DNA of 64,000 nucleotides from Desulfobacterales bacterium (GCA_021737275.1 JAIPEE010000001.1:1-64000), one strand, 5' to 3'; shown: positions 1-64,000, numbered from the stretch's first letter. The notes: a model not told the origin generated them from the letters alone. Made by a program: numbers and translations.

Positions 1-93
1 CCTCAAGGGCAACTTACCCTGACGATGAGCGCAAATAAAGCAGTTCGAAAAGATCTTCTTCATTTTCTCGACGTGTTGCAAAAAGCAGCATGA
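1..93 (+). CDS. Possible C-terminal end of an unidentified protein, cut by the window edge
   Basis: Reading from base 1, thirty codons are open and end in TGA. The peptide ends in LLHFLDVLQKAA and looks amphipathic and helical. No family is recognised from so short a piece, and an open run of this length can occur by chance. It would converge with the chemoreceptor gene that follows on the other strand. Confidence 0.25.
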   Translation, partial: PQGQLTLTMSANKAVRKDLLHFLDVLQKAA

Positions 94-151
94 TATACTG
101 AGAAAAAAGTTAAAATTTTATGCAACATTAGGGTTTATAACCCTCTATACA

Positions 152-1729
152 CTAAAATGTCTTAAATTCATCATCATCCATTGAAGTTATTTGTCGCTCA
201 GATGCCAATTTTTTAAGAGGTTGAGAAATAACCTTATAGCGCTTATCATCTATAGATTTTCTTAGTGAGATATTACTATTATCACTTCTCTTCAAATTTC
301 CATTAACTAACACAGTCAAATCACTAACTAATTTTTTCAACTGTGTAGCATGTGATTTCAATTCCTCAGCTGAGGAAGCTGATTCCTCGGAATTGGCGGC
401 ATTTTGCTGAACAACGTTGTCCATCTCGTTAACTGCTTTGTTAATCTGCTCCATACCTTGAGACTGTTCTTTTGAAGCTATTGCAATTTCAGCCACTAAG
501 CCTCCCACCTTTGTTGTATTATCTGCTACTTCATTAAAATTTTCATTAGTTGTGGTAACAAGACTTTCACCGTCTTTAACTTTATTTAATGTCCCTTCTA
601 TAAGCGCTGCCGTATTCTTTGCCGCCTCTGCTGATCTCATGGCCAAACTCCTTACTTCATCTGCAACAACAGCAAAACCTGAACCGGCATCACCTGCTCG
701 TGCCGCTTCAACTGCAGCATTCAAAGCCAAAAGATTAGTTTGGAAAGCTATCTCATCGATAGTCTTGATAATTTTAGATGTTTCTTCGCTGGCCTTCGAA
801 ATTTCTTCCATCGATTGAGTTAGTCTTTTCATTGAGCCGTTGGCTTTATTAACAATCTTGTTGGCTTCCTTCATTAAAATATCAGCCTTTTCTGCATTAT
901 TAGTGGTATTTACAGACATGGCAGACATTTCTTCCAGAGAAGAAGAAGTTTCCTCAATTGCAGCTGCCTGTTCAGAAGCACCTTCTGCCATGGATTGACT
1001 TGTAGATGATATCTGATTTGAAGCTGAAGCGACCTGAATACTCGACCCTTCAATTGTTTTGATTATATGGTTAATCGGAAAAGAAATTGATCGTGCTAAA
1101 AAGAAACTAGAGATTAGAGCTGCAAGTATTAAGCATATTGAAGCAATAACCGTAATCGTTAATTTATTTGACAATTTTTCTTCTATCATATCAATATCAT
1201 TAATATAAACGCCAGTACCAATAATCCACTCCCAATCTGGAAATAATTTCACATAGGATATTTTAGGCTCGGGTGTTTCTTCTCCGGGTTTTGGCCAGGA
1301 ATACTCTACAAAGCCTTCACCGCAATTTTTACATACCTGAACCATTTCCATGAAAAGTCTTTTACCGTTAGGGTCTTTGAACTCAGACAACATCTTATCG
1401 TTTAATTCCGGTTTTTTAGGATGCATTATCATACGCGGTTCAAGGTCATTAATCCAAAAATAGTCGTTATTTCCATAAGATAAATTTGCAATAGTATTAG
1501 CAGCCATCACCTTTGCTTCGGATTCCGAAAGTATTTGATTTTTTACCTGATTCGCATAATTTTCAATCACTCCGTAAGCGGTTTCAACAATTTGTTTAGA
1601 CTTTATATACTTGGAGCTTTTTAGACTTTGTTTCACAATGGGATAGATCCATAATAGAAGCGCCAAAAATGTAAAAACGATTCCGGTTGTCAAAGCCATG
1701 ATTTTTATAAATAAGTTGATTTTCTTCAT
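152..1729 (-). CDS. Methyl-accepting chemotaxis protein with a single-Cache sensor and CheR-docking tail
   Basis: This is a membrane chemoreceptor that senses a small ligand outside the inner membrane and controls CheA. A first membrane helix lies at about residues 8-30. A periplasmic sCache_2-like domain follows, with [10 protein letters not shown] and the [10 protein letters not shown] signature, and a second helix is at about 190-212. The linker is short and shows no convincing full HAMP. The cytoplasmic coiled coil contains the conserved hairpin tip [20 protein letters not shown] (about 322-341). The last five residues, EFKTF, fit the xZxxF CheR-tethering pentapeptide (NWETF in enteric receptors). 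GAGGAG sits six bases before the ATG. The ligand cannot be predicted. Confidence 0.93.
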
Positions 1730-2129
1730 TTACAGCTCCTCTAATCAATTTGCTTCTTAGGTTAATAGTAAATTAATGCATATCAGTATTTTTTTCGAAA
1801 TTATGCTTAAAGCTACGATTGATTTGAAAACGGCCATAATTTAAACTGAAACCAATTCAAATTTTTGTTCCCCTTTACCAGCTTTAAAAATTTGTCTGCA
1901 AATTCAATCAACAGGTCCAACCCATGCAATTTAGTTCTATAGAATTCGGCTGTTCTTGTTTTGCCGATTTTGTACCGATCAATAAAATTTTTACAATGTG
2001 GTTAATTTTCTGCAACATAGATAAACAATCATGTTTTGTATTCACAATGTTTATCGGTTTTTTATTTTTTGTTATTTTAATAAAAGTCATGACAATGTTA
2101 TAAATCATATTTTCCATTGTTCGATATGA
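1730..2129. other. Intergenic, no convincing gene
   Basis: About 400 AT-rich bases lie between the chemoreceptor and the CheB-CheR relic. A 69-codon open frame on the minus strand has no ribosome site or recognisable family and is not called. The strand and spacing mean this stretch holds the chemoreceptor promoter, but no clear -35/-10 or sigma-54 element was identified. Confidence 0.5.
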
Positions 2130-3062
2130 CTAAATTTGCTTTGAAAAAGAGTTTCCATTATTGCCATTCACCACCACCTCTTTATGAGTCGGTATCCTCA
2201 TAACTACAGTACCATTTTTGTTTAAATTTTCGTATTTGATCAGTAAAGTAATATCGCTGATGGGTCGCACCAAATCCGAATTTCTCAGATCAAAAATATT
2301 TGTCGTTGTCGGGGCAAACCGATTGATGATAGGGTTAGTATCTAAAAACATATTGTCTATGTCCGTGCTTGCAAGAAAATTATTGATGTCATTGCTTATT
2401 GTAGAAAGCTCATCCACTTTATTTTGAAGTTCTTCATTCACCGTAACCGGTTCTTCATTGATTGGCTGAAGCTCTTCTTTGGAGGTTTCCATTTGTTCAA
2501 TGGTACTCTGGAGATTCTTTCTGGTGGGTTCCTGTTCTCTTTCAAAGCTGGTTATAATCAAGGCGGAATCATCTTTTTCCGGATTCTTTCCTTTTTTCTT
2601 AACACCTGTATTTAACTGTATTTTATTATCAAACAAGACAAGTATATAATTATGAGGTATGTTTATCTCAAGAATGGGCCTTACCGGCATATCAATGATT
2701 CGAAAATTACCATTGTTTTTAACTCGCAAGCCTTCAAATATGCTTGTCTTCTTTTGTCGGACCGGGTTATGGCGTGCTGTGACCAGCTTATAGCGTAGAC
2801 CTTCATGTGCTATCTGCTGTATATTGAGGCTTGCTTTACCCACAGGCATCTCCAGATAAATATCTGTTATACCTTCAAATTTAACAATTTCGGAATTTTC
2901 GTTATTATATAACACCCGTTGATCAATAATTGTCAAGAAAAAAACTTCAGAAAAAAACTTCGGCGCATTATGTTGGCTAATGCTGCCACACCTTGATTTT
3001 GATATGGGTCGTCCATTAATGGGTAGGTCATAAACGCTTTGTATCTGAAGGCCCACATGCAT
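2130..3062 (-). pseudogene. Remnant of a CheB-CheR-PAS fusion protein (truncated at both ends)
   Basis: From about residue 50 the translation follows the post-CheR region of the large CheB/CheR/PAS fusion proteins: GKASLNIQQIAHEGLRYKL, then FEGLRVKNNGNFRIIDMPV, then the coiled coil with ETSKEELQPINEE and VTVNEELQ, then a PAS start with STDIDNMFLD and RPISDI. The CheB esterase and CheR methyltransferase domains are missing upstream. The PAS domain stops early, and usually conserved positions are changed (for example QPINEEPVTVNEEL where families have SLNEELVTVNxEL). The first 45 or so residues match nothing recognised. It lies downstream of AOR on the same strand and is probably non-functional. 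Confidence 0.75.
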
Positions 3063-3154
3063 TCAGGGGTTTTGAAATGCATATTTTGAGGGAGGAAGGA
3101 GGGTTCAGATGCAGGGCCTCCAGATACAAATTTATAAAAATGTCATCAGAATAC

Positions 3155-5014
3155 TTAACGCACAAGCTCTTCAAGGCCTAAATTCGTCAGTGTACTATCC
3201 AATGGTCTGCCTGTAATGCCATCCCAGCCCATGGCTTCATAACCTAATTTTTTTATCTTTTTAAAATCAAGGGTTCTTCCGGCAATAGGCCCTGTGGCCG
3301 GAGGGCCGGTAACTCTTTCAGGTAATTTCCATTCAGCCATATTAACCCCTTCACGAATATTAAATGCCTGGCGTAAAGTTTGAATACGGCGGCCTGCCTT
3401 TAACCCCTCTTCCAGGGTAAAATCCCAGCCGGTGATTGCAGACATAGCTTCAATTAAAGGCAATGTTTCCGGATATGTGCCAAACCAGCAAAGCCCGGCG
3501 GATGTAGACAATCGGTCAAGATCGCTACAGGCGGCATATACAGAGGCATATGCCTCATACTCAAAAATGCCCGCTTTCTTAATTTTAGACTCGGGCAGCA
3601 TAACAGCATTAACATCTTCATCCACACTGTCCATATACTGGGTAGCAGTATGCCGACCCGGTGTCGGATCACAAATGTATCCCCATCCATGACCTACACT
3701 GGTCCTGGGGTCATGTGCCGGAAGATCCTGCCCGCCGACATGAACCGCGAATTTATCGGATCCTTTACCAATGCGCCCGGCTGCAAATTTACTCCCGTCA
3801 GCCAGTACTGCACCAAAACCTTCCCTTTTGGCTATTTTTTCAACCATTGCCAGCATGGCATCTGCATTGCCCCAGGTAAGTTCAATACCATCCGTATCCT
3901 CTTTGCTGATTAAGCCGCGGTCGTAGCACTCCATGGCAAATCCGATTACACTGCCAACAGTACAGGTATCAATACCATAACGGTTGCAAAGATCATTAGC
4001 TTTAATGACAGGTTCCGGATCATCAATAAGAAGATTGGAGCCAAACATACCTAGTGTTTCATATTCTATCTTGTTGGAGTTTTTTACGGCATAGGGGCCC
4101 TTTTCAATGGTAAGCTTTCCTTTGCAAACCAATGGACAGCCTGAGCAGCCTTTTTTCTTTTTCTGGTAGTGTGTAATTGAATCACCATGGAGCCGTTCCC
4201 AGGTTGGAAAACCCTCTTCGCCAAAAAGGGTCCAGTTCTTGATCGGGCAATCACCCATCTTAAGATATCCTTCAAAAAAGGAACATGTTCCCCAGTTTTT
4301 AAACAAATGCACCCAGGGGTGTTGTGTCATTTTTACATCCTTACGATAATCTGTGCGGAGCTGGGAAAGCCTTTCATCATCTGCTATTTCAACTTTCTGT
4401 GTACCCTTGACAGCCACAGCCTTCAGGCCTTTTGATCCCATGACCGCAGCAAGACCCGAACGGGCAGCGGCGCTCCCCTCCTGGATAATAGCTGCCGAAA
4501 GCGACTTCAGCTCCCCGGCCAACCCGATAGAAACAACCCGCACCTGTTTATCCGTTAGTTCTTCCTGTATGGCTGCATCGGTTTCATAAGTATCCTTACC
4601 CCATAGGTGTGCCGCATCCCTGATTTCTGCCTTACCGTCATTCAGGTAAATATATACCGGTTTTGGTGAAACACCTTTTACAAATAGTCCGTCATAACCA
4701 GCCGCTTTCAAAGCAACAGCAAAAATACCGCCAACATTGGAGTCTCCCCAACCGCCGGTGATGGGAGATTTACCTACTACCTGAAGCCTGGCACCGTGGA
4801 ATCCGGCTCCGCTCATGGGGCTGGTCACAAACCCAACAATGTTATCCGGCCCAAAGGGATCTGCACCTGGCGGAATATGTTGGTACAGCACTCTTGCTCC
4901 AAGGCCCTGACCGCCAATAAAATTTCTGTAAATATCTTCCGATATCTTTTCTTCACTGAATGTTCCTGATGACAGGTCAGCAAAAAGAATTTTTCCCATA
5001 TATCCTTTAGTCAT
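3155..5014 (-). CDS. aor: Tungsten-containing aldehyde:ferredoxin oxidoreductase
   Basis: Cytoplasmic enzyme that oxidises aldehydes to carboxylates and reduces ferredoxin, using a tungsto-bispterin and one [4Fe-4S] cluster. The 619-residue length is typical. The N-terminal cofactor domain starts GYMGKILFADLSSG and continues with GGQGLGARVLY and GKSPITGGWGDSNVGG. Cluster ligands are visible as Cys290, Cys293 and Cys297 (CSGCPLVC) plus a distal Cys509 (SAGLCWF), the spacing known from Pyrococcus AOR. A strong AAAGGAGG precedes the ATG. It is last in a likely operon with an NCS1-type permease, a small membrane protein and a SnoaL-like protein. The physiological aldehyde is unknown; metabolism of an imported compound is an inference from the permease. 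Confidence 0.95.
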   Translation of the reverse strand: MTKGYMGKILFADLSSGTFSEEKISEDIYRNFIGGQGLGARVLYQHIPPGADPFGPDNIVGFVTSPMSGAGFHGARLQVVGKSPITGGWGDSNVGGIFAVALKAAGYDGLFVKGVSPKPVYIYLNDGKAEIRDAAHLWGKDTYETDAAIQEELTDKQVRVVSIGLAGELKSLSAAIIQEGSAAARSGLAAVMGSKGLKAVAVKGTQKVEIADDERLSQLRTDYRKDVKMTQHPWVHLFKNWGTCSFFEGYLKMGDCPIKNWTLFGEEGFPTWERLHGDSITHYQKKKKGCSGCPLVCKGKLTIEKGPYAVKNSNKIEYETLGMFGSNLLIDDPEPVIKANDLCNRYGIDTCTVGSVIGFAMECYDRGLISKEDTDGIELTWGNADAMLAMVEKIAKREGFGAVLADGSKFAAGRIGKGSDKFAVHVGGQDLPAHDPRTSVGHGWGYICDPTPGRHTATQYMDSVDEDVNAVMLPESKIKKAGIFEYEAYASVYAACSDLDRLSTSAGLCWFGTYPETLPLIEAMSAITGWDFTLEEGLKAGRRIQTLRQAFNIREGVNMAEWKLPERVTGPPATGPIAGRTLDFKKIKKLGYEAMGWDGITGRPLDSTLTNLGLEELVR

Positions 5015-5089
5015 TTAAATCCTCCTTTAAATCATAAGGGCCTTGACGATATAAAAAGCTTAAATTGTTTTACATGTTTTGTTTATCTT

Positions 5090-5152
5090 GGTCAGCCGAT
5101 ATGCCTGTCACAGATCCGAACGTTTCATCAAAAGAGAGTTTATCGGCTGACC
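5090..5152. repeat. 12-bp inverted repeat between permease and AOR genes
   Basis: GGTCAGCCGATA (5090-5101) and its exact complement TATCGGCTGACC (5141-5152) enclose a 39-base loop. On the minus-strand message no U-run follows the stem, so it is not a standard terminator. An mRNA-processing or stabilising hairpin, or an operator, would fit. Function is unproven. Confidence 0.6.
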
Positions 5153-5175
5153 GGTCTTATTTAATTACTCATATT

Positions 5176-6597
5176 TTATCGGACAACCTGGTTGCCGGGT
5201 TCCGGAATCGGTGGAAAGCCCACTTTTTTCGGAAGTAAGAAGACTTTGGCCAGAACATAGTAGATCAGACCCGAACATAAAGATGCCGGAAGTGCGGCAC
5301 CGCAGACATTGAAAATACTCGCGATATGTGGCACACAAGTCACCGGGTTATAGATAAGAAGGGAAAACACAGTTCCAATGGCACAAGAGATTGCAAAAGG
5401 CACATTGACACCCTTCCAATAGTAATAGGCACTCCTTGAGCTGACATCGTAGATCTCTTTCATATTGATATTCATCTTCCGGAGAAGGATATCAACAACC
5501 CAGACCACACCAAGGGGACCTAATAATGCACCGTAAAAAGCCACAAAAGTTCCATACTGGTCGTATGCTGCGGGGATTAGAATTAAAATGCCAACCAGCA
5601 GGTTAATTGAAAGCGCCTGCAACCATGAGAGTTTCGGCCAGACTACCCGTGCCGTTAAAGCAACAATATACATCGTACAAATACCGGAGAAAATATTGGC
5701 AACGCCCAGAAAAATCATGTACAGCACTACCCATACACCGCCAATATCCTTGAGCAGATAAACAGGATCTGTCACACCGGCCACAAGTCCGCCGGCAATT
5801 GCCGGGATACAGGCTATGGCCCATATTGGCCCCCAACCCCACCATGTTCCGTAAAAGGCTGCGGTTTCCGTTTTTGCCAGTCTGCAATAAACAGCAAAAC
5901 TGAATGGCCAGGAAAAGCCAAGGCCAACATTCATCTCAATTGCGATCATAAAACTGGTCCATGGATCCTCGTGAAACCCTTCGGGGATGGTTTGTACGAT
6001 CTGGTCCCATCCGTAATGAGAAAATATTTTGTAAGTCATCAATACCAACAGGAGTAATATAAGCGGAGTCACCACTCGAAACATAACCTTTAATACCGCT
6101 GCGGCCTTCCACAAAATAAAAAAAGCAATGCCCAGTGCAATGAAAGACCATAGTTCCGCATTTGTCAGCACACCGGTAGCACCAAGAAATCCGAAGGATT
6201 CGGACACGGTCCGGCCGAACATGACAATTGGAATTGATGTCCAACCAATATACATTGGTGTTGTGACCAGCAGGACAATTAAAATAGTTCCGAATGGACC
6301 GGCTACCGAGTTGGTAATAATACCGTTATCGAGCCCCCATCGGGCTACAAATGGGCCGATCAGCGAATGCATTAACAACGGCAGGGAACACCCTACCATA
6401 CATGCAATAATGGCCAGCGGAAACGTTGTCGCCATACCCGTCCATGCACCCAGAACAAGCATCCATGTGGCCACACTGAATGAAACCTGGATTAATATCA
6501 TATCGGTCATACTTAATGAGCGTTCGTTTGGTAAGGTGGGCATTCTGCTTTTTACAACCTCTGCACGCACCATTTCATCAGTTGTCTGCTTTACCAT
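5176..6597 (-). CDS. NCS1-family (cytosine permease-like) transporter
   Basis: Polytopic inner-membrane protein of 473 residues with about 12 hydrophobic segments. The overall pattern matches nucleobase:cation symporter-1 permeases: an N-terminal segment before the first helices, a Trp/Gly-rich core (GTWWGWGPIWA), and a late VVWVVDILLRK motif like the DYYL/DILLRK stretch of this family. Substrates of the family are nucleobases, hydantoins, allantoin and thiamine-like compounds; this one cannot be assigned. The start chosen is MVKQTT, ten bases after AGGAGG, rather than a longer frame upstream. It lies between a small one-helix protein and AOR on the same strand, suggesting uptake of the compound that the operon metabolises. 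Confidence 0.82.
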   Translation of the reverse strand: MVKQTTDEMVRAEVVKSRMPTLPNERSLSMTDMILIQVSFSVATWMLVLGAWTGMATTFPLAIIACMVGCSLPLLMHSLIGPFVARWGLDNGIITNSVAGPFGTILIVLLVTTPMYIGWTSIPIVMFGRTVSESFGFLGATGVLTNAELWSFIALGIAFFILWKAAAVLKVMFRVVTPLILLLLVLMTYKIFSHYGWDQIVQTIPEGFHEDPWTSFMIAIEMNVGLGFSWPFSFAVYCRLAKTETAAFYGTWWGWGPIWAIACIPAIAGGLVAGVTDPVYLLKDIGGVWVVLYMIFLGVANIFSGICTMYIVALTARVVWPKLSWLQALSINLLVGILILIPAAYDQYGTFVAFYGALLGPLGVVWVVDILLRKMNINMKEIYDVSSRSAYYYWKGVNVPFAISCAIGTVFSLLIYNPVTCVPHIASIFNVCGAALPASLCSGLIYYVLAKVFLLPKKVGFPPIPEPGNQVVR

Positions 6598-6721
6598 AAT
6601 ACATTTTCCTCCTGTAATTCCAAAAATATAATACTGCACAAAAAATTCCCGGATTATATAACTAAACTCATTCTCTCACGAAAATTAATATTTAACGATG
6701 ACACCGGAGTTAATATGCATA

Positions 6722-6937
6722 TTAACCCGGAAAATATTTCGGGAAGATGATCACTCCTCCCCAAATAAATAAACCAACAAGTAAAACAGAGAATAAAACA
6801 GCTGGAATAATTTTTTGTATTGTAAACGGTGTAACTTCACACGCATCGGTTCCAGGGCCAAAGTCATAATAAATTTCAATTCTTTTCTTTGTTTCGTTAT
6901 TTATCATTGTGACAAGGTCATCAGTTTTATTAGACAT
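6722..6937 (-). CDS. Small single-helix membrane protein upstream of the permease
   Basis: A 71-residue protein starting MSNKTDD. The soluble N-terminal half contains RIEIYYDFGPGTDACEV. One hydrophobic helix (AVLFSVLLVGLFIWGGVII) follows near the C-terminus. AAGGAG lies eight bases before the chosen ATG; GTG and ATG codons slightly upstream would overlap or crowd that site. No family is recognised. Its place directly ahead of the transporter gene suggests a small accessory subunit, by analogy with short partner subunits of other secondary carriers. That role is inferred from position only. Confidence 0.65.
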   Translation of the reverse strand: MSNKTDDLVTMINNETKKRIEIYYDFGPGTDACEVTPFTIQKIIPAVLFSVLLVGLFIWGGVIIFPKYFPG

Positions 6938-7040
6938 AATCATCACTCCTTAAAAGAAATTAAAGGACAAAAAAATAAAATTTTATTTTCAGTAGAAAAC
7001 TTCTTTTTTTAATCATTGCATCGGTTATTAATAAAGTCTG

Positions 7041-7538
7041 CTACTCAAGCAACCCCAATTGCTGATAAAAACCATATGCATCATAGTAATCACCAGAGTA
7101 AGCAATTTTTCCATCTTTGAGTTTCATCAACGTTAATCCACTTATTTTAAATGACTTGTTTGTGGCCTTTGTACCATCGCTCCAGTCGCCGGTATTTGTA
7201 CCGGAAAAAGTCCACTGCCATACCAATGCATTGTTTTTAATAATGACATCGCCACTTCGCTCCAATTTGAGGTCCGGTACAGCGGCCATAAATGATTTCA
7301 CGATCTCATTTTTGGCATTTTCACTTCCGGTAACCGGTTCACCGACTGTGGCATCATAAAAAACAATATCTTCGGCAAAGTGATCGGCACATTTTGTAGC
7401 ATCGTGGCTGTTCCATCCGGCGATATAAGAATCCAGTACAGCAAGGGAATCAACTGCAAAACACTGCGAACTAATAGGTAGCACAAATAACATCAGTAAA
7501 AATACAGTTAAAAAAACACTACGTCTTTTTTGAATCAT
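7041..7538 (-). CDS. Exported SnoaL-like (NTF2-fold) protein
   Basis: The 165-residue product begins with a classical signal peptide: KRR, a hydrophobic core, and likely cleavage after residue 28 (CFA/VDS). The rest matches the SnoaL-like/ester-cyclase branch of the NTF2 fold: LDSYIAGWNSHDATKCADHFAEDIVF, then a barrel with VWQWTFSGTNTG and FKISGLTLMKLKDGKIAYSGDYYD. The family includes cyclases, isomerases and plain ligand binders, so no reaction can be named. AAGGAA precedes the ATG. It heads the permease-AOR gene row, and a periplasmic role on the same compound is possible. Confidence 0.8.
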   Translation of the reverse strand: MIQKRRSVFLTVFLLMLFVLPISSQCFAVDSLAVLDSYIAGWNSHDATKCADHFAEDIVFYDATVGEPVTGSENAKNEIVKSFMAAVPDLKLERSGDVIIKNNALVWQWTFSGTNTGDWSDGTKATNKSFKISGLTLMKLKDGKIAYSGDYYDAYGFYQQLGLLE

Positions 7539-8123
7539 ATTTATTTCCTTCTTTTTAAAAAATGCTGATTAGTATTAAAGGTTTCAAACAACTGCCTGCT
7601 TTGTTGGTACGACGTTTACCCCCCTTTCCTGTAAGATATTTAGCCACTGTATTGACACGAGAAACAATTATAATCGCCTGAGACAAAAAGATACGAGAAT
7701 GAATATGAAATCCTGATTCAGTGTGAGAGTTTTTTAGCATGCAGGAAAGAATAAACACAATGCTCTAAAAAACAGTATGATATGCGTATGATATTTACGC
7801 ATTTTATTCGCTATTTTCATATCCTATTTTCTTTATGCTGACACATAACTTGTTTTGCAGCACTTTACGCTTTTTGGGGATACCCCGGAAATTAATTGCA
7901 GCGTTCCAAATTGTTTTATATAGTAAAACGGTTTTCATATCAGGCTATTTCCAATTAATATTTGATATTTATGGGTAGCCATGTTATCATACAAGGTGCA
8001 TGTTGGATCTGCGAACAAAATTTTAACTTTGCACTACTCGACAAATAACAATTGAGAAGTCTCCCCTTCGCAATCAACGGGAAATGTGCTCGCCATTGCA
8101 ATTAAAAAAAGTAGGCATGTATT
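7539..8123. other. Divergent intergenic region between the SnoaL-like gene and the PAS-LuxR gene
   Basis: About 585 bases separate the two divergent genes and must hold both promoters. Two small hairpins are visible: GGGG-ATA-CCCC at 7876-7886 and GTTTTA-TATAG-TAAAAC at 7911-7927. Neither is followed by a U-run. No clear -24/-12 or -35/-10 pair was found. A 67-codon minus-strand frame at 7555-7758 has no supporting signal and is not called. Confidence 0.5.
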
Positions 8124-9128
8124 ATGGGAAAATCTACTATTATATCCGGTTATGAAAAAAATATAAAAGTTCGTAACAAAAACTTTACTCAGTTGGAATC
8201 TGCCCTTCGAAAAAACAAGGAAAGGCTTGAACTGGCTATCATTGCATCAGATGCCGGCCTTTGGGACTGGGATATCCCTACTGGTAAACTTGTATTAGGA
8301 GAAAAATGGTGCGAGATTCTTGGATACATACCCGGAGAAATCGAGGAACATATTTCATCATGGGAGAAACTGATCTACCCTGATGACAAAGAAACGACCC
8401 TGAAAAAAATCAATTCGCATCTCAACGGAGAAACCCGGGACTACCGGACAGAGCATCGTCTGCAAAGCAAAAATGGAAACTGGACCTGGGTACTGGATAT
8501 GGGAAAGGTAGTCGAGAGGGATTCCCTGGGCCACCCTGTGCGCATGACGGGAATTAAAATTGATATTAACAAGCGTAAGCAAATGGAAAAGGAACTGGAA
8601 AAATTCAACTGCAAATTAGAAAAAATGGTAGAAGAAAGAACCCGTCAGTTAAGAAACAAAAGAAAACTACTAGAAAAAAAGACACGTGAACTCAAAAACA
8701 AATCCAACCACCTTGAAGAGGCCAATACGGCGCTAAAATTGCTTTTACGGAAAAGTGACGAAAACAAAAAAGAGATTGAGGAAAATATGCTGGCTAACAT
8801 AAAAGAGCTTATCGATCCGTATCTTGAAAAAATGGATCAGGCCAATTTGAATGATACTCAGAGAACTTCCCTGGAAATCATCAAATCAAATCTTCAGCAA
8901 ATTATTTCTCCTTTTTCAAAACGGCTCACCTCAAAATATTTAAATCTGACACCTGCAGAAATAAATGTGGCAAATCTGATCAAGCACGGTAAGACATCTA
9001 AGGAAATTGCAAATTTAATGTGCCTGTCCGTCAGAACAATAGATACACAAAGAAGAAGTATTCGAAAAAAGTTAGGTCTTTGTAGCAAAGACATAAACCT
9101 GGAAACTTACCTGCACTCGCTTGTATAA
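8124..9128 (+). CDS. PAS-domain sensor with C-terminal LuxR-type DNA-binding domain
   Basis: One-component cytoplasmic regulator of 334 residues. A PAS_3-type domain lies at about residues 30-150 (ERLELAIIASDAGLWDWDI, WTWVLDMGKVVERD, GIKIDINKRK). A long charged coiled coil with VEERTRQLRNKRKLLEKK follows at about 150-260. A GerE/LuxR helix-turn-helix closes the protein: LTPAEINVANLIKHGKTSKEIA and SVRTIDTQRRSIRKKLGL. There is no receiver or kinase domain and no membrane helix. The ribosome site is weak (AGTAGG). It is divergent from the SnoaL-permease-AOR genes, which makes them plausible targets. That assignment is inference. Confidence 0.88.
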   Translation: MGKSTIISGYEKNIKVRNKNFTQLESALRKNKERLELAIIASDAGLWDWDIPTGKLVLGEKWCEILGYIPGEIEEHISSWEKLIYPDDKETTLKKINSHLNGETRDYRTEHRLQSKNGNWTWVLDMGKVVERDSLGHPVRMTGIKIDINKRKQMEKELEKFNCKLEKMVEERTRQLRNKRKLLEKKTRELKNKSNHLEEANTALKLLLRKSDENKKEIEENMLANIKELIDPYLEKMDQANLNDTQRTSLEIIKSNLQQIISPFSKRLTSKYLNLTPAEINVANLIKHGKTSKEIANLMCLSVRTIDTQRRSIRKKLGLCSKDINLETYLHSLV

Positions 9129-9201
9129 AAACTGCTTCTATAATTGAAAGAAACAGGGTAGCTTTTTTTTCTCTCAAATAATTGTAGCTTATAAATATCG
9201 A

Positions 9202-11229
9202 CTATTTTAATTTAACCGAATTTTCATTCGGAAGTGCCTTTATCTCCATTGTTGACGTCTTCTTTACAGTCTTTTTCAGTGATCGTTTAGCAGAACCCGT
9301 CCTGTTTCTGCCCGTAACAAGAGTTACAAGCTCATTGACATAACCCTTGAGCATTTCAGACTGAGCGCTCATCTCTTCGGATGCTGAGGCTGATTCCTCT
9401 GCATTCGCTATATTCTGTTGAACCACCTTATCCATATCTGTAATAGCTGCATTCACCATTTTTATACGGCCTGTCTGCTCTTCAGATGCTTTTGAAATCT
9501 CAGCTACCAAACTGCCGACCTTTTCTGCACTTTCAGCGACTTTACCAAAAGCCTCTTCTGTGAATAAAACCAATTCTGATCCTTCATTAACCTTTTTGAC
9601 GGTTCCTTCAATCAGGTCTGCTGTATTTTTAGCTGCCTCGGCTGCTCTCATGGCAAGGTTCCTTACTTCATCTGCAACAACAGCAAAGCCTGCGCCGGCC
9701 TCTCCTGCCCGTGCTGCCTCTACCGCTGCATTAAGTGCAAGGAGGTTAGTTTGAAAAGCAATTTCATCAATGGTTTTAATAATTTTTGATGTTTCTCCGC
9801 TGGCCCTCGATATTTCATCCATAGACCGGGTTAAATCTACCATGGAAGTATTGGCCGTTATCACAACTTCATTTGCTTCTTTCATCAAATCATCAGCATG
9901 AGATGAATTTTCAGCATTTTTTATGGTAACAACAGACATTTCTGCCATTGAAGATGATGTTTCTTCAATGGATATCGACTGCGCCGTAGCCCCTTCGGCA
10001 AGATGGCTGCTTGATTGAGTAAAAAGTGCCGCAACGCTATAAATCGTATTGGAATTATTTGACAAGCCGTTTACTATGGAAAATAGTTTTTTACTAAGAG
10101 TGGATGCGCTCAATAGAGAAAATAGAACGGCAAGGCAGATTAATACCAGTGCGGTTATTGCCATAATGGTGAGAGATGTTTTCGTAATTTCAGCGATTTG
10201 AATAGGTGCCGCCATTAATTCATTTTCAGAAACAGAAACGCAGATAACCCAATCCCACTCTTTGAAATAGCGTGTCCGGATAATATGATTATCATTCCCC
10301 ATTGAATCAGAAGAAAATCTCAAGGAAGTTGTTTCATCTTTAGGAGCCGCCTTTGTTTCGGATATAATTCTTCCCAGTTCTTCTTCAGACAATTTTCCAT
10401 TTTCGGGTTCAATAATATATTCACCTTTTGAATTAAGAACAAATACATTACCGGTGTTTCCGATTTTAAGTTTTTTAATTTGTGAAGTAAGACTCTTTTC
10501 AATGTTCTTTTGCTTAATACCGACATAGAGAATACCGATGATTTTATGATTTTTATCATAGAGCGGTTTATAGGCCGTCAGATACCATGCGTTTACAACA
10601 AAGGCTCGGCCTAAAAAAGTTTCACCATTTAATACAGCCGATACAACTGCATTTGCTGAACCATCCGGGTTTTTGGCCGGAATAAATGTACCAATCGCCC
10701 TGTTTCCATCGAGCTTTTCAACATTAGTACAGACACGAAGCATGTCGCCGTCACTGTTCATACGCTGAAATATTGTACAGGTCTCTACAGACAGATCCCG
10801 TGTTTTATCAACAACCGGAGAAACTACACTCATGTCCTTATTCTGTCCAAACCATGTTTGTCCGCCATACATAGATGGAAGCGTATAGGTCGTCTTGACT
10901 TTTGTGTATTGGTTTGTCGCTTCCCATTTAACCGGCTCTTCCGTTTTAAGCGCTATCTCACCGAGATCCGTAAGAATATTCTCAGAAGTTTTAAGCGCAT
11001 TTTCAATAATTTGCATTGCAAGCCCATGCTGGGCATAACATGTGCTGTGAAGGTTCTCTATAATATGGTTCAGGTCATTACGAGCGAGCTCGCCGGTTTT
11101 CTCAGAGGCCAGTGAGCTGATTTTATTATAGCTGACAAAAGAGATTATCAGAAATGCGACAATGGGGAGGATTGAGAGCGAAACGCCCAGAATAACAAGA
11201 CGTGATTTCATAGACATTTTTGAGAACAT
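9202..11229 (-). CDS. Methyl-accepting chemotaxis protein with a double-Cache (Cache_3-Cache_2) sensor
   Basis: A 675-residue chemoreceptor. An N-terminal helix (about 10-32) is followed by a large periplasmic region. It has the Cache_3-Cache_2 pattern: [39 protein letters not shown], then a second unit with [13 protein letters not shown] second helix is near residues 350-373. The linker to the cytoplasmic coiled coil lacks a recognisable HAMP. The hairpin tip [20 protein letters not shown] is at about 486-505 and is nearly identical to that of the receptor at 152-1729. The basic tail ends in VKLK, with no CheR pentapeptide. AAAGGA precedes the ATG. Confidence 0.93.
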
Positions 11230-11667
11230 AAAAATCCTTTCAGGCCTTTCCTAAGGCGTTCTTAAATAATCCATCTATTTTTATTAATATTTTTAACTGT
11301 GCAGAATCGAATTAACAACTATATCTCTTTCAATATTTAGAAGTGTTTTGCGATATAAAACACACAATGACTCTTAAGAAACTTGACCATAAAAATTCTT
11401 GTATAATACACATAATTAGAAACATTTCAATTACAAACAGTCAATGGGCAAGAAATAAAAATAGGCATAAATATATTATTTTTGAAAGAAAACAGGATTT
11501 TGGTTTGCCGTTGGTTTGCTTTTTTTTAAATGGGAATGATCGGCTTTATAGGATTCAAGAGACAAACCAAAGATCGCACTGAAATTTATACTACCTGGAA
11601 AGAGAAAGTAGTAAGGGGTGACGTTCACCCCTTATTACGAACAGTAAGAATACGATTCGAACATTTA
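11230..11667. other. Intergenic region between the cupin gene and the second chemoreceptor
   Basis: About 440 AT-rich bases. It holds the presumed promoter of the chemoreceptor and, at its far end, the hairpin listed separately behind the cupin gene. Open frames on the plus strand here lack ribosome sites, and one runs antisense through the cupin gene, so none is called. No sigma-54 type element was found. Confidence 0.5.
11608..11638 (-). terminator. Hairpin after the cupin/FAD-oxidase pair
   Basis: GTAGTAAGGGGTGA (11608-11621) pairs with TCACCCCTTATTAC (11625-11638) with one non-Watson-Crick position and a three-base loop. On the minus strand a pyrimidine-rich run (TTTCTCTTTCC) follows. 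It lies 30 bases after the cupin stop codon, so an intrinsic terminator is likely although the U-tract is imperfect. Confidence 0.6.
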
Positions 11668-12054
11668 TCACCAGGAAGACCCGCCGGCAGGCTGGAAAAC
11701 AGAAAAAAATGCGCGAACATATTCCGGAGTCCGCCATCTGCAAATTGTTCCCATTGGTATAAAAAATGCGTCTCCTGTTTTAAAATCATGCGTGCCTTCT
11801 TCGCCCGTCAATGTGACGGAACTCTCAAGCAGGTATACCATTTCATTTCTCGGGAAAGGTTTCATTTCACTTTCAAAGGGTGTACTTTCCCATGTTCCTG
11901 TAAACATTTGCCTTGTCGTATCTTCATAGCAGACATGCTGTCTCTGTGTCGGCATCTTTCCTATAATCGTAAATGTATCGGTTGCCGACACTTCCGTCAT
12001 TAATGCGTTGGCCTGTGGTTTAACGATTCCATTGACTGCAGGAGTTTCAGGCAT
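11668..12054 (-). CDS. Single-domain cupin (cupin_3 / DUF861-like)
   Basis: A 128-residue protein with one small beta-barrel. TRQMFTGTWESTPFE, the metal-site-like RNEMVYLLESSVTLT, and DFKTGDAFFIPMGTICRW match the cupin_3 group, which includes ureidoglycine-type and EutQ-like cupins. The gene follows the FAD oxidoreductase by 44 bases on the same strand. Pairs of a PuuB-like amine oxidase and such a cupin are common in proteobacterial amine-catabolism loci, so a role in handling an oxidised amine product is plausible. No catalytic function is proven for this subgroup. The ribosome site is poor (GGGAAG directly before the ATG). Confidence 0.8.
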   Translation of the reverse strand: MPETPAVNGIVKPQANALMTEVSATDTFTIIGKMPTQRQHVCYEDTTRQMFTGTWESTPFESEMKPFPRNEMVYLLESSVTLTGEEGTHDFKTGDAFFIPMGTICRWRTPEYVRAFFSVFQPAGGSSW

Positions 12055-12098
12055 CTTCCCGCCCGGGGGATCAAAGATAATATAATATATAATGATGT

Positions 12099-13511
12099 TT
12101 AAAAAAAACGATCTTTTATCGCCAGATATTTAACATGCACATCAAATCCTATTTTCCTGAACGGTTCCGGTGGAATATAAGGCGGTTTACGATTTAAAAG
12201 GAAAAACCGGGTCAAATCCGTGTCTTTTTCTGCATAAAGCTGGCTGATAATTTTACCGGCCAAGTTTGCCCAGCAAATACCCTCTCCTGAATACCCGACA
12301 CCGTAAAAGATATTTTTATATTCTCCCAGTACACCAATCAGCGGCAGAATATCGCGGGTTAGGCCATCTGTTCCGCCCCAGCGGTGCTCTATTTTAACCC
12401 CTTTTAACTGAGGCCATATCTTCAAAAGCCTTTCTTCCAAAAGAGAGATAACGTGTTTATTGTTACCAGGGCTGGGTATGTTCCCATAATAATATTTTAC
12501 CAATTCACCGCCAAATATAATTCGGTTGTCGCCACTCAGGCGATAATAATTAAAAAGGTTACGGTTATCGGCGAGAGCTTCTCTACCCTTCCAGCCAAGG
12601 GATGTCATCTGTTCACTGGTTAACGGTGCTGTTGAAATAACATAATCATGAAATGGAACCATATATTTTTTAAAGAGGTTAAGCGTTGATGTATAACCGT
12701 TTGTACCCAGCACAACAGCGTCGGCATGAACCTCTCCGAACTCGGTGTTGATCGTCACGGTCCTTCCAGGTGAAACTGACGTCACTTTAGTTTGCTCAAA
12801 AATTTCAACATTCATTGATTGAACAACTTCTTTTAATCCCAATGCAAGCTTACAAGGGTTCAGGCCACCTTCGGAATTAGTTTTAACGCCGCCATGGAAA
12901 TGGGTTGTGTTGAATTTTTCAGAAACTGCTTTCCGGCTTAAAAAATCTGATTCAATTCCCAGACTCTCCAGTATTTTATATTCCTCCATTACGGCATTGA
13001 TTTGGCGCTCTTTTTCAATAAATTCCACAAAACCCGTCTCTTCAAATTCACAATCAATGTCATATTCTTCTATAAATGACTTAACTATCCCCAATCCTTG
13101 TTTGGCGACAGATGCGAACTCAACAGCTGCTTCACGCCCTTTCTTTTTATACACTTCCATAATCTGGACCATCGGATAAAGAATGGCATGACCGCCATTT
13201 CTGCCACTGGCACCATATCCGCACCTTGCAGCATCTAGTAATACAATCCTTTTTTGGGGATATTTTTTTGCAAGATGGTAAGCCGACGATAGCCCTGTAA
13301 AACCGCCGCCGACGATAGCAATATCTGCAATAATTTTTTCCTCAAGGAGCGGAGCATTGGGTGTTGTAGTGTTCAACCCTGCTGTTTCAAACCAGGCGTT
13401 ATTGACATAATACTCAGAAACCCATGGCGGATTCGGTTTGAAGGAAAATTTTTCAAGATGTTTTAACGGAAAAACGGAAGAGAGTTCTAGCTTATTACTG
13501 TTTTGTGCCAT
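12099..13511 (-). CDS. FAD-dependent oxidoreductase, gamma-glutamylputrescine oxidase (PuuB)-like
   Basis: A 470-residue flavoprotein of the D-amino-acid oxidase fold. The ADP-binding motif is at the start of the domain (IADIAIVGGGFTGLSSAYHL, about residues 62-81), preceded by a 60-residue extension with YYVNNAWFETA typical of PuuB-like enzymes. Further family marks are ARCGYGASGRNGGHAI, DNRNLFNYYRLSGDNRIIFGG and a late GYSGEGICWANLAGK. Such enzymes oxidise secondary or gamma-glutamylated amines to aldehyde plus ammonia or amine. AGGAG is five bases before the ATG. The substrate is not determinable, and a role as a dehydrogenase rather than an O2-using oxidase would fit an anaerobe. Confidence 0.87.
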   Translation of the reverse strand: MAQNSNKLELSSVFPLKHLEKFSFKPNPPWVSEYYVNNAWFETAGLNTTTPNAPLLEEKIIADIAIVGGGFTGLSSAYHLAKKYPQKRIVLLDAARCGYGASGRNGGHAILYPMVQIMEVYKKKGREAAVEFASVAKQGLGIVKSFIEEYDIDCEFEETGFVEFIEKERQINAVMEEYKILESLGIESDFLSRKAVSEKFNTTHFHGGVKTNSEGGLNPCKLALGLKEVVQSMNVEIFEQTKVTSVSPGRTVTINTEFGEVHADAVVLGTNGYTSTLNLFKKYMVPFHDYVISTAPLTSEQMTSLGWKGREALADNRNLFNYYRLSGDNRIIFGGELVKYYYGNIPSPGNNKHVISLLEERLLKIWPQLKGVKIEHRWGGTDGLTRDILPLIGVLGEYKNIFYGVGYSGEGICWANLAGKIISQLYAEKDTDLTRFFLLNRKPPYIPPEPFRKIGFDVHVKYLAIKDRFF

Positions 13512-13582
13512 GATTACTCCTGAATGTTAATGTTTGATTAACTCAAGTTTTTAATATTACTTAAATACCTTTGATAGTCTCA

Positions 13583-13861
13583 TCAGTGTGGATTGTTTTT
13601 CAATCCCTCCATTGCCTTCACTATACTTTGAATTGCCTCATGCATCCCATCGGCGACAGTACTTATTTCCAACTCATTTTTATTTTCGGCATTGTTCTGC
13701 GCTTCGGCTTTGATTTTTTTCAGGTTTTGAGCATGGTTTTCAATTTTTTTGAGATCTTCTTCATTTATATCATCGATGGCAAAAGAATCAATCTGTTGAA
13801 TAAGAGCATCAGCCTCAGCCATTAATTTCTCAAGAGTTCCGGCATCTGATTTATCTGACAT
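13583..13861 (-). CDS. Small acidic helical protein, unknown function
   Basis: The chosen ATG (MSDKSDAG) is seven bases after GAGGAGG, a strong site, and gives 92 residues; a longer upstream frame adds no recognisable sequence. The product is acidic, probably all-helical (LEKLMAEADALIQQID, IENHAQNLKKIKAEA), and has no signal peptide or membrane segment. No family is recognised. It precedes the FAD oxidase gene on the same strand by about 70 bases and could be co-transcribed. Confidence 0.7.
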   Translation of the reverse strand: MSDKSDAGTLEKLMAEADALIQQIDSFAIDDINEEDLKKIENHAQNLKKIKAEAQNNAENKNELEISTVADGMHEAIQSIVKAMEGLKNNPH

Positions 13862-14248
13862 AATGTGTCCTCCTCTTAACGAAATCCTTTCTTTGAAATA
13901 ATGATCCGGCCGAACGTCATATCTATGGTATATAATCAACAATAGCATGTTCCATACATGTATGATTATATGAACCCCATCGCTTTTAACCGGCTTTTGT
14001 ATAAAATCTCATCAAATAAGAAATATCTACCCCAAAACAAAAACGTCGATATTGTATACGTTATCTGAATGGAATACGGCAAGTATTATCTCTAAATACC
14101 AGGATAATTAGTTCATAGAGTGTCGATTCAAATTTTTATATAACGCAGTAATCGTTACCGAATGGCAATTTTTAGAGGTGGCCTATATTACTTCTGTGTT
14201 AATTATTAATTGGATTGACGGAATGCATGAGCTGAGTTTTTGAACGTT
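13862..14248. other. Intergenic region with a palindrome and a dispersed repeat copy
   Basis: About 390 bases between the small acidic protein gene and the hybrid kinase gene. It contains the 12-base palindrome CATACATGTATG at 13953-13964, a possible operator upstream of the small gene. It also contains one of two copies of a 60-base repeat (14125-14184, listed separately). Nothing coding is seen. Confidence 0.5.
14125..14184 (+). repeat. Dispersed 60-bp repeat, copy A
   Basis: This stretch matches 31497-31556 at 51 of 60 positions with no gaps, counted by eye. Shared blocks include GATTCAAATTTTTA, ACGCAGTAAT, CAATTTTTA and AGGTGGCCT. It is non-coding and lies 65 bases beyond the stop codon of the hybrid kinase gene. 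Unlike copy B it has no long palindrome on its left side. The element type is unknown (MITE, REP-like unit or RNA remnant). Confidence 0.65.
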
Positions 14249-16603
14249 CTAATGATTCTGACCTTTTATTGCAGACTTAACCGCCATCGCTATTTTTTCT
14301 ATCCCGTATGGTTTTTTCAAAACTTGTTTTATGCCCAGACATTTAGATTCCATTAAACGTTCATGCTCAGAATAACCTGTGGTAATGATTGCTTTTTGTT
14401 CAGGATGTAGTTTTAAAACCTGTTTATATGTATCAAGGCCGTCAATCCCCGGATCCATAATCATATCTAAAACGAGCAAATCGACTGAATTGGTTTTTAA
14501 ATAATCAACCGCCTCTTCTCCACTTGAAACGGATGCCACAGAATAACCAAGTGTTTCCAGGATTTCCGAAACCATATCTCTTTGCACTTTCATATCATCC
14601 ACCACCAGAATTGACTCTTTGTTCCCCATATATTCTTTGGTTGATGATAAAATTTTTTTTGCGGTCATTTTTTCAGTCGTTGCAGGAAAATAAAGTATAA
14701 ATGTGGTGCCGGCGCCCTCTTTACTCTGAACATCAATATATCCATTATGGTCTTTTATTGTGCCCCGGACAACAGCCATACCTAGCCCTGTACCGCTTCT
14801 TCCCAGCTTTTTCTTAGTATAAAACGGCTCAAATATTTTTTTAACATCCTCTTCCGATATGCCTGTACCGGTATCAGAAATAGTGACAACCACATAATCA
14901 CCTTCTTTTATATCTTTATAATCTTCATATCGTCTGTCCATATAACGATTTTCAGTCGATATGGATATTTTACCACCATCCTGCATCGCCTCAGCTGCAT
15001 TTGAAATCAAGTTCATGATTGTCTCGGAAAGATGTGCCGGAGAGCCATGAATATTCAATAGCCCGGTCTCAAAATTTGTCTCTATCTGAACTTCCGGATA
15101 ATATGAAACTACCTTTTCATGTTCCGGAGATTCCAGACAATCAAAAATAGTTTGATTCAGATTCACCACTTCTGTAATGGGAAGCCCCCTTCGTGCCAAT
15201 GTCAATAAGTCGTGTACGATGGTGGCCGCTTTTTCCCCCGACTTTTCTATGGCCAGAACATATTTTCTTAACGGGCTGGTTTCCGGTAATTTCATCAATA
15301 GCAATCCCGGATAGCCTATGATACCTGACAAAATATTATTAAGATCGTGGGCCACACCGCCGGCCAGGGTGCCGATAATCTCAAGTTTTTTGGCCTGCTG
15401 CAGCATTAACTCAGATGTCTTTCTCTCTGTGATATCCTGAAGGATTCCGGTTGTACGACTTGGTCTTCCTTTTTTATTATATTCAATAATTTTACCACGG
15501 TCATAAATCCACTTAACAGTTCCGGATTTTGTCACTATTCGATATTCGCTTTCAAACAAATTACGAATTTTATAATCTCCATATTCGGCTTCATATACCC
15601 TTCGCCTGTCTTCAGGATGAACAATTAAGTCCCATTCCGAACCGAATTTTATTTTGTTCCCAAGGATTTCTACAGCCTTCTCGTTAAGGACAACCTCACC
15701 GGTCTCTTCGTTCCAGTCCCACATTCCAAGGTCTGCAGCATTTAAAGCTATTTCTAACCGTTGCGCATTTTCACGAAAAGCTTCTTCTGCTAATTTACGA
15801 GCTGTGATATCCTGACTTATTCCTGATATTCGAAGAGGCTTTCCTTTCTTATCCCATTCTATAACTTTTCCCCTGTCAGCTATCCATTTGACATCACCTG
15901 AATCTGTGATTATTCGATACTCCAGATCATATACTTCAATTTCTCCGTTAATTAATCTCTCATCAATCTTCCTGCTTTTTTCTTTATCATCCGGATGAAC
16001 GCCTTTTTCATAGTACTCATCAAGATAGTCTGCCGTGAAAGTCATAACCTCTTCTGAGCGATGATATGTAACCTTGCCTGTTAACAGATCCCATTCCCAC
16101 CATGCCAGATTTCCACTAGTAAGCGCCAGTTCCATCTGTACACGACTTTTCTCAAGTTCTTCTTCTTCTTTTTTCTTCTTTGTAATATCACATATGGTAC
16201 CGGCTGCCCGGGCAGGTTTTCCATTCTTATCCCATTGTACCGTTTTCCCCCGATCCAGTATCCATTTAATTTCACCTGTTTTTGTCGCTATCCGGTATGT
16301 TGATGCAAACGCTTCAGATCTGCTGTTGACTGTCGCAGAATCCACATTCTTTTTTTTTTCAACATCATCCGGATGAACATACTGATTCCATTCTGAATTG
16401 GTCTTCGGTTTATATCCTAAAATTTTTTCAGCATTATGGTCCATGCTAACCACATCTGTCTTGAGATCATAAGACCACGTACCCAGATCAGCACCGGCCA
16501 AAGCGGTTTCCAGTAATTCGAGGGATTCCTTCAGCTCTTTGTTTTTTTTCTTAAGTGCAAGGATTTCTTCTTCAAGAACTTTATTTGATTTATTTTCCGC
16601 CAT
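14249..16603 (-). CDS. Hybrid sensor histidine kinase with three PAS domains and a C-terminal receiver
   Basis: A 784-residue soluble sensor kinase with no membrane helix. After a short coiled coil come three consecutive PAS_3 domains (about 30-150, 150-275, 275-395), each ending in the WILDRGK/WIADRGK/WIYDRGK and DIT(A/E/K)(R/K)K pattern. The HisKA helix carries the phospho-acceptor His419 in GGVAHDLNNILSG. The ATPase domain has NLISNAAEAM, DTGTGI, FEPFYTKK and GTGLGMAVV. The receiver has its phosphoryl acceptor Asp713 (LLVLDMIMDPGIDG) and a late Lys in LKKPYG. No cognate regulator gene is adjacent. The ribosome site is weak. PAS repeats suggest an internal redox or ligand cue, which cannot be specified. 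Confidence 0.93.
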   Translation of the reverse strand: MAENKSNKVLEEEILALKKKNKELKESLELLETALAGADLGTWSYDLKTDVVSMDHNAEKILGYKPKTNSEWNQYVHPDDVEKKKNVDSATVNSRSEAFASTYRIATKTGEIKWILDRGKTVQWDKNGKPARAAGTICDITKKKKEEEELEKSRVQMELALTSGNLAWWEWDLLTGKVTYHRSEEVMTFTADYLDEYYEKGVHPDDKEKSRKIDERLINGEIEVYDLEYRIITDSGDVKWIADRGKVIEWDKKGKPLRISGISQDITARKLAEEAFRENAQRLEIALNAADLGMWDWNEETGEVVLNEKAVEILGNKIKFGSEWDLIVHPEDRRRVYEAEYGDYKIRNLFESEYRIVTKSGTVKWIYDRGKIIEYNKKGRPSRTTGILQDITERKTSELMLQQAKKLEIIGTLAGGVAHDLNNILSGIIGYPGLLLMKLPETSPLRKYVLAIEKSGEKAATIVHDLLTLARRGLPITEVVNLNQTIFDCLESPEHEKVVSYYPEVQIETNFETGLLNIHGSPAHLSETIMNLISNAAEAMQDGGKISISTENRYMDRRYEDYKDIKEGDYVVVTISDTGTGISEEDVKKIFEPFYTKKKLGRSGTGLGMAVVRGTIKDHNGYIDVQSKEGAGTTFILYFPATTEKMTAKKILSSTKEYMGNKESILVVDDMKVQRDMVSEILETLGYSVASVSSGEEAVDYLKTNSVDLLVLDMIMDPGIDGLDTYKQVLKLHPEQKAIITTGYSEHERLMESKCLGIKQVLKKPYGIEKIAMAVKSAIKGQNH

Positions 16604-16978
16604 ACATAAATTTCCATTGGCTCTCTATTTTATCGTGTTTACCACTCCACCTCAGGATGGATGCCATTTTTTTGTTTGTTTGAAAAGAAAATAACGATCT
16701 GATATATTACACAAAATCGGCATTAGTTCAAATATTTCCTGATACGTCATTTTATAATATCAGCCGATATAACCCTTTCATACCTGTAACTCATTTTTTC
16801 AGGGTAACATCATGTAATTTCTATGTTTTTATTTTACAAACACAGGATATAATGATATCTAATATTTCGTATTTTTTAATGCTTCGGCGTAATAACGCTA
16901 TTGACTGTTAAGACGATTTTAAATAAAAACGCCTTTTAGTTTTTGTAAGCGATATCATAAAGGATTACGGGAGAAATA
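16604..16978. other. Divergent intergenic region between the hybrid kinase and ETF-QO
   Basis: About 375 bases. A possible promoter for ETF-QO is TTGACT at about 16900, followed after 17 bases by TAAAAA; the fit is only moderate. No operator-like palindrome that could be the binding site of the downstream GntR protein was recognised. Nothing coding is seen. Confidence 0.4.
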
Positions 16979-18640
16979 ATGGACGTAGAACGTGAACAGA
17001 TGGAATTTGATGTTCTTTTTGTTGGTGGCGGACCGGCAAACCTTGCAGGTGCTATCCGGCTGATGAATCTTGCTAAAGCGAAAAATATAGAACTTGAAAT
17101 AGCCGTTATTGAAAAAGGGGCAGAAATTGGCTCCCATGCATTAAGCGGCGCGGTTTTAAACCCGATTGCCTTAAAAGAACTGGTGCCGGATTACCAGGAA
17201 AAAGGCTGCCCTGTAGAGACTACGGTTCGTGGTGATGCGTTTTATTTTCTTACCAAATCCGGCCGTTTCAAAATACCTTTTACACCAAAATATATGCACA
17301 ATACCGGTTTTCATATTGTCAGCCTCTCAAGGCTTACGCGTTGGATGGGCGAAATTGCTGAAGAAATGGGCATCAATGTTTTCCCCGGTTTTGCGGGAAA
17401 GGAAGTTCTGTACGGCGAAGATGATAAAACCATAACGGGTGTCCGCACAGATGATAAGGGTCTTGATCCCGAAGGAAACCCGAAAAACAATTTTGAACCG
17501 GGCATTGATCTGATGGCCAAAGTGACTGTATTTGGCGAAGGCGCACGGGGCAGCCTGCAAAAGACGATTGAGGAGAAACTGGGTATTGCATCCGGTAAAA
17601 TGCCCCAGGTTTATGAAACCGGTATCAAGGAAGTGATTGAACTGCCTGAAAATAACTATTTTACAAAAAACAATGTCAACGACATTCATATGATGGGATA
17701 TCCGCTCGGGATAGATATACCCGGCGGCGCCTTTATCTATGAGATGAAAGACAACAGAATTACACTGGGACTGTTGATCGGCCTTTGCTATGATGATCCC
17801 ATGCTGGATCCGTATAACAAATTCATAAAATTCAAACAGCACCCGTTTGTTGCCAATATAATTAAAGGCGGCAAGGTAATTGAACAGGGTGCCAGAACCG
17901 TCTCCACCGGCAGTTATTATACAATTCCTGAATTGGCCGTTGATGGCGGCATGTTTGTCGGTGCTGCGGCGGCCATGCACAATACACCGGCGCTTAAAGG
18001 CATCCATGTCTCTATGAAATCCGGTATGCTGGCAGCCGATGCCATAATCGAAGCCATTGAAAAAGAAAACTTCAGCAAGGCAACGCTTTCTAAATACGCT
18101 GATCTTTTTGAAAAAAACTGGGCAAAAAATGAAATATTTGAAGGCCGAAATACCGCCCAGGCATTGGCAAAAAAGGGAATCGGCAAATTTGTTCATCTTG
18201 GTGCCCAGTATATTTCCAATGGCCGCGGCATAATTGACCCAATGCCCCTTGAAGATGACAGCAAGACACTTAAATCTTTAACGGGTCCGCTTAATGAGCC
18301 TGAAAAGTTGCAATTTGACGACAAACTATGCGTAGACAAACTCACCGGTGTATATCTGTCCAAAACCATGCACCGGGAAGATCAGCCCTGTCATATTATT
18401 GTTCATGATCAGGAGCTTTGTGTCACAACGTGTTATGAAAAATATAAAAACCCGTGTGTCCGTTTTTGCCCGGGTGATGTTTATGAAATCGAAAAAGATG
18501 AATCAACCGGTAAACGGAAACTGAAACTTAATTTTTCCAACTGCCTGCATTGTAAAACCTGTGATATAAAAGATCCATTAAAAAACGTCACCTGGACATG
18601 TCCGGAAGGTGGCGAAGGACCCGGTTACAGCATGGTATAA
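16979..18640 (+). CDS. Electron transfer flavoprotein:quinone oxidoreductase
   Basis: Membrane-associated flavoprotein that passes electrons from ETF, reduced by acyl-CoA dehydrogenases, to the quinone pool. The FAD motif VLFVGGGPANLAGAIRL is at about residues 13-29, followed by IEKGAEIGSHALSGAVLNP. The middle holds the ETF-QO stretch GSYYTIPELAVDGGMFVG and HNTPALKGIHVSMKSG. The C-terminus is ferredoxin-like, with CVRFCPGDVYEI and the cluster motif CLHCKTCDIKDP. The 553-residue length is normal. GGGAGAAATA precedes the ATG. A GntR gene starts 14 bases after its stop, so the two are co-transcribed. ETF subunit genes are not in this window. Confidence 0.95.
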   Translation: MDVEREQMEFDVLFVGGGPANLAGAIRLMNLAKAKNIELEIAVIEKGAEIGSHALSGAVLNPIALKELVPDYQEKGCPVETTVRGDAFYFLTKSGRFKIPFTPKYMHNTGFHIVSLSRLTRWMGEIAEEMGINVFPGFAGKEVLYGEDDKTITGVRTDDKGLDPEGNPKNNFEPGIDLMAKVTVFGEGARGSLQKTIEEKLGIASGKMPQVYETGIKEVIELPENNYFTKNNVNDIHMMGYPLGIDIPGGAFIYEMKDNRITLGLLIGLCYDDPMLDPYNKFIKFKQHPFVANIIKGGKVIEQGARTVSTGSYYTIPELAVDGGMFVGAAAAMHNTPALKGIHVSMKSGMLAADAIIEAIEKENFSKATLSKYADLFEKNWAKNEIFEGRNTAQALAKKGIGKFVHLGAQYISNGRGIIDPMPLEDDSKTLKSLTGPLNEPEKLQFDDKLCVDKLTGVYLSKTMHREDQPCHIIVHDQELCVTTCYEKYKNPCVRFCPGDVYEIEKDESTGKRKLKLNFSNCLHCKTCDIKDPLKNVTWTCPEGGEGPGYSMV

Positions 18641-18653
18641 GAAAGGACTTTCT

Positions 18654-19307
18654 ATGTTATATGTAAAATCACTTCGAGAGCAGGTCTATAAATACCTGCG
18701 TGATAGAATTCATGTCGGGAAGCTTGGCCCCGGCTCACCTATAAACATCAGCGACCTGAGTCAGAAGCTGGGTATCAGTAAAACACCTCTGCGCGATGCG
18801 CTGATTCAACTTGAAACCGAAGGCTTTGTAAAAATTATTCCCAGACGGGGTGTTGAAGTAAACACCCTGAGTCTTGATGACATCAGGAATGCCTATCAGA
18901 TTGTGGGCGCGCTTGAAGGCAGTGTACTGTATGAAATATTTGATGAAATCAAGCCCCACCATATAAAAAAAATGAAGCGCCTGAATGCCGATATGGTTGA
19001 TGCCATTGCCAATGATGAGTTCGGTGAACTTTATGAAATGAACATCACGTTTCATGACATCTTCGTCAAAATGACGGGCAACAAAGCGCTTCAACAAATA
19101 TGTCTCCCTATAAAACAGCGTCTCTATGAATTCCATAATCGGTGTTTTGTCAAGGAATGGGAACTCATTAACTGTGACCATCATGACCAGATAATTGAAA
19201 TGATTGAAAAAGGTCATAAGAATAAGGCCGCAGCACTTATGAGGGATGTTCACTGGGGGTATGACGTAAATGAGAAATTTATCAAAATCTTTTACTCACA
19301 TGAATAG
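18654..19307 (+). CDS. GntR-family regulator, FadR-like (FCD) subgroup
   Basis: A 217-residue transcription factor. The winged helix is at about residues 5-75 (VYKYLRDRIHVGKLGPGSPIN, LGISKTPLRDALIQLETEGFVKIIPRRG). An all-helical FCD ligand domain follows, with the metal-site-type residues in NITFHDIFVKMTGN and CDHHDQIIEMIEKG. The ATG at 18654 is chosen because GAAAGGA lies just before it; a longer frame would overlap the end of ETF-QO. FCD regulators respond to carboxylate-type ligands. Co-transcription with ETF-QO suggests it controls acyl or organic acid oxidation and its own operon, by inference. Confidence 0.9.
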   Translation: MLYVKSLREQVYKYLRDRIHVGKLGPGSPINISDLSQKLGISKTPLRDALIQLETEGFVKIIPRRGVEVNTLSLDDIRNAYQIVGALEGSVLYEIFDEIKPHHIKKMKRLNADMVDAIANDEFGELYEMNITFHDIFVKMTGNKALQQICLPIKQRLYEFHNRCFVKEWELINCDHHDQIIEMIEKGHKNKAAALMRDVHWGYDVNEKFIKIFYSHE

Positions 19308-19403
19308 AAAAAGCAGTTTAAGATAAAAACATAGCCTTTTCATCTTTTATATGCACCAACGAAGATATTGGACAAAAGTGAATGCGTCTCAATGGTTTCA
19401 AAC

Positions 19404-21101
19404 TCAAAGCCGGCCTTTTCTGATGATGGCGATGAGCAACCATATCCCCATCATCGCTGCTGCAATAAAGACAATAATACCGATCAGTGATATACCATAA
19501 ACAAGCGGTGGAATTTCCGAAATAACAATCAGCGCAGAACCAATAATCAGCGCAGCAATAATCACGGAAAAAGCAATACGGTTACTGATCTGGTCATGTG
19601 TGGCAAGCGTTTTTTCAAGTCCCGGGTTTTCAACAATGAACTTAATTTTCTGCTGACGTATCATCCGGGTAATATCAAGAATTTCCTTTGGAAAAACATT
19701 CAGGAAATGAAAAAGCTCCGTAGAAGTCCGCATTATATCCGAAGCAATTCTTTTGGGATTCATTCTCTGAAGCTTTATCTTCTCAAGAAAAGGCGTAACC
19801 GCCGCCACCATATTAAAATCCGGATCAAGCTGACGGGCAATACCTTCAAGTGTCCCCAGCGCTTTCATCATCAAAAATATATCCGGCGGTACTCTCAGGC
19901 CATGTCTTGAAGATAGTTCCAGCAAATGCCGCAGGACATTTCCAATCTCAATCTGCTTTAAAGGCTTATAAAGATGCTGCCCCATAAATTCGGAAAGTTC
20001 CCTTTCCAGCAGGCGAAGATCCGGCTCTTCCTCATGGAACGTCAGTTTTAGAACCACCTGCGCCGCTTTTATCTCATCCTGCCTGACAATACTTTCTATC
20101 AGCTCAACAAACGTCTCCCGTGTAAATCGGTCTACAATGCCCACCATGCCAAAATCAATCAAGCAGATAACATTATTGGGCAGAACAAAAATATTACCCG
20201 GATGGGGATCGGCATGGAAAAAACCGTATTCAAATATCTGACGTAAAACAAGATTAGCCCCCCGGGAATTTACCAGGCAGCGGTCTAATTTTGCAGCATC
20301 AAGTTTTTCAAAATCTGAAACTTTAATACCATCAACATATTCCATGGTCAGCACCCTGGGGGTGGAAAACTCATGAAATACTTTTGGCACATAAACCGTT
20401 CCATCGTTTATCTCATAACGGGCAAAACGGTCCATGTTGGCAGCTTCAATTTTATAATCAATTTCCTTTTCAAGACGATTGGCAAAGGCTTCAAAAATTT
20501 TGACCGGCCGGTGAAAAGCAAACTCTTCAACATGACGTTCTATCAATGTCGCCAGATGGAGCATGATCTCCAGGTCCACTTCAATTGTCTTCTGAATACC
20601 CGGCCGCTGAACCTTTATAGCAACAGATTCACCGTCCTTTAAACGGGCCCGGTGAACCTGCCCGATGGAAGCGGCTGCCAAAGGTGTCTCTTCAAAGTCA
20701 TCAAAAACATTTTCAATGGAACGGCCAAATTCAGCCTCAACAACAGCCTTTATTTCCGGAAAGGACGTTGCCGGTACTTTATCCTGAAGCTTGGTCAGTT
20801 CATTCATAAATTCAACAGGAATAAGATCAGGACGAGTCGAAAGCAGTTGCCCGAGTTTAATATAGGTGGGGCCGAGCTCTTCAATAGCCATTCTGGTTCG
20901 CTCGGCACGAGAAAATTTTTCAAGCTTGGGCCGGTGATCCTTTGGTATCAGTTTTAAACCGACTTCAAGATACTGGTCAATTTTCAAACTATCAACCACA
21001 TCATCAAATCCATACTTGAATAAAACGGCCAGAATATGCCGATAGCGGTTCAGGTGTCGATAGGTACGCCCAATAACACCGATTTTTCGAATACTGATCA
21101 T
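19404..21101 (-). CDS. ABC1/UbiB-family atypical kinase
   Basis: A 565-residue protein of the UbiB/AarF family, a protein-kinase-like fold needed for quinone biosynthesis or lipid homeostasis in other organisms. It shows the family KxGQ motif (LGPTYIKLGQLLSTRPDLIP), the alanine-rich nucleotide loop (AAASIGQVHRARLKDG) with VAIKVQRPG, the catalytic stretch FFHADPHPGNIFV and the metal-binding LIDFGMVG. Two hydrophobic helices lie at the C-terminus (about 510-560), consistent with membrane anchoring. A phasin-like gene sits 39 bases upstream on the same strand. No other quinone genes are near, so the name UbiB should be used only as a family label. Confidence 0.9.
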   Translation of the reverse strand: MISIRKIGVIGRTYRHLNRYRHILAVLFKYGFDDVVDSLKIDQYLEVGLKLIPKDHRPKLEKFSRAERTRMAIEELGPTYIKLGQLLSTRPDLIPVEFMNELTKLQDKVPATSFPEIKAVVEAEFGRSIENVFDDFEETPLAAASIGQVHRARLKDGESVAIKVQRPGIQKTIEVDLEIMLHLATLIERHVEEFAFHRPVKIFEAFANRLEKEIDYKIEAANMDRFARYEINDGTVYVPKVFHEFSTPRVLTMEYVDGIKVSDFEKLDAAKLDRCLVNSRGANLVLRQIFEYGFFHADPHPGNIFVLPNNVICLIDFGMVGIVDRFTRETFVELIESIVRQDEIKAAQVVLKLTFHEEEPDLRLLERELSEFMGQHLYKPLKQIEIGNVLRHLLELSSRHGLRVPPDIFLMMKALGTLEGIARQLDPDFNMVAAVTPFLEKIKLQRMNPKRIASDIMRTSTELFHFLNVFPKEILDITRMIRQQKIKFIVENPGLEKTLATHDQISNRIAFSVIIAALIIGSALIVISEIPPLVYGISLIGIIVFIAAAMMGIWLLIAIIRKGRL

Positions 21102-21140
21102 ATGCGCGATATATTCACCCGGTTACAGATTCAGCAATAA

Positions 21141-21443
21141 TTATTTATCTTTTCCAATCTCTTTTTTCAGTTTGCCGATTTCATCCTTCAGTGCCTTAAC
21201 ATCATCAGCAGTAGCAAGGTTTGCTTTTTTTAAGACATCTTTTACAATGCCCTCAACCTTGTCTTCCAGCTTTTTTTTGGACTCATCATAGCGCTTTAAA
21301 AGATCTTCAACGAACTTTGTCCCCTCTTTTTCTGTTACTGCGCCTTTTTTGATAAGCTCTGCTGCCAGCGACTCAACCTCATCTTTTGTTTTTAGCGCCA
21401 GGCCGATACCCGTCATCATTGTTTTTTTAACCAGATCAATCAT
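21141..21443 (-). CDS. Phasin-like coiled-coil protein
   Basis: A 100-residue, highly charged helical protein (LIKKGAVTEKEGTKFVEDLL, YDESKKKLEDKVEGIV, VKALKDEIGKLKKEIGK). The pattern matches the small phasin-like proteins often found beside UbiB-like kinase genes in this kind of bacterium; classical phasins coat polyhydroxyalkanoate granules. No PHA synthase gene is in the window, so granule association is unproven. GGAGG lies just before the ATG. It is first in a two-gene unit with the ABC1 kinase. Confidence 0.8.
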   Translation of the reverse strand: MIDLVKKTMMTGIGLALKTKDEVESLAAELIKKGAVTEKEGTKFVEDLLKRYDESKKKLEDKVEGIVKDVLKKANLATADDVKALKDEIGKLKKEIGKDK

Positions 21444-21770
21444 TTAAGGCCTCCTTGTATTAACAAATTAATTTATTCGTTCTGATTAAATAACCTTTGA
21501 TACTTTTTAAAATAGGAAAAATAATTAAAACCGGCTAAAAATCGCCAGTTATGTAAAGTCTTTTTTACAGCTATCACAGGGTGTTGCGTATTGCAACCTG
21601 CCAGTTGTGCCGCCACAATTATTTACGATAACAGCCCATATTGCAGTTGATATTTTGATACTGTTACAACTGACAAATCAACACCGTATCAAACATTTAT
21701 GTTGCAAGATTATAAATTCAATGTAAAAAAATATAAACCTTTTTAATCAGAACCCCGTATCAGGAAAAGT
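21444..21770. other. Divergent intergenic region with repeated TTGC/GCAA motifs
   Basis: About 330 bases between the phasin-like and J-domain genes. It contains GTTGC-GTATT-GCAAC at 21583-21597 and further ATTGCA and GTTGCAA words downstream. Clustered TTGCA-type words resemble sites bound by PHA-responsive regulators of the PhaR type in other phyla. That link is speculative. Promoters for both genes must lie here. Confidence 0.4.
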
Positions 21771-22403
21771 ATGGATATTCTAACGCATTTTAAAATTCTT
21801 AAACTTAAACCGGATGCTTCAGCTGATGAAGTAAAATCAGCCTATAAAAGCATCGTCAAAAAGTGGCATCCGGACCGTTTTAATAATGACCCGGTAAAAC
21901 AAGTAATTGCTGAAGAAAAATTAAAAGAAATTAACCGGGCTTATGATAGCATTAAGGCGTTCCTTGTATCCAGACCAGACCCAACGCCAATACCCGAACC
22001 CAAAAAATCAACCCCGTCAAAAATGTCGGACATCCATGGCAAAAAAGGCCCGTTAGACGGCATGTGGCTGAACCTGACTGAAACCGTTCGCAGAATTCTC
22101 AACAGCAAAACGTTTAAATCATTTGTCTCAGGTAAAAATCGATCCGGTTCCCACAGCCATGCCGGATCAGGAGATAAAAAAGCACAACAGCCGAAAACAT
22201 TTGATGATATACTCAGGGAAAGAATGGCTTCCGGTGGAAGAACAGAAAGAATGCGGCAGGCAAGAAAAAGGCGGAATGAACATATGCGCAGACAGATGCG
22301 ACCGGTTTCAAGGCAAAATTGCCGTAGAACAGGTGCCATATCGCCTATCGGTAAAATCAGACCTGTCAGCCACGTAGAAAGAATTGGCGGAGACACCCAT
22401 TAA
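21771..22403 (+). CDS. J-domain (DnaJ-like) protein
   Basis: The first 70 residues form a J domain: HFKILKLKPDASADEVKSAY, the invariant HPD in KKWHPDRFNN, and LKEINRAYDSIK. It would stimulate an Hsp70 partner. The other 140 residues are low in recognisable structure, basic and arginine-rich near the end (RQARKRRNEHMRRQMR), with no Gly/Phe linker or zinc-finger domain, so it is not DnaJ proper (class C). AGGAAAAGT precedes the ATG. The target is unknown; the basic tail could bind nucleic acid or membranes, which is conjecture. Confidence 0.87.
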   Translation: MDILTHFKILKLKPDASADEVKSAYKSIVKKWHPDRFNNDPVKQVIAEEKLKEINRAYDSIKAFLVSRPDPTPIPEPKKSTPSKMSDIHGKKGPLDGMWLNLTETVRRILNSKTFKSFVSGKNRSGSHSHAGSGDKKAQQPKTFDDILRERMASGGRTERMRQARKRRNEHMRRQMRPVSRQNCRRTGAISPIGKIRPVSHVERIGGDTH

Positions 22404-22417
22404 TATTCGATTTTGGT

Positions 22418-22436
22418 GTTTAATTAAACCCTTTTT
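22418..22436. terminator. Small palindrome between convergent genes
   Basis: GTTTAATTAAAC (22418-22429) is a perfect 12-base palindrome followed on the plus strand by a run of five T. It lies between the converging J-domain and SRPBCC genes. The stem is short and AT-rich, so termination strength is doubtful. Confidence 0.3.
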
Positions 22437-22456
22437 AAAAGAGAATTATATACGTT

Positions 22457-22891
22457 TCAGCTTGCACTCTCAAGCAACGCCTTTAATGAAGCCATATCCC
22501 GCTTCAACTTCTCGCGAATTTTCTCACCGATCGTCGGCATAAGAAACTTCAACATACCCACTTTTGCCTTTCCAACAGCGGTGAACTTTGTTCCTTCAGG
22601 TGTCTCTTCAAACATAAAGCTGCTATGACAATCTACAGGCCCGGTAGAAAATTTATATGAACACTTTACGCCCGGTTCAAATTCGATAATAACCCCTTCT
22701 GTTTCAAATTCCTGATCCATAAACAGGTTGATACATGTATAGGTCGAATCCATTCCGAAGGCACCTTCGGATGTTAACTCTGCGGAGTGAGTATCTTTCT
22801 GCCAGTGAACGATATTGACAGGATTTGCTGTAAATTCAAAAACTTTATCAACAGACTGGGATATTAATATACTTTCGTTAAATTTAACCAT
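22457..22891 (-). CDS. SRPBCC-fold (polyketide cyclase/Bet v1-like) protein
   Basis: A 144-residue single-domain protein beginning MVKFNESILI. It has the START/SRPBCC layout: an N-terminal strand with SVDKVFEFTANPVNIVHWQ, central strands (FMDQEFETEGVIIEFEPG, CYKFSTGPVDCHSSFMFE-type) and a long C-terminal helix (IREKLKRDMASLKALLE). This fold binds hydrophobic ligands. No catalytic residues can be assigned. The ATG at 22891 is preferred to a TTG 18 bases upstream because it begins the fold directly. It converges with the J-domain gene. Confidence 0.8.
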   Translation of the reverse strand: MVKFNESILISQSVDKVFEFTANPVNIVHWQKDTHSAELTSEGAFGMDSTYTCINLFMDQEFETEGVIIEFEPGVKCSYKFSTGPVDCHSSFMFEETPEGTKFTAVGKAKVGMLKFLMPTIGEKIREKLKRDMASLKALLESAS

Positions 22892-22993
22892 GTCTCTTCC
22901 ACTCTCCAATTATACGCTTTAAGGGAAATTCATATGCCCCATTTTTCAGAAAAGGTAAACAATTTTTTAAAAAATCCCTTCATATAAAGATTA

Positions 22994-23022
22994 TTGACAT
23001 TCTTCGGTCTGATATGTATGAG
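22994..23022 (+). promoter_or_regulatory. Candidate sigma-70 promoter of the cobalamin riboswitch transcript
   Basis: TTGACA (22994-22999) is followed after 17 bases by TATGAG (23017-23022). It ends about six bases before the first conserved riboswitch bases, which is where a transcription start would be expected. Confidence 0.55.
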
Positions 23023-23027
23023 TTATT

Positions 23028-23186
23028 TTAAGGTGCTTTTTTAAGCTTAATAGGGAATCCCGTGAAAATCGGGAGCGGTCCCGCCGCTGTAACCGGGTAC
23101 GAAATCATTATACCACTGATCGTCTTCAGATGATCGGGAAGGAATGATAGTAGGATAATCCGGAAGTCAGAAGACCTGCCTTGACA
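23028..23186 (+). promoter_or_regulatory. Cobalamin riboswitch (AdoCbl-class)
   Basis: The conserved blocks occur in order: AGGTGC at 23031, GGGAATCCCGTGAAAATCGG, GAGCGGTCCCGCCGCTGTAA (the B12 box-like core), CCACTG, GGGAAGG, and the 3' block CCGGAAGTCAGAAGACCTGCC-type ending near 23182. It binds adenosylcobalamin and normally switches off B12 genes when the cofactor is abundant. A Rho-independent terminator lies about 70 bases downstream, before cbiA, so control is probably by transcription attenuation. Confidence 0.95.
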
Positions 23187-23254
23187 AAATTGCCGGTATT
23201 ACTTCGCGGAGCAACGGAAACCGGTAGAAACTTTAGGGCTAAGAAAACTGGGTG

Positions 23255-23290
23255 CACCCTTCAGGCAATACGCTTGAAGGGTTTTTTGTT
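23255..23290 (+). terminator. Attenuator terminator of the riboswitch
   Basis: CCCTTCAGGC pairs with GCTTGAAGGG around an AATAC loop (one G-U), followed directly by six T and more T-rich sequence. It sits between the riboswitch and the cbiA start codon, the expected place for the expression platform's off state. Confidence 0.88.
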
Positions 23291-23332
23291 TTGTATGCCT
23301 CAGGTAATTGTTTCTTTGGAAAATATATTAAT

Positions 23333-24712
23333 ATGAATAAGATCAAAGGCATTGTAATCGCCGCACCAAAAAGCGGCAGTGGAAAAACAACGGTATCACT
23401 CGGTCTGCTGGCTGCATTAAAAAAACGCGGGCTTGCAGTTGCTCCGTTTAAAGTTGGTCCTGACTTTATAGATCCGGGCCATCATCAGCGCATTACCGAT
23501 ACAATCAGCAGAAACCTCGATGGCTGGATGCTTTCAAAAGAATATAACCTTGAATGTTTTAACAAACATGCCGGGCCAGGCACTGATATCGCTGTGGTAG
23601 AAGGTGTAATGGGCGTATATGACGGCTATGATGGAAAAACAGATGCCGGCTCTACTGCCCAGATGGCAAAATGGCTTCGCTTACCTGTTATACTCGTAGT
23701 AGATGCAAAAAGTCTGGCTCGAAGTGCGGCAGCTCTGGTCCAAGGCTTTGAACGGTTTGATCCCGATCTTAATTTTGCCGGTGTCATTTTTAATAACGTC
23801 GGCAGCGAAACACATCTTTCATATCTCCGTGAAGCACTTGAAGGCAATGTAAGGATGCCCTTATTGGGCGGTCTGCCCCAAAACAGCAAAATCACTATTC
23901 CGGAAAGACATCTTGGACTTGTCACACAAGACGATCATGTATTATCCGAAGAAGCAGTCACCAGGCTGGCTGACCATATTGATGATCATATTGATGTTGA
24001 TGCACTGCTGAGTAATCTTCCAGGTATTGAAGTAACAACAGAAGATACAGTAGTAAAAGATAGAGGAAATGCTATACGCATCGGTGTTGCAAGAGACAAG
24101 GCTTTTTGTTTTTACTACAAGGATAATCTTGAACTTCTCGAGTTATTTGGTGCAGAACCGGTTTATTTTTCGCCTATATCGGATAAACTTCTTCCTGAAA
24201 ATATTCGTGGTATCTATTTTGGAGGCGGATATCCGGAGCTCTTTTCAAAAGAGTTGGCAGGCAATAAAACTCTCCGCAACCAGATAAAAGATAAAAGCAA
24301 CCAGGGGATGCCTATTTATGGTGAGTGCGGCGGATTTATGTATCTTTGTGAAGATATCTGTGACCCTGATAAAAACACTTATCCCATGACAGGCTGTTTC
24401 CCTCTTAAATCTGCCATGACACCCAAATTAAGATCGCTGGGTTATCGTGAAGTAACGCTGACAACTGATTCAATCCTTGGCAAACAGGGTCTGACGGTCC
24501 GGGGACATGAATTCCATTATTCTGAAATCATTAACATTGATGACTGTAATATTAAAACTGTTTACAGCGTTTCAAGAGGACCCGGAAAAGTACTTAAAAA
24601 TGAAGGTTTTCTTTCATACAAAACACTGGGAAGTTACTACCATCTGCATTTTGGCAGCCGGCCGGAAGCTGCCAGGAGTTTTGTAGAAGCGTGCAAAAAA
24701 CATAATAAATGA
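23333..24712 (+). CDS. cbiA: Cobyrinate a,c-diamide synthase
   Basis: Cytoplasmic glutamine- and ATP-dependent enzyme that amidates the a and c side chains of the corrin ring in anaerobic B12 synthesis. The N-terminal P-loop is clear (IVIAAPKSGSGKTTVSLGLL), with FKVGPDFIDPGHH and VEGVMGVYDG. The C-terminal class-I amidotransferase domain has GGGYPELF and the nucleophile Cys in GECGGFMYL, plus a late HFHY-type LHFGSRPEA stretch. The start MNKIKG is chosen: a longer frame would begin inside the attenuator hairpin. It is the only gene behind the riboswitch; no other B12 genes adjoin it. Confidence 0.95.
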   Translation: MNKIKGIVIAAPKSGSGKTTVSLGLLAALKKRGLAVAPFKVGPDFIDPGHHQRITDTISRNLDGWMLSKEYNLECFNKHAGPGTDIAVVEGVMGVYDGYDGKTDAGSTAQMAKWLRLPVILVVDAKSLARSAAALVQGFERFDPDLNFAGVIFNNVGSETHLSYLREALEGNVRMPLLGGLPQNSKITIPERHLGLVTQDDHVLSEEAVTRLADHIDDHIDVDALLSNLPGIEVTTEDTVVKDRGNAIRIGVARDKAFCFYYKDNLELLELFGAEPVYFSPISDKLLPENIRGIYFGGGYPELFSKELAGNKTLRNQIKDKSNQGMPIYGECGGFMYLCEDICDPDKNTYPMTGCFPLKSAMTPKLRSLGYREVTLTTDSILGKQGLTVRGHEFHYSEIINIDDCNIKTVYSVSRGPGKVLKNEGFLSYKTLGSYYHLHFGSRPEAARSFVEACKKHNK

Positions 24713-24830
24713 AAAAAGACCAGACCTGCACTGATTATAGGCTTATCTCCAGATTTTGTAGAGATGGATTTTATGATTACGCCGAGAGGATACTCTAAAA
24801 AATACGACATAAATTAAAGCAAATATCCTT

Positions 24831-24890
24831 AAAAACCGGTAAAAAGGCAAGTATACACCCTCCCATGAATCCTTTTTACCGGTTTTCTTC
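24831..24890 (+). terminator. Rho-independent terminator after cbiA
   Basis: AAAACCGGTAAAAAGG (24832-24847) pairs perfectly over 16 bases with CCTTTTTACCGGTTTT (24871-24886) and is followed by CTTCTTC. The 23-base loop is large, but the stem is strong. It lies about 120 bases beyond the cbiA stop. Confidence 0.75.
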
Positions 24891-24950
24891 TTCAAATTTC
24901 TGCCTTTTATAGTTCTGATAGCTTTTTATATAATGTAATCTTCTTATATC

Positions 24951-24969
24951 ATTAGATATTATATCTAAT
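24951..24969. repeat. 8-bp inverted repeat upstream of the sigma-54 promoter
   Basis: ATTAGATA-TTA-TATCTAAT is an exact inverted repeat starting 40 bases before the -24 element. Activators of sigma-54 usually bind farther upstream, so this could be an activator, repressor or architectural site. Its role is undetermined. Confidence 0.45.
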
Positions 24970-24989
24970 TTCTCAAATATTTGTAAATC

Positions 24990-25006
24990 AGGCATGGGAT
25001 TTGCTT
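24990..25006 (+). promoter_or_regulatory. Sigma-54 (RpoN) -24/-12 promoter
   Basis: The sequence AGGCATGGGATTTGCTT keeps the invariant GG (24991-24992) and GC (25003-25004) with exactly ten bases between them. It agrees with the consensus TGGCACG-N4-TTGCT at nearly all positions. Transcription would start near 25016, about 60 bases before the NlpC/P60-like gene. In polar-flagellate bacteria many late flagellar genes use this sigma factor. Confidence 0.72.
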
Positions 25007-25078
25007 ATTTATATTTCCTGTAAATATTTCCAAATTATTTATATAATTTAAAGCGGTCTCTTTCAGGAGAATGGGAAA

Positions 25079-26200
25079 ATGACAGTCGAGCAAATAAATG
25101 GAAATGAAGTAAATATATCGGCTCAGCCCAAGTCAAAAATATCGCAAGACCTTAAATTTTATAAGATTATTAAAGATAGGGTATCGGAAAATACCACGGC
25201 TGATAACCCGGGTAACACCCATGCCGCGGTTAAAAGTGACCCATCTGAAAGGCTTATAGGCCTGGGAACAATATCGTCAAAAAATCCGACAGTTTCTCAT
25301 TTGCTGATCAAAAATCCTGATCTGGGAAAAAAAACCTGGAATATTATTCATGACCAGGTGAATCAGACCAAACCTTTTACGAAGATTATGTCGAACACCC
25401 CGATATACTATGATCCTGAAACTAAAGAACTCTTATGGGGCAAAATGCTTCCCGAATCTATGGCGGGCCGGCAGCCGGTTGCAACAAAATCTCAAAAAGA
25501 GACTGAAAAACCGATGACACTGTCATCGCTCGAAAAACCTGCTATTGATATAAAAACAGCAGCAACGTCCTCAGCCTACATGAAACCGAACGCTTTAAAT
25601 GACAAACTTCTAACGGCTGTCCAGCCTTTAATGGGTAAACCCTATAAGGATATCGACTGCTTTGAACTGATTGTTACCGGTCTCACAAAGATGGGGTTTA
25701 ATTACAATGGTGACCAGGGTGTCAGCCAGAGGCTTGTAAATATGGCTGTCAATAATGGTCTTCCTGTAAATGCATATCTGAATGGAGAGGGCCTTGTAAA
25801 ATATTCCGGAAAAGAAACATACACAAAATCCTTTTCAAATATCAAAAACGTCAAAAATATGGCGCAAAACACCCTTGAAGAGATAACACCACTTCTTAAC
25901 AAAGGCGATATTCTCTCATTTTCAACACAAACTCATGGACATACGGGTATTATTTCTCAAAATAAAGAAATGTGGACCTTCATCAATTCCGGTGTAATGG
26001 ATAATCCTGTCGAAAAAAATAGCGCTGAAAAAGGTGTTGGTGAAGAAAATCTGCTCGAAGAATTAAAAAACTGGTTCAAACTGGCGTCGGATAACAAGGA
26101 GACTCTTACAATTACCCTTGGCCGGCTTGATGAAAACAAGCTGGCTGCATTTCAGAATTATGAAAATAGTAACCTGAATAAAACATCCATAGTGATGTAA
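25079..26200 (+). CDS. NlpC/P60-like protein, possibly flagellum-associated
   Basis: A 373-residue protein without an obvious signal peptide. Residues about 55-125 form a conserved block (NPTVSHLLIKNPDLGKKTW, then PIYYDPETKELLWGKM). From about 180 a papain-like NlpC/P60-type domain appears: Cys194 in YKDIDCFELI and His286/His288 in LSFSTQTHGHTGIIS, preceded by LNKGDILSF. Such domains cleave or bind peptidoglycan stem peptides. A sigma-54 promoter stands directly upstream, which fits a flagellar-class regulon. No flagellar gene adjoins it, so that role is inferred. How an enzyme without a signal peptide would reach the wall is unclear; export by the flagellar apparatus is one option. Confidence 0.7.
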   Translation: MTVEQINGNEVNISAQPKSKISQDLKFYKIIKDRVSENTTADNPGNTHAAVKSDPSERLIGLGTISSKNPTVSHLLIKNPDLGKKTWNIIHDQVNQTKPFTKIMSNTPIYYDPETKELLWGKMLPESMAGRQPVATKSQKETEKPMTLSSLEKPAIDIKTAATSSAYMKPNALNDKLLTAVQPLMGKPYKDIDCFELIVTGLTKMGFNYNGDQGVSQRLVNMAVNNGLPVNAYLNGEGLVKYSGKETYTKSFSNIKNVKNMAQNTLEEITPLLNKGDILSFSTQTHGHTGIISQNKEMWTFINSGVMDNPVEKNSAEKGVGEENLLEELKNWFKLASDNKETLTITLGRLDENKLAAFQNYENSNLNKTSIVM

Positions 26201-26218
26201 AAATTATTAGCCATCATT

Positions 26219-26267
26219 GCAGAGGGGCACAAACATTCCAATATGTTACGCCCATGTGCTCCTCTGC
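26219..26267 (+). terminator. Strong hairpin after the NlpC/P60-like gene
   Basis: GCAGAGGGGCACA pairs with TGTGCTCCTCTGC with one mismatch, starting 19 bases after the stop codon. It is followed by a run of eight C (26269-26276) instead of T. It may be a Rho-independent terminator without a U-tract or an mRNA 3'-end stabiliser. Confidence 0.45.
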
Positions 26268-26338
26268 TCCCCCCCCATATATTTCACCTTGACGATTATT
26301 ACCTTCAAGTTATATATATAAAAAAAAAGGATTATATT

Positions 26339-26593
26339 GTGACTGAAAGAAAAAAAACACCCTTATTTATATTTTTTTATTTACTCTTTTCTCCGGATAC
26401 CTGGCGTGGTGTCCTTGGTATACTGATTGTCGTTATTGCAGGTCCGCTTCTTAGTAAGAACCTGGATCTCCCTTTGCCCGGCAGTATTGTCTTCTGGTTC
26501 ATGATCGGTGTTATCGGATGGTGGGTCACCGAAGCTCCTGCCAATTTTATTGCCGGTTTTTTAAAAAAACGGATTATTGGAAAAATAAAATGA
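26339..26593 (+). CDS. Small two-helix membrane protein
   Basis: The GTG at 26339 is chosen because AAGGA stands seven bases before it; an ATG farther upstream would read through C-rich sequence and the preceding hairpin region. The 84-residue product starts VTERKKTPLF and has two hydrophobic segments (GVLGILIVVIAGPLLS and GSIVFWFMIGVIGWWV) and a basic tail. No family is recognised. It converges with nrdJ. Confidence 0.55.
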   Translation: MTERKKTPLFIFFYLLFSPDTWRGVLGILIVVIAGPLLSKNLDLPLPGSIVFWFMIGVIGWWVTEAPANFIAGFLKKRIIGKIK

Positions 26594-26675
26594 TGTCGGG
26601 CTTCACAAACCATTGACCGGACGACTGCTGTCTTACAATCCACGCCTCATGTAGTTAATTTGCCATCAAACGAAA

Positions 26676-28913
26676 TTAACTGCATTTGGTATAACCACAT
26701 GCATGACAAGTCATACAGCCTTCTTCAAAAGCAATAGTCTGACCGCATTCAGGGCACAGATTTGATTTGAGTTGGTTTTTTTGTGTCACACCCTCTCCAC
26801 AACCGGTTGGCAAATATCGGTTTTCAAGCACCTTGGCAATCGCATCAGGAATGGAATGTACCAATCCACCGTCCTGGAATACGGCATGTTCACCCCTAAT
26901 TCCTTTGATCTGGCCTATGATTTCTTCCACTTCGATACCTGACCTCAACGCCAATGAAACGAGTCTGCCTATTGCTTCCGTCTTGGCCTGAGTGGACTTG
27001 CCGGATTTTCCTATGGTTGCAAAAATTTCAAAGGGTTTGTTATTGAACTCGGACACCGTTACATAAAGATACCCCATACCGGTCTTAATTTTTTGAGTAA
27101 AGCCTTCAAGTATTTTAGGGCGCTCTTTTCCGGCGTCCAGAAACTCATTCCCGTTTGATTTATTTCCATTACCGGAAATAGAAAGCACCTGATTCTCTTT
27201 GCTGCCATCTCTGTAAATGGTCACCCCTTTACATTTAAGTTTAAAAGCCTCATCATAAATAAATTTTACGTCATTTACGTTAGCATCATGAGGAAGATTA
27301 ACCGTTTTAGAAACAGCATTATCTGTCTGCCTCTGAAAAGCGGCCTGCATCTTGATATGGTCCTCAGGCTTGATGTCATGTGCTGTAACAAAAATCTTTC
27401 TCAGATCAACAGGGATTTGGGCGTTACCTTTAGCCGTTCCTTTTTCGGCAATATCTTCCATCAGCTCTTTATTGTAAAAGCCCTGGGTCCTGGCCGTCTC
27501 TTCAAAAACAGGATTCACTTCCAGGAGTTTATCATTATCCATTACATTCCTGACAAAGCTCAACGCAAATGCAGGCTCAATTCCGCTGGAACATCCTGCA
27601 ATAATACTGAGTGTTCCTGTAGGAGCAATGGTTGTTGTTGTAGCGTTACGCATCAGGCGTTGTCTGCCTTTATTGAAAACGCTTTTATCAAAATTAGGAA
27701 AGACGCCTCTTTCTTCTGCCAGAGCACAGGATGCCGTATGGGATTCTTCTTGAAGAAAGGACATAATTGCCTCAGCAGTATCTATGGCCTCTTCTGAATC
27801 ATAGGGTAATTTTAATTTAAAAAGCATGTCCGCAAATCCCATAATGCCCAGCCCTATTTTGCGGTTCCCATGGACCATTTGCTCAATCTCTTTTAGAGGG
27901 TACTTTGACATATCAATTGTATTGTCCAGAAACCTGACTGAAAGATGGATTGTTTGCTTCAATTTATTATAATCAATGGCTGGAGAACCCTTTTCTGAGG
28001 TCACAAATTTTGTGAGATTTATAGACCCCAGGTTGCACGCCTCCATCGGCAGAAGTGGCTGTTCACCGCAGGGATTGGTTGATTCAATCTCACCGATACC
28101 GGGCGTTGTATTATGCCGGTTGATCTCATCCAGAAAGATGATGCCGGGATCACCTGTTGCCCATGTCTGGTTGATAATCTCTTCATATACAGCCGCGGCA
28201 TTTAATTTGCCTGATGGCTCTTGCGTCCGGGGATCTATCAAGTCATAATCGGTGCCATCTGCAACAGCCGCCATAAATTTATCTGTCACACCAACAGAGA
28301 TATTAAAATTATTCAACTCACTTTTATTATTCTTGCATCTAATAAAATCCATGATATCCGGATGGTCCACACGGAGAATCGCCATGTTCGCCCCGCGTCT
28401 TGTGCCGCCCTGCTTTACCTGTTCAGTGGCTGTATTAAAAATCTTCATGAAAGAAACCGGGCCGGATGCTACACCACCCGTTGATCCTACCCTGCTGTTT
28501 TCGGGACGAATTCTCGAAAATGAAAACCCTGTTCCACCACCGGATTTATGAATGGTGGCCGCATTTTTAACGGCATCAAAAATACCATCTATGCTGTCTT
28601 CAACGGGAAGAACAAAACATGCTGCCAGTTGCCCCAGAGATCTTCCCGCATTCATCAAGGTCGGGGAGTTTGGTAAAAATCTGAATTCCGTCATCAATTG
28701 ATAAAACCGGTCTTCCATTTTCTTAATATCTGCATTTTCATCATAGTTTTTTTCAGCCTGGGCTATGTGTGCGGCCACTCTTCTGAACATCTGCTCCGGA
28801 GATTCACAGACCTTTCCTGACCGGTCTTTTCTCAGATACCGTCGCTCTAATACGGTCCTGGAATTTTCTGTAATAAAACGGATTAACTCTGTTGGCTGCT
28901 TGGTTGTTGTCAT
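26676..28913 (-). CDS. nrdJ: Adenosylcobalamin-dependent (class II) ribonucleotide reductase
   Basis: Cytoplasmic enzyme that converts ribonucleotides to deoxyribonucleotides with an AdoCbl-generated thiyl radical and without oxygen. The 745-residue chain shows FRFLPNSPTLMNAGRSLGQL, the finger loop KSGGGTGFSFSRIRP, KQGGTRRGANMAIL, and the active-site STNPCGEQPLLPMEACNLGS with its conserved Asn, Cys and Glu. No N-terminal ATP-cone is present. The C-terminus ends in a zinc-ribbon-like CPECGQ...CHACGYTKCS that includes the reducing cysteines. The B12 riboswitch and cbiA lie 3 kb away, which fits the cofactor need though they are separate transcripts. A candidate NrdR box pair lies upstream. Confidence 0.96.
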   Translation of the reverse strand: MTTTKQPTELIRFITENSRTVLERRYLRKDRSGKVCESPEQMFRRVAAHIAQAEKNYDENADIKKMEDRFYQLMTEFRFLPNSPTLMNAGRSLGQLAACFVLPVEDSIDGIFDAVKNAATIHKSGGGTGFSFSRIRPENSRVGSTGGVASGPVSFMKIFNTATEQVKQGGTRRGANMAILRVDHPDIMDFIRCKNNKSELNNFNISVGVTDKFMAAVADGTDYDLIDPRTQEPSGKLNAAAVYEEIINQTWATGDPGIIFLDEINRHNTTPGIGEIESTNPCGEQPLLPMEACNLGSINLTKFVTSEKGSPAIDYNKLKQTIHLSVRFLDNTIDMSKYPLKEIEQMVHGNRKIGLGIMGFADMLFKLKLPYDSEEAIDTAEAIMSFLQEESHTASCALAEERGVFPNFDKSVFNKGRQRLMRNATTTTIAPTGTLSIIAGCSSGIEPAFALSFVRNVMDNDKLLEVNPVFEETARTQGFYNKELMEDIAEKGTAKGNAQIPVDLRKIFVTAHDIKPEDHIKMQAAFQRQTDNAVSKTVNLPHDANVNDVKFIYDEAFKLKCKGVTIYRDGSKENQVLSISGNGNKSNGNEFLDAGKERPKILEGFTQKIKTGMGYLYVTVSEFNNKPFEIFATIGKSGKSTQAKTEAIGRLVSLALRSGIEVEEIIGQIKGIRGEHAVFQDGGLVHSIPDAIAKVLENRYLPTGCGEGVTQKNQLKSNLCPECGQTIAFEEGCMTCHACGYTKCS

Positions 28914-29009
28914 GTTTTCAGCTCCTGATAATACTTTTTCTCATCTTGCATTTATTAAACTGTTCTTGGGGAACCCAGGGAAAAACGATTTGGTTTTTTG
29001 GGCGAGTAT

Positions 29010-29056
29010 CCTTTATATAGTATTTTAATAAAAATGCAAGCACAATATATGGTATT
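29010..29056 (-). promoter_or_regulatory. Candidate tandem NrdR boxes upstream of nrdJ
   Basis: GCACAATATATGGTAT (29041 region, core ATATAT at 29045-29050) resembles the NrdR box consensus ACACWATATATWGTGT at 12 or 13 of 16 positions. A weaker partner with core ATATAG lies at 29015-29020, exactly 30 bases away. NrdR boxes occur as pairs about three helical turns apart upstream of reductase genes. The AT-rich background makes chance matches possible. Confidence 0.45.
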
Positions 29057-29484
29057 TTTTGGATGTGCTCAATAAACCGGCATATTCATTCAGCTTTCTT
29101 AACCCATGCGCATTAATTCCTTTTGGAAGCGATGATGAAAATTCTGATAAAAGTTATGAATGATTAACCATATATTCACTTTTTCCGAAGTACGGATTAA
29201 TGACAAAATGAGTGATTTTTGAAAGGTCACGATTACAATCTAAAATTGAATTTAAGTTCAATAGGTGTAATGAACTTTGGATTTATTGATTCAGTTTTAT
29301 CTTCAATAAAATTTACCGGGAAATTAAATCATTTAAAAATACCTTATCCCATATAGATGAATTTCATATTAAAGATTGAAAGTTTGGCTTATCCGGAGTG
29401 TGGTTAAAAACATATGTTTTCCTCATAAAAATAAGTAGTTTTAGCTATTGACATGAACTCTTTTACTCGATAATAATTTTGTAT

Positions 29485-29522
29485 AATCAGCGTTCATATT
29501 CATATGGGCACCTCCGCTGATT
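29485..29522. repeat. 8-bp inverted repeat with CACCTCC loop
   Basis: AATCAGCG (29485-29492) and CGCTGATT (29515-29522) are exact complements enclosing 22 bases that contain CACCTCC, the complement of a ribosome-binding site. It lies just after a promoter-like TTGACA. It could be a small RNA hairpin or an operator. Confidence 0.4.
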
Positions 29523-29647
29523 GTTATCCGAATATTTTATTGTCTCTTTTTTGCGTTAAAGATAGTGAATTAATACGACTATATTTTTAATTATTTTTGA
29601 TATTTTTAATTTTATACGGATTAAATGACTGCTAAGAGATGGCAGAA

Positions 29648-29687
29648 AGCAATATGGGATGGACAAAAGTCCAAAGTCAATATTGCT
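29648..29687 (+). repeat. Nested hairpin in the leader of the DUF3617 gene
   Basis: The outer stem AGCAATAT/ATATTGCT encloses an inner GGAC-AAAA-GTCC hairpin. It lies about 90 bases before the ATG of the exported DUF3617 protein. It does not match a riboswitch class known to me. Confidence 0.4.
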
Positions 29688-29776
29688 CTCATGACTCAGT
29701 GAGCGCATGTGGCCAACATTGCATGAATTCGATCATTTTAAACATAAAATAAAAAAAATTTAAAAAGGGGATAAGG

Positions 29777-30379
29777 ATGAAACTAAATCAAAATCTATTT
29801 CTAATCACACTTTTTGGCTTTATCACCATATCAATTGGTGTTGCCTGGGCAGGCCCCCAGATGAATCCCGGCAAATGGGAAATCACCACCCGGACTGAAA
29901 TGGCGGGAATGCCACCCCAATCAATAACACACGTTCAGTGCATCACTGCTGATGACCTGGTTCCCATGAGCAGGGATGCCAACCAGGAATGCCAGGTGAC
30001 AGATATTGTTTACAGCGGCAATACGATATCGTGGAAAATTTCATGCAGCGGTCAGGGTGGCGGGATGGAGGGCACAGGATCAGCTACTTACAGCGGCGAC
30101 AGCATGGATGGTATCATGAACATGACCATCACCGGTTCAGGCAACATTCAGATTAAAAATATAATGGCCGGCAGGCGTATTGGAGAGTGTGATGGATCAG
30201 CTGCCGGCACTTCCTTAAATTCATCTGCGCCCGCCAACAATACGGAAGACACTGCCGGCAATGTTGTTGCCGATGATATGATAGACGTAGGCAAGGCTGC
30301 CAAGGATGAGGCCAAACAATCCACTATTGAAGAGGTGAACAAAGGAGTCAAAGATCTTATCAAAGGCCTTTTCAACTAA
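29777..30379 (+). CDS. Exported DUF3617-family protein
   Basis: A 200-residue protein with a signal peptide, likely cleaved after residue 25 (AWA/GPQ). The mature part starts MNPGKWEITTRTEMAGMP and continues with HVQCITADDLVP, CQVTDIVYSGNTISWKISC and GTGSATYSGDSMDG, the pattern of DUF3617. Members are periplasmic and of unknown function; the paired cysteines suggest disulfides. The last 55 residues are polar and then helical (IDVGKAAKDEAKQSTIEEV). AAAAAGGGGATAAGG precedes the ATG. A broken gene for another small exported protein follows. Confidence 0.85.
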   Translation: MKLNQNLFLITLFGFITISIGVAWAGPQMNPGKWEITTRTEMAGMPPQSITHVQCITADDLVPMSRDANQECQVTDIVYSGNTISWKISCSGQGGGMEGTGSATYSGDSMDGIMNMTITGSGNIQIKNIMAGRRIGECDGSAAGTSLNSSAPANNTEDTAGNVVADDMIDVGKAAKDEAKQSTIEEVNKGVKDLIKGLFN

Positions 30380-30518
30380 GGCACGACACTGTTCCATGAA
30401 AATTTATGAACATTGGACATACAAATGTTTTTGGAAATAACAGCCTGGAAGCTATCATCAAATTGGCAGATAAATTATGAAGACTCTCATCAGTAAAAGA
30501 TGATTTAATACACTATGA

Positions 30519-30805
30519 ATGATAATCGGCATCCTGTTCCTATTTGCAGGCGTTGCCCTGGCCAACTGAGCGGTAGAAGAACAATTCCTGGGTCTGTTCC
30601 GGAAAAAAACCGCCGGGTGGAACTGGTGAAAATAGCGAATCAGACAGCAGTTTTCTCTATTTTCAGATTCCTTTACAACGGAAAAACAGAAATTTGTTCC
30701 TCATCCGGCGACAAATATACGGTAAAAGTTAATGACGGTACCTTAGTATGCCATGATTTTGACCCGGGTGGAATAGAGATCTTCCAGGAGATTGATATGA
30801 TGTAG
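30519..30805 (+). pseudogene. Small exported protein gene with a frameshift after the signal peptide
   Basis: From ATG 30519 one frame encodes a signal-peptide-like MIIGILFLFAGVALAN and then stops at TGA (30567). In the next frame the sequence continues without interruption to 30805 as a polar domain (KIANQTAVFSIFRFLYNGKT, two Cys, KYTVKVNDGTLVCHDFDPGG). One lost or gained base near 30555-30566 would join them as ...AGVALA/QLSGRR. The open frame from ATG 30515 alone would give a 96-residue protein with an unusual basic N-terminus. No family is recognised. It may be decayed, or the sequence may carry an indel error. Confidence 0.45.
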
Positions 30806-30851
30806 TGTTATAAGAAATTGATCCCATTTTCATAATAAAGGAGGCAAAGCA

Positions 30852-31421
30852 ATGCGACAGGCAGTAATAGCTATTTTTCTGGTAATGTGGGCCGCAATAG
30901 CATTTGCGGAAATAACAGATAAAACATCAACGCAAACCGCACCTCTGCCCTCAAACACACAGACCGTACCATTGCCGTCAAACACTATGGAATATCAGCA
31001 GGTCGATAAACCACCTGTCAAAAAGCTGGAGGACATTCCGAATTGGGATTTGGCTGTTGAGTTCAGGGATACTCGTCTTACCTACCATCAAAACGCCACG
31101 AGTCATTTCAGATTTTACCTTGCCATCATGAACAAAGGCACCCGATCCGGTGTAAGGGATATCCCGGTATTAATAACCATTTTGAATGTGACTAACAATA
31201 CCTTAATTCGTGAAATAACGACAAGTATTGAACAGCAGGATATAAGGAACAACGTCTGGCGGGTAACACCATTATTTCACATAACTTTCCTTACAGGTGA
31301 AGAAAGAAACAAACCTCGCAGTATAAACGATGTAAAAATAGTAGTGGAAATAGATCCACAAAACACCTTCGGAGAGGCTCGAAGTGATCGAAGGAACAAT
31401 CGCTGTGTTGCCACTTGGTAA
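30852..31421 (+). CDS. Exported protein of unknown function
   Basis: A 189-residue product with a clear signal peptide (cleavage near AFA/EIT, residue 19) and AAAGGAGG before the ATG. After cleavage comes a short tandem repeat (TAPLPSNTQ, TVPLPSNTM) and then a domain from about residue 60 with beta-rich hydrophobic alternation (WDLAVEFRDTRLTYHQN, FRFYLAIMNKGTRS, DIPVLITILNVTN). It looks like an immunoglobulin-like or CARDB-type adhesion or binding fold, but this cannot be settled by eye. No lipoprotein cysteine. It probably shares a transcript with the two small exported genes upstream. Confidence 0.7.
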   Translation: MRQAVIAIFLVMWAAIAFAEITDKTSTQTAPLPSNTQTVPLPSNTMEYQQVDKPPVKKLEDIPNWDLAVEFRDTRLTYHQNATSHFRFYLAIMNKGTRSGVRDIPVLITILNVTNNTLIREITTSIEQQDIRNNVWRVTPLFHITFLTGEERNKPRSINDVKIVVEIDPQNTFGEARSDRRNNRCVATW

Positions 31422-31460
31422 CCGTGTGATTCAAAATAATCGTTTTTTAACGAGTTAATA

Positions 31461-31507
31461 AAATTTGAATCCTCGAAATATCTTAGATATTTCGAGGATT
31501 CAAATTT
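31461..31507. repeat. Perfect 22-bp palindrome with three-base loop
   Basis: The left arm at 31461-31482 (starting AAATTTGAATCCTCG) is exactly complementary to the right arm at 31486-31507, with loop TTA. A short T-run follows the right arm, so it may act as a terminator for the exported-protein genes. The right arm also contains the first 11 bases of dispersed repeat copy B, which points to a mobile or structural element rather than a simple terminator. Confidence 0.75.
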
Positions 31508-31556
31508 TTACCTGACGCAGTAATTGATACCAAAGGACAATTTTTAAAGGTGGCCT
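31497..31556 (+). repeat. Dispersed 60-bp repeat, copy B
   Basis: It matches 14125-14184 at 51 of 60 positions without gaps. It begins inside the right arm of the 22-base palindrome and ends about 60 bases before the FAD-subunit gene of the molybdenum hydroxylase. It could be part of that gene's leader. Its type and any transcription are unknown. Confidence 0.65.
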
Positions 31557-31618
31557 TAATATGGTAAATCCTTTTCTCAGTGAGTATTTATGCCTAAAGA
31601 AGGAGCCAGCAAAAAAAC

Positions 31619-32467
31619 ATGAATGACGGAATTTTTTTCAAGGCAAGTACTTCTGACGAGATATGCAATTTGCTGTTTCGGTTTGGTAAAAAAGCACAAC
31701 TACTGGCCGGAGGGACAGATTTAATGGTGTCGATAAATCGACAGCATTCAGCCCCCGAAGTACTAATATATATTGGCGAGTCAGAATTAGATTATATTAA
31801 AGAAGATAAAGAACACCTTATTATGGGGGCAGCAACACCTTTTACAAAAATTATTGATTCCGACCTGGTACAAAAAAATGCGCCACTGCTATGTGAGACG
31901 GTTTCAACAATTGGATCACCAGCTATTCAAAATGTGGGAACAGTCGGAGGAAATCTGGCAACAGCCTCTCCGGCAGCCGACTCAGCTATTGCACTTCTTG
32001 CTTTAGGCGCAACCATCAAGATAGTCGCAAAAAATAATGAACGGTACATACCAATAGAAAGTTTTTTCAAAGGACCAAGAAAAACAGTTCTGAATACCGG
32101 GGAGTTTATTCAGAACATCATTATTCCGAAGCAATCCATCGGATCCCGTTGGGTTTTCCGTAAACTGGGCAAACGAAAAGCACAAACCCTTTCGATTGTG
32201 TCTGTTGGCATTCTTGCATCTATGGGAGAGGGTAAATGTAGTGATATAAAAATTGCTTTAGGGGCAGTCGCACCCACACCTGTCCTTGCAGTTGAATCCA
32301 TGAATATTATAAAAGGCAAAACTTTTGACAGTAATCTGGTTAGTCAGGCCGCCCAGGCTGCCACTGACGCGACCAACCCCATAGATGATGCCCGGAGCTC
32401 TGCCTGGTACAGGCGCAAAGTTACCAGTGGATTGGTCAGACAGCTGCTTACCGGAATCATGAAATAA
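31619..32467 (+). CDS. Molybdenum hydroxylase, FAD-binding (medium) subunit
   Basis: FAD subunit of the xanthine dehydrogenase/CO dehydrogenase family, 282 residues. The two family FAD motifs are present: LLAGGTDLMVSI (about residues 28-39) and TIGSPAIQNVGTVGGNLATASPAAD (about 98-122). The C-terminal CO_deh_flav_C-like domain follows (WVFRKLGKRKAQTLSIVSV, IALGAVAPTP). It takes electrons from the 2Fe-2S subunit. AAGGAG stands rather far (13 bases) before the ATG. It is first in a three-subunit operon. Confidence 0.92.
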   Translation: MNDGIFFKASTSDEICNLLFRFGKKAQLLAGGTDLMVSINRQHSAPEVLIYIGESELDYIKEDKEHLIMGAATPFTKIIDSDLVQKNAPLLCETVSTIGSPAIQNVGTVGGNLATASPAADSAIALLALGATIKIVAKNNERYIPIESFFKGPRKTVLNTGEFIQNIIIPKQSIGSRWVFRKLGKRKAQTLSIVSVGILASMGEGKCSDIKIALGAVAPTPVLAVESMNIIKGKTFDSNLVSQAAQAATDATNPIDDARSSAWYRRKVTSGLVRQLLTGIMK

Positions 32468-32483
32468 ATAAGAGGTAATCTTA

Positions 32484-32960
32484 ATGCATTTGCTCAAGCT
32501 TACTGTTAATGGTCAAAACTACGAAATAACAGTACAATTGAAAACAACACTATTAGAAGTACTCAGGGATAAACTTCAGATTACCAGCCCCAAAGCAGGC
32601 TGCAATCAAGGAGATTGTGGCACCTGCTCCGTTCTTGTTGATAGCATACTGGTCAAGTCGTGTCTCACCAACTCGCTTTCGGTGCAGGGGAAAAAAATTA
32701 TCACGGTGGAAGGTTTGGCAAAGCCGGGCGAAGTACATCCATTACAACAAGCATTTCATGAGAATTATGGTGCCCAGTGCGGATTCTGTACGCCAGGTAT
32801 GATTCTGGCGGCCAAAGCGCTCCTTGACAAAAATCCCAATCCAACACGAGAAGATGTTAAAGTTGGACTCTCCGGTAATTTATGCCGCTGTACCGGTTAT
32901 ACAAAAATAATCGATTCGGTAATCGCAGCTTCCGAAAAGATGGTTACCGTAACAGATTGA
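32484..32960 (+). CDS. Molybdenum hydroxylase, 2Fe-2S (small) subunit
   Basis: A 158-residue electron-transfer subunit with two [2Fe-2S] clusters. The plant-type ferredoxin cluster is bound by CNQGDCGTCSV plus a downstream Cys in LVKSCLTN. The second cluster is bound by CGFCTPGMILA and LCRCTGY in the helical C-terminal domain. It transfers electrons from the molybdopterin subunit to FAD. It starts 16 bases after the FAD-subunit stop and ends 22 bases before the large subunit, so the genes form one operon. Confidence 0.95.
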   Translation: MHLLKLTVNGQNYEITVQLKTTLLEVLRDKLQITSPKAGCNQGDCGTCSVLVDSILVKSCLTNSLSVQGKKIITVEGLAKPGEVHPLQQAFHENYGAQCGFCTPGMILAAKALLDKNPNPTREDVKVGLSGNLCRCTGYTKIIDSVIAASEKMVTVTD

Positions 32961-32982
32961 GGAACGAAAAGGGAACGATAAA

Positions 32983-34359
32983 ATGACGTTAAAAGTCGTT
33001 GGACAAAACGTTTTACGCTATGATGGTTTGGCCCATGTCACCGGTGAAACTCACTTTGCAGATGATGTGATTATTCCGGGCACCCTGACAGTAAAAGTTT
33101 TAAGAAGCCCTGTGTCTAAAGGCAAAATTATGAATCTTGATATTAGGGCTGCAATGTCGGTACCGGGAGTAGCAAGTGTCATTACTGCAGATGATGTCCC
33201 CTGCAATGGATATGGGCATATCCCGGACCAGCCCGTTCTGGTTGAGGAAATGGTGCGTTACAAAGGAGAGCCCATAGTTGCAGTTGCTGCGGTAGATGAA
33301 GACACCGCCATTGAAGCCCTTGAAAAGATTCAGCTGGGCATTGAAGAAGAAGAACCCGTTTTTGACCACATTCAGGCCATGATGCCGGATGCTCCCAAAG
33401 TCCGTCCTGAAGGCAATATCCATATGTTTGGTAAATATCCTTTTCGCCAGGTTAAATTTGGAGATATAGATGCCGGGTTCAGGGAGGCAGATGTTATTAT
33501 TGAAAATACCTATCGTCATCCCTCTCTTGAGCATGCACAGCTTGAACCTATGGTTTCTCAGGCCGTTCCGGAAGCCGGAGGGAAACTGACAGTATATACG
33601 GTCAGCCAGGCACCGCATTTCCACCTTGAGGAATTATACGGTATCCTGAAAGTGAAAAAAAACAATGTAAGTGGTAAACATTGGATAACTGAAAAAGGAA
33701 GTAGAACAGGGCAAGGTTTAGAATTTGGTGATATAAATTTTATAGGAGGAACTGTCGGCGGTGGTTTTGGTGGAAAGAATGATATGCATGCAGATCATAT
33801 CACAGCACTGCTAGCTTTAAAATCCGGGCAACCTTGCAAGTGGCGATGGACCCGTGAAGAGGATCTGTTATATTCAACCTATCGCGGCTGCTGGTATATC
33901 ACCATCAAAGATGGCGTAAAGAAAGATGGGCGTATTGTCGCCCGTAAAATCAAAACAATCAGGGAATCCGGTGCTTATGCCTCCAGCAATCCCCATGTTG
34001 TGGAGCATAATATTTTCAATAGTACCGGCCCTTATTTTATACCCAATGTTCATAGCCGGGGATATTGTGTTTATACCAACAAGCCACCTGCCAGTTCCAT
34101 GAGAGGTTTTGGCCTCACGCCATCAACTTTTGCAACAGAAGTTCAGGCAAATAAAATTGCTTCGGAACTATCCATGGACCCCTGGGAATTTCGTTTCAAA
34201 AATGTATACAGGAATGGGGATTTGACGTCTACCGGAAGTAAGTTGGATAGTGTTGCCCTGATAGAGATGATGCAGACACTGGCTGAGAAAACGGGCGTGA
34301 CTCTTCCGGATAGACTAAAACAAATGTCCTCAGCAAAAAGGGGGGGAAATTCAATTTGA
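32983..34359 (+). CDS. Molybdenum hydroxylase large subunit, N-terminal part
   Basis: The 458 residues cover the first domain and the first half of the molybdopterin domain: VTGETHFADDVIIPGTLTVK, HPSLEHAQLEPMV, the cofactor motif FIGGTVGGGFGGKND and PPASSMRGFGLTPSTFA. The AYRCSFR loop of true CO dehydrogenase is absent, so the substrate is more likely an N-heterocycle, aldehyde or aromatic CoA ester. The frame ends in TGA right after a run of seven G. The rest of the subunit continues in the -1 frame. Usual large subunits are about 750-780 residues in one chain, so this is half a protein. Confidence 0.85.
   Translation: MTLKVVGQNVLRYDGLAHVTGETHFADDVIIPGTLTVKVLRSPVSKGKIMNLDIRAAMSVPGVASVITADDVPCNGYGHIPDQPVLVEEMVRYKGEPIVAVAAVDEDTAIEALEKIQLGIEEEEPVFDHIQAMMPDAPKVRPEGNIHMFGKYPFRQVKFGDIDAGFREADVIIENTYRHPSLEHAQLEPMVSQAVPEAGGKLTVYTVSQAPHFHLEELYGILKVKKNNVSGKHWITEKGSRTGQGLEFGDINFIGGTVGGGFGGKNDMHADHITALLALKSGQPCKWRWTREEDLLYSTYRGCWYITIKDGVKKDGRIVARKIKTIRESGAYASSNPHVVEHNIFNSTGPYFIPNVHSRGYCVYTNKPPASSMRGFGLTPSTFATEVQANKIASELSMDPWEFRFKNVYRNGDLTSTGSKLDSVALIEMMQTLAEKTGVTLPDRLKQMSSAKRGGNSI
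34341..34347 (+). other. Possible -1 frameshift heptamer G GGG GGA
   Basis: In the frame of the N-terminal half the codons are AGG GGG GGA, so the bases 34341-34347 form an X XXY YYZ slippery heptamer. A -1 slip here continues as KFNLKNRGTGIAIG into the C-terminal half without loss of family residues. No strong downstream stem-loop was recognised. A plain indel in the G-run is an equally simple explanation. Confidence 0.4.
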
Positions 34360-35345
34360 AAAACAGAGGAACGGGTATAGCAATAGGCCACTATCCGACC
34401 GGGCAAAATGGCGGTGGTGATCCAAGTCAGGCAATGGTTAAAATTCAACCCGATGGCAGTGCTGTTCTTACAGTTGGATCATGTGACCTGGGGCAAGGGT
34501 GTAAAACTATTTTGGCTCAGATGGCCGCTGAAGTACTTGGTATGGAATATGAGCAGGTTAAAGTAATTAATCACTCTGTAGACAACACGCCAATGAGCTC
34601 CGGATCATATGCAAGCCGCGTGACTTATGTAGACGGTAAAGCAACCGTTGAAGCTGCCGAAAATGCAAGAGAGATCTTATTTCAGGTAGCAGGAGAAATA
34701 TTAGAGGCTTCTCCATCGGACTTAATCATTGAAAACGGTAAAGTATTCGTTAAGGGAGATAGAAAACGATTTAAAACCATCAGTAAAATTGTAGAAGTCG
34801 CCACCTATGAAAAACACAAACAGGTCGTTGGCCTTGGACACTTCATGAAAGATTTCTCTAAACCTGATCCGGAAACAGGTGAGTGTGATCCTTTCTGTAC
34901 GCTTTCCTGGGGAGTCTCTTTTGCCGAGGTGGAAGTTGATACAGATACGGGTGAGGTAGAGGTCCTTAGATTTGTCAGCTATTATGACGCGGGTAAAGCG
35001 ATAAATCCCATGCTTGTCGAAGGGCAGATTCAGGGTGGTTCGGTTATGGGATTAGGTGCAGCACTTATGGAAGACCTGCATCCCTATTATCCAAATATCG
35101 AGCACCAGCCTGATAATTTAAGCGACTATTCTATTCCAACAACAATGGACATCCCGGATTTTGAAGCACTCATTTACGAATGCCCTTCGACAGAAGGGCC
35201 ATATGGCGCAAAGGGTATTGGGGAACTGTCGGCCAATTATCCATCTCCGGCTATTATAAATGCAATTCATGATGCTATTGGTGTATGGCTTACTGAATTA
35301 CCTGCGAGTCCGGAAAAAGTGCTCAGGGCTTTGGAAAGTCAATAA
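34356..35345 (+). CDS. Molybdenum hydroxylase large subunit, C-terminal part
   Basis: The frame opens with a TTG overlapping the previous stop and gives 329 residues. They contain the second half of the molybdopterin domain: GGGDPSQAMVKIQPDGSA, VGSCDLGQGCKT, the substrate-pocket region MSSGSYASRVTY, and the catalytic base Glu290 in GPYGAKGIGELSANYPSPA. The family glutamate that starts hydroxylation is therefore kept. The purine run AGGGGGGGA could act as a ribosome site for a separate start, or the two halves could be joined by frameshifting. The reading frame shows no other lesion. Confidence 0.85.
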   Translation: MKNRGTGIAIGHYPTGQNGGGDPSQAMVKIQPDGSAVLTVGSCDLGQGCKTILAQMAAEVLGMEYEQVKVINHSVDNTPMSSGSYASRVTYVDGKATVEAAENAREILFQVAGEILEASPSDLIIENGKVFVKGDRKRFKTISKIVEVATYEKHKQVVGLGHFMKDFSKPDPETGECDPFCTLSWGVSFAEVEVDTDTGEVEVLRFVSYYDAGKAINPMLVEGQIQGGSVMGLGAALMEDLHPYYPNIEHQPDNLSDYSIPTTMDIPDFEALIYECPSTEGPYGAKGIGELSANYPSPAIINAIHDAIGVWLTELPASPEKVLRALESQ

Positions 35346-35570
35346 CCCTGAGAACTGATCACTTATAGCTTTGTTTGAGTTAATCGTAAACTTCTTAAGA
35401 GAAAGGAAAAAGAAGACACGTTCTAATTTCGAGAAAAAAGAGTTGGTACCGGTACTTGTAATGCTTATATACTTTGCTATAAGTATACACTTTTTGACAC
35501 ATACTCAAGCTATGATTGACAGATGAAACCTACTTTTTATTAAAAAGATGATAGTAAATATTAGAAAAAT

Positions 35571-35610
35571 CGCCACAGACATCTAAGACAAATATCCATG
35601 GCGGCTTTTC
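35571..35610. terminator. Bidirectional terminator-like hairpin
   Basis: CGCCA and TGGCG pair around a 23-base loop. On the plus strand the stem is followed by GCTTTTCTTT, and on the minus strand by ATTTTTC. It lies between the converging hydroxylase and vWA genes. The stem is short, so strength is uncertain. Confidence 0.45.
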
Positions 35611-35625
35611 TTTATAAGATATGTC

Positions 35626-37974
35626 CTACTTCTTTTCATTGAATATGACTACAATCTCAATGTCATCTTTACCGGATCGTGATGGGAACTTAATTTTACT
35701 TGTATTTTGAAGTAAACATTTCTCAGTCTCTTTTTTCCCGGACACACCTTTAATCTTAAAAGTAATAACTGAACCTGACGGATTTACGGTCATGATAACT
35801 TTTATTGTTTTCCATTTACCGCCGGCCTGATGGACACAAGATTCAAATACAGCCATATTATTTTCAATAATTGTCCTGATATCTTTTTCAATCAACCCTT
35901 TTGGAACTTCAATTTTATAAATCTCAAGGCTTACCTTTTTTCCGTCTTCAAGTTCGCGGCTCTCTTCAATTTTCATTGAATCTTTTTTATCTTCATCTCC
36001 CCCTTTTTCCACCCGATAAACTTCGGTGGCAACAGATGGTTCTGATAACTGTGTTGCCATCATTTTCGATGCCACATTTCCAACCGCATAATCCGAAACA
36101 CCCTGGGGTAAAGGTAATGGCTGTTTAACCGTAGTCGCCTGGCCATTTTCCAGTCTTTTTTCAGAATCGATGGCGATAAATGATGTATACGCTGTCAATA
36201 AATTATAGGTGAGCCCAAGGTTTGTTACTTCATTTATTCGTTCATCGTTTGGCCTGAGCCTGTTATAGTCTGCAAGTACTGATATTTTGTGTCTCGCCCA
36301 GAGGTATCTCAGGGCCGAATTATTTTTTGCGGGTTTTACATCTGAAACATCAATTGTTTTCCTATATTTTTCATTACCGGTAATACCGGTCAGTTTTATT
36401 TTTCCGATTGGTTTACCGCGCCACTTTCCAAATATGATGACCGGCCTTTCAGCAAGAACATCCGGTATACTTGGCGGTTCCACGTCATAAACATAAAACT
36501 TGCCGTAATCAATCTTGATATTTGTTAAAACCGGAGACTGAATCAATTTTCTGAATTTTTCAGCTTTTTCTTTTGCTTCATCAGGATGTGTTACCACAAA
36601 TGGTTTTCCCATTCCGACATTGGCCATACCTTCGATAAGGTGGCGGTTGACGCTGGAGCCAATACCAAAAGCAAACATATTGGCCTCACCAAGTCGATTA
36701 CGAATCAGATCAAACGTTTCTTCTTCAACAGAAACATAGCCATCTGTGGCAATTACGATGCTGCGTTAAAAACCCTCTGTACCCGGCATGGCTAACGCCT
36801 TTTTTAGTGCCGGAAGAATCCGGGTACTGCCGCCGCCCCGCTGCTGTTCAATAACATTTATTGCCTTGTTAATATTTTGCGAAGTTGCAGGTAAGGATTG
36901 TTCTGACATTACAGATGCGCTGCCGGCAAAAAGCATAACATTAAATCTGTCTATTGTTCGAAGATTGCCGATCAGCTCTCTTAACAGTTTTTTAGAAGTA
37001 TCCAGAGGGAAACCGTGCATAGAACCTGAAATATCCACGATAAAAATATATTCCCGCGGGGGAATTTCATCTGTTTTTACCTGTTTTGGCGGCTGAACCA
37101 TCATAAGAAAAAAGTTTTCATCTTTTCCTTCATATAAAAGAAGACCTGATTCTATCTTTCCGCCTGCAAGGCGATACCTCAAAATATAATCGCGGTTACC
37201 GCCATATTTTTCAGACTCATTGAGCCTTATGGTAACATCATTTTTCCCATCGAAATTAATATCCGTTTTATGGGTCTTGCAGGAAGCTTCCTGAATAGGC
37301 AGGCCTGCAGCAATATTTACGGTGATATTCAGCGTATTTTGGGGTGCTTCTCCCTGGCGCAGATATGGATTAGCCGTCCAGTTTTCAGATTTTCCGGTAT
37401 AATCACCCTGCGGGCCGGTATAACGCGGACCCACTACTGTGGGGTACATAAACTCGTACACGGCATCAGTGGGAACAAGCAGTTCCGTATATTTCATTTC
37501 TACTTTTATAATATCACCCGGTAGAATATTGGCCACATTCATCTGAAACACATTAGGGCGCTGTTGCTCCAGCAGGGATGCACTCTGGCCACTGTTTTTG
37601 GCATCCTCATAAGCCTGACGCGCTTTCTCCCGCTCCTGAATATTTGCAACAATCGTTCTTTCACCTATCTGCATCTTCATTCCATAAACGGCTGCCCGAG
37701 TCGATGCCGGAAAAATATAGATGGCTTCGAGAGGACGTTGGCCCTTATTTGTATAAATCTGTGTAACCGTAACATCAGCCATAACGCCTGAAATATTTAC
37801 TGCGACATCGGTTGATTTCAATGGCAACGGGTCTACGGACGGATCATCACTTTGTACAAAAAAGTATGGTGACATGGATTTGTCAGGATTATTATCTATC
37901 CCGGTAGCGCCTGCCTGTGGTGAAAGCAGCAGCCCCAGTATGAATATTGATATGATTTTTATTACGGATTTCAT
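35626..37974 (-). pseudogene. Exported VIT-vWA domain protein interrupted by one in-frame TAA
   Basis: Signal peptide to about residue 23; VIT domain at about 40-165 (VAVNISGVMADVTVTQIYTN, IYIFPASTRAAVYGMKM); vWA domain from about 305 with the MIDAS Asp314-x-Ser316-x-Ser318 (FIVDISGSMHG). Codon 403 is TAA (36766-36768). The same frame then continues directly with RSIVIATDGYVSVEEETFDLI, the rest of the vWA domain, then LGLTYNLLTAYTSFIAID and a C-terminal AgmX-like domain (GLIEKDIRTIIENN, VNPSGSV). TCA to TAA is a one-base change. Without it the protein would be 781 residues. GGAGG precedes the ATG, and an ECF-type promoter lies upstream. Confidence 0.85.
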
Positions 37975-38004
37975 TTTTGCCTCCTTGTCAGTATTGTCAT
38001 TATG

Positions 38005-38018
38005 GAAACGGCCGTTTC
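38005..38018. repeat. Perfect 14-base palindrome in the vWA leader
   Basis: GAAACGGCCGTTTC lies between the ECF-type promoter and the vWA start codon. It may be an operator or a small leader hairpin. No function can be assigned. Confidence 0.4.
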
Positions 38019-38035
38019 AATTTATATTTGAATAT

Positions 38036-38063
38036 ATAGACAAGGAAGTGTGGAAAAAGTTCC
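38036..38063 (-). promoter_or_regulatory. ECF sigma promoter of the VIT-vWA gene
   Basis: On the minus strand GGAACTT (38063-38057) is followed after exactly 15 bases by GTCTAT (38041-38036). This is the RpoE-type consensus and nearly copies the element in front of the sigma factor gene. Transcription would start near 38029, leaving a leader of about 55 bases before the ATG. Confidence 0.8.
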
Positions 38064-38177
38064 CATTATTTTTATGAAACTGGGAAAATGCAAAAAGTGG
38101 TATGGATTTTGGTATTTAAATATGAAATACCGGAGATGTCATGCCCGTGAAAATGGGTCTGCAGAAAAAATTGTATG

Positions 38178-39191
38178 TTAACCGGGATCTACAATTCTAA
38201 TATTGATCCGGATCGTTTCCATATCCTTTATTGAAACATCAGGCGGCGGGGTTTTAAAATCTGCAATCGGTTTTAATTGGTTCAGAAAATTATCATATTT
38301 ATCAGCCGGGATTTCCGCATTTAAAGAGTGCCCTGAATCCTTATTGTCTTTAACAGTGACTATTCTGCCATTAATTTGTTCAATAAGTGATTTAACCTGT
38401 ATCATTATACCTCCCGGTTCCGGTGCAGAAGGAGTATAATAGCTATTTGCTTTATCCTGATCTTCTCCAGCCTCATCTTCAGTTCTCCCCTCCCTATATG
38501 TATCAGCGGTACTCCGCGACATTGTCTTTTCGGAAACAGACAAACCGGTAAGGGGTGATTCAGATATTTTCTGTTTTTCCTCTGCAGCCGGTTCTTTTTT
38601 TAAATCTGAAGTATATTCCATCTCGACCGGCTGAGTCTGTAATCTGCCTGTAACCTTTGGCATTATCACAAGTGCAAGCTCAAAGGGCTCACTTCCTTCA
38701 GCCTTGGCCGGACTGGGTACCGTGGATGGCATTACTGCATTCTGCCTTTCTTCTTCTTTCCGGACAACCGGTGTATCCTTCATTTGTGTTAAAGGTTCAT
38801 TAACCTCAAAGGCTCTCTTTTCCATCGAAGAAACAGGCAGCTGCTTCACATCCTGCTGAGTCGTTGTGACAAAGAACACCAGCACACCAACCATGGCAGC
38901 CGTTGCAAATTCAATGGGAATCTTTATCCTGAATGGAACAAACAGGGTTCTGAAAAGTTTTTTTAAAAATGATTCAGGTTTAATTCGTTTATGAAGATTT
39001 TCCATAAAATCAGACGGCGCCTTTATGATAGGCAGATCTCCCAGTGCGTTTGAAACAGATTGAAGCGCTGACAGTTTTTCGGCGCATTCTGTACAGGAAG
39101 CAATATGTTCTTCAACCCGGGGGCGGATCTCATCATCAAGGGCATTATCAATAAATGCTGACAGATGCTTTTCAATATCCCTGCAGTTCAT
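38178..39191 (-). CDS. Membrane-anchored zinc-finger anti-sigma factor (DUF2275-like C-terminus)
   Basis: A 337-residue protein. The N-terminal anti-sigma zinc-binding domain shows CRDIEKHLSAFIDNAL and the HxxxCxxC motif (HIASCTEC, about residues 29-36), which clamps the sigma factor. One membrane helix lies at about 93-110 (EFATAAMVGVLVFFVTTT). The periplasmic part has a long low-complexity stretch and a C-terminal domain (GGIMIQVKSLIEQINGRIV, LNAEIPADKYDNFLNQLKP) resembling DUF2275. The gene overlaps the sigma gene by four bases (ATGA), the usual coupling. Envelope signals probably release the sigma factor through this protein. The vWA gene follows on the same strand. Confidence 0.9.
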   Translation of the reverse strand: MNCRDIEKHLSAFIDNALDDEIRPRVEEHIASCTECAEKLSALQSVSNALGDLPIIKAPSDFMENLHKRIKPESFLKKLFRTLFVPFRIKIPIEFATAAMVGVLVFFVTTTQQDVKQLPVSSMEKRAFEVNEPLTQMKDTPVVRKEEERQNAVMPSTVPSPAKAEGSEPFELALVIMPKVTGRLQTQPVEMEYTSDLKKEPAAEEKQKISESPLTGLSVSEKTMSRSTADTYREGRTEDEAGEDQDKANSYYTPSAPEPGGIMIQVKSLIEQINGRIVTVKDNKDSGHSLNAEIPADKYDNFLNQLKPIADFKTPPPDVSIKDMETIRINIRIVDPG

Positions 39192-39793
39192 TTTAATACT
39201 CCCTTAAGTTTCTTTTTCAGATCCATTCTGGCTCTTGATAATTTTGATTTAACGGTTCCTGAATTCAGGCCCGTAATTTTTTCAATCTCTTCGTAGCTTA
39301 ATCCCTCGATATCTCTCAACACAGCCACCGTCTTTTTATCCGGTGGCAATGAATTGATTGCTTTTCTGATAGTGGCCGTTTGTTCCTTTTTTTCGAGTGC
39401 CTCCTGTGGTGAATTCACATTATTTTCAATCACTATGTTGACCGGATTGCCGTTTTCAGGTCCTGCATCCAGGCGGTCCATCCATTTTTTATACCGATAT
39501 TCCATGGATTTGATCCTGTTTTTACAGGTATTGACTGCTATCCTGTATATCCATGTGGAAAAAGCCGACTCAAACCTGAATTTGTCAAGCGACCCAAATG
39601 CCTTAATAAATATGTCCTGTGCCATATCATCGGCTTCCTGAAAATCCCCAAGGAACCAGTAACAAAGATTATATATCCGGTCCTTATGCCGGTTTACCAG
39701 TTTGTCAAATGCCGCCTTTTCTCCTGCACAAAATGAACGGATCAGATCATGATCTTCTGATGAATCAGCATTTGATAATACGGTTTCTTTCAT
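39188..39793 (-). CDS. ECF RNA polymerase sigma factor, RpoE-like
   Basis: Sigma-70 region 2 is seen at about residues 25-95 (FDKLVNRHKDRIYNLCYWFL, EADDMAQDIFIKAFGSLDKF, FSTWIYRIAVNTCKNRI). Region 4 is at about 140-195 (LPPDKKTVAVLRDIEGLSYEEI, LNSGTVKSKLSRARMDLKKKL). The ATG at 39793 is chosen, giving 201 residues; an upstream TTG lies inside the promoter -10. No Shine-Dalgarno sequence precedes the ATG, and the predicted transcription start is at or beside it, so the message may be leaderless. The 4-base overlap with the anti-sigma gene and the self-type promoter indicate autoregulation. Confidence 0.93.
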   Translation of the reverse strand: MKETVLSNADSSEDHDLIRSFCAGEKAAFDKLVNRHKDRIYNLCYWFLGDFQEADDMAQDIFIKAFGSLDKFRFESAFSTWIYRIAVNTCKNRIKSMEYRYKKWMDRLDAGPENGNPVNIVIENNVNSPQEALEKKEQTATIRKAINSLPPDKKTVAVLRDIEGLSYEEIEKITGLNSGTVKSKLSRARMDLKKKLKGVLK

Positions 39794-39797
39794 AAAT

Positions 39798-39825
39798 TTA
39801 GACAAAAATGTACATAAAAAGTTCC
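39798..39825 (-). promoter_or_regulatory. Autoregulatory ECF promoter of the sigma factor gene
   Basis: GGAACTT (39825-39819), 15 bases, then GTCTAA (39803-39798) on the minus strand match the RpoE-type consensus at every defined position. The -10 ends five bases before the ATG. The same element with the same spacer length precedes the VIT-vWA gene. Confidence 0.82.
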
Positions 39826-39939
39826 AATTAAAATATAAACATCAATACTCCGTTTAACTATTAGATTTACTTTAAAATTTTGTAATGCTAAAAGCAAGCC
39901 TGCATCATCAAATGCTTTGCTCAGGAAAACCGTGTCATC

Positions 39940-39968
39940 TTGACAATTATTCGATAAATATATATTTA
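39940..39968 (+). promoter_or_regulatory. Candidate sigma-70 promoter of the glycosyltransferase-like gene
   Basis: TTGACA (39940-39945) is followed after 17 bases by TATTTA (39963-39968) in a very AT-rich stretch. It lies about 55 bases before the ATG of the next gene. A TATAAT at 39969 is too far from the -35 to pair with it. Confidence 0.4.
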
Positions 39969-40021
39969 TATAATAATTACAAATTGTTAATTGGTGATAT
40001 CAAAAAGGCTTTTGAAAAGTA

Positions 40022-40933
40022 ATGGATAAACTTGTAATTTTTTGTAAGTCCTATGACAGGGATATGCTTAGAGCCTATCGGCTGACTGAAAGTATATCCC
40101 GATTCAATACCGATAAAATTCCGTTTTACCTGTCTGTTCCCCAAAAGGACCTGAAGCGTTTTAAAGCATGCTTTAATGGAATCCCCTGTCACTTTTTGAC
40201 GGACGAACAAATATTAGCTGAAAGCGCTAAAATAAATGGCAAGTTACCCTATCTTTATCCGACCCATCTTCTTCAGCAATTGATAAAACTGGAATTCTGG
40301 AGAATGGGACTTTGTAAAAACTTTGTCTGGATTGATTCAGACTCCTACTTTATCAAACCGTTTCAGGCTGATATTTTTATTTCTGATAAAGATGTTCCTT
40401 TTACAGTACATAATGAATTCATACCGGATCAGGAAATAAAAAAAATGAATCATCTCCCCGTCAAAGAGCGGAACAGGAGAATCAACAGAAATACAAGATT
40501 GATAAAAAAATTTAAAACCCTTTTTCATAACAGTGGCCCTGATTATAACTTCGGTCACCCGCCCATAATATGGTCAACTGAGGTTTTAAAACACTTGTAT
40601 GAAAATTATATGGAACCTCAACGCAAAACGATTTATGAACTCCTTTATGAATACCCCAGTGAAATGCAACTTTATGGTGAATATTTATACTACTCCAATG
40701 CCATCCCTATCAACCCGTCCAAACAGTTATTCAAAACTTTTCATTACGCTGATGACTTTATCGTTTCCCAAATAAAAGGGGAATCCGAGTACTCGCTTTC
40801 AAAGAAATATTATGGTATCTGTATCCAATCCAATTGGACAACATTAAACGAAAAACGGGACCAAAAAGAACGGCTCAAAAAACATTTTAAAGAATATGGA
40901 AGAGCACTCGGGCTGATGAAAATTAAAAATTGA
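40022..40933 (+). CDS. Glycosyltransferase-like protein (DUF6492-type)
   Basis: A 303-residue cytoplasmic protein with a GT-A-like start (MDKLVIFCKSYDRDMLRAYRLTESI) and a DxD-type metal motif in NFVWIDSDSYFIKPF (about residues 100-114). It has further features of sugar-processing families such as DYNFGHPPIIWSTEVLKHLY and EYPSEMQLYGEYL. It best fits the DUF6492 group, presumed glycosyltransferases. The donor and acceptor are unknown. It is followed closely by rlmN on the same strand and lies 5 kb from the LPS glycosyltransferase cluster, to which it might contribute. Confidence 0.7.
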   Translation: MDKLVIFCKSYDRDMLRAYRLTESISRFNTDKIPFYLSVPQKDLKRFKACFNGIPCHFLTDEQILAESAKINGKLPYLYPTHLLQQLIKLEFWRMGLCKNFVWIDSDSYFIKPFQADIFISDKDVPFTVHNEFIPDQEIKKMNHLPVKERNRRINRNTRLIKKFKTLFHNSGPDYNFGHPPIIWSTEVLKHLYENYMEPQRKTIYELLYEYPSEMQLYGEYLYYSNAIPINPSKQLFKTFHYADDFIVSQIKGESEYSLSKKYYGICIQSNWTTLNEKRDQKERLKKHFKEYGRALGLMKIKN

Positions 40934-40973
40934 TCCGGATATCTATCGTTTCAGGCATATGACTTTTTAAATT

Positions 40974-42008
40974 TTGAAGATTCTTGAACTGACATTTAAT
41001 CAACTTGCTGAAACTCTGGCAACACAATACGGTAAAGGCGAATATCACGCCAAAATCATCTGCCGGGAAGTTTTAAAAAACGGTAACATCGCGCTGAACA
41101 ATATCCCTGAAATTGACCGGACATCACCCTGGTTTAAAAGTTTAAAAAAAAATCTGTGCTATAGCTTTGGCACGGTAAAGGCCGAAAAAGAGGAAAGTGG
41201 AACCCGAAAATTTGTAACCGAACTAACTGACGGACTTGAAATTGAATCCGTAATTATTCCCATGCACAACTACAAAACACTCTGTATCTCTTCTCAGGCG
41301 GGATGCAGAATGGGATGCACATTCTGTGAAACAGGTAATCTTGGTTTACACAGAAATCTTACGGTAGAAGAGATTGTGGGCCAGATCTTTAATGCCAGGT
41401 TTCATTTCGGGGAAAACATCCGGAATATTGTTTTTATGGGTATGGGTGAACCCTTTGATAATTTTGACAATGTTATTCAGGCTATTCGGGTTATAACGGA
41501 CCAGCGGGGACCGGATATTGCACCAAGACACATTACCATTTCCACTGTCGGGCGGATAGATGGCCTCCAAAAAATGGCTGAACTCAACTGGCCGCTTATT
41601 CATCTTGCCATCTCCCTTAATGCACCCAATGATAAAATCCGCTCAAGAATTATGCCGATTAACAATTCTGTTCCTATGATAAAACTTCGTGAAACACTTC
41701 TGAACTATCCCCTTGCCGTGGGCACCACATTTTTTGTGGAATATGTTCTCATCAGGGGAATTAATGATGCACGGGCCCATGCTGCCGAATTGGCTGATTA
41801 TTTAAGACCGTTACCAGTAAAGGTCAATCTGATCCCGTACAACCCGGGGACATGCGCTGAATTTGAAGCGCCATCGGAAGATGAGATTATTCGGTTTCGG
41901 GGCTGGCTTGTGGACGAACATGTATTTGTAAGGATGAGATCTGCCAAGGGGCAGAATGTAATGGCCGCATGCGGCCAGCTTGGAAACGGAAGTTTTAAAA
42001 TGGAGTGA
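40974..42008 (+). CDS. rlmN: 23S rRNA (adenine-C2)-methyltransferase, radical SAM
   Basis: Radical-SAM enzyme that methylates C2 of A2503 in 23S rRNA and of A37 in some tRNAs. The cluster ligands Cys111, Cys115 and Cys118 appear as GCRMGCTFCETG. Other marks are ISTVGRIDGL, VLIRGINDA and the C-terminal catalytic Cys in MAACGQLGNG. The 344-residue length is normal. A TTG start is used because ATG codons just upstream run into stops. Cfr, its resistance paralogue, cannot be excluded by motif alone, but a single chromosomal housekeeping copy is far more likely. Confidence 0.9.
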   Translation: MKILELTFNQLAETLATQYGKGEYHAKIICREVLKNGNIALNNIPEIDRTSPWFKSLKKNLCYSFGTVKAEKEESGTRKFVTELTDGLEIESVIIPMHNYKTLCISSQAGCRMGCTFCETGNLGLHRNLTVEEIVGQIFNARFHFGENIRNIVFMGMGEPFDNFDNVIQAIRVITDQRGPDIAPRHITISTVGRIDGLQKMAELNWPLIHLAISLNAPNDKIRSRIMPINNSVPMIKLRETLLNYPLAVGTTFFVEYVLIRGINDARAHAAELADYLRPLPVKVNLIPYNPGTCAEFEAPSEDEIIRFRGWLVDEHVFVRMRSAKGQNVMAACGQLGNGSFKME

Positions 42009-42079
42009 TACAAACCTGTTGATTTTATTATTTATTTAAAATAAAAACATATAAATATAACCTGAATAGTTAATTTTTT

Positions 42080-42904
42080 ATGGCACATAATCGTTCTTAT
42101 ACAACCGCACAGTGGCAACAGAAACTTCATGAAATTATCTTTGAAGCAGATACACCTGCCGGCAAATTATTTGATGTTATTCTGATCATAAGCATCATTC
42201 TGAGTGTAATTACCGTCCTGTTTGACAGTGTTCGTGCAGTAGATGAGCGCTATGGCAATATTCTGCTGGTTGTCGAATGGTTTTTTACCCTTCTTTTTAC
42301 CATTGAATATGCTTTCCGCCTGATGTGTGTCAGACACCCAACGAAATATATGATCAGTTTTTTTGGGATAATCGACCTGCTTGCAATTATTCCAACTTAT
42401 CTGAGTATAATTTTACCCGGCAGCCAGTTTCTTATTGTCATTCGCGTACTGAGAATTCTCAGGGTTTTTCGCGTGTTTAAGCTAGTTCAGTATCTCGGTG
42501 AAGCAAACCTGCTGCTGAAAGCCCTAAGAGCCAGCCGCAGGAAAATCATGGTATTCCTGTTTGTCGTGCTGAACATGGTCATAATTTTTGGATCGCTCAT
42601 GTATGTTATAGAGGGGGAACAAAATGGGTTTACAAGTATACCGAGAAGCATCTACTGGGCAATCGTAACCCTGACAACTGTCGGATATGGAGATATTTCT
42701 CCACAAACGAACATCGGTCAGATACTGGCATCAATGATTATGATTGTGGGTTATGCAATTATTGCAGTACCAACAGGAATTGTGACTGTAGAACTTTCAA
42801 AGGCTACCGGACACAAAATCTCAACCCAAGCATGTCCGGCATGCAGTACGGAAGGTCATGATAGTGATGCGACGTACTGTAAATTTTGTGGTTCAAAACT
42901 GTAA
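42080..42904 (+). CDS. Voltage-gated-type potassium channel with C-terminal zinc ribbon
   Basis: A 274-residue six-helix channel. S4 carries regularly spaced arginines (VIRVLRILRVFRVFKLVQYL, about residues 120-139). The pore has the potassium filter T200-V-G-Y-G-D205. The S6 helix follows, and the chain ends in a cytoplasmic four-cysteine ribbon (CPACSTEG...CKFCGSKL). There is no cyclic-nucleotide or RCK domain. The gene ends two bases before the end of the FmdB-type gene on the other strand. The ribbon suggests metal-stabilised assembly or gating, which is inference. Confidence 0.92.
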   Translation: MAHNRSYTTAQWQQKLHEIIFEADTPAGKLFDVILIISIILSVITVLFDSVRAVDERYGNILLVVEWFFTLLFTIEYAFRLMCVRHPTKYMISFFGIIDLLAIIPTYLSIILPGSQFLIVIRVLRILRVFRVFKLVQYLGEANLLLKALRASRRKIMVFLFVVLNMVIIFGSLMYVIEGEQNGFTSIPRSIYWAIVTLTTVGYGDISPQTNIGQILASMIMIVGYAIIAVPTGIVTVELSKATGHKISTQACPACSTEGHDSDATYCKFCGSKL

Positions 42905-42906
42905 CA

Positions 42907-43173
42907 CTAATCTCTGGAGTGGCCGGCAATATTATAAGTGGTACACGATCCGCTTGAACAGGTTCTGTTTACGGCCGTACTACCGGTACGGCTTTCACCG
43001 CTAGCGCCGGAACCTGATCCGGGTGCCATGCTGTAACCCGTAGCACTTAAAACTCTTTCAAAAATTTCAGAGCCACACTCAGGACATGATAATTCTGCCT
43101 TATCACTATCCCCCATTACAATCATTTCAAAAAAGTGCTCACATTTTGAGCATTTAAATTCATAAATCGGCAT
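42907..43173 (-). CDS. FmdB-type zinc-ribbon protein
   Basis: An 88-residue protein starting MPIYEFKCSKCEHFFEMIV with two CxxC pairs (CSKC and CPEC) separated by about 20 residues, then a Gly/Ser-rich tail with further cysteines. This is the putative regulatory FmdB family (CxxC_CXXC_SSSS). Members may bind zinc and nucleic acid; the function is not established. GGGGAG lies eight bases before the chosen ATG; a longer upstream frame has no such site. PpiD is encoded 72 bases upstream on the same strand. Confidence 0.85.
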   Translation of the reverse strand: MPIYEFKCSKCEHFFEMIVMGDSDKAELSCPECGSEIFERVLSATGYSMAPGSGSGASGESRTGSTAVNRTCSSGSCTTYNIAGHSRD

Positions 43174-43245
43174 TCTATACACTCCCCAATGTGCCTGAAA
43201 AACCGGGCACATATTTTTTCTGCCTGTATCTGAAATCAGGCTTTT

Positions 43246-45162
43246 TTACTGTTGTGCTAGCTGTCTATCCAAAAATTCTTTTGAATAAGTAATTTCACTT
43301 TTCTCTTTTAAATCAGTAACCCAGTCATTCAGAGCCTGCATCTGTTTTTGCTGCAACAGACGTTTTTCAATCTCCGCTTTTACAGACTCAAGTTCTTCCA
43401 GGTCCGGCTGTTTTCTCTCTTTCAGCTTAATAACATAATAACCTTTTGCCCCTTGTAAAGGTGTCTCAGCCACTCTGTTTTGCTCTGTCAGTTTAAAAGC
43501 TTCCGCTGAAATGCCCGGTTCATACCCAATTTCCGGAATCGCCGAATTTCTGTCAAAAAAACCGGTAGTAAGTACTTTCAGATTATATTTTCCCGCTCCA
43601 GCAGAAAATTCAGCACCATTTTTTATTGCCGCAATACTGTCAGCAGCATCTTTCATAGCAGCCTTTTCCTGATTATCTTTATTCAGATCCAAAATCACTT
43701 CTTCTTTTACGTCAACCAGTTCAGGAACTAAAGAATCAAACTTTTCAACAGGCTGAAGAATATAATATCCATCATCAAATTCCTGAACATCACTGATCGC
43801 ATTACGCTCCAGCGTAAAAGCTGCTGCAGCAAACCGGATCTTGTTGGCAATTTTCTCATCAGCCGGGCCGGCCGTCCTTGTAAAAAGATTTGTCGTATGG
43901 ACTTCAATTCCATGCTCTGATGCAACAGATGGAAAATCATTATCACCATATAACGTATCGGATACAGCAACAGATTCATCATAAGCGATACTTTGAGCTC
44001 TTTCAGCTACAAGCTTTTCTCTGATACCGGGAAAAGCTTCTTCAGCCGGTATAACGGTTTCCTCATTCACCTTTTCTACTTTAATAATATGCCACCCGAA
44101 CTGAGTTCGGACCGGTTCACTGATTTCCCCGGCCTTCATAGAAAAAGCCTTTTCCGCAAAAGGCGCTATCATTGATTCTTTTGCAAACTCACCAAGATAG
44201 CCGCCCTGATCTTTTGTAGGCCCTTCCGAATACTGCTTTGCCAGTTCGGCAAAATCTTTCCCGTCCTTTGCCATACTTTCAATTTCAGTCGCCTTTATTT
44301 TTTTCTCTTCTACAATTTCGGGTGTGGCATCAGAGGCCAGCTTTAACAAAATATGTCTGGCTTCAACAGTTTGTGGTTTTTTGAACTCTTCAGGGTTTGA
44401 ACTGTAATAGTCCTGAAGATCTTCATCCGTTATAATAATCTGATCTTTATAGTCTTCCGGTGAAAATCTGAGATAACTCACTCTTATTTCAGGTTCGGTC
44501 ATGTAAGATGTTTTGTTTTCATCAAAATAGGATTTGAGTGCATCCGCATCAGGTTGTTCTGTTTTATAGGTTTCCGGATCATACAGAATATAATCGATAT
44601 TAACTTCAGCCTCTTCCCAGTTATACCAGTCCCTAATTTCCTGATCGGAAACCTTTACGCTTTCGGTAACCATTGCACCTACTTTTTTCATAATCATGGT
44701 CTGCCGCTGCTGATTTTCAAAATCTTCAGGGGTCATACGCTGCCGGCTTAAAAGTTTCTGATAAAGCTCACCGTCAAAACTGCCATCACGCTGGAAATAG
44801 GGAAGTCCCCTGATGGTCTCTGACAGCTCAAGATCGGAAATTTTAATTTTAATTTTTTCAGCTTCCTGGAAAACCAGTTGCTGGGTGACAAGTTGTTCAA
44901 GCGCCCGCTGTTCAATCCCAAGCATTTTAATGGTTTCATCATTCAGATTATCGCCAAACCGCCGGCGAACATCATCAAGTACATTATTATAGGCAATACG
45001 GAACTCATCATACATGATCGGCACATCATTCACATGCGCTATCTCATTTGCCTTTCTTGACTTGTAGCCTTGCCCGCCCCAAAGGACAAAAACAAAAACG
45101 ATTGCGCCAAGAATAATCTTGATCATCCATGAACCTGCCTTTTTCCGCATAAAACCGAGCAT
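43246..45162 (-). CDS. ppiD: Membrane-anchored peptidyl-prolyl isomerase, PpiD/SurA type
   Basis: A 638-residue periplasmic foldase anchored by one N-terminal helix (IKIILGAIVFVFVLWGGQG). A SurA_N-like chaperone region follows (RKANEIAHVNDVPIMYDEF). A parvulin domain is at about 255-360: ARHILLKLASDA, FAELAKQYSEGPTKDQGGYLGEF and FGWHIIKVEKV. A second, degenerate parvulin-like region and a long C-terminal part complete the PpiD layout. It helps fold outer-membrane and exported proteins near the Sec translocon. The start MLGFMRKK is chosen for its AAGAGGG site. Confidence 0.9.
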   Translation of the reverse strand: MLGFMRKKAGSWMIKIILGAIVFVFVLWGGQGYKSRKANEIAHVNDVPIMYDEFRIAYNNVLDDVRRRFGDNLNDETIKMLGIEQRALEQLVTQQLVFQEAEKIKIKISDLELSETIRGLPYFQRDGSFDGELYQKLLSRQRMTPEDFENQQRQTMIMKKVGAMVTESVKVSDQEIRDWYNWEEAEVNIDYILYDPETYKTEQPDADALKSYFDENKTSYMTEPEIRVSYLRFSPEDYKDQIIITDEDLQDYYSSNPEEFKKPQTVEARHILLKLASDATPEIVEEKKIKATEIESMAKDGKDFAELAKQYSEGPTKDQGGYLGEFAKESMIAPFAEKAFSMKAGEISEPVRTQFGWHIIKVEKVNEETVIPAEEAFPGIREKLVAERAQSIAYDESVAVSDTLYGDNDFPSVASEHGIEVHTTNLFTRTAGPADEKIANKIRFAAAAFTLERNAISDVQEFDDGYYILQPVEKFDSLVPELVDVKEEVILDLNKDNQEKAAMKDAADSIAAIKNGAEFSAGAGKYNLKVLTTGFFDRNSAIPEIGYEPGISAEAFKLTEQNRVAETPLQGAKGYYVIKLKERKQPDLEELESVKAEIEKRLLQQKQMQALNDWVTDLKEKSEITYSKEFLDRQLAQQ

Positions 45163-45388
45163 AGAAACCCTCTTCTTGAAATTTGTTAATATCTGCAGCA
45201 AATACCTGCTGCACGCTGCAAAACCAATGTGGCAAATTTTGAAGAGAGACTATACGTGTTTATCACTAATTTTGTCAACAATTTCCAGCATGTGTTCCTA
45301 TTGAGTGCTTATTGTCTGCGTGTTTATGACGCAGGTTACGGCATCACTGTATTTTTTATTTGTGAAATTACAGGTGTTTAAATAAATG

Positions 45389-45417
45389 TTGACACTCCCC
45401 GCTTATTTTGTTACTTG
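45389..45417 (+). promoter_or_regulatory. Candidate promoter of the tRNA-Ala gene
   Basis: TTGACA (45389-45394) with TACTTG 17 bases later (45412-45417). The -10 is imperfect, but the position, about 17 bases before the mature tRNA 5' end, is right. A GC-rich CCCCGC lies within the spacer. Confidence 0.5.
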
Positions 45418-45433
45418 CCCTTTATTGTTTTTC

Positions 45434-45509
45434 GGGGCTGTAGCTCAGCTGGGAGAGCGCATGACTGGCAGTCATGAGGTCAGGGGTTCGAGCCCCCTCA
45501 GCTCCACCA
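45434..45509 (+). tRNA. tRNA-Ala (anticodon GGC)
   Basis: A 76-base cloverleaf. The acceptor stem GGGGCTG pairs with CAGCTCC (one G-U), the D arm contains AGCTCAGCTGGGAGAGC, the anticodon stem is CATGA/TCATG around loop CTGGCAG with anticodon GGC, and the T arm has GGTTCGAGCC. The CCA end is encoded. GGC reads GCC (and GCU) alanine codons. A promoter-like element stands before it and a terminator after it. Confidence 0.97.
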
Positions 45510-45518
45510 AAAAAGATT

Positions 45519-45556
45519 TTAAGGGTCTGCTTTTTGCCGACCCTTTTTATTTTTTT
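45519..45556 (+). terminator. Rho-independent terminator after tRNA-Ala
   Basis: AAGGGTC (45521-45527) pairs with GACCCTT (45539-45545), followed by TTTTATTTTTTT. It starts about ten bases after the CCA end. Confidence 0.88.
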
Positions 45557-45645
45557 AATCGTGTCCGAAATCTTTTTACAGGTAGCACTGAATAATTTGA
45601 TATTTATTTATTGAAGTTCTTTTTGATAATGCTACAATACCTATA

Positions 45646-46431
45646 ATGAAAATATCTGTAATTATAACAACATATAACCGCCCTGATGCCTTGCTAAAAG
45701 TTCTCGAAGGGCTTCAGCTTCAGACAAGACTGCCGGATGAAGTGAGAATTGCCGATGATGGCTCAGGTCGGGAAACGAAAGCGTCCATAATCCGTTTTTC
45801 CAAAACGGCAAAGTACCCCATTTCCCATGACCGGCAGGAAGATGACGGATTTCGAGCTGCCCGGATAAGAAACAAGGCAATAAAGCAATCTACCGGTGAA
45901 TATATCATCTTACTGGATGGCGACTGTATACCGGATAAACATCTGGTTTCAGATTATCTTGAACTGGCTGAACAAGGCTGTTTCTTTCAGGGTAAACGAG
46001 TTCTCATTGACCGGGCACTCTCCAGATCGTTTTCTGCCCTGGAGGCCAACTCGGCAATAGCAAAATTGAAATATTTTTTTTCCGGCAGGGTTTCCAACAG
46101 ACACCATCTGCTCCGGCTCACGATGTTTCCCGCACACAAATCAGAAAGCATGAGTGGCACCCGGAGTTGTAATATGGGTTTTTTCCGTAAAGACATCTAT
46201 GCGGTAAACGGTTTTAACGAAGAGTTTGTCGGCTGGGGCCGGGAAGATTCCGAGCTGGTAGCCCGCTTTTATACATATGGTTTAAAAAGAAAAACACACC
46301 CGTTTATGGCCGTTGTTTTTCATTTGTGGCATGAAGACAACAGCAGGAACAAACTCCAGGCTAATGACGACCTGCTCCGAAAAACAGTTGAATATAAAAC
46401 GATAAAATGTCGTAAGGGGTTGAATATATGA
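45646..46431 (+). CDS. Family 2 glycosyltransferase (GT-A fold)
   Basis: A 261-residue cytoplasmic transferase. The GT2 start is classical (ISVIITTYNRPDALLKVLEGL), with the DxD-type metal site in IILLDGDCIPDKH (about residues 87-99). The C-terminal acceptor region has RSCNMGFFRKDIYAVNGFNEEFVGWGREDSEL, typical of the galactosyl/N-acetylgalactosaminyl-like C-terminal module. It is first in a plus-strand row of LPS glycosylation genes converging with the lipid A operon, so core or O-antigen assembly is likely. Sugar donor unknown. No clear ribosome site. Confidence 0.9.
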   Translation: MKISVIITTYNRPDALLKVLEGLQLQTRLPDEVRIADDGSGRETKASIIRFSKTAKYPISHDRQEDDGFRAARIRNKAIKQSTGEYIILLDGDCIPDKHLVSDYLELAEQGCFFQGKRVLIDRALSRSFSALEANSAIAKLKYFFSGRVSNRHHLLRLTMFPAHKSESMSGTRSCNMGFFRKDIYAVNGFNEEFVGWGREDSELVARFYTYGLKRKTHPFMAVVFHLWHEDNSRNKLQANDDLLRKTVEYKTIKCRKGLNI

Positions 46432-46480
46432 TGTCCTGCCGCCGGCGGACATCTGCCTGAATAGTATACAGGAGGATCAT

Positions 46481-47770
46481 ATGGATAAGCACTGGCTCAT
46501 TTTGGCGCACTGTTTTAATATGGATGGTCGTGCAGCCAGTCAGACAATCACTGATCGAATTCCTTATCTTTTGGATCGTGCCGTTACACCCGTTGTATTA
46601 AGTGCGCCGACAGGAACTAAGGATGACAGGTTTCCGCATGCCCGGGTTCTGTCACCGGCTCCTTCCGGTATCATTTTTGAACTGCGTCATATCATAAAAA
46701 ATAAAATTCAAAATAATTTTGCCCGCAACATTTTCAAAGGATTGATTACATTAATACTTTTGCCTTTTTACATTATTGAAAAGATTTTTATCCATCTGGA
46801 CAGCCACTGGTCATGGTTTTTAAGTGCCTTTCCAAGAAGTTTTTTTCTTATAAAAAAGTTCAAACCCCGGATTATCTATTCTACTGCAGGCCCTTCCAGC
46901 ACTCATGTAACAGCATTTCTTTTAAAAAAATATTTTAAACTTCCATGGGTTGCGGAAATACATGACCCTTTGATTTATGATGAAGAAACAAAAAAAAATC
47001 AGCGTTACAAATTTAATAAATGTCTTGAAAAAAAGATATTTTCCAAAGCAGATGCCATCATCTATTTTACGGATAACGCACTTAAAAATGCTGTAAACAG
47101 AAACTTCCCCAGGGAGAACACCTATGTTATTCGGCCCGGCGCTAATCCGCCGGGTATTGCGAATACACCCTATCAAAAAAGAAAACGGTTACATTTCGGT
47201 TATTTCGGATCTTTGACGGGGAGCAGAAATTTATGTGGTTTCATTCAGGCCCTTTATGAATTGACAACTGAAAAGCCCGAGTGGAAACATCTGTTATGTC
47301 TGGATACGTTCGGCTGCAATCTGGACGCCGCCTCCCGTGAGTGCCTCAACAGATATCCATTGGATGATATAATCAGCGTACATGGCCGTCTTGAGCATGA
47401 TCCGCTCACCAATAAAAGCGGCCGTCAACAGGTTATTGAGGCTATGCGGCAAAGTGATGTATTATTGCTTGTTCACGGCAGCAATGACAGATATACCAAT
47501 GAATATATTCCCTCAAAATTATATGAATACCTGCTAACCAACCGGCCCGTTCTGGGAATTGCAGCAAAAAACTCAGAATTGGAAACCATTTTACAAAATG
47601 AACACCATCATGTTATAAATGGCACAAACGTTACTGATATAAAACAACAGATGTCAGACTTAATCCGTACCTGGGAAAAATCAGATTTGCCGGATTTAAA
47701 ACCGGATACGCCGTATACTGTCGATAAGGCAGTTGATCAGTTGTTCAGTATTATAAAAAATGTAAGTTAA
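46481..47770 (+). CDS. GT-B fold glycosyltransferase (family 4-like)
   Basis: A 429-residue transferase preceded by AGGAGG. The N-terminal half has a GT4-like acceptor domain (HWLILAHCFNMDGRAASQTI, PRIIYSTAGPSSTHVTAFLLKK, PWVAEIHDPLIYD). The C-terminal donor domain has YVIRPGANPP, LHFGYFGSLTG and NEYIPSKLYEYLLTNRPVLGI. It acts at the cytoplasmic face on LPS core or O-chain precursors. Donor and acceptor cannot be named. It sits 50 bases after the GT2 gene. Confidence 0.88.
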   Translation: MDKHWLILAHCFNMDGRAASQTITDRIPYLLDRAVTPVVLSAPTGTKDDRFPHARVLSPAPSGIIFELRHIIKNKIQNNFARNIFKGLITLILLPFYIIEKIFIHLDSHWSWFLSAFPRSFFLIKKFKPRIIYSTAGPSSTHVTAFLLKKYFKLPWVAEIHDPLIYDEETKKNQRYKFNKCLEKKIFSKADAIIYFTDNALKNAVNRNFPRENTYVIRPGANPPGIANTPYQKRKRLHFGYFGSLTGSRNLCGFIQALYELTTEKPEWKHLLCLDTFGCNLDAASRECLNRYPLDDIISVHGRLEHDPLTNKSGRQQVIEAMRQSDVLLLVHGSNDRYTNEYIPSKLYEYLLTNRPVLGIAAKNSELETILQNEHHHVINGTNVTDIKQQMSDLIRTWEKSDLPDLKPDTPYTVDKAVDQLFSIIKNVS

Positions 47771-47802
47771 ACGATTATTAACAGGAAAGCACATTATCAC
47801 CT

Positions 47803-49080
47803 GTGACCATAAACGGACTAAAATTTGGAAACATTCTGGAACTGATAAGTAAATCAATACCGGTTCTTCTGGGTATTTTTATTTTTTTAAATCCTTTTCC
47901 GCACAATACCGGTACCAGAGAGATCGTTTATACCCTGACTGTTTTTTTTGTTATTCTTCTACTGTGTACAAAAAAGTACAAATTCTCATTCAGCTCACCA
48001 TTAGCAATTCCTTTTTTACTGCTTACCGGATGGGTTATTATCACACATATTTTTGCACTGGACCCGAAAGACAGTATTCGTGATTCATATTCTCATTTAA
48101 TAAAATATATTGTTATATATTTTATCCTCATTAACTGTATAGCTACTGAAAAACATTTTCTAATCTTCATTAATATCATAATTGTATCGGTTACATTATT
48201 TGCCGTTGCCGCTTTGATTTATTTTTATTTTATTGAAGGACATCTTCTGACAGAAAGATTTGGAATTTCTTTTAAAAATTCTGCAACAAATATAATCGGC
48301 TTTTCAACCATTTCAGCTTTCCTTTTTTCCTTGAGCTTTTTTTTTTCTGCCGGGCATATTCGAAAAAAATTATTATATTTTTCTACTATGGTACCGCTTT
48401 TTGCGGCTTCCTTTCTGACCCAGTCAAGGGCGGATATTGTTGCACTGGTAGTTTCAATATCTGTCATCCTGGCCATTAAAAGCAAAAAAATTATGGCTCT
48501 TATTTTGATGTTATTGATTGCCATCAGTATTTTAAGCCCATTATCCGATCGCTTTTTGGAAAAAAAACGTTATAAAGTTCGTTCAGGATTATTGCTATAC
48601 TCTCTGGAAATTATTAAGGCGAACCCCCTTTGGGGAACGGGTTTTTCCATTGATACTTTCCAGAATCACAAACTGATCAAGGCCAAGCAATACCTGGAAA
48701 AAATACCTGAAGAATACAGACGCCACGGTAAAGCATTCAACTTTCCGCACAGTATTTTTCTGAGCATTGCGATTCGATCGGGACTACCGGCCCTGCTTTT
48801 ATATCTTTTAATTTTAATAACCGCAGCTGTTTTATGCTTAAGGCTTCAAAAATATGGCCGTAATAGTTTTATCAGGCAATGGAGCAATACGTTGCTGGCA
48901 GCCCTGATGATGTTCATTATCAAGGGCGCTGTAGAACCGGCATTTACACATCTTGTGGATACCATTTTTTATACAATCCTGGCCATGATCACCATACTCT
49001 GGCGTTTAAACACAATCGGTTCTGACCCGGAATATATCAAACAACAGATAACGGAGAGTGCTTCCGGCAGTAATATGTAG
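47803..49080 (+). CDS. O-antigen ligase/polymerase-like membrane protein (Wzy/WaaL superfamily)
   Basis: A 425-residue polytopic protein with about 10-12 membrane helices and a GTG start. The main periplasmic loop carries RSGLLLYSLEIIKANPLWGTGFSIDTF and a following HGKAFNFPHSIFLSIAIRSGLPAL, the Wzy_C/O-antigen ligase signature with the conserved His in the large loop. It would either ligate O-antigen to lipid A-core or polymerise repeat units. Its place among core glycosyltransferases and beside the lipid A operon favours ligase, but sequence cannot separate the two. Confidence 0.87.
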   Translation: MTINGLKFGNILELISKSIPVLLGIFIFLNPFPHNTGTREIVYTLTVFFVILLLCTKKYKFSFSSPLAIPFLLLTGWVIITHIFALDPKDSIRDSYSHLIKYIVIYFILINCIATEKHFLIFINIIIVSVTLFAVAALIYFYFIEGHLLTERFGISFKNSATNIIGFSTISAFLFSLSFFFSAGHIRKKLLYFSTMVPLFAASFLTQSRADIVALVVSISVILAIKSKKIMALILMLLIAISILSPLSDRFLEKKRYKVRSGLLLYSLEIIKANPLWGTGFSIDTFQNHKLIKAKQYLEKIPEEYRRHGKAFNFPHSIFLSIAIRSGLPALLLYLLILITAAVLCLRLQKYGRNSFIRQWSNTLLAALMMFIIKGAVEPAFTHLVDTIFYTILAMITILWRLNTIGSDPEYIKQQITESASGSNM

Positions 49081-49197
49081 ATTTGAATGAAAAAGATTCA
49101 TCGTATATAGTTTGTTTTCAATGAGATAAACAGCTTTTATTACGATGCGGCCTTAAAATTGATCAGCCTGTTTAAAAAACTACAGGATTCGAATTTC

Positions 49198-50322
49198 ATG
49201 AAAACAGCTCTTCTTGTAAAACGCTTTACCTTGTCCGGAGGCAAGGAACGATATGTCGTCGAGCTTGCCCGTGCCTTAAAGCAGCAGGGACACGATGTCC
49301 ATATCTTTGCCTGTCAATGTGATCAAGCACTTTTAAAGGAGATAATCTTTCATCCGGTTGTCTCACGCTTCAAAATATTTAGCGTTCTCAACACGATTTC
49401 GTTCATAAGAGAAACAGCAAAGATGTTGTCCGGACAAACATTTGACATTATCCATTCCCATGAACGCAATTATACACAGAAAATTCTGACGCTGCACAGT
49501 CTTTCATATTGTGAGGGTTTGGAAAAATACTCTTTTTTAAGAAGGATCGATCAGAAATACTTCAGCCTGAGAAGCTTGCTTTACCTCTGGCTTGAAAAAC
49601 GTCAGATGAAATCACCCTGGCTCATTTCTGTTTCTCAGGTGGTTTCACGTGATGTGGAAAAATATTATGGCCGGTCCGGTAACATTGTTATCATACCGCC
49701 CGGTGTTGACACGGAGCGGTTCAATCCAGCCAATATTAAAAAACGCCGAAAACAGGCAAGAAAAGAAAACGGTTTGCAGGAAAATGAGCTTGCCGTGCTG
49801 TTTGTCGGATCGGCATTTCAGCGCAAGGGACTGGAAAAACTTTTGTCTGAAATCAGGGACAATATGCGATTGTTTGTTGTGGGTAAAGGCGATAAATTGG
49901 CAAAATTTAATCGGCTCATAAAAAAGTATGGCATAGAAAAAAAAGTGATACTTACCGGAATACAAAAGGATGTGCAAAAATACTACGCGCTGGCGGATAT
50001 GGTCGTGCTGCCGTCCAGCTCTGAAGCTTTCGGTATGAGTATACTGGAGGGAATGACATGCGGACTGCCGGTCATTGTATCCGGTAATTGCGGTGTGGCG
50101 GACCTTATTGAACACAACCGGAACGGCCTTGTAATGAAAACGGATTCTGATCTGGGAAAATATTTACATCAATTACACTCAAAGGAAGAGCGTTTGCGGT
50201 TGGGAACACAAGCTGAAGAGACAGCAAGAACCTACACCTGGGAAAGGGTAGGGCTTGCCCATGAAGCATTTTACAAGCAGGTTCTTGAAAATAAGCGTCA
50301 TAATAATGACCGAAGCGCTTAA
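49198..50322 (+). CDS. Family 4 glycosyltransferase, LPS core type (WaaG-like)
   Basis: A 374-residue GT-B enzyme. MKTALLVKRFTLSGGKERYV fits the WaaG start, followed by DIIHSHERNY. The donor domain has VIIPPGVDTERFNP, VLFVGSAFQRKGLEKLL and the GT4 signature LPSSSEAFGMSILEGMTCGLPVIVS with its conserved Glu residues. The ATG at 49198 is preferred over an upstream TTG because it aligns with the family start and has AGGA ahead. It probably adds a hexose to inner-core heptose. Confidence 0.9.
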   Translation: MKTALLVKRFTLSGGKERYVVELARALKQQGHDVHIFACQCDQALLKEIIFHPVVSRFKIFSVLNTISFIRETAKMLSGQTFDIIHSHERNYTQKILTLHSLSYCEGLEKYSFLRRIDQKYFSLRSLLYLWLEKRQMKSPWLISVSQVVSRDVEKYYGRSGNIVIIPPGVDTERFNPANIKKRRKQARKENGLQENELAVLFVGSAFQRKGLEKLLSEIRDNMRLFVVGKGDKLAKFNRLIKKYGIEKKVILTGIQKDVQKYYALADMVVLPSSSEAFGMSILEGMTCGLPVIVSGNCGVADLIEHNRNGLVMKTDSDLGKYLHQLHSKEERLRLGTQAEETARTYTWERVGLAHEAFYKQVLENKRHNNDRSA

Positions 50323-50346
50323 AGTGAATATAATAAATGGATAATA

Positions 50347-51042
50347 ATGGACGAATATTATAATAAAAACTTTTTTATCTCCATAACATGCAAAAAACAA
50401 TTCATGTCTGACAAGATGCTGGAACTTTTGAATGACCCCGATCTGTTTCTGGACAGAGAAGACACAAATATTATTCAAAATAATTTCAAAAGCAAGCTTG
50501 GCATTATCCAGCTGGATGGCAAAAAGATTGTCATCAAACGTCATAATTATAAGTCTGCCTGGCACCGGTTTAAACGATATTTCAGAAAAACGCGGGCCGG
50601 GAGAAACTGGTATTTTACAAAATTCTTATTGGCCAATGGCATATGGGTGCCGGCCCCTGTGGCTTATGTTGAAAAACGTATCGGCTGTTTACGCGGCATG
50701 TCCTATTTTATGTATGAATATATTGACGGTATAACCGGTGAAGCCTATTTTAAAAATATTATAAACGACCATGCTAAAATTGAACATGCTATAGATCTGG
50801 TTATAATTCTCATGAATAAAATAAAGGACCTGCATTTAATTCATGGGGATTTAAGAATGTCAAACCTGATTTTCAAAAACGATAAAATCTGTCTGCTGGA
50901 CCTGGATGACATCAAGCCCATAACCTGGTATCAGGTAAACCATTATAAAACCAGAGACATCCGCGGCTTAAAAAAGGATATTGGCTATAATATCCCCCCC
51001 ACTATTCAAAGTCGCTTTCTCAAACGACTGGAAAATCTTTGA
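50347..51042 (+). CDS. LPS core kinase (WaaP/RfaP-like)
   Basis: A 231-residue protein of the lipopolysaccharide kinase family, related to eukaryotic-type kinases. It has IVIKRHNYKSAWHRFKRYFR with the ATP-site Lys, the catalytic loop LIHGDLRMSNLIFKN (Asp near residue 168) and the metal-binding DLDD. Such enzymes phosphorylate core heptose or Kdo and strengthen the outer membrane. It ends the plus-strand glycosylation row, 24 bases after the WaaG-like gene, and converges with waaC. Confidence 0.87.
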   Translation: MDEYYNKNFFISITCKKQFMSDKMLELLNDPDLFLDREDTNIIQNNFKSKLGIIQLDGKKIVIKRHNYKSAWHRFKRYFRKTRAGRNWYFTKFLLANGIWVPAPVAYVEKRIGCLRGMSYFMYEYIDGITGEAYFKNIINDHAKIEHAIDLVIILMNKIKDLHLIHGDLRMSNLIFKNDKICLLDLDDIKPITWYQVNHYKTRDIRGLKKDIGYNIPPTIQSRFLKRLENL

Positions 51043-51123
51043 TCTATTTTACCTTCCGGAGGTTTTGAATTGTTGATAAACGGAATAAATAGTTTTTATT
51101 ACAATGCATGAATAAGTAATTGT

Positions 51124-52170
51124 CTATAGCAACTTCAAACAACCATCAAGAACCTGATCAACACTGATTTCATTCATACAGGCAGTTGTATCAAGCCGGC
51201 ACTGACGTTTAAAACAGGGGCTGCATTCGAGATCCCGGCGAATGACCTGGTGACTGGGCCCATAGGGGCCGGTCCGCCATGGTGCGGTGGGACCGAAAAT
51301 TGCCACCACAGGCGTTTCAACTGCCGCTGCCAGATGCATGGGGCCGGTATCTGTAGATACAACCAGTTTTGCCTTTTGGTAAAGTGCGGCCAGTTCAAGT
51401 AATGATGTACGACCCGCCATATTGACTGAACTGTTTTTCATACCAAACATTATATCTTCAATAATCGGTATATCATCATCTGCACCGGTAAAAACAATAG
51501 CGGCATTATGTTGGTCTGTCAGACGATCTGCCAGCTCAGCAAACTTCGCATTCGGCCAGAGTTTGGTATCCCACTTTGCAACAGGATTAATGGGGATAAG
51601 TACCTTATCGCTATCTATCTGAGATTCCATTAACAGGGAATCAACACGCAAATGATCTTTTTTTGAAACCGGAAGTTTGTAAATAATTTCCCTTGTATGG
51701 ATATCCAGCGCGTCAAGAAGCATGAGACTGCGAATCATGGCATGGGTATCCATAGCCACAGGCGGAACACGTTTATTTAAAAAAATATAGCTGTGTTCCA
51801 TATGCTCCATGCCCTTATCAAATCCCATTTTCATATCACCATGGGCAAGCCATATGAGCATGCCGCTTTTTAATAATGCATGGAAATCGATAATCAGATC
51901 ATAGTGTGTATCGCGAAGCGCTTTAATAAACGCTGATGCCTCTTTGAGGCTCTGCCGGCACCGTCGGGTTTTTAAATCTTTTACCCAGCGTTTTCTTTTG
52001 GATACCAGTACCCGGTCTAACGCCTCATGCCCCATTATTAAACTTGCAGCAGCCTCTTCAACAATCCAGGTGATTTTTGCATCGGGATATTGTTTCTTCA
52101 ATGCATTAAGTGCAGGCAGGGTATGGAGAACATCGCCAATAGCACTGAGTTTTACAATCAGTATATTCAC
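51124..52170 (-). CDS. waaC: LPS heptosyltransferase I
   Basis: GT9-family enzyme that adds the first heptose to Kdo-lipid A. The 348-residue chain starts MNILIVKLSAIGDVLHTLPAL, the WaaC signature, and has IPINPVAKWDTKLWP, VFTGADDD and the donor-site stretch VVSTDTGPMHLAAAVETPVVAIFG. The C-terminus has a cysteine-rich segment (CSPCFKRQCR). It overlaps waaF by four bases (ATGA), so the two are translationally coupled. It is the last gene of the minus-strand LPS operon. Confidence 0.93.
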   Translation of the reverse strand: MNILIVKLSAIGDVLHTLPALNALKKQYPDAKITWIVEEAAASLIMGHEALDRVLVSKRKRWVKDLKTRRCRQSLKEASAFIKALRDTHYDLIIDFHALLKSGMLIWLAHGDMKMGFDKGMEHMEHSYIFLNKRVPPVAMDTHAMIRSLMLLDALDIHTREIIYKLPVSKKDHLRVDSLLMESQIDSDKVLIPINPVAKWDTKLWPNAKFAELADRLTDQHNAAIVFTGADDDIPIIEDIMFGMKNSSVNMAGRTSLLELAALYQKAKLVVSTDTGPMHLAAAVETPVVAIFGPTAPWRTGPYGPSHQVIRRDLECSPCFKRQCRLDTTACMNEISVDQVLDGCLKLL

Positions 52171-53222
52171 GATTTATAACCGTCTGAAATTATTTTTTCT
52201 GCAACATGATAAACCATATCGACCGTAACAGCCTCCATACAGCGATGTGTTTTCTGTGTACATTCAGGCTTCATACACGGGCTACAGTCTGTGGGAACCC
52301 GAACGATAAGGCTCTCCGGACTATCCGGATAGGTTGTTGTGTGGTTGGTTGATCCAAAAATAGCGATTTGAGGAATATGCATGGCTGCAGCGGCATGCAT
52401 CAGGCCGGAGTCATTGGTGATAAATAACCTGCATTGCGCGATCAGAGCAAAAGCTTCTCTCAGATTTGTTTTACCACAGGTATTAATACAGTTTTCGCCA
52501 ATTAACGCCTTTATCTGTTTACCCAGTTCAGCTTCACCTGGAGCGCCAAAAATAATAAAATGTGTTTTATATAAACCGGAAAGCCGCTTACACACCTCTG
52601 CAAATCGTTCCGGAATCCAGCGTTTGGCATTACCATATGCGGCACCGGGGTTAATACCGATAAGGATTCGTCCTTTGACAACTCTATTGTTTTGCAAAAA
52701 TGTTTCGGCATTCAACATTTCCGATTCAGAAATGATCAGATCCATTGAACGTCCATCGGTATTTATTGATGCACCTTCAAGGATACCCAGGTAGTAATCT
52801 ACCTGATGGCGTTTCTTATGTGCCGGCGTCATTGGAATACTATGCGTCAGTAAAAGACTCCGGGCATCAGTATTGTAGCCTATCCGGACAGGTATTCGCC
52901 CCAACCGGGAGATTAAAGCCGCTTCAAATGCATTTTGAAGAAGAAATGCCAAATCGAATTTTTCTGATCTCAGATCTTTTCCAAGTTGAAACTTTCCCCT
53001 GATTCCCCGGTGTCTGCCATTTGCTTCATAAACCATAATTTTATCAACGTATGGATTGTTATTATAAATTGGCCCGACCCATGGTTTTGCCAGGATTGTT
53101 ATTTCCGCATCCAAAAAATTTTTACGAAGTGCACGGGTTGCAGGTGTACTCATGATGGCATCACCAACCCAGTTGGCTGCCCGAACAACTATCCGTTGAA
53201 TATTTTTAAAATCATGCCTCAT
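52167..53222 (-). CDS. waaF: LPS heptosyltransferase II
   Basis: GT9 enzyme that adds the second heptose. The start MRHDFKNIQRIVVRAANWVGDA matches the WaaF N-terminus and avoids a 60-base overlap with lpxL that a longer frame would create, although no good ribosome site precedes it. Motifs include IGINPGAAYGNAKRWIPERF and FITNDSGLMHAAAAMHIPQIAIFGST. A cysteine-rich C-terminal segment (CSPCMKPEC) parallels the one in waaC. 351 residues, normal length. Confidence 0.92.
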   Translation of the reverse strand: MRHDFKNIQRIVVRAANWVGDAIMSTPATRALRKNFLDAEITILAKPWVGPIYNNNPYVDKIMVYEANGRHRGIRGKFQLGKDLRSEKFDLAFLLQNAFEAALISRLGRIPVRIGYNTDARSLLLTHSIPMTPAHKKRHQVDYYLGILEGASINTDGRSMDLIISESEMLNAETFLQNNRVVKGRILIGINPGAAYGNAKRWIPERFAEVCKRLSGLYKTHFIIFGAPGEAELGKQIKALIGENCINTCGKTNLREAFALIAQCRLFITNDSGLMHAAAAMHIPQIAIFGSTNHTTTYPDSPESLIVRVPTDCSPCMKPECTQKTHRCMEAVTVDMVYHVAEKIISDGYKS

Positions 53223-53230
53223 AGTAAATA

Positions 53231-54136
53231 TTATTTTCGCGGCCAGGGATGATATGCTTTGGTTTTCCAACGTCGATGAGCCCATAACCACTGCTCCGGA
53301 TATCGTCTGATAAATGTTTCAAGCACGTGGTTATAATACGCTGTATTTTTTTCGATGTCTTTTGTTTGATCACCTGTTTTGATCAACGGTATCTCTTTAC
53401 CAAACTCAACCATAAACCCTGATCCGGTTCTGACCAGCATTACCGGAATTACAGGTGCGCCTGTTTTAAGAGCGATCGTCGCAAACCATTTATTCGTAAA
53501 CGCGCTTCGCCCGAAAAAATCAACAAAACAGCCATCATACCAGTCAACATTCTGATCCAGCAGTATGCCGACAATACCCCTGTTTTTCAACCCGGAAAAG
53601 ATCTTCCGCATGGCACGTTTTGCCGGAATCATATTAGCGCCATAGCGACCCCGTAAATATTTAAAAAACTCATCAAGCGGCTTAAAATCCAGGGGACGAT
53701 AAACGATACCGGCCTGAAGTCTTGTTTTCATGGCAATAAAAGCCGGAACCAGCTCCCAGTTGCCAAGATGGCCTGCCAGTACCAGCACACCCTTTTGTTT
53801 ATCGGATGCTGACAGAAGGTTGGAAAGCCCCCTGATCTCAAAGTATCGGTCAATTTTTTTCTCATCAAGATTCATTGACCAGGCTATTTCAAATAAAATC
53901 ATTGAAAGGTTCTCAAACACGCGCCTGGAAAGCGTATTAATCTCACTAACGGTTTTTTCTCCGGGAAAGGATTGTAACAGGTTGTCTGTCACTATGTTAC
54001 GATGATTTCTATCAATGCGATACCATATCATACCTATAAAAATACCGATCTTTCTTCCCCATTTTAAAGGAATAAGATTCAGTATACGAAAAAAAACTAT
54101 GATTACCTTGAAAGCTGTTTTATGATAATTAAACAT
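53231..54136 (-). CDS. lpxL: Kdo2-lipid A late acyltransferase
   Basis: Inner-membrane-associated acyltransferase that adds a secondary acyl chain to lipid A. The 301-residue chain has an N-terminal hydrophobic anchor (VIIVFFRILNLIPL), RNIVTDNLLQSFP, the catalytic HxxxxE-type motif in VLAGHLGNWELVPAF, and GIVGILLDQNVDW. LpxL, LpxM and LpxP are not separable by eye. It precedes waaF by eight bases. A gap of 125 bases separates it from lptF and could hold an internal promoter. Confidence 0.9.
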   Translation of the reverse strand: MFNYHKTAFKVIIVFFRILNLIPLKWGRKIGIFIGMIWYRIDRNHRNIVTDNLLQSFPGEKTVSEINTLSRRVFENLSMILFEIAWSMNLDEKKIDRYFEIRGLSNLLSASDKQKGVLVLAGHLGNWELVPAFIAMKTRLQAGIVYRPLDFKPLDEFFKYLRGRYGANMIPAKRAMRKIFSGLKNRGIVGILLDQNVDWYDGCFVDFFGRSAFTNKWFATIALKTGAPVIPVMLVRTGSGFMVEFGKEIPLIKTGDQTKDIEKNTAYYNHVLETFIRRYPEQWLWAHRRWKTKAYHPWPRK

Positions 54137-54261
54137 ATTTTTTTATAAAATTTTAATATAAATCATTACGATAAGGCCTTAACTGAACCGAGACCTATAA
54201 CGATTGATCATTTTTATGTCAATACATTCAAATCATATCGTTTGCAAAAAATATTGTGCCA

Positions 54262-55452
54262 TCATGCTTTTCCAGATCCCGATTTAAAAAACCTTGCCGT
54301 TACGATTGCAAAAGCTTTAGATAAATAAGCAAAATCAACCGGCTGGTCTTTAGCTGCCCTGATCAGCATATAAATACCAATGGTACCCATAACAATGTTG
54401 GGAACCCACATACCAATTATTGGCGGGTATACACCTGCTTCCCCAAATACAAGACCTGTTGAAAGCAACAGGTAATATAAAAGAAATAGAGCGATGCCAA
54501 TCATAATACCAAAGGACTGCCTTCTTGTTTTTGACTTGGTTCCCAGGGGAAGTGCCAGGATACCCAATGCAAAACATGCAAACGGGATAGAAAACTTTTT
54601 ATGCCACTCAAGCAGTGCAGAATAATAGCGATCATCCTTTATTTTACTTTTTTGAATCATCTGCCTGAGTTGAGGCAGGCTCATTTCACTCTCATCTATG
54701 GGTTCATGACTAGCCTGATTCAGACGCTTCTGTAAATCCAGATTCAAATCATAGGTCTCAAAATCAATTGCGTTAACGGTCCTGCTTTCAGGGTCCACCT
54801 GGTTGATTGAGCCATGTTCAAGTCTCAGGTGGAAAAGCCCTGTTTCCTTGTCACTGAACATTCTGCCCTTTGGTGCAATTACGGTTATGGCACGGCTTTT
54901 TTCCCTGTGATCCTCAATAAAAATATCCTTGAGTACTTTACTCTTTATATCGATCTCATTGACATAAATCATGACACCTTTAAAACTGTCATTAAATGTC
55001 CGGGCCTTTATACCGATATCAACATTAGAAGCCGCCGCTTTAACCGCAACCGTCCTTAATGAAGTTTTACTCCAGGGGAGCCCATAAACACTCATCACTG
55101 CAGTTAAAACAGTCCCGATGAAGCAAAACATCAACACCGGCGGCAGAAGGTTGTACAGACTGGCACCACCCGCCTTAAGTGCCATAATTTCATTATCATT
55201 TGAGAGTCTTAAAAATGTCAAAAGAACAGACATCATAACCGACATAGGAATAACAAAGACCAGAAAGTAGGGCATAAAAAACAGAATCATTTGAAAAATA
55301 ACAAAAAAACCGACTTTATAGTTAACAATCATGTTTGTAATTTCAAGGATTTTGGATAGTAAAAAAATAAATGTAAAAAATATTACATTTAATACAAATG
55401 GTGGTATCATCTCCCTGAAAATATAACGATTAATTATTGAATTGGTTCTCAT
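54262..55452 (-). CDS. lptF: LPS export permease LptF
   Basis: Inner-membrane subunit of the LptB2FG transporter, which extracts LPS for delivery to LptC/LptA. The YjgP/YjgQ pattern is clear: IINRYIFREMIPPFVLNVIF, three N-terminal helices, FLRLSNDNEIMALKAGG at the coupling region, a periplasmic jellyroll (KGVMIYVNEID, LRLEHGSINQVD), and three C-terminal helices (FGIMIGIALFLLYYLLL). 396 residues. The start motif fits LptF better than LptG. Its partner lptG lies 2.5 kb upstream in the same operon, separated by waaA and lpxK. Confidence 0.9.
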   Translation of the reverse strand: MRTNSIINRYIFREMIPPFVLNVIFFTFIFLLSKILEITNMIVNYKVGFFVIFQMILFFMPYFLVFVIPMSVMMSVLLTFLRLSNDNEIMALKAGGASLYNLLPPVLMFCFIGTVLTAVMSVYGLPWSKTSLRTVAVKAAASNVDIGIKARTFNDSFKGVMIYVNEIDIKSKVLKDIFIEDHREKSRAITVIAPKGRMFSDKETGLFHLRLEHGSINQVDPESRTVNAIDFETYDLNLDLQKRLNQASHEPIDESEMSLPQLRQMIQKSKIKDDRYYSALLEWHKKFSIPFACFALGILALPLGTKSKTRRQSFGIMIGIALFLLYYLLLSTGLVFGEAGVYPPIIGMWVPNIVMGTIGIYMLIRAAKDQPVDFAYLSKAFAIVTARFFKSGSGKA

Positions 55453-55509
55453 ATAGTCCGTACTTCCTGTTAATCAGGCTTCGGAATGTAATGCTTTATT
55501 TATTATCAA

Positions 55510-56640
55510 TTACAGTTCTTTAACTTTTTTACTTATAAAGTTCTTAAATTTTTCAGTATCAGCCTTCATCTCAATATCAATACCTATTACAAAAAGTTCA
55601 ATTGGCCAGTCAGTTCTGCCTACGACTCTGGCAAAATCTTTTTCTGTCGTTATAATAGTTTCTGCGCCGGTTTTTTTTGCTGCCGTTAAAATATCCGTCA
55701 AATCTTTTTCTGAATACCGGTAATGGTCTGAAAATAATTTTTTGCCTGATATATTGCACCCAAAGCCTGTAATCATATCAACAAAATCACTGTTTTTAGC
55801 AATCCCTGAAAACACAAAAACCGTTTTATCCCTTAAAAAATGGAATGGCTCAACTTCACTGTCAAATGATGCCTGTACTTCTTCAGAAAGGCCTCTTTTT
55901 ACAATAAAACAGGCCCTTGGTTTATGAAAAGACTTGAAAACTTCAATATTATGAGAGACGTGCTTATGTATCTGTTTAACGGCAGAATTGTTGTCTTCAG
56001 ATCGTGTTAATACGATTGCACCGGCCCTATCAAGTGAGGAAGCAGGTTCCCTCAGGGCTCCCCTAGGTAACATATGACCATTTCCAAAAGGATGGCCGGC
56101 ATCCATCAAAACTATATCCAGATTACGGAAAAGCTTTCGATGCTGGAATCCGTCATCAAGTAAAATTATATCCGGATTAAATTTCTTTATGGCCAGCATG
56201 CCGGCATCAAATCTACTCTGACCGACAATGACAGGTACACCACTTAACCGGACGGCCATCATATAGGGCTCATCGCCGGCCGCGTCCGGTGTAATCAAAA
56301 TATTTTTCCCGTCAGTCACAATTGCACCTTTTTTTTCAGCGCGTCCCCCGTACCCTCTGCTCAGAATCGCAACTGAATAATCAAGCTCTTTCAACAACGC
56401 TGCCATATAGATTGTCATAGGCGTTTTTCCGGTACCGCCTGCCGTAATATTTCCTATGGAGAAAACAGGACACGTAAGCCGTTTTTTTCTGAAAATACCC
56501 GAATCATGACAGAACTTAACTGTTCTGACGGCAGCAGCGTATCCTTTCGACAATGCCGACAGAGTTGCACCGGTTAAAAAAGGGACATCCGCTGTATTTC
56601 CGGTTATGATCTGTTCAACTTTTTCCCTGAAACTGCTCAT
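55510..56640 (-). CDS. lpxK: Tetraacyldisaccharide 4'-kinase
   Basis: Membrane-associated kinase that makes lipid IVA. The 376-residue protein has the P-loop SIGNITAGGTGKTPMTIYMA (about residues 61-80), SRGYGG, AGDEPYMMAVR, and the catalytic-site stretch ILLDDGFQHRKLFRNLDIVLMD. Its start overlaps the waaA stop by 26 bases, indicating coupled translation. The gene order waaA-lpxK within the Lpt genes is consistent with one operon. Confidence 0.95.
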   Translation of the reverse strand: MSSFREKVEQIITGNTADVPFLTGATLSALSKGYAAAVRTVKFCHDSGIFRKKRLTCPVFSIGNITAGGTGKTPMTIYMAALLKELDYSVAILSRGYGGRAEKKGAIVTDGKNILITPDAAGDEPYMMAVRLSGVPVIVGQSRFDAGMLAIKKFNPDIILLDDGFQHRKLFRNLDIVLMDAGHPFGNGHMLPRGALREPASSLDRAGAIVLTRSEDNNSAVKQIHKHVSHNIEVFKSFHKPRACFIVKRGLSEEVQASFDSEVEPFHFLRDKTVFVFSGIAKNSDFVDMITGFGCNISGKKLFSDHYRYSEKDLTDILTAAKKTGAETIITTEKDFARVVGRTDWPIELFVIGIDIEMKADTEKFKNFISKKVKEL

Positions 56641-57922
56641 ACGTATTAATAATTTCCTGCATTGTATTATTTACAGCACCTTTATTTGTATTAAATACCC
56701 GAAAGGCCTGCCTTCCCATCTCCCGGGCCTTATCGCTATCATTGAGCAACATTACTGAAGACTCATATAGTTCTGATGAATCTTTAACCTGCTTGCCGCC
56801 CACACTTTCCAGAAGCAGCTTAACCGGCTCTGAAAAATCACTCATATCCGCGCCAAATAATACCGGCTTTGCAAAAGCTGCCGGTTCAAGAGGGTTATGG
56901 CCGCCCCGTTTGCACAAACTACCACCAATAAAAGTAACATCTGCCAAGCTATAGAGCTTTCTCAAGATACCCATCGTATCAATAACAACAACTTTCCGGG
57001 GTCCGGAAATATTTTCTAGCTCTTTCATTGCTGATACTTTAAAGCCGCCTGATCTGAATTTTTCACAAAAAACACCCGCGTGATCAGGATTTCTCGGGGC
57101 AATTATCAGCAGCAGATTATCCACCTCTTGTTCTATCTGAGTATAAGCGTTATACAGCTCCTGAAGTTCACAACGGTGAACACTACCGGCCACCAAAATT
57201 TTCTGATTGGGTTCTATCATCAGTCTTTTTTTTAAAGCGTTCAGCTCTTCATCATTAAATTCCGTGCCCGGCTGATCAAACTTGATATTACCTGTAACAG
57301 CAATACGTTCCTTTTCTAACCCCAATCCGCAATAACGAGTTGCATCATCTCTTGTTTGCGCACATATTTTTGAAAAACATGAAAAAACAGCCTTTGAAAA
57401 ACCGGCAAATCGCCTGTATCCATTATAGGATCGCTCTGAAAGACGTGCATTTGTAAGTATGACCGGCGTATTGCGATATTTCATGTCGAACAGAAAGTTG
57501 GGCCAGATATCTGACTCAACTAATACTACCAGATCAGGCTTAACCTGGTTTACAATTTTTTTAACTGAAAAGTAGATATCATAAGGAAAGAAAAAAACAG
57601 CATCTGCAATCTTTCCATACTTTTTTTCAGCCATATCAAAACCTGTTTTTGTCGAAGCGGAAAAAAAAAGCGGGCGCCCCTTGAAATGATGAGAAATTTT
57701 TTGAACAAGCGGCTCAGCGGAAAGCACTTCACCGACAGAAAGGGCATGCACCCAGATCGGCCTGTCCGCACTTTTCTCCCTGACTTTACAGGGCAAGGGT
57801 TTCAGGCCTAGTCGATGCAATACGGTTGCTCGCCGCTTATGAGAAAAAATACAAACAGGAATAAGTACCGGAAGAGAGAGAACCAGTCCTGCAATACTTA
57901 AAATATTATATACGGCAATCAA
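56615..57922 (-). CDS. waaA: Kdo transferase
   Basis: GT30 enzyme that attaches Kdo to lipid IVA at the inner membrane. An N-terminal membrane anchor (VYNILSIAGLVLSLPVLIPV) is followed by PIWVHALSVGEVLSAEPLV with the catalytic Glu. Further on are RNTPVILTNARLSERSYNGY, VTGNIKFDQPG and GGSLCKRGGHNPLEPAAFAKPVLFGA. The 435-residue length is normal. A TTG start eight bases after AAGGG is used. Whether it adds one or two Kdo residues cannot be read from sequence. Confidence 0.95.
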   Translation of the reverse strand: MIAVYNILSIAGLVLSLPVLIPVCIFSHKRRATVLHRLGLKPLPCKVREKSADRPIWVHALSVGEVLSAEPLVQKISHHFKGRPLFFSASTKTGFDMAEKKYGKIADAVFFFPYDIYFSVKKIVNQVKPDLVVLVESDIWPNFLFDMKYRNTPVILTNARLSERSYNGYRRFAGFSKAVFSCFSKICAQTRDDATRYCGLGLEKERIAVTGNIKFDQPGTEFNDEELNALKKRLMIEPNQKILVAGSVHRCELQELYNAYTQIEQEVDNLLLIIAPRNPDHAGVFCEKFRSGGFKVSAMKELENISGPRKVVVIDTMGILRKLYSLADVTFIGGSLCKRGGHNPLEPAAFAKPVLFGADMSDFSEPVKLLLESVGGKQVKDSSELYESSVMLLNDSDKAREMGRQAFRVFNTNKGAVNNTMQEIINTYEQFQGKS

Positions 57923-57959
57923 TACTTAACCCTTTTTAAATTTGCAGATAAACCGTTTA

Positions 57960-59036
57960 TTACTCTGCGTGTAAAAGAACATAGGCACTCAAGCTGATAA
58001 AAATCAGATTCGGTATCCAGACAGCTACCAGCGGTGGTAAAATTTCGCCATATCCGAGTGACACACAAAAGCTGTAACTTATCCAGTACAGGAAAGTTAT
58101 GCCCAGTCCACCAGCTATTGCCAGGGGAAGCCCTTCCTTCACCTTTCGGCCTGCAGCAACACCTATACCCATGATACTCATAATAATACATGCAAAGGGA
58201 AGTGCTACCTTGGCCTGCAAATCAACAAAATAGGCAGTTGCATCATAGCCTTCTGTTCTGATTTTTTTTATATATGACTTAAGTTCCCAAAAGCTCATCT
58301 CTTCAGACTTTTTTACAACACGCATTAAATCATCCGGCATAAAGTTAAGTTTAACTTCCTTATGAACATAAGATTTAATCTGATTAGCCGGATCATTCCC
58401 TGTTATCCGCTGCTCAATTAAATCATTCAGTTTCCATACACCTTTTTCATACGATCCCTTTTCAGCATCCATTCTTTTATTAAGCCTGAATTTATCGTCA
58501 AATTCATAAACCGTAATACCAAAAATATCTTTTGTCTTGGGTTCATAATATTTGATATGCGTTATAGATCGATTATCTTTAATCCAGATATTTTTTTCCT
58601 TTGATGAAATAGCAGACGATTTTTTGACCTCTGAATGCCATATTTTGTTGGCATGTACCGTAAAAAAAGGGACGATTGCTTCAGATATAAAAAATAGAAG
58701 AACAGTTCCCACAATACCAATTGCCAATACCGGTTTTAGCAGATAATAAAGGCTGACGCCGCTGCTTTTCAATGCTACCAGTTCATTATTTTTATTTAAT
58801 AATCCGAAAACAATCAGCGTGGATAACAATATGCCGACAGGGATAATCTGAGCAATAATAAACGGTATTTTATAGAAAAAAAATGTTCCCGCCCGAAAAA
58901 TTGATAAATTTGCTTCCATAAAATCATCAATTTTCTCAAAAAAATCAACAGCCACATAAACACCAACAACAAGTATCAGGATAATTGCAAAAAATCGGGC
59001 AATTTCTTTTATCAGATATTTGTAAATAATTGTCAT
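57960..59036 (-). CDS. lptG: LPS export permease LptG
   Basis: The second YjgP/YjgQ permease, 358 residues. YLIKEIARFFAIILILVVGVY and AVDFFEKIDDFMEANLS match the LptG start. NKNNELVALKSSGVSLYYLLKP is the coupling region, a periplasmic beta-rich domain follows (SITHIKYYEPKTKDIFGITV), and three C-terminal helices complete the fold. It pairs with the LptF encoded downstream. LptB, LptC and LptA are not in the window. Confidence 0.9.
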   Translation of the reverse strand: MTIIYKYLIKEIARFFAIILILVVGVYVAVDFFEKIDDFMEANLSIFRAGTFFFYKIPFIIAQIIPVGILLSTLIVFGLLNKNNELVALKSSGVSLYYLLKPVLAIGIVGTVLLFFISEAIVPFFTVHANKIWHSEVKKSSAISSKEKNIWIKDNRSITHIKYYEPKTKDIFGITVYEFDDKFRLNKRMDAEKGSYEKGVWKLNDLIEQRITGNDPANQIKSYVHKEVKLNFMPDDLMRVVKKSEEMSFWELKSYIKKIRTEGYDATAYFVDLQAKVALPFACIIMSIMGIGVAAGRKVKEGLPLAIAGGLGITFLYWISYSFCVSLGYGEILPPLVAVWIPNLIFISLSAYVLLHAE

Positions 59037-59080
59037 TATATAATAGTTCTCACAATATGGTCCTGTTATCCGCTTAAATC

Positions 59081-59644
59081 TTATCTGACAATTTTAAGCT
59101 TTGCAGGATCACGCATTGTTTTCAGTATCTCAATACTGGTTTTCAAACCTTTGTTTATTCGGCACATATCAATTGCCATACTAACAATCTGGGCTACAGC
59201 CTGAACAAAATTCACATCTTCGAGGGTAAAATCCCATAACTCTGCCGTGTATACACGTAGAGCACCCATAACATTGCCATGCAACGTGAGAGGGACGGAC
59301 ATGATTGAAGCAATACCCTCTTTCACCGCCTCTTCCGGATATTGAATTCGGGGATCGTCAGAAACATTATGGATGGCAACCGGTCCATCTTTAAGAGAAT
59401 CGGCAATGGACTTTAGTGAACTGACAGGCCCTTTATTAACATAATCATCACTGAGGCCCGAGGAACCGGCAACCACTAATTCATCAGACTTTCTGTCCAC
59501 AAGAAACAGCATACATCCCTTAACTTTCATGGCCCTTCTGACACTTTCAACTGTCAGTAAAACCACATCTTCAGGATCCTTAGTCTGTGAAACAGCTTCG
59601 GTAATTTTTCTTAATGTCTCATAGTTAATCAGCTGTTTTTTCAT
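59081..59644 (-). CDS. GAF-domain protein
   Basis: A 187-residue soluble protein made of one GAF domain (about 15-160): LRKITEAVSQTKDPEDVVLL, KGCMLFLVDRKSDELVVAGSSGLSDDYV, IASIMSVPLTLHGNVMGALRVYT. No output domain is attached. GAF domains bind small ligands such as cyclic nucleotides or haem. AAAGGAGG gives it the strongest ribosome site of the operon. Its place between msbA and lptG is unusual and suggests a ligand-sensing accessory for LPS export or simply a co-regulated regulator; both are inference. Confidence 0.88.
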   Translation of the reverse strand: MKKQLINYETLRKITEAVSQTKDPEDVVLLTVESVRRAMKVKGCMLFLVDRKSDELVVAGSSGLSDDYVNKGPVSSLKSIADSLKDGPVAIHNVSDDPRIQYPEEAVKEGIASIMSVPLTLHGNVMGALRVYTAELWDFTLEDVNFVQAVAQIVSMAIDMCRINKGLKTSIEILKTMRDPAKLKIVR

Positions 59645-59692
59645 GGTTACCTCCTTTCAATATTTGCGGTTTATGCCAGATAAAATTTCTAT

Positions 59693-61450
59693 TTAGCTTA
59701 CAACCATTTCTCCATCTCCGAACTGCATCTCAACAAGCTTATAATACTGGCCTTTTAATTCAAGCAGCTCTTCATGTGTACCCTCTTCTACAATTTTGCC
59801 GCCAACCATAACCAGCACCCGGTGGGCATAACTGATGGTCGAAAGCCTGTGCGCAATTACAAAAGTGGTTCTACCCGTCATTAAATTTTCAAGGGCTTTT
59901 TGAACCAGCATTTCTGCCTCGGTATCAAGGGCGGATGTTGCTTCATCCAGGATGAGAATCGGGGTATCCTTTATCAGGGCTCTAGCAATACATATACGCT
60001 GTTTTTCTCCGCCCGATAGCCGGCCGCCGAGTTCACCAATTACCGTATCAAAACCATCACTGAAGTGTTGAACAAAATCATATGCATAAGCTGCCTTCGC
60101 CGCCTGCATGATCTCTTCTTCAGATGCATCCTGGTTTCCATAAGCAATATTGTTTCTGATCGTATCATTAAAAAGAATGGTATCCTGAGTTACAATTGCA
60201 ATCTGACTACGAAGAGATTTAACGGTAAGCTCCCGGATATCAATGCCGTCTATGGTAATGGCACCATCGGTTACATCATAAAAACGAGGAATAAGGTTTA
60301 CCATTGATGTTTTCCCGCCACCGCTCATACCGACTAAGGCAACGATCTCTCCGGGTTTTACATCCAGATTGATATTTTTGAGTACCATGTCTTTGTCATA
60401 ACGCAGACTTACATTTTTGAATGCCACTCTATGGTTTTCATGTTTTAATACTTTTGCATCCGGCAACTCGATAATATCGGATTTTGTTTCAAGAATATCA
60501 AATATTCTGTCTGCCGAAGCCAGCCCTTCCTGAACAGCGTTATTAAGATGGCTCAGTTTTTTTACCGGATCATAAAGCATCAAAACGGCTGTCAGAAAAG
60601 CCATAAAGGTACCGGGTGTTGAAGTTCCGGCCATTACGCGAGACCCGCCAAACCAGATTATAAATGCGATTCCAAGCCCCCCCAAAAACTCCATTACCGG
60701 AGATGACAGGGATCTGACAATGGCTGATTTCATCGTTAAATTAAAAAGGTGTTCATTTTTTTTAGCAAACCGCTTTTTCTCATGGTGCTCCATGCCGAAT
60801 GCTTTGACAATTTTATTGCCGAAAAATGTTTCATGAAGAAAAGAGTTCATCTCCGCCATTGTTTCCTGGCAGCCGGTGCTCACTTTTCTTATTTTTCTTC
60901 CGAAATGGACGATCGGCAAAAAGGCAACCGGCAGAACAAGAAATGCAAACATGGCCATCTTCCAGTCCATATAAAAAATTACACCCGTCAAACCGATAAT
61001 GGTAAAGCAGTCCCTCAGTAACGATGTGACCGCATTGGAAACCATAGATTTGACTATATTCACATCATTAGTGATACGAGACATTAAAACACCGGTTTTT
61101 TCCCTGTGAAAAAAAGAGAGCGGCAAATCCTGAATGTGGTTATAAAGGTTTTCCCTGAATTTCCGGATAACCCCTTCACCGACATAGTTCATCAAGTATT
61201 CCTGACCATAGTAAGCCAAACCTCTGAAAAAAAACAGGAGAACAACCAGTATTGGAATTAACTGCAGTTTGGATGTATCCTGATTAACAAAAATATCATC
61301 CATAACCGGCTTGACCATATAGGCCGTTGCCGAAGATGTGGCCGCAACCACAATCATGCACGCCATGGCAACAGCAAGCCTGCGCCAGCTGTGTTTTATC
61401 ATTACAAAAATTTGTCTGTGCCGTTCTGTAAAAAACTTTTTTGATTTCAT
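59693..61450 (-). CDS. msbA: Lipid A/LPS flippase, ABC transporter
   Basis: A 585-residue half-transporter that flips core-lipid A across the inner membrane as a homodimer. Six membrane helices occupy about the first 320 residues (TSSATAYMVKPVMDDIF, SFFHREKTGVLMSRITNDVN). The nucleotide-binding domain has the Walker A GMSGGGKTSMVN (about 373-384), the Q-loop region, the signature LSGGEKQRICIARAL (about 480) and the Walker B ILILDEATSALD. The position between lpxB/DUF374 and lptG/waaA supports MsbA over a generic exporter. Confidence 0.94.
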   Translation of the reverse strand: MKSKKFFTERHRQIFVMIKHSWRRLAVAMACMIVVAATSSATAYMVKPVMDDIFVNQDTSKLQLIPILVVLLFFFRGLAYYGQEYLMNYVGEGVIRKFRENLYNHIQDLPLSFFHREKTGVLMSRITNDVNIVKSMVSNAVTSLLRDCFTIIGLTGVIFYMDWKMAMFAFLVLPVAFLPIVHFGRKIRKVSTGCQETMAEMNSFLHETFFGNKIVKAFGMEHHEKKRFAKKNEHLFNLTMKSAIVRSLSSPVMEFLGGLGIAFIIWFGGSRVMAGTSTPGTFMAFLTAVLMLYDPVKKLSHLNNAVQEGLASADRIFDILETKSDIIELPDAKVLKHENHRVAFKNVSLRYDKDMVLKNINLDVKPGEIVALVGMSGGGKTSMVNLIPRFYDVTDGAITIDGIDIRELTVKSLRSQIAIVTQDTILFNDTIRNNIAYGNQDASEEEIMQAAKAAYAYDFVQHFSDGFDTVIGELGGRLSGGEKQRICIARALIKDTPILILDEATSALDTEAEMLVQKALENLMTGRTTFVIAHRLSTISYAHRVLVMVGGKIVEEGTHEELLELKGQYYKLVEMQFGDGEMVVS

Positions 61451-61460
61451 AAATTGGACT

Positions 61461-62144
61461 CTATTTTATCTTATGGCCGAAATATTCATCAGCTTCTGTT
61501 GTAATTTTATTCAGTTCTGCTTCCAGTTGAAGCAGGGTCTCCCGTTCTTGAGATACATCAGTGTCTTTGGAAATATAAATAGGGTCACTATAAATTACCC
61601 TGCATGTTGTAAATGGGTAGGGAAATATAAATCTATCCCAGCTTGCAAACACCTTCATTTTTTTAGCGCTATAGGTTACCGGGATTATTGGATAGCCGGT
61701 CTTCCCGGCAAGCATGATAATACCCGGCTGAACTTTGAATCTTGGTCCCTGGGGCCCATCCGGCGTAATTGCAGCCGGACGTCCTTCTTCCTTTACAATC
61801 TTGATTAACTGCGCCAATGCGCGTAATCCGCCACGCGTAGTAGACCCCCGAACTGGTTGATTGCCCAGCCGTTTTAAAATCCGGGCAGCAATCTCTCCAT
61901 CATCAGACTGGCTTACCAGTGTTGCTGCGCCCATATTCCGGTGTAAATGGATACCCATCAGCAGTCTGGAGTGCCAGGCACCGGCAATAAACCGCTTACT
62001 TTCAAAAAGGTTACGTACTTTTTCAAACCCTACAGATTCAATCCTGAGCGTACAAAATATCATATCAAATATAAGCTTACCGAAAAAACCGATCAGTTTC
62101 CACTTAAACTCAATAAGCATATCTCTTAATTTGATACTTGTCAT
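61461..62144 (-). CDS. DUF374 lysophospholipid acyltransferase-family protein
   Basis: A 227-residue protein starting MTSIKLRDMLIEF, whose ATG comes two bases after the lpxB stop; a longer frame would overlap lpxB by 130 bases. It has the acyltransferase-like block FIAGAWHSRLLMGI with an HS in place of the usual HxxxxD. It continues with LVSQSDDGEIAARILKRLG, RGSTTRGGLRALAQLI and AAITPDGPQGPRFKVQPG, the DUF374 signature. Members lie in lipid A or Kdo operons and may acylate LPS precursors. The altered motif makes the reaction uncertain. Confidence 0.88.
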   Translation of the reverse strand: MTSIKLRDMLIEFKWKLIGFFGKLIFDMIFCTLRIESVGFEKVRNLFESKRFIAGAWHSRLLMGIHLHRNMGAATLVSQSDDGEIAARILKRLGNQPVRGSTTRGGLRALAQLIKIVKEEGRPAAITPDGPQGPRFKVQPGIIMLAGKTGYPIIPVTYSAKKMKVFASWDRFIFPYPFTTCRVIYSDPIYISKDTDVSQERETLLQLEAELNKITTEADEYFGHKIK

Positions 62145-62146
62145 AC

Positions 62147-63286
62147 TTAAAGCATACCTATCGCAATTTCTGCAAGCCGTCCGGATGCACCAGGCCCGCC
62201 AAGAGCACCTCTCACATCCAGCAGTTCTGATCTCAACGTTTTTAATAATGCAGCGTCCTGAAATATTTTGCATGCTTCGTCTGCAATATTTACGGGATTT
62301 GCCTCATGCTGAATAAGCTCAGGCACAATGGTTTTACCGGCAATCAGGTTAACGATACTGATATTTTTCACCTGTATCAATGCTCGACCAATCCGGTAAC
62401 TGATGGGTGAAACCTTGTAAATTACCACCATCGGCATTCCAAAAAGCCCGATTTCAAGCGTTACCGTGCCTGATACGGCAATCACCATTCTGCTTTGTAA
62501 AATTACTTTCTCTGCACCGCCCGACACAATTTCTATTCGAGAGGCTTCAGGATGGCCGGTAATCAGTTCTTCCATAAAAGACTTTTTTATAGATGGCGCA
62601 AGTGATAAAGCAAACTTCACATCTCCTAAACGTGAAGCAATCTCACCTGCCGTATCCAGCATGATCGGCAAATGGCGGGAAAGTTCACCAATTCGTGAGC
62701 CAGGTAACAACCCTATTACAGGCGGTTCATCCTTTTTAGACTCAATATCTTCCCTTGAAGGAAAAACTCTCTCATCGAAAAGAGGATGTCCGATAAAGGT
62801 TACCGGCACATCATATTTCCGGTAAAAATCAGCTTCAAACGGAAGTATCACTGCCATATGGTCGACACACTTTTTAATTTTCTTAACACGGCCGGAACGC
62901 CATGCCCATATCTGCGGACTTACATAATACAATACGGGAATTCCCAGTTTTTTGGCATACGGTGCAATACGGAGATTAAAATCAGGATAATCGATCAAAA
63001 CAAGAAGATCGGGTCTCATTTTTTTCAGGGCCTGCTTGACTGTCCGCATACTCCGAAAAACGGTCGGCAGTTTTGGAATAACTTCCGTTATGCCGACAAC
63101 AGAGAGTGTTTCTGCATCCACGAGTATCTCAACACCTGCATCTTTCATGGCTTTGCCGCCAACACCATAAAAAGAAAGAGCGTTGTCTCTTTGGAACATC
63201 TCCTTTACCAGCATGGAACCATGAAGATCTCCGGACGCTTCACCGGCGACAATCATGACACTTTTATTATCTGTGCCTTCATTCAT
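62147..63286 (-). CDS. lpxB: Lipid-A-disaccharide synthase
   Basis: GT19 enzyme that condenses UDP-diacylglucosamine with lipid X. The 379-residue chain has MIVAGEASGDLHGSMLVKEM, FYGVGGKAMKDAG, VYYVSPQIWAWRSGRVKKIK-type sequence (YYVSPQIWAWR), GHPLFDERV, GLLPGSRIGEL and AVSGTVTLEIGLFGMPMVVIYK. The ATG at 63286 overlaps the end of the oxidoreductase gene upstream, so translation is probably coupled. All expected motifs are present. Confidence 0.95.
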   Translation of the reverse strand: MNEGTDNKSVMIVAGEASGDLHGSMLVKEMFQRDNALSFYGVGGKAMKDAGVEILVDAETLSVVGITEVIPKLPTVFRSMRTVKQALKKMRPDLLVLIDYPDFNLRIAPYAKKLGIPVLYYVSPQIWAWRSGRVKKIKKCVDHMAVILPFEADFYRKYDVPVTFIGHPLFDERVFPSREDIESKKDEPPVIGLLPGSRIGELSRHLPIMLDTAGEIASRLGDVKFALSLAPSIKKSFMEELITGHPEASRIEIVSGGAEKVILQSRMVIAVSGTVTLEIGLFGMPMVVIYKVSPISYRIGRALIQVKNISIVNLIAGKTIVPELIQHEANPVNIADEACKIFQDAALLKTLRSELLDVRGALGGPGASGRLAEIAIGML

Positions 63287-64000
63287 CAAATTCTCTGTCC
63301 AGGCGATCTCTGATTTGAGTCATAATATTCAGCGCAATCTTCAATGCATCGCGGCCCATCTTTCCGGTAACAACAGGTCTCTCTCTTGTCTCAACTGATT
63401 TTATAAATGATCTGAGCTCATCATCCAATGCATCCGCCCTGGCAAAACGCATTCGTTGAATATCCATACCCGGAATTAAACCGCCTGTAATATTTTCATC
63501 ACGTCTGATAATCGTAATATCATGGGTCGTAAAGTCTACAGATATATAAGCATCATTTTGAAAAAGACGTATCTTTCGTTCATTCTTCATTGAGATACGG
63601 CTTGCCGTTACATTGGCTACACACCCGGTATCAAATTCAAGTCGCGCATTCGCGATATCTACATGACTTGAAATTACCGGCGTACCGGAAGCATGAATAC
63701 TGTCGAGATTGGACTGAACAAAACTGGATATAATGTCAATATCGTGTATCATAAGATCCAGAACAACATTAACTTCCGTTCCACGATCCTTGTAAATGCT
63801 GATCCGGTTAGACTCTATAAACATAGGCTTTTTTACAATGTCTTTTAAAGCCACAACGGCCGGGTTAAACCGCTCCAGGTGGCCAACCTGAATGATCAGC
63901 TTTTTCTCTTCGGCTTTTTTAATTAATGCATCCGCTTCTTCAATGGTTGTTGTTATCGGTTTTTCAATCAGGACATCAATATTATTTTCCAGACAATTCA
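63279..64000 (-). CDS. Gfo/Idh/MocA-family oxidoreductase, N-terminus beyond the window
   Basis: The frame is open from the right edge to TGA, giving about 240 C-terminal residues. They contain IEKPITTTIEEADALI and LIIQVGHLERFNPAVVALKD, the catalytic Lys-Pro and the family substrate region, then DLMIHDIDIISSF with the conserved HDID. The N-terminal NAD-binding fold is outside the window. In lipid A operons such genes either make UDP-3-amino sugars (GnnA-like) or have unknown sugar dehydrogenase roles. GnnB was not visible, so only the family is claimed. It overlaps lpxB. Confidence 0.88.
   Translation of the reverse strand, partial: NCLENNIDVLIEKPITTTIEEADALIKKAEEKKLIIQVGHLERFNPAVVALKDIVKKPMFIESNRISIYKDRGTEVNVVLDLMIHDIDIISSFVQSNLDSIHASGTPVISSHVDIANARLEFDTGCVANVTASRISMKNERKIRLFQNDAYISVDFTTHDITIIRRDENITGGLIPGMDIQRMRFARADALDDELRSFIKSVETRERPVVTGKMGRDALKIALNIMTQIRDRLDREFDE

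What the first reader, a model, noticed from the sequence alone, without database searches (positions are those of the whole stretch)
35626..39825. Self-contained ECF sigma circuit with two matching promoters, driving a VIT-vWA surface protein
The sigma gene (39798-39825) and the VIT-vWA gene (38036-38063) each carry GGAACTT, exactly 15 bases, then GTCTAA or GTCTAT on the coding strand. I found no other full match in intergenic DNA of the window. The sigma gene overlaps a membrane-anchored zinc-finger anti-sigma gene by four bases. The effector couples a VIT domain, a metal-binding vWA domain and an AgmX-like C-terminal domain in the periplasm. Together they look like an autoregulated envelope-sensing module whose output is a surface or adhesion machine. 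The family types are known; this specific pairing and promoter regulon is what seems undescribed.
Basis: partly seen in the sequence, partly recalled or inferred. Interest (0 to 1): 0.7.

Follow-up and report, generated by a model that had tools for sequence, protein, structure and literature searches.

The report
One-output stress switch, effector gene broken
This stretch holds a bacterial stress switch (a sigma factor and its membrane-bound inhibitor) whose promoter motif occurs only before the switch itself and one secreted-protein gene; the wiring is conserved in many related sediment bacteria, but in this genome the output gene carries a premature stop codon.

Summary
GGAACTT-N15-GTCTAW occurs twice in the window and only twice in the 4.26 Mb genome: before an ECF sigma gene and before a VIT-vWA gene. 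The ATGA overlap of sigma and anti-sigma is real. Comparison shows a conserved circuit. In 25 circuit-bearing Desulfobacterales genomes, 43 of 50 motif sites lie before the sigma or the tailed VIT-vWA gene; eight genomes with a tailed gene but no detected sigma ortholog have none. In two genomes sigma and effector are unlinked, yet both promoters persist. The motif goes with VIT-vWA genes that carry an AgmX/TonB-C-like tail (19/29), not untailed ones (1/35). Corrections: here the VIT-vWA gene has an in-frame TAA (36766-36768) inside the vWA domain, so the effector is broken or the assembly wrong; and nothing supports a surface or adhesion machine (signal peptide, no anchor, fold like inter-alpha-inhibitor heavy chain). 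Addition: the sigma ATG lies 4-5 nt after its own -10 in 29 of 34 distinct promoters, predicting a leaderless sigma mRNA. The promoter is the classical sigma-E type, so the kind is known; the near-single output, effector family and start geometry look undescribed. Regulation is inferred; no transcription data exist.

The parts
39798..39825 (-). predicted sigma-E-type promoter of the sigma operon: -35 GGAACTT (39825-39819), -10 GTCTAA (39803-39798)
   Evidence: position conserved in 34 distinct sigma promoters
39188..39793 (-). ECF sigma factor, ATG start 4 nt after the -10 element (predicted leaderless from this promoter); an in-frame TTG at 39805 overlaps the -10
   Evidence: Sigma70_r2 E 3.9e-18, r4_2 E 8.7e-16; start geometry
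38178..39191 (-). membrane anti-sigma factor: zf-HC2 domain (C3, H29, C33, C36), membrane helix about 93-115, disordered periplasmic linker, small C-terminal domain; overlaps sigma by ATGA
38036..38063 (-). predicted sigma-E-type promoter of the VIT-vWA gene: -35 GGAACTT (38063-38057), -10 GTCTAT (38041-38036)
   Evidence: conserved upstream of 58 of 73 named tailed relatives
37980..37986 (-). Shine-Dalgarno-like AAGGAGG before the VIT-vWA ATG (ordinary leader, unlike sigma)
   Evidence: read from sequence
35626..37974 (-). VIT-vWA gene with AgmX/TonB-C-like C-terminal tail, interrupted
   Evidence: VIT E 6.9e-37, VWA_2 E 1.5e-9; tail 26.6 bits; aligned to intact relatives
36766..36768 (-). 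in-frame TAA stop (residue 403) inside the vWA domain, before the last MIDAS aspartate; relatives have an open frame here

Best explanation
An ECF sigma/anti-sigma pair dedicated almost entirely to one output. A zinc-finger anti-sigma with a periplasmic domain holds the sigma at the inner membrane. On an envelope signal the anti-sigma is inactivated, presumably by regulated proteolysis in its long disordered periplasmic linker (inferred). The freed sigma transcribes its own operon, as an mRNA that should start at or next to the sigma ATG (predicted leaderless), and one other gene, adjacent or distant. That gene encodes a secreted VIT-vWA protein with the fold of an inter-alpha-inhibitor heavy chain, a metal-dependent (MIDAS) ligand site and a TonB-C/AgmX-like tail. 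The effector probably binds an envelope partner through the MIDAS site as part of envelope protection (inferred, weakest step). In this particular genome the effector gene has a premature stop, so the circuit has either recently lost its output or the consensus base is wrong. Shown by sequence: genes, promoter motifs, their conservation and co-occurrence, the stop codon. Inferred: transcription, signal, proteolysis, effector function.
For: Motif occurs only at these two places in the genome. In 25 circuit genomes 43 of 50 sites of a stricter motif precede sigma or tailed VIT-vWA; 8 genomes with a tailed gene but no detected sigma ortholog have 0 sites against 10 for the reversed pattern. Tail and promoter go together: 19/29 tailed against 1/35 untailed, Fisher 3.6e-8. 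Sigma ortholog detected in 16 of 19 promoter-bearing and 0 of 10 promoter-less tailed genomes (1.4e-5 one-sided, by hand). In G015 and G080 sigma operon and effector are unlinked, yet both keep the promoter. Sigma ATG 4-5 nt after -10 in 29 of 34. Anti-sigma domain superposes on RsiW, RslA, ChrR, MucA. Effector model matches ITIH1, Z 22.8 over 512 residues; MIDAS residues invariant in 42 orthologs.
Against: No RNA or protein data. GGAAC-N17-GTC is recognised by many ECFs, and this genome has three more ECF genes. The effector is interrupted here. G213 has an anti-sigma gene upstream of a tailed gene that lacks the motif. G190 and several distant genomes have one or two further targets, so the output is not always single. 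Genomes are related, so p-values are optimistic. The envelope signal and effector action are untested.
Confidence: 0.78

Rival explanations
1. The two promoters are read by another, general RpoE-type ECF, and the adjacent sigma is only one of several users; the pair is part of an ordinary global envelope-stress regulon.
For: The motif equals the E. coli RpoE type (GGAACTT -35; PMC8103513), and three other ECF genes exist in this genome.
Against: Only two sites in the genome; promoter presence tracks this sigma's orthologs across genomes.
Confidence: 0.1
2. The effector is a surface adhesin or part of a motility/adhesion machine.
For: vWA/MIDAS domains bind ligands in adhesins (LapA vWFA 9no5 and SpaC 6m48 appear); the tail profile family is named after gliding proteins, with GltG and GltJ profiles matching.
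Against: No anchor or sorting signal seen; the best full-length fold match is a soluble serum protein; no linked secretion, pilus or gliding genes in the loci inspected; the gene is interrupted here.
Confidence: 0.12
3. The premature stop is an error of the assembly and the gene is intact in the organism.
For: Draft assembly of 104 contigs; the rest of the frame is well conserved; a neighbouring gene is also split, at a run of seven G.
Against: The stop is a substitution-type change, not at a homopolymer; no reads were available to test it.
Confidence: 0.45

Closest known systems
E. coli RpoE-RseA and B. subtilis SigW-RsiW type ECF/anti-sigma systems
   Same: sigma2-sigma4 factor, overlapping membrane anti-sigma gene, GGAACTT-type promoter, autoregulation; anti-sigma domain superposes on RsiW
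   Different: below the RpoE and SigW equivalog cut-offs (139 of 236 and 138 of 209 bits); regulon of two sites; sigma start codon 4-5 nt after its own -10
TIGR03788 marine proteobacterial sortase target protein
   Same: same VIT-vWA core; all 42 orthologs match the profile
   Different: below its cut-off (417 of 552 bits for L082); no sortase signal seen; an AgmX-like tail takes the C-terminus
Inter-alpha-inhibitor heavy chain 1 (PDB 6fpy)
   Same: VIT plus MIDAS vWA fold, Z 22.8, rmsd 4.8, 512 aligned residues
   Different: 18% identity; bacterial, secreted, with a TonB-C-like tail; no evidence of hyaluronan transfer
AgmX/PglI C-terminal domain (NF033768), TonB C-terminus
   Same: tail matches in 42 of 42 orthologs, best E 4.5e-25; two nearly invariant cysteines
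   Different: attached to a secreted VIT-vWA protein, with no cytoplasmic part and no linked gliding genes

Membership tests
ECF (group IV) sigma factor | sigma2 and sigma4 domains only | tested here: met
   Sigma70_r2 and r4_2 above cut-off, no other sigma domain in 205 aa
ECF (group IV) sigma factor | co-transcribed cognate anti-sigma | tested here: met
   4-base overlap; pair conserved in relatives; co-transcription itself inferred
ECF (group IV) sigma factor | assignment to a published ECF group by its profile | not testable with these tools
   the classification paper is not held and its profiles are not among the libraries
RpoE equivalog (TIGR02939) | score above curated cut-off | tested here: not met
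   139.1 of 236.15 bits
zinc-finger anti-sigma (zf-HC2) | zf-HC2 domain with C, H, C, C ligands | tested here: met
   38.2 bits, cut-off 22.2; C3, H29, C33, C36 invariant in 25
DUF2275 anti-sigma | DUF2275 above cut-off | tested here: inconclusive
   14.5 of 24.6 bits here; 18 of 25 orthologs match, best 1.3e-11
sigma-E-type promoter | GGAACTT -35 and GTCTAA-like -10 with N15 | tested here: met
   -35 of E. coli RpoE in PMC8103513
sigma-E-type promoter | transcription start a few bases after the -10 | not testable with these tools
   needs 5'-end mapping
marine sortase target (TIGR03788) | score above curated cut-off and sortase signal | tested here: not met
   268.6 and 115.1 bits for the two halves, cut-off 551.65; intact ortholog 416.7; C-terminus ends in the tail domain
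AgmX/PglI tail (NF033768) | score above domain cut-off of 40 bits | tested here: inconclusive
   26.6 bits in the window protein, 40.3 in L082, 42 of 42 orthologs match
functional MIDAS vWA protein | intact reading frame through DxSxS, T and D | tested here: not met
   TAA before the last MIDAS aspartate in this genome; intact in relatives

The most novel reading that the evidence does not exclude
The output protein feeds back on its own inhibitor: its TonB-C-like tail pairs in the periplasm with the ferredoxin-like domain of the anti-sigma (both are predicted with a similar strand-helix-strand-strand-helix-strand order), so one effector both executes and reports, while the sigma is made from a leaderless mRNA. 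This would explain why the tailed form is the one under sigma control.
Probability: 0.12. Interest if true: 0.75.

Novelty: new member of a known kind. Interest (0 to 1): 0.5.

Why it matters
Most ECF regulons are hard to read because many sigma factors share similar promoters. Here one rare, strict motif marks sigma and output together, even when they are unlinked, across Desulfobacterota and in loci labelled Nitrospirota. That gives a clean natural test of what a bacterial inter-alpha-inhibitor-like VIT-vWA protein does, a family for which the library searched held essentially no functional work in bacteria. The start codon sitting at the predicted transcription start is a testable prediction about how such a sigma is translated.

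Tried and rejected
A viral-contig search with the C-terminal half found no relatives. Profile comparison of effector tail and anti-sigma C-terminal domain gave no sequence relationship (probability 0.8%, E 0.07), so the feedback idea rests only on similar predicted element order. A larger conserved operon was considered and rejected: between anti-sigma and VIT-vWA the genes differ from genome to genome. Extra motif sites in G065 and G014 fall inside or at the end of unrelated genes and look like chance. Stop-codon read-through as a regulated feature was rejected because no ortholog found has a stop there. Paper searches for ECF together with VIT/vWA found nothing relevant. The anti-sigma C-terminal domain gave only Z 6-7 matches to PilO, PulL and XcpY, which may be a common arrangement.

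Full report
What was checked. Loosening to GGAAC-N16-18-GTCTA adds just two sites, both inside unrelated genes, against 22 for the control. The motif is the familiar sigma-E type: GGAACTT is the E. coli RpoE -35 (PMC8103513), and autoregulation is common among ECFs (same paper). So the signal is known; its rarity here is the point.

Anatomy. On the minus strand: promoter 39825-39798, ECF sigma, anti-sigma overlapping by ATGA, about 200 nt of non-coding DNA holding the second promoter (38063-38036), then the VIT-vWA gene with a Shine-Dalgarno-like sequence. The sigma has only sigma2 and sigma4. The anti-sigma has a zinc-finger domain whose ligands are invariant in 25 orthologs, one membrane helix, a long low-confidence linker and a small C-terminal domain. 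Its N-terminus superposes on RsiW, RslA, ChrR and MucA anti-sigma domains.

The effector is broken here. In fact TAA at 36766-36768 stops it after residue 402, inside the vWA domain. No ortholog found in the order has a stop inside the matched frame. The rest of the frame aligns well to the end. Whether this is a recent pseudogene or a base error cannot be told: the assembly has 104 contigs, and the neighbouring xanthine dehydrogenase-like gene is also split, next to a run of seven G.

Conservation of the circuit. The order is Desulfobacterales, judged from the named hits. Sigma, anti-sigma and VIT-vWA in a row, each promoter in place, recur in many genomes. VIT-vWA genes that carry the AgmX/TonB-C-like tail have the promoter in 19 of 29 cases in the order, untailed ones in 1 of 35 (Fisher 3.6e-8); among 73 named tailed genes 58 have it and 5 have the reversed control. 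A sigma ortholog was detected in 16 of the 19 promoter-bearing genomes and in none of the 10 promoter-less ones (one-sided hypergeometric 1.4e-5, computed by hand). The three misses lie on draft contigs that end close to where sigma would be. In G015 and G080 the sigma operon is far from the effector, or on another contig, and both promoters are still there: the link holds in trans. Relatedness among genomes weakens all p-values.

Regulon size. In 25 circuit genomes the stricter motif has 50 sites (10 for the reversed pattern): 43 lie before a sigma or a tailed VIT-vWA gene, one of them assigned only because it is identical to a verified sigma promoter. In 8 genomes that have a tailed gene but no detected sigma ortholog there are none, against 10 for the reversed pattern. 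Exceptions are informative. G190 has two more sites, before a DUF4139 gene and before a second VIT protein with DUF2135. A Nitrospirae-labelled locus has the promoter before a DUF4139 gene that precedes VIT-vWA. Several more distant genomes have a second target, a secreted protein of about 265-290 residues with no Pfam family. So the regulon is one to a few envelope proteins.

Leaderless sigma. In 29 of 34 distinct sigma promoters with the 17-nt spacing the in-frame ATG begins 4 or 5 nt after the -10 hexamer. Transcription from sigma-E-type promoters starts a few bases after the -10 (own knowledge), so the mRNA should start at or next to the ATG. The effector, in contrast, has an ordinary leader. 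In a distant group an in-frame NTG overlaps the -10 itself, which is unexplained.

What the effector is. The model of an intact ortholog (mean pLDDT 78.7) matches the inter-alpha-inhibitor heavy chain over VIT and vWA (Z 22.8, 512 residues). Metal-site residues are invariant in 42 orthologs. The tail is related by profile to AgmX/PglI, GltG, GltJ and TonB C-termini. There is a signal peptide-like N-terminus and no anchor was seen. A periplasmic metal-dependent binding protein that serves envelope stress is the most likely reading; adhesion is possible but unsupported.

Verdict. The kind of system is known; the effector pairing, near-single output and start-codon geometry appear undescribed in the library searched, though the ECF classification paper itself could not be read.

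Noticed in passing
window 32983-35345 (+): The molybdopterin-binding subunit of a xanthine dehydrogenase-like enzyme is split into two ORFs of 458 and 329 aa overlapping by 4 nt, next to a run of seven G at about 34341-34347; frameshift, natural split or assembly error.
   Followed up: partly
L095, L097, L104, L106, L117-L120, L126, L128: In Syntrophales/Nitrospirota loci an in-frame NTG of the sigma gene overlaps the -10 element (NTGTCTAA), so a transcript from the auto-promoter would begin inside the apparent sigma frame.
   Followed up: partly
L251:3452-5075, L252:2422-5534: G190 carries the same promoter before a DUF4139 gene and before a 989-aa VIT/TPR/DUF2135 gene, suggesting a wider set of outputs in that lineage.
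   Followed up: partly
L258, L272, L274: In distant genomes the promoter also precedes a conserved secreted protein of about 265-290 aa without any Pfam match.
   Followed up: no
L209:1057-2201: In G015 the unlinked sigma/anti-sigma pair is followed by a DUF350 membrane protein and a transglutaminase-like protein.
   Followed up: no
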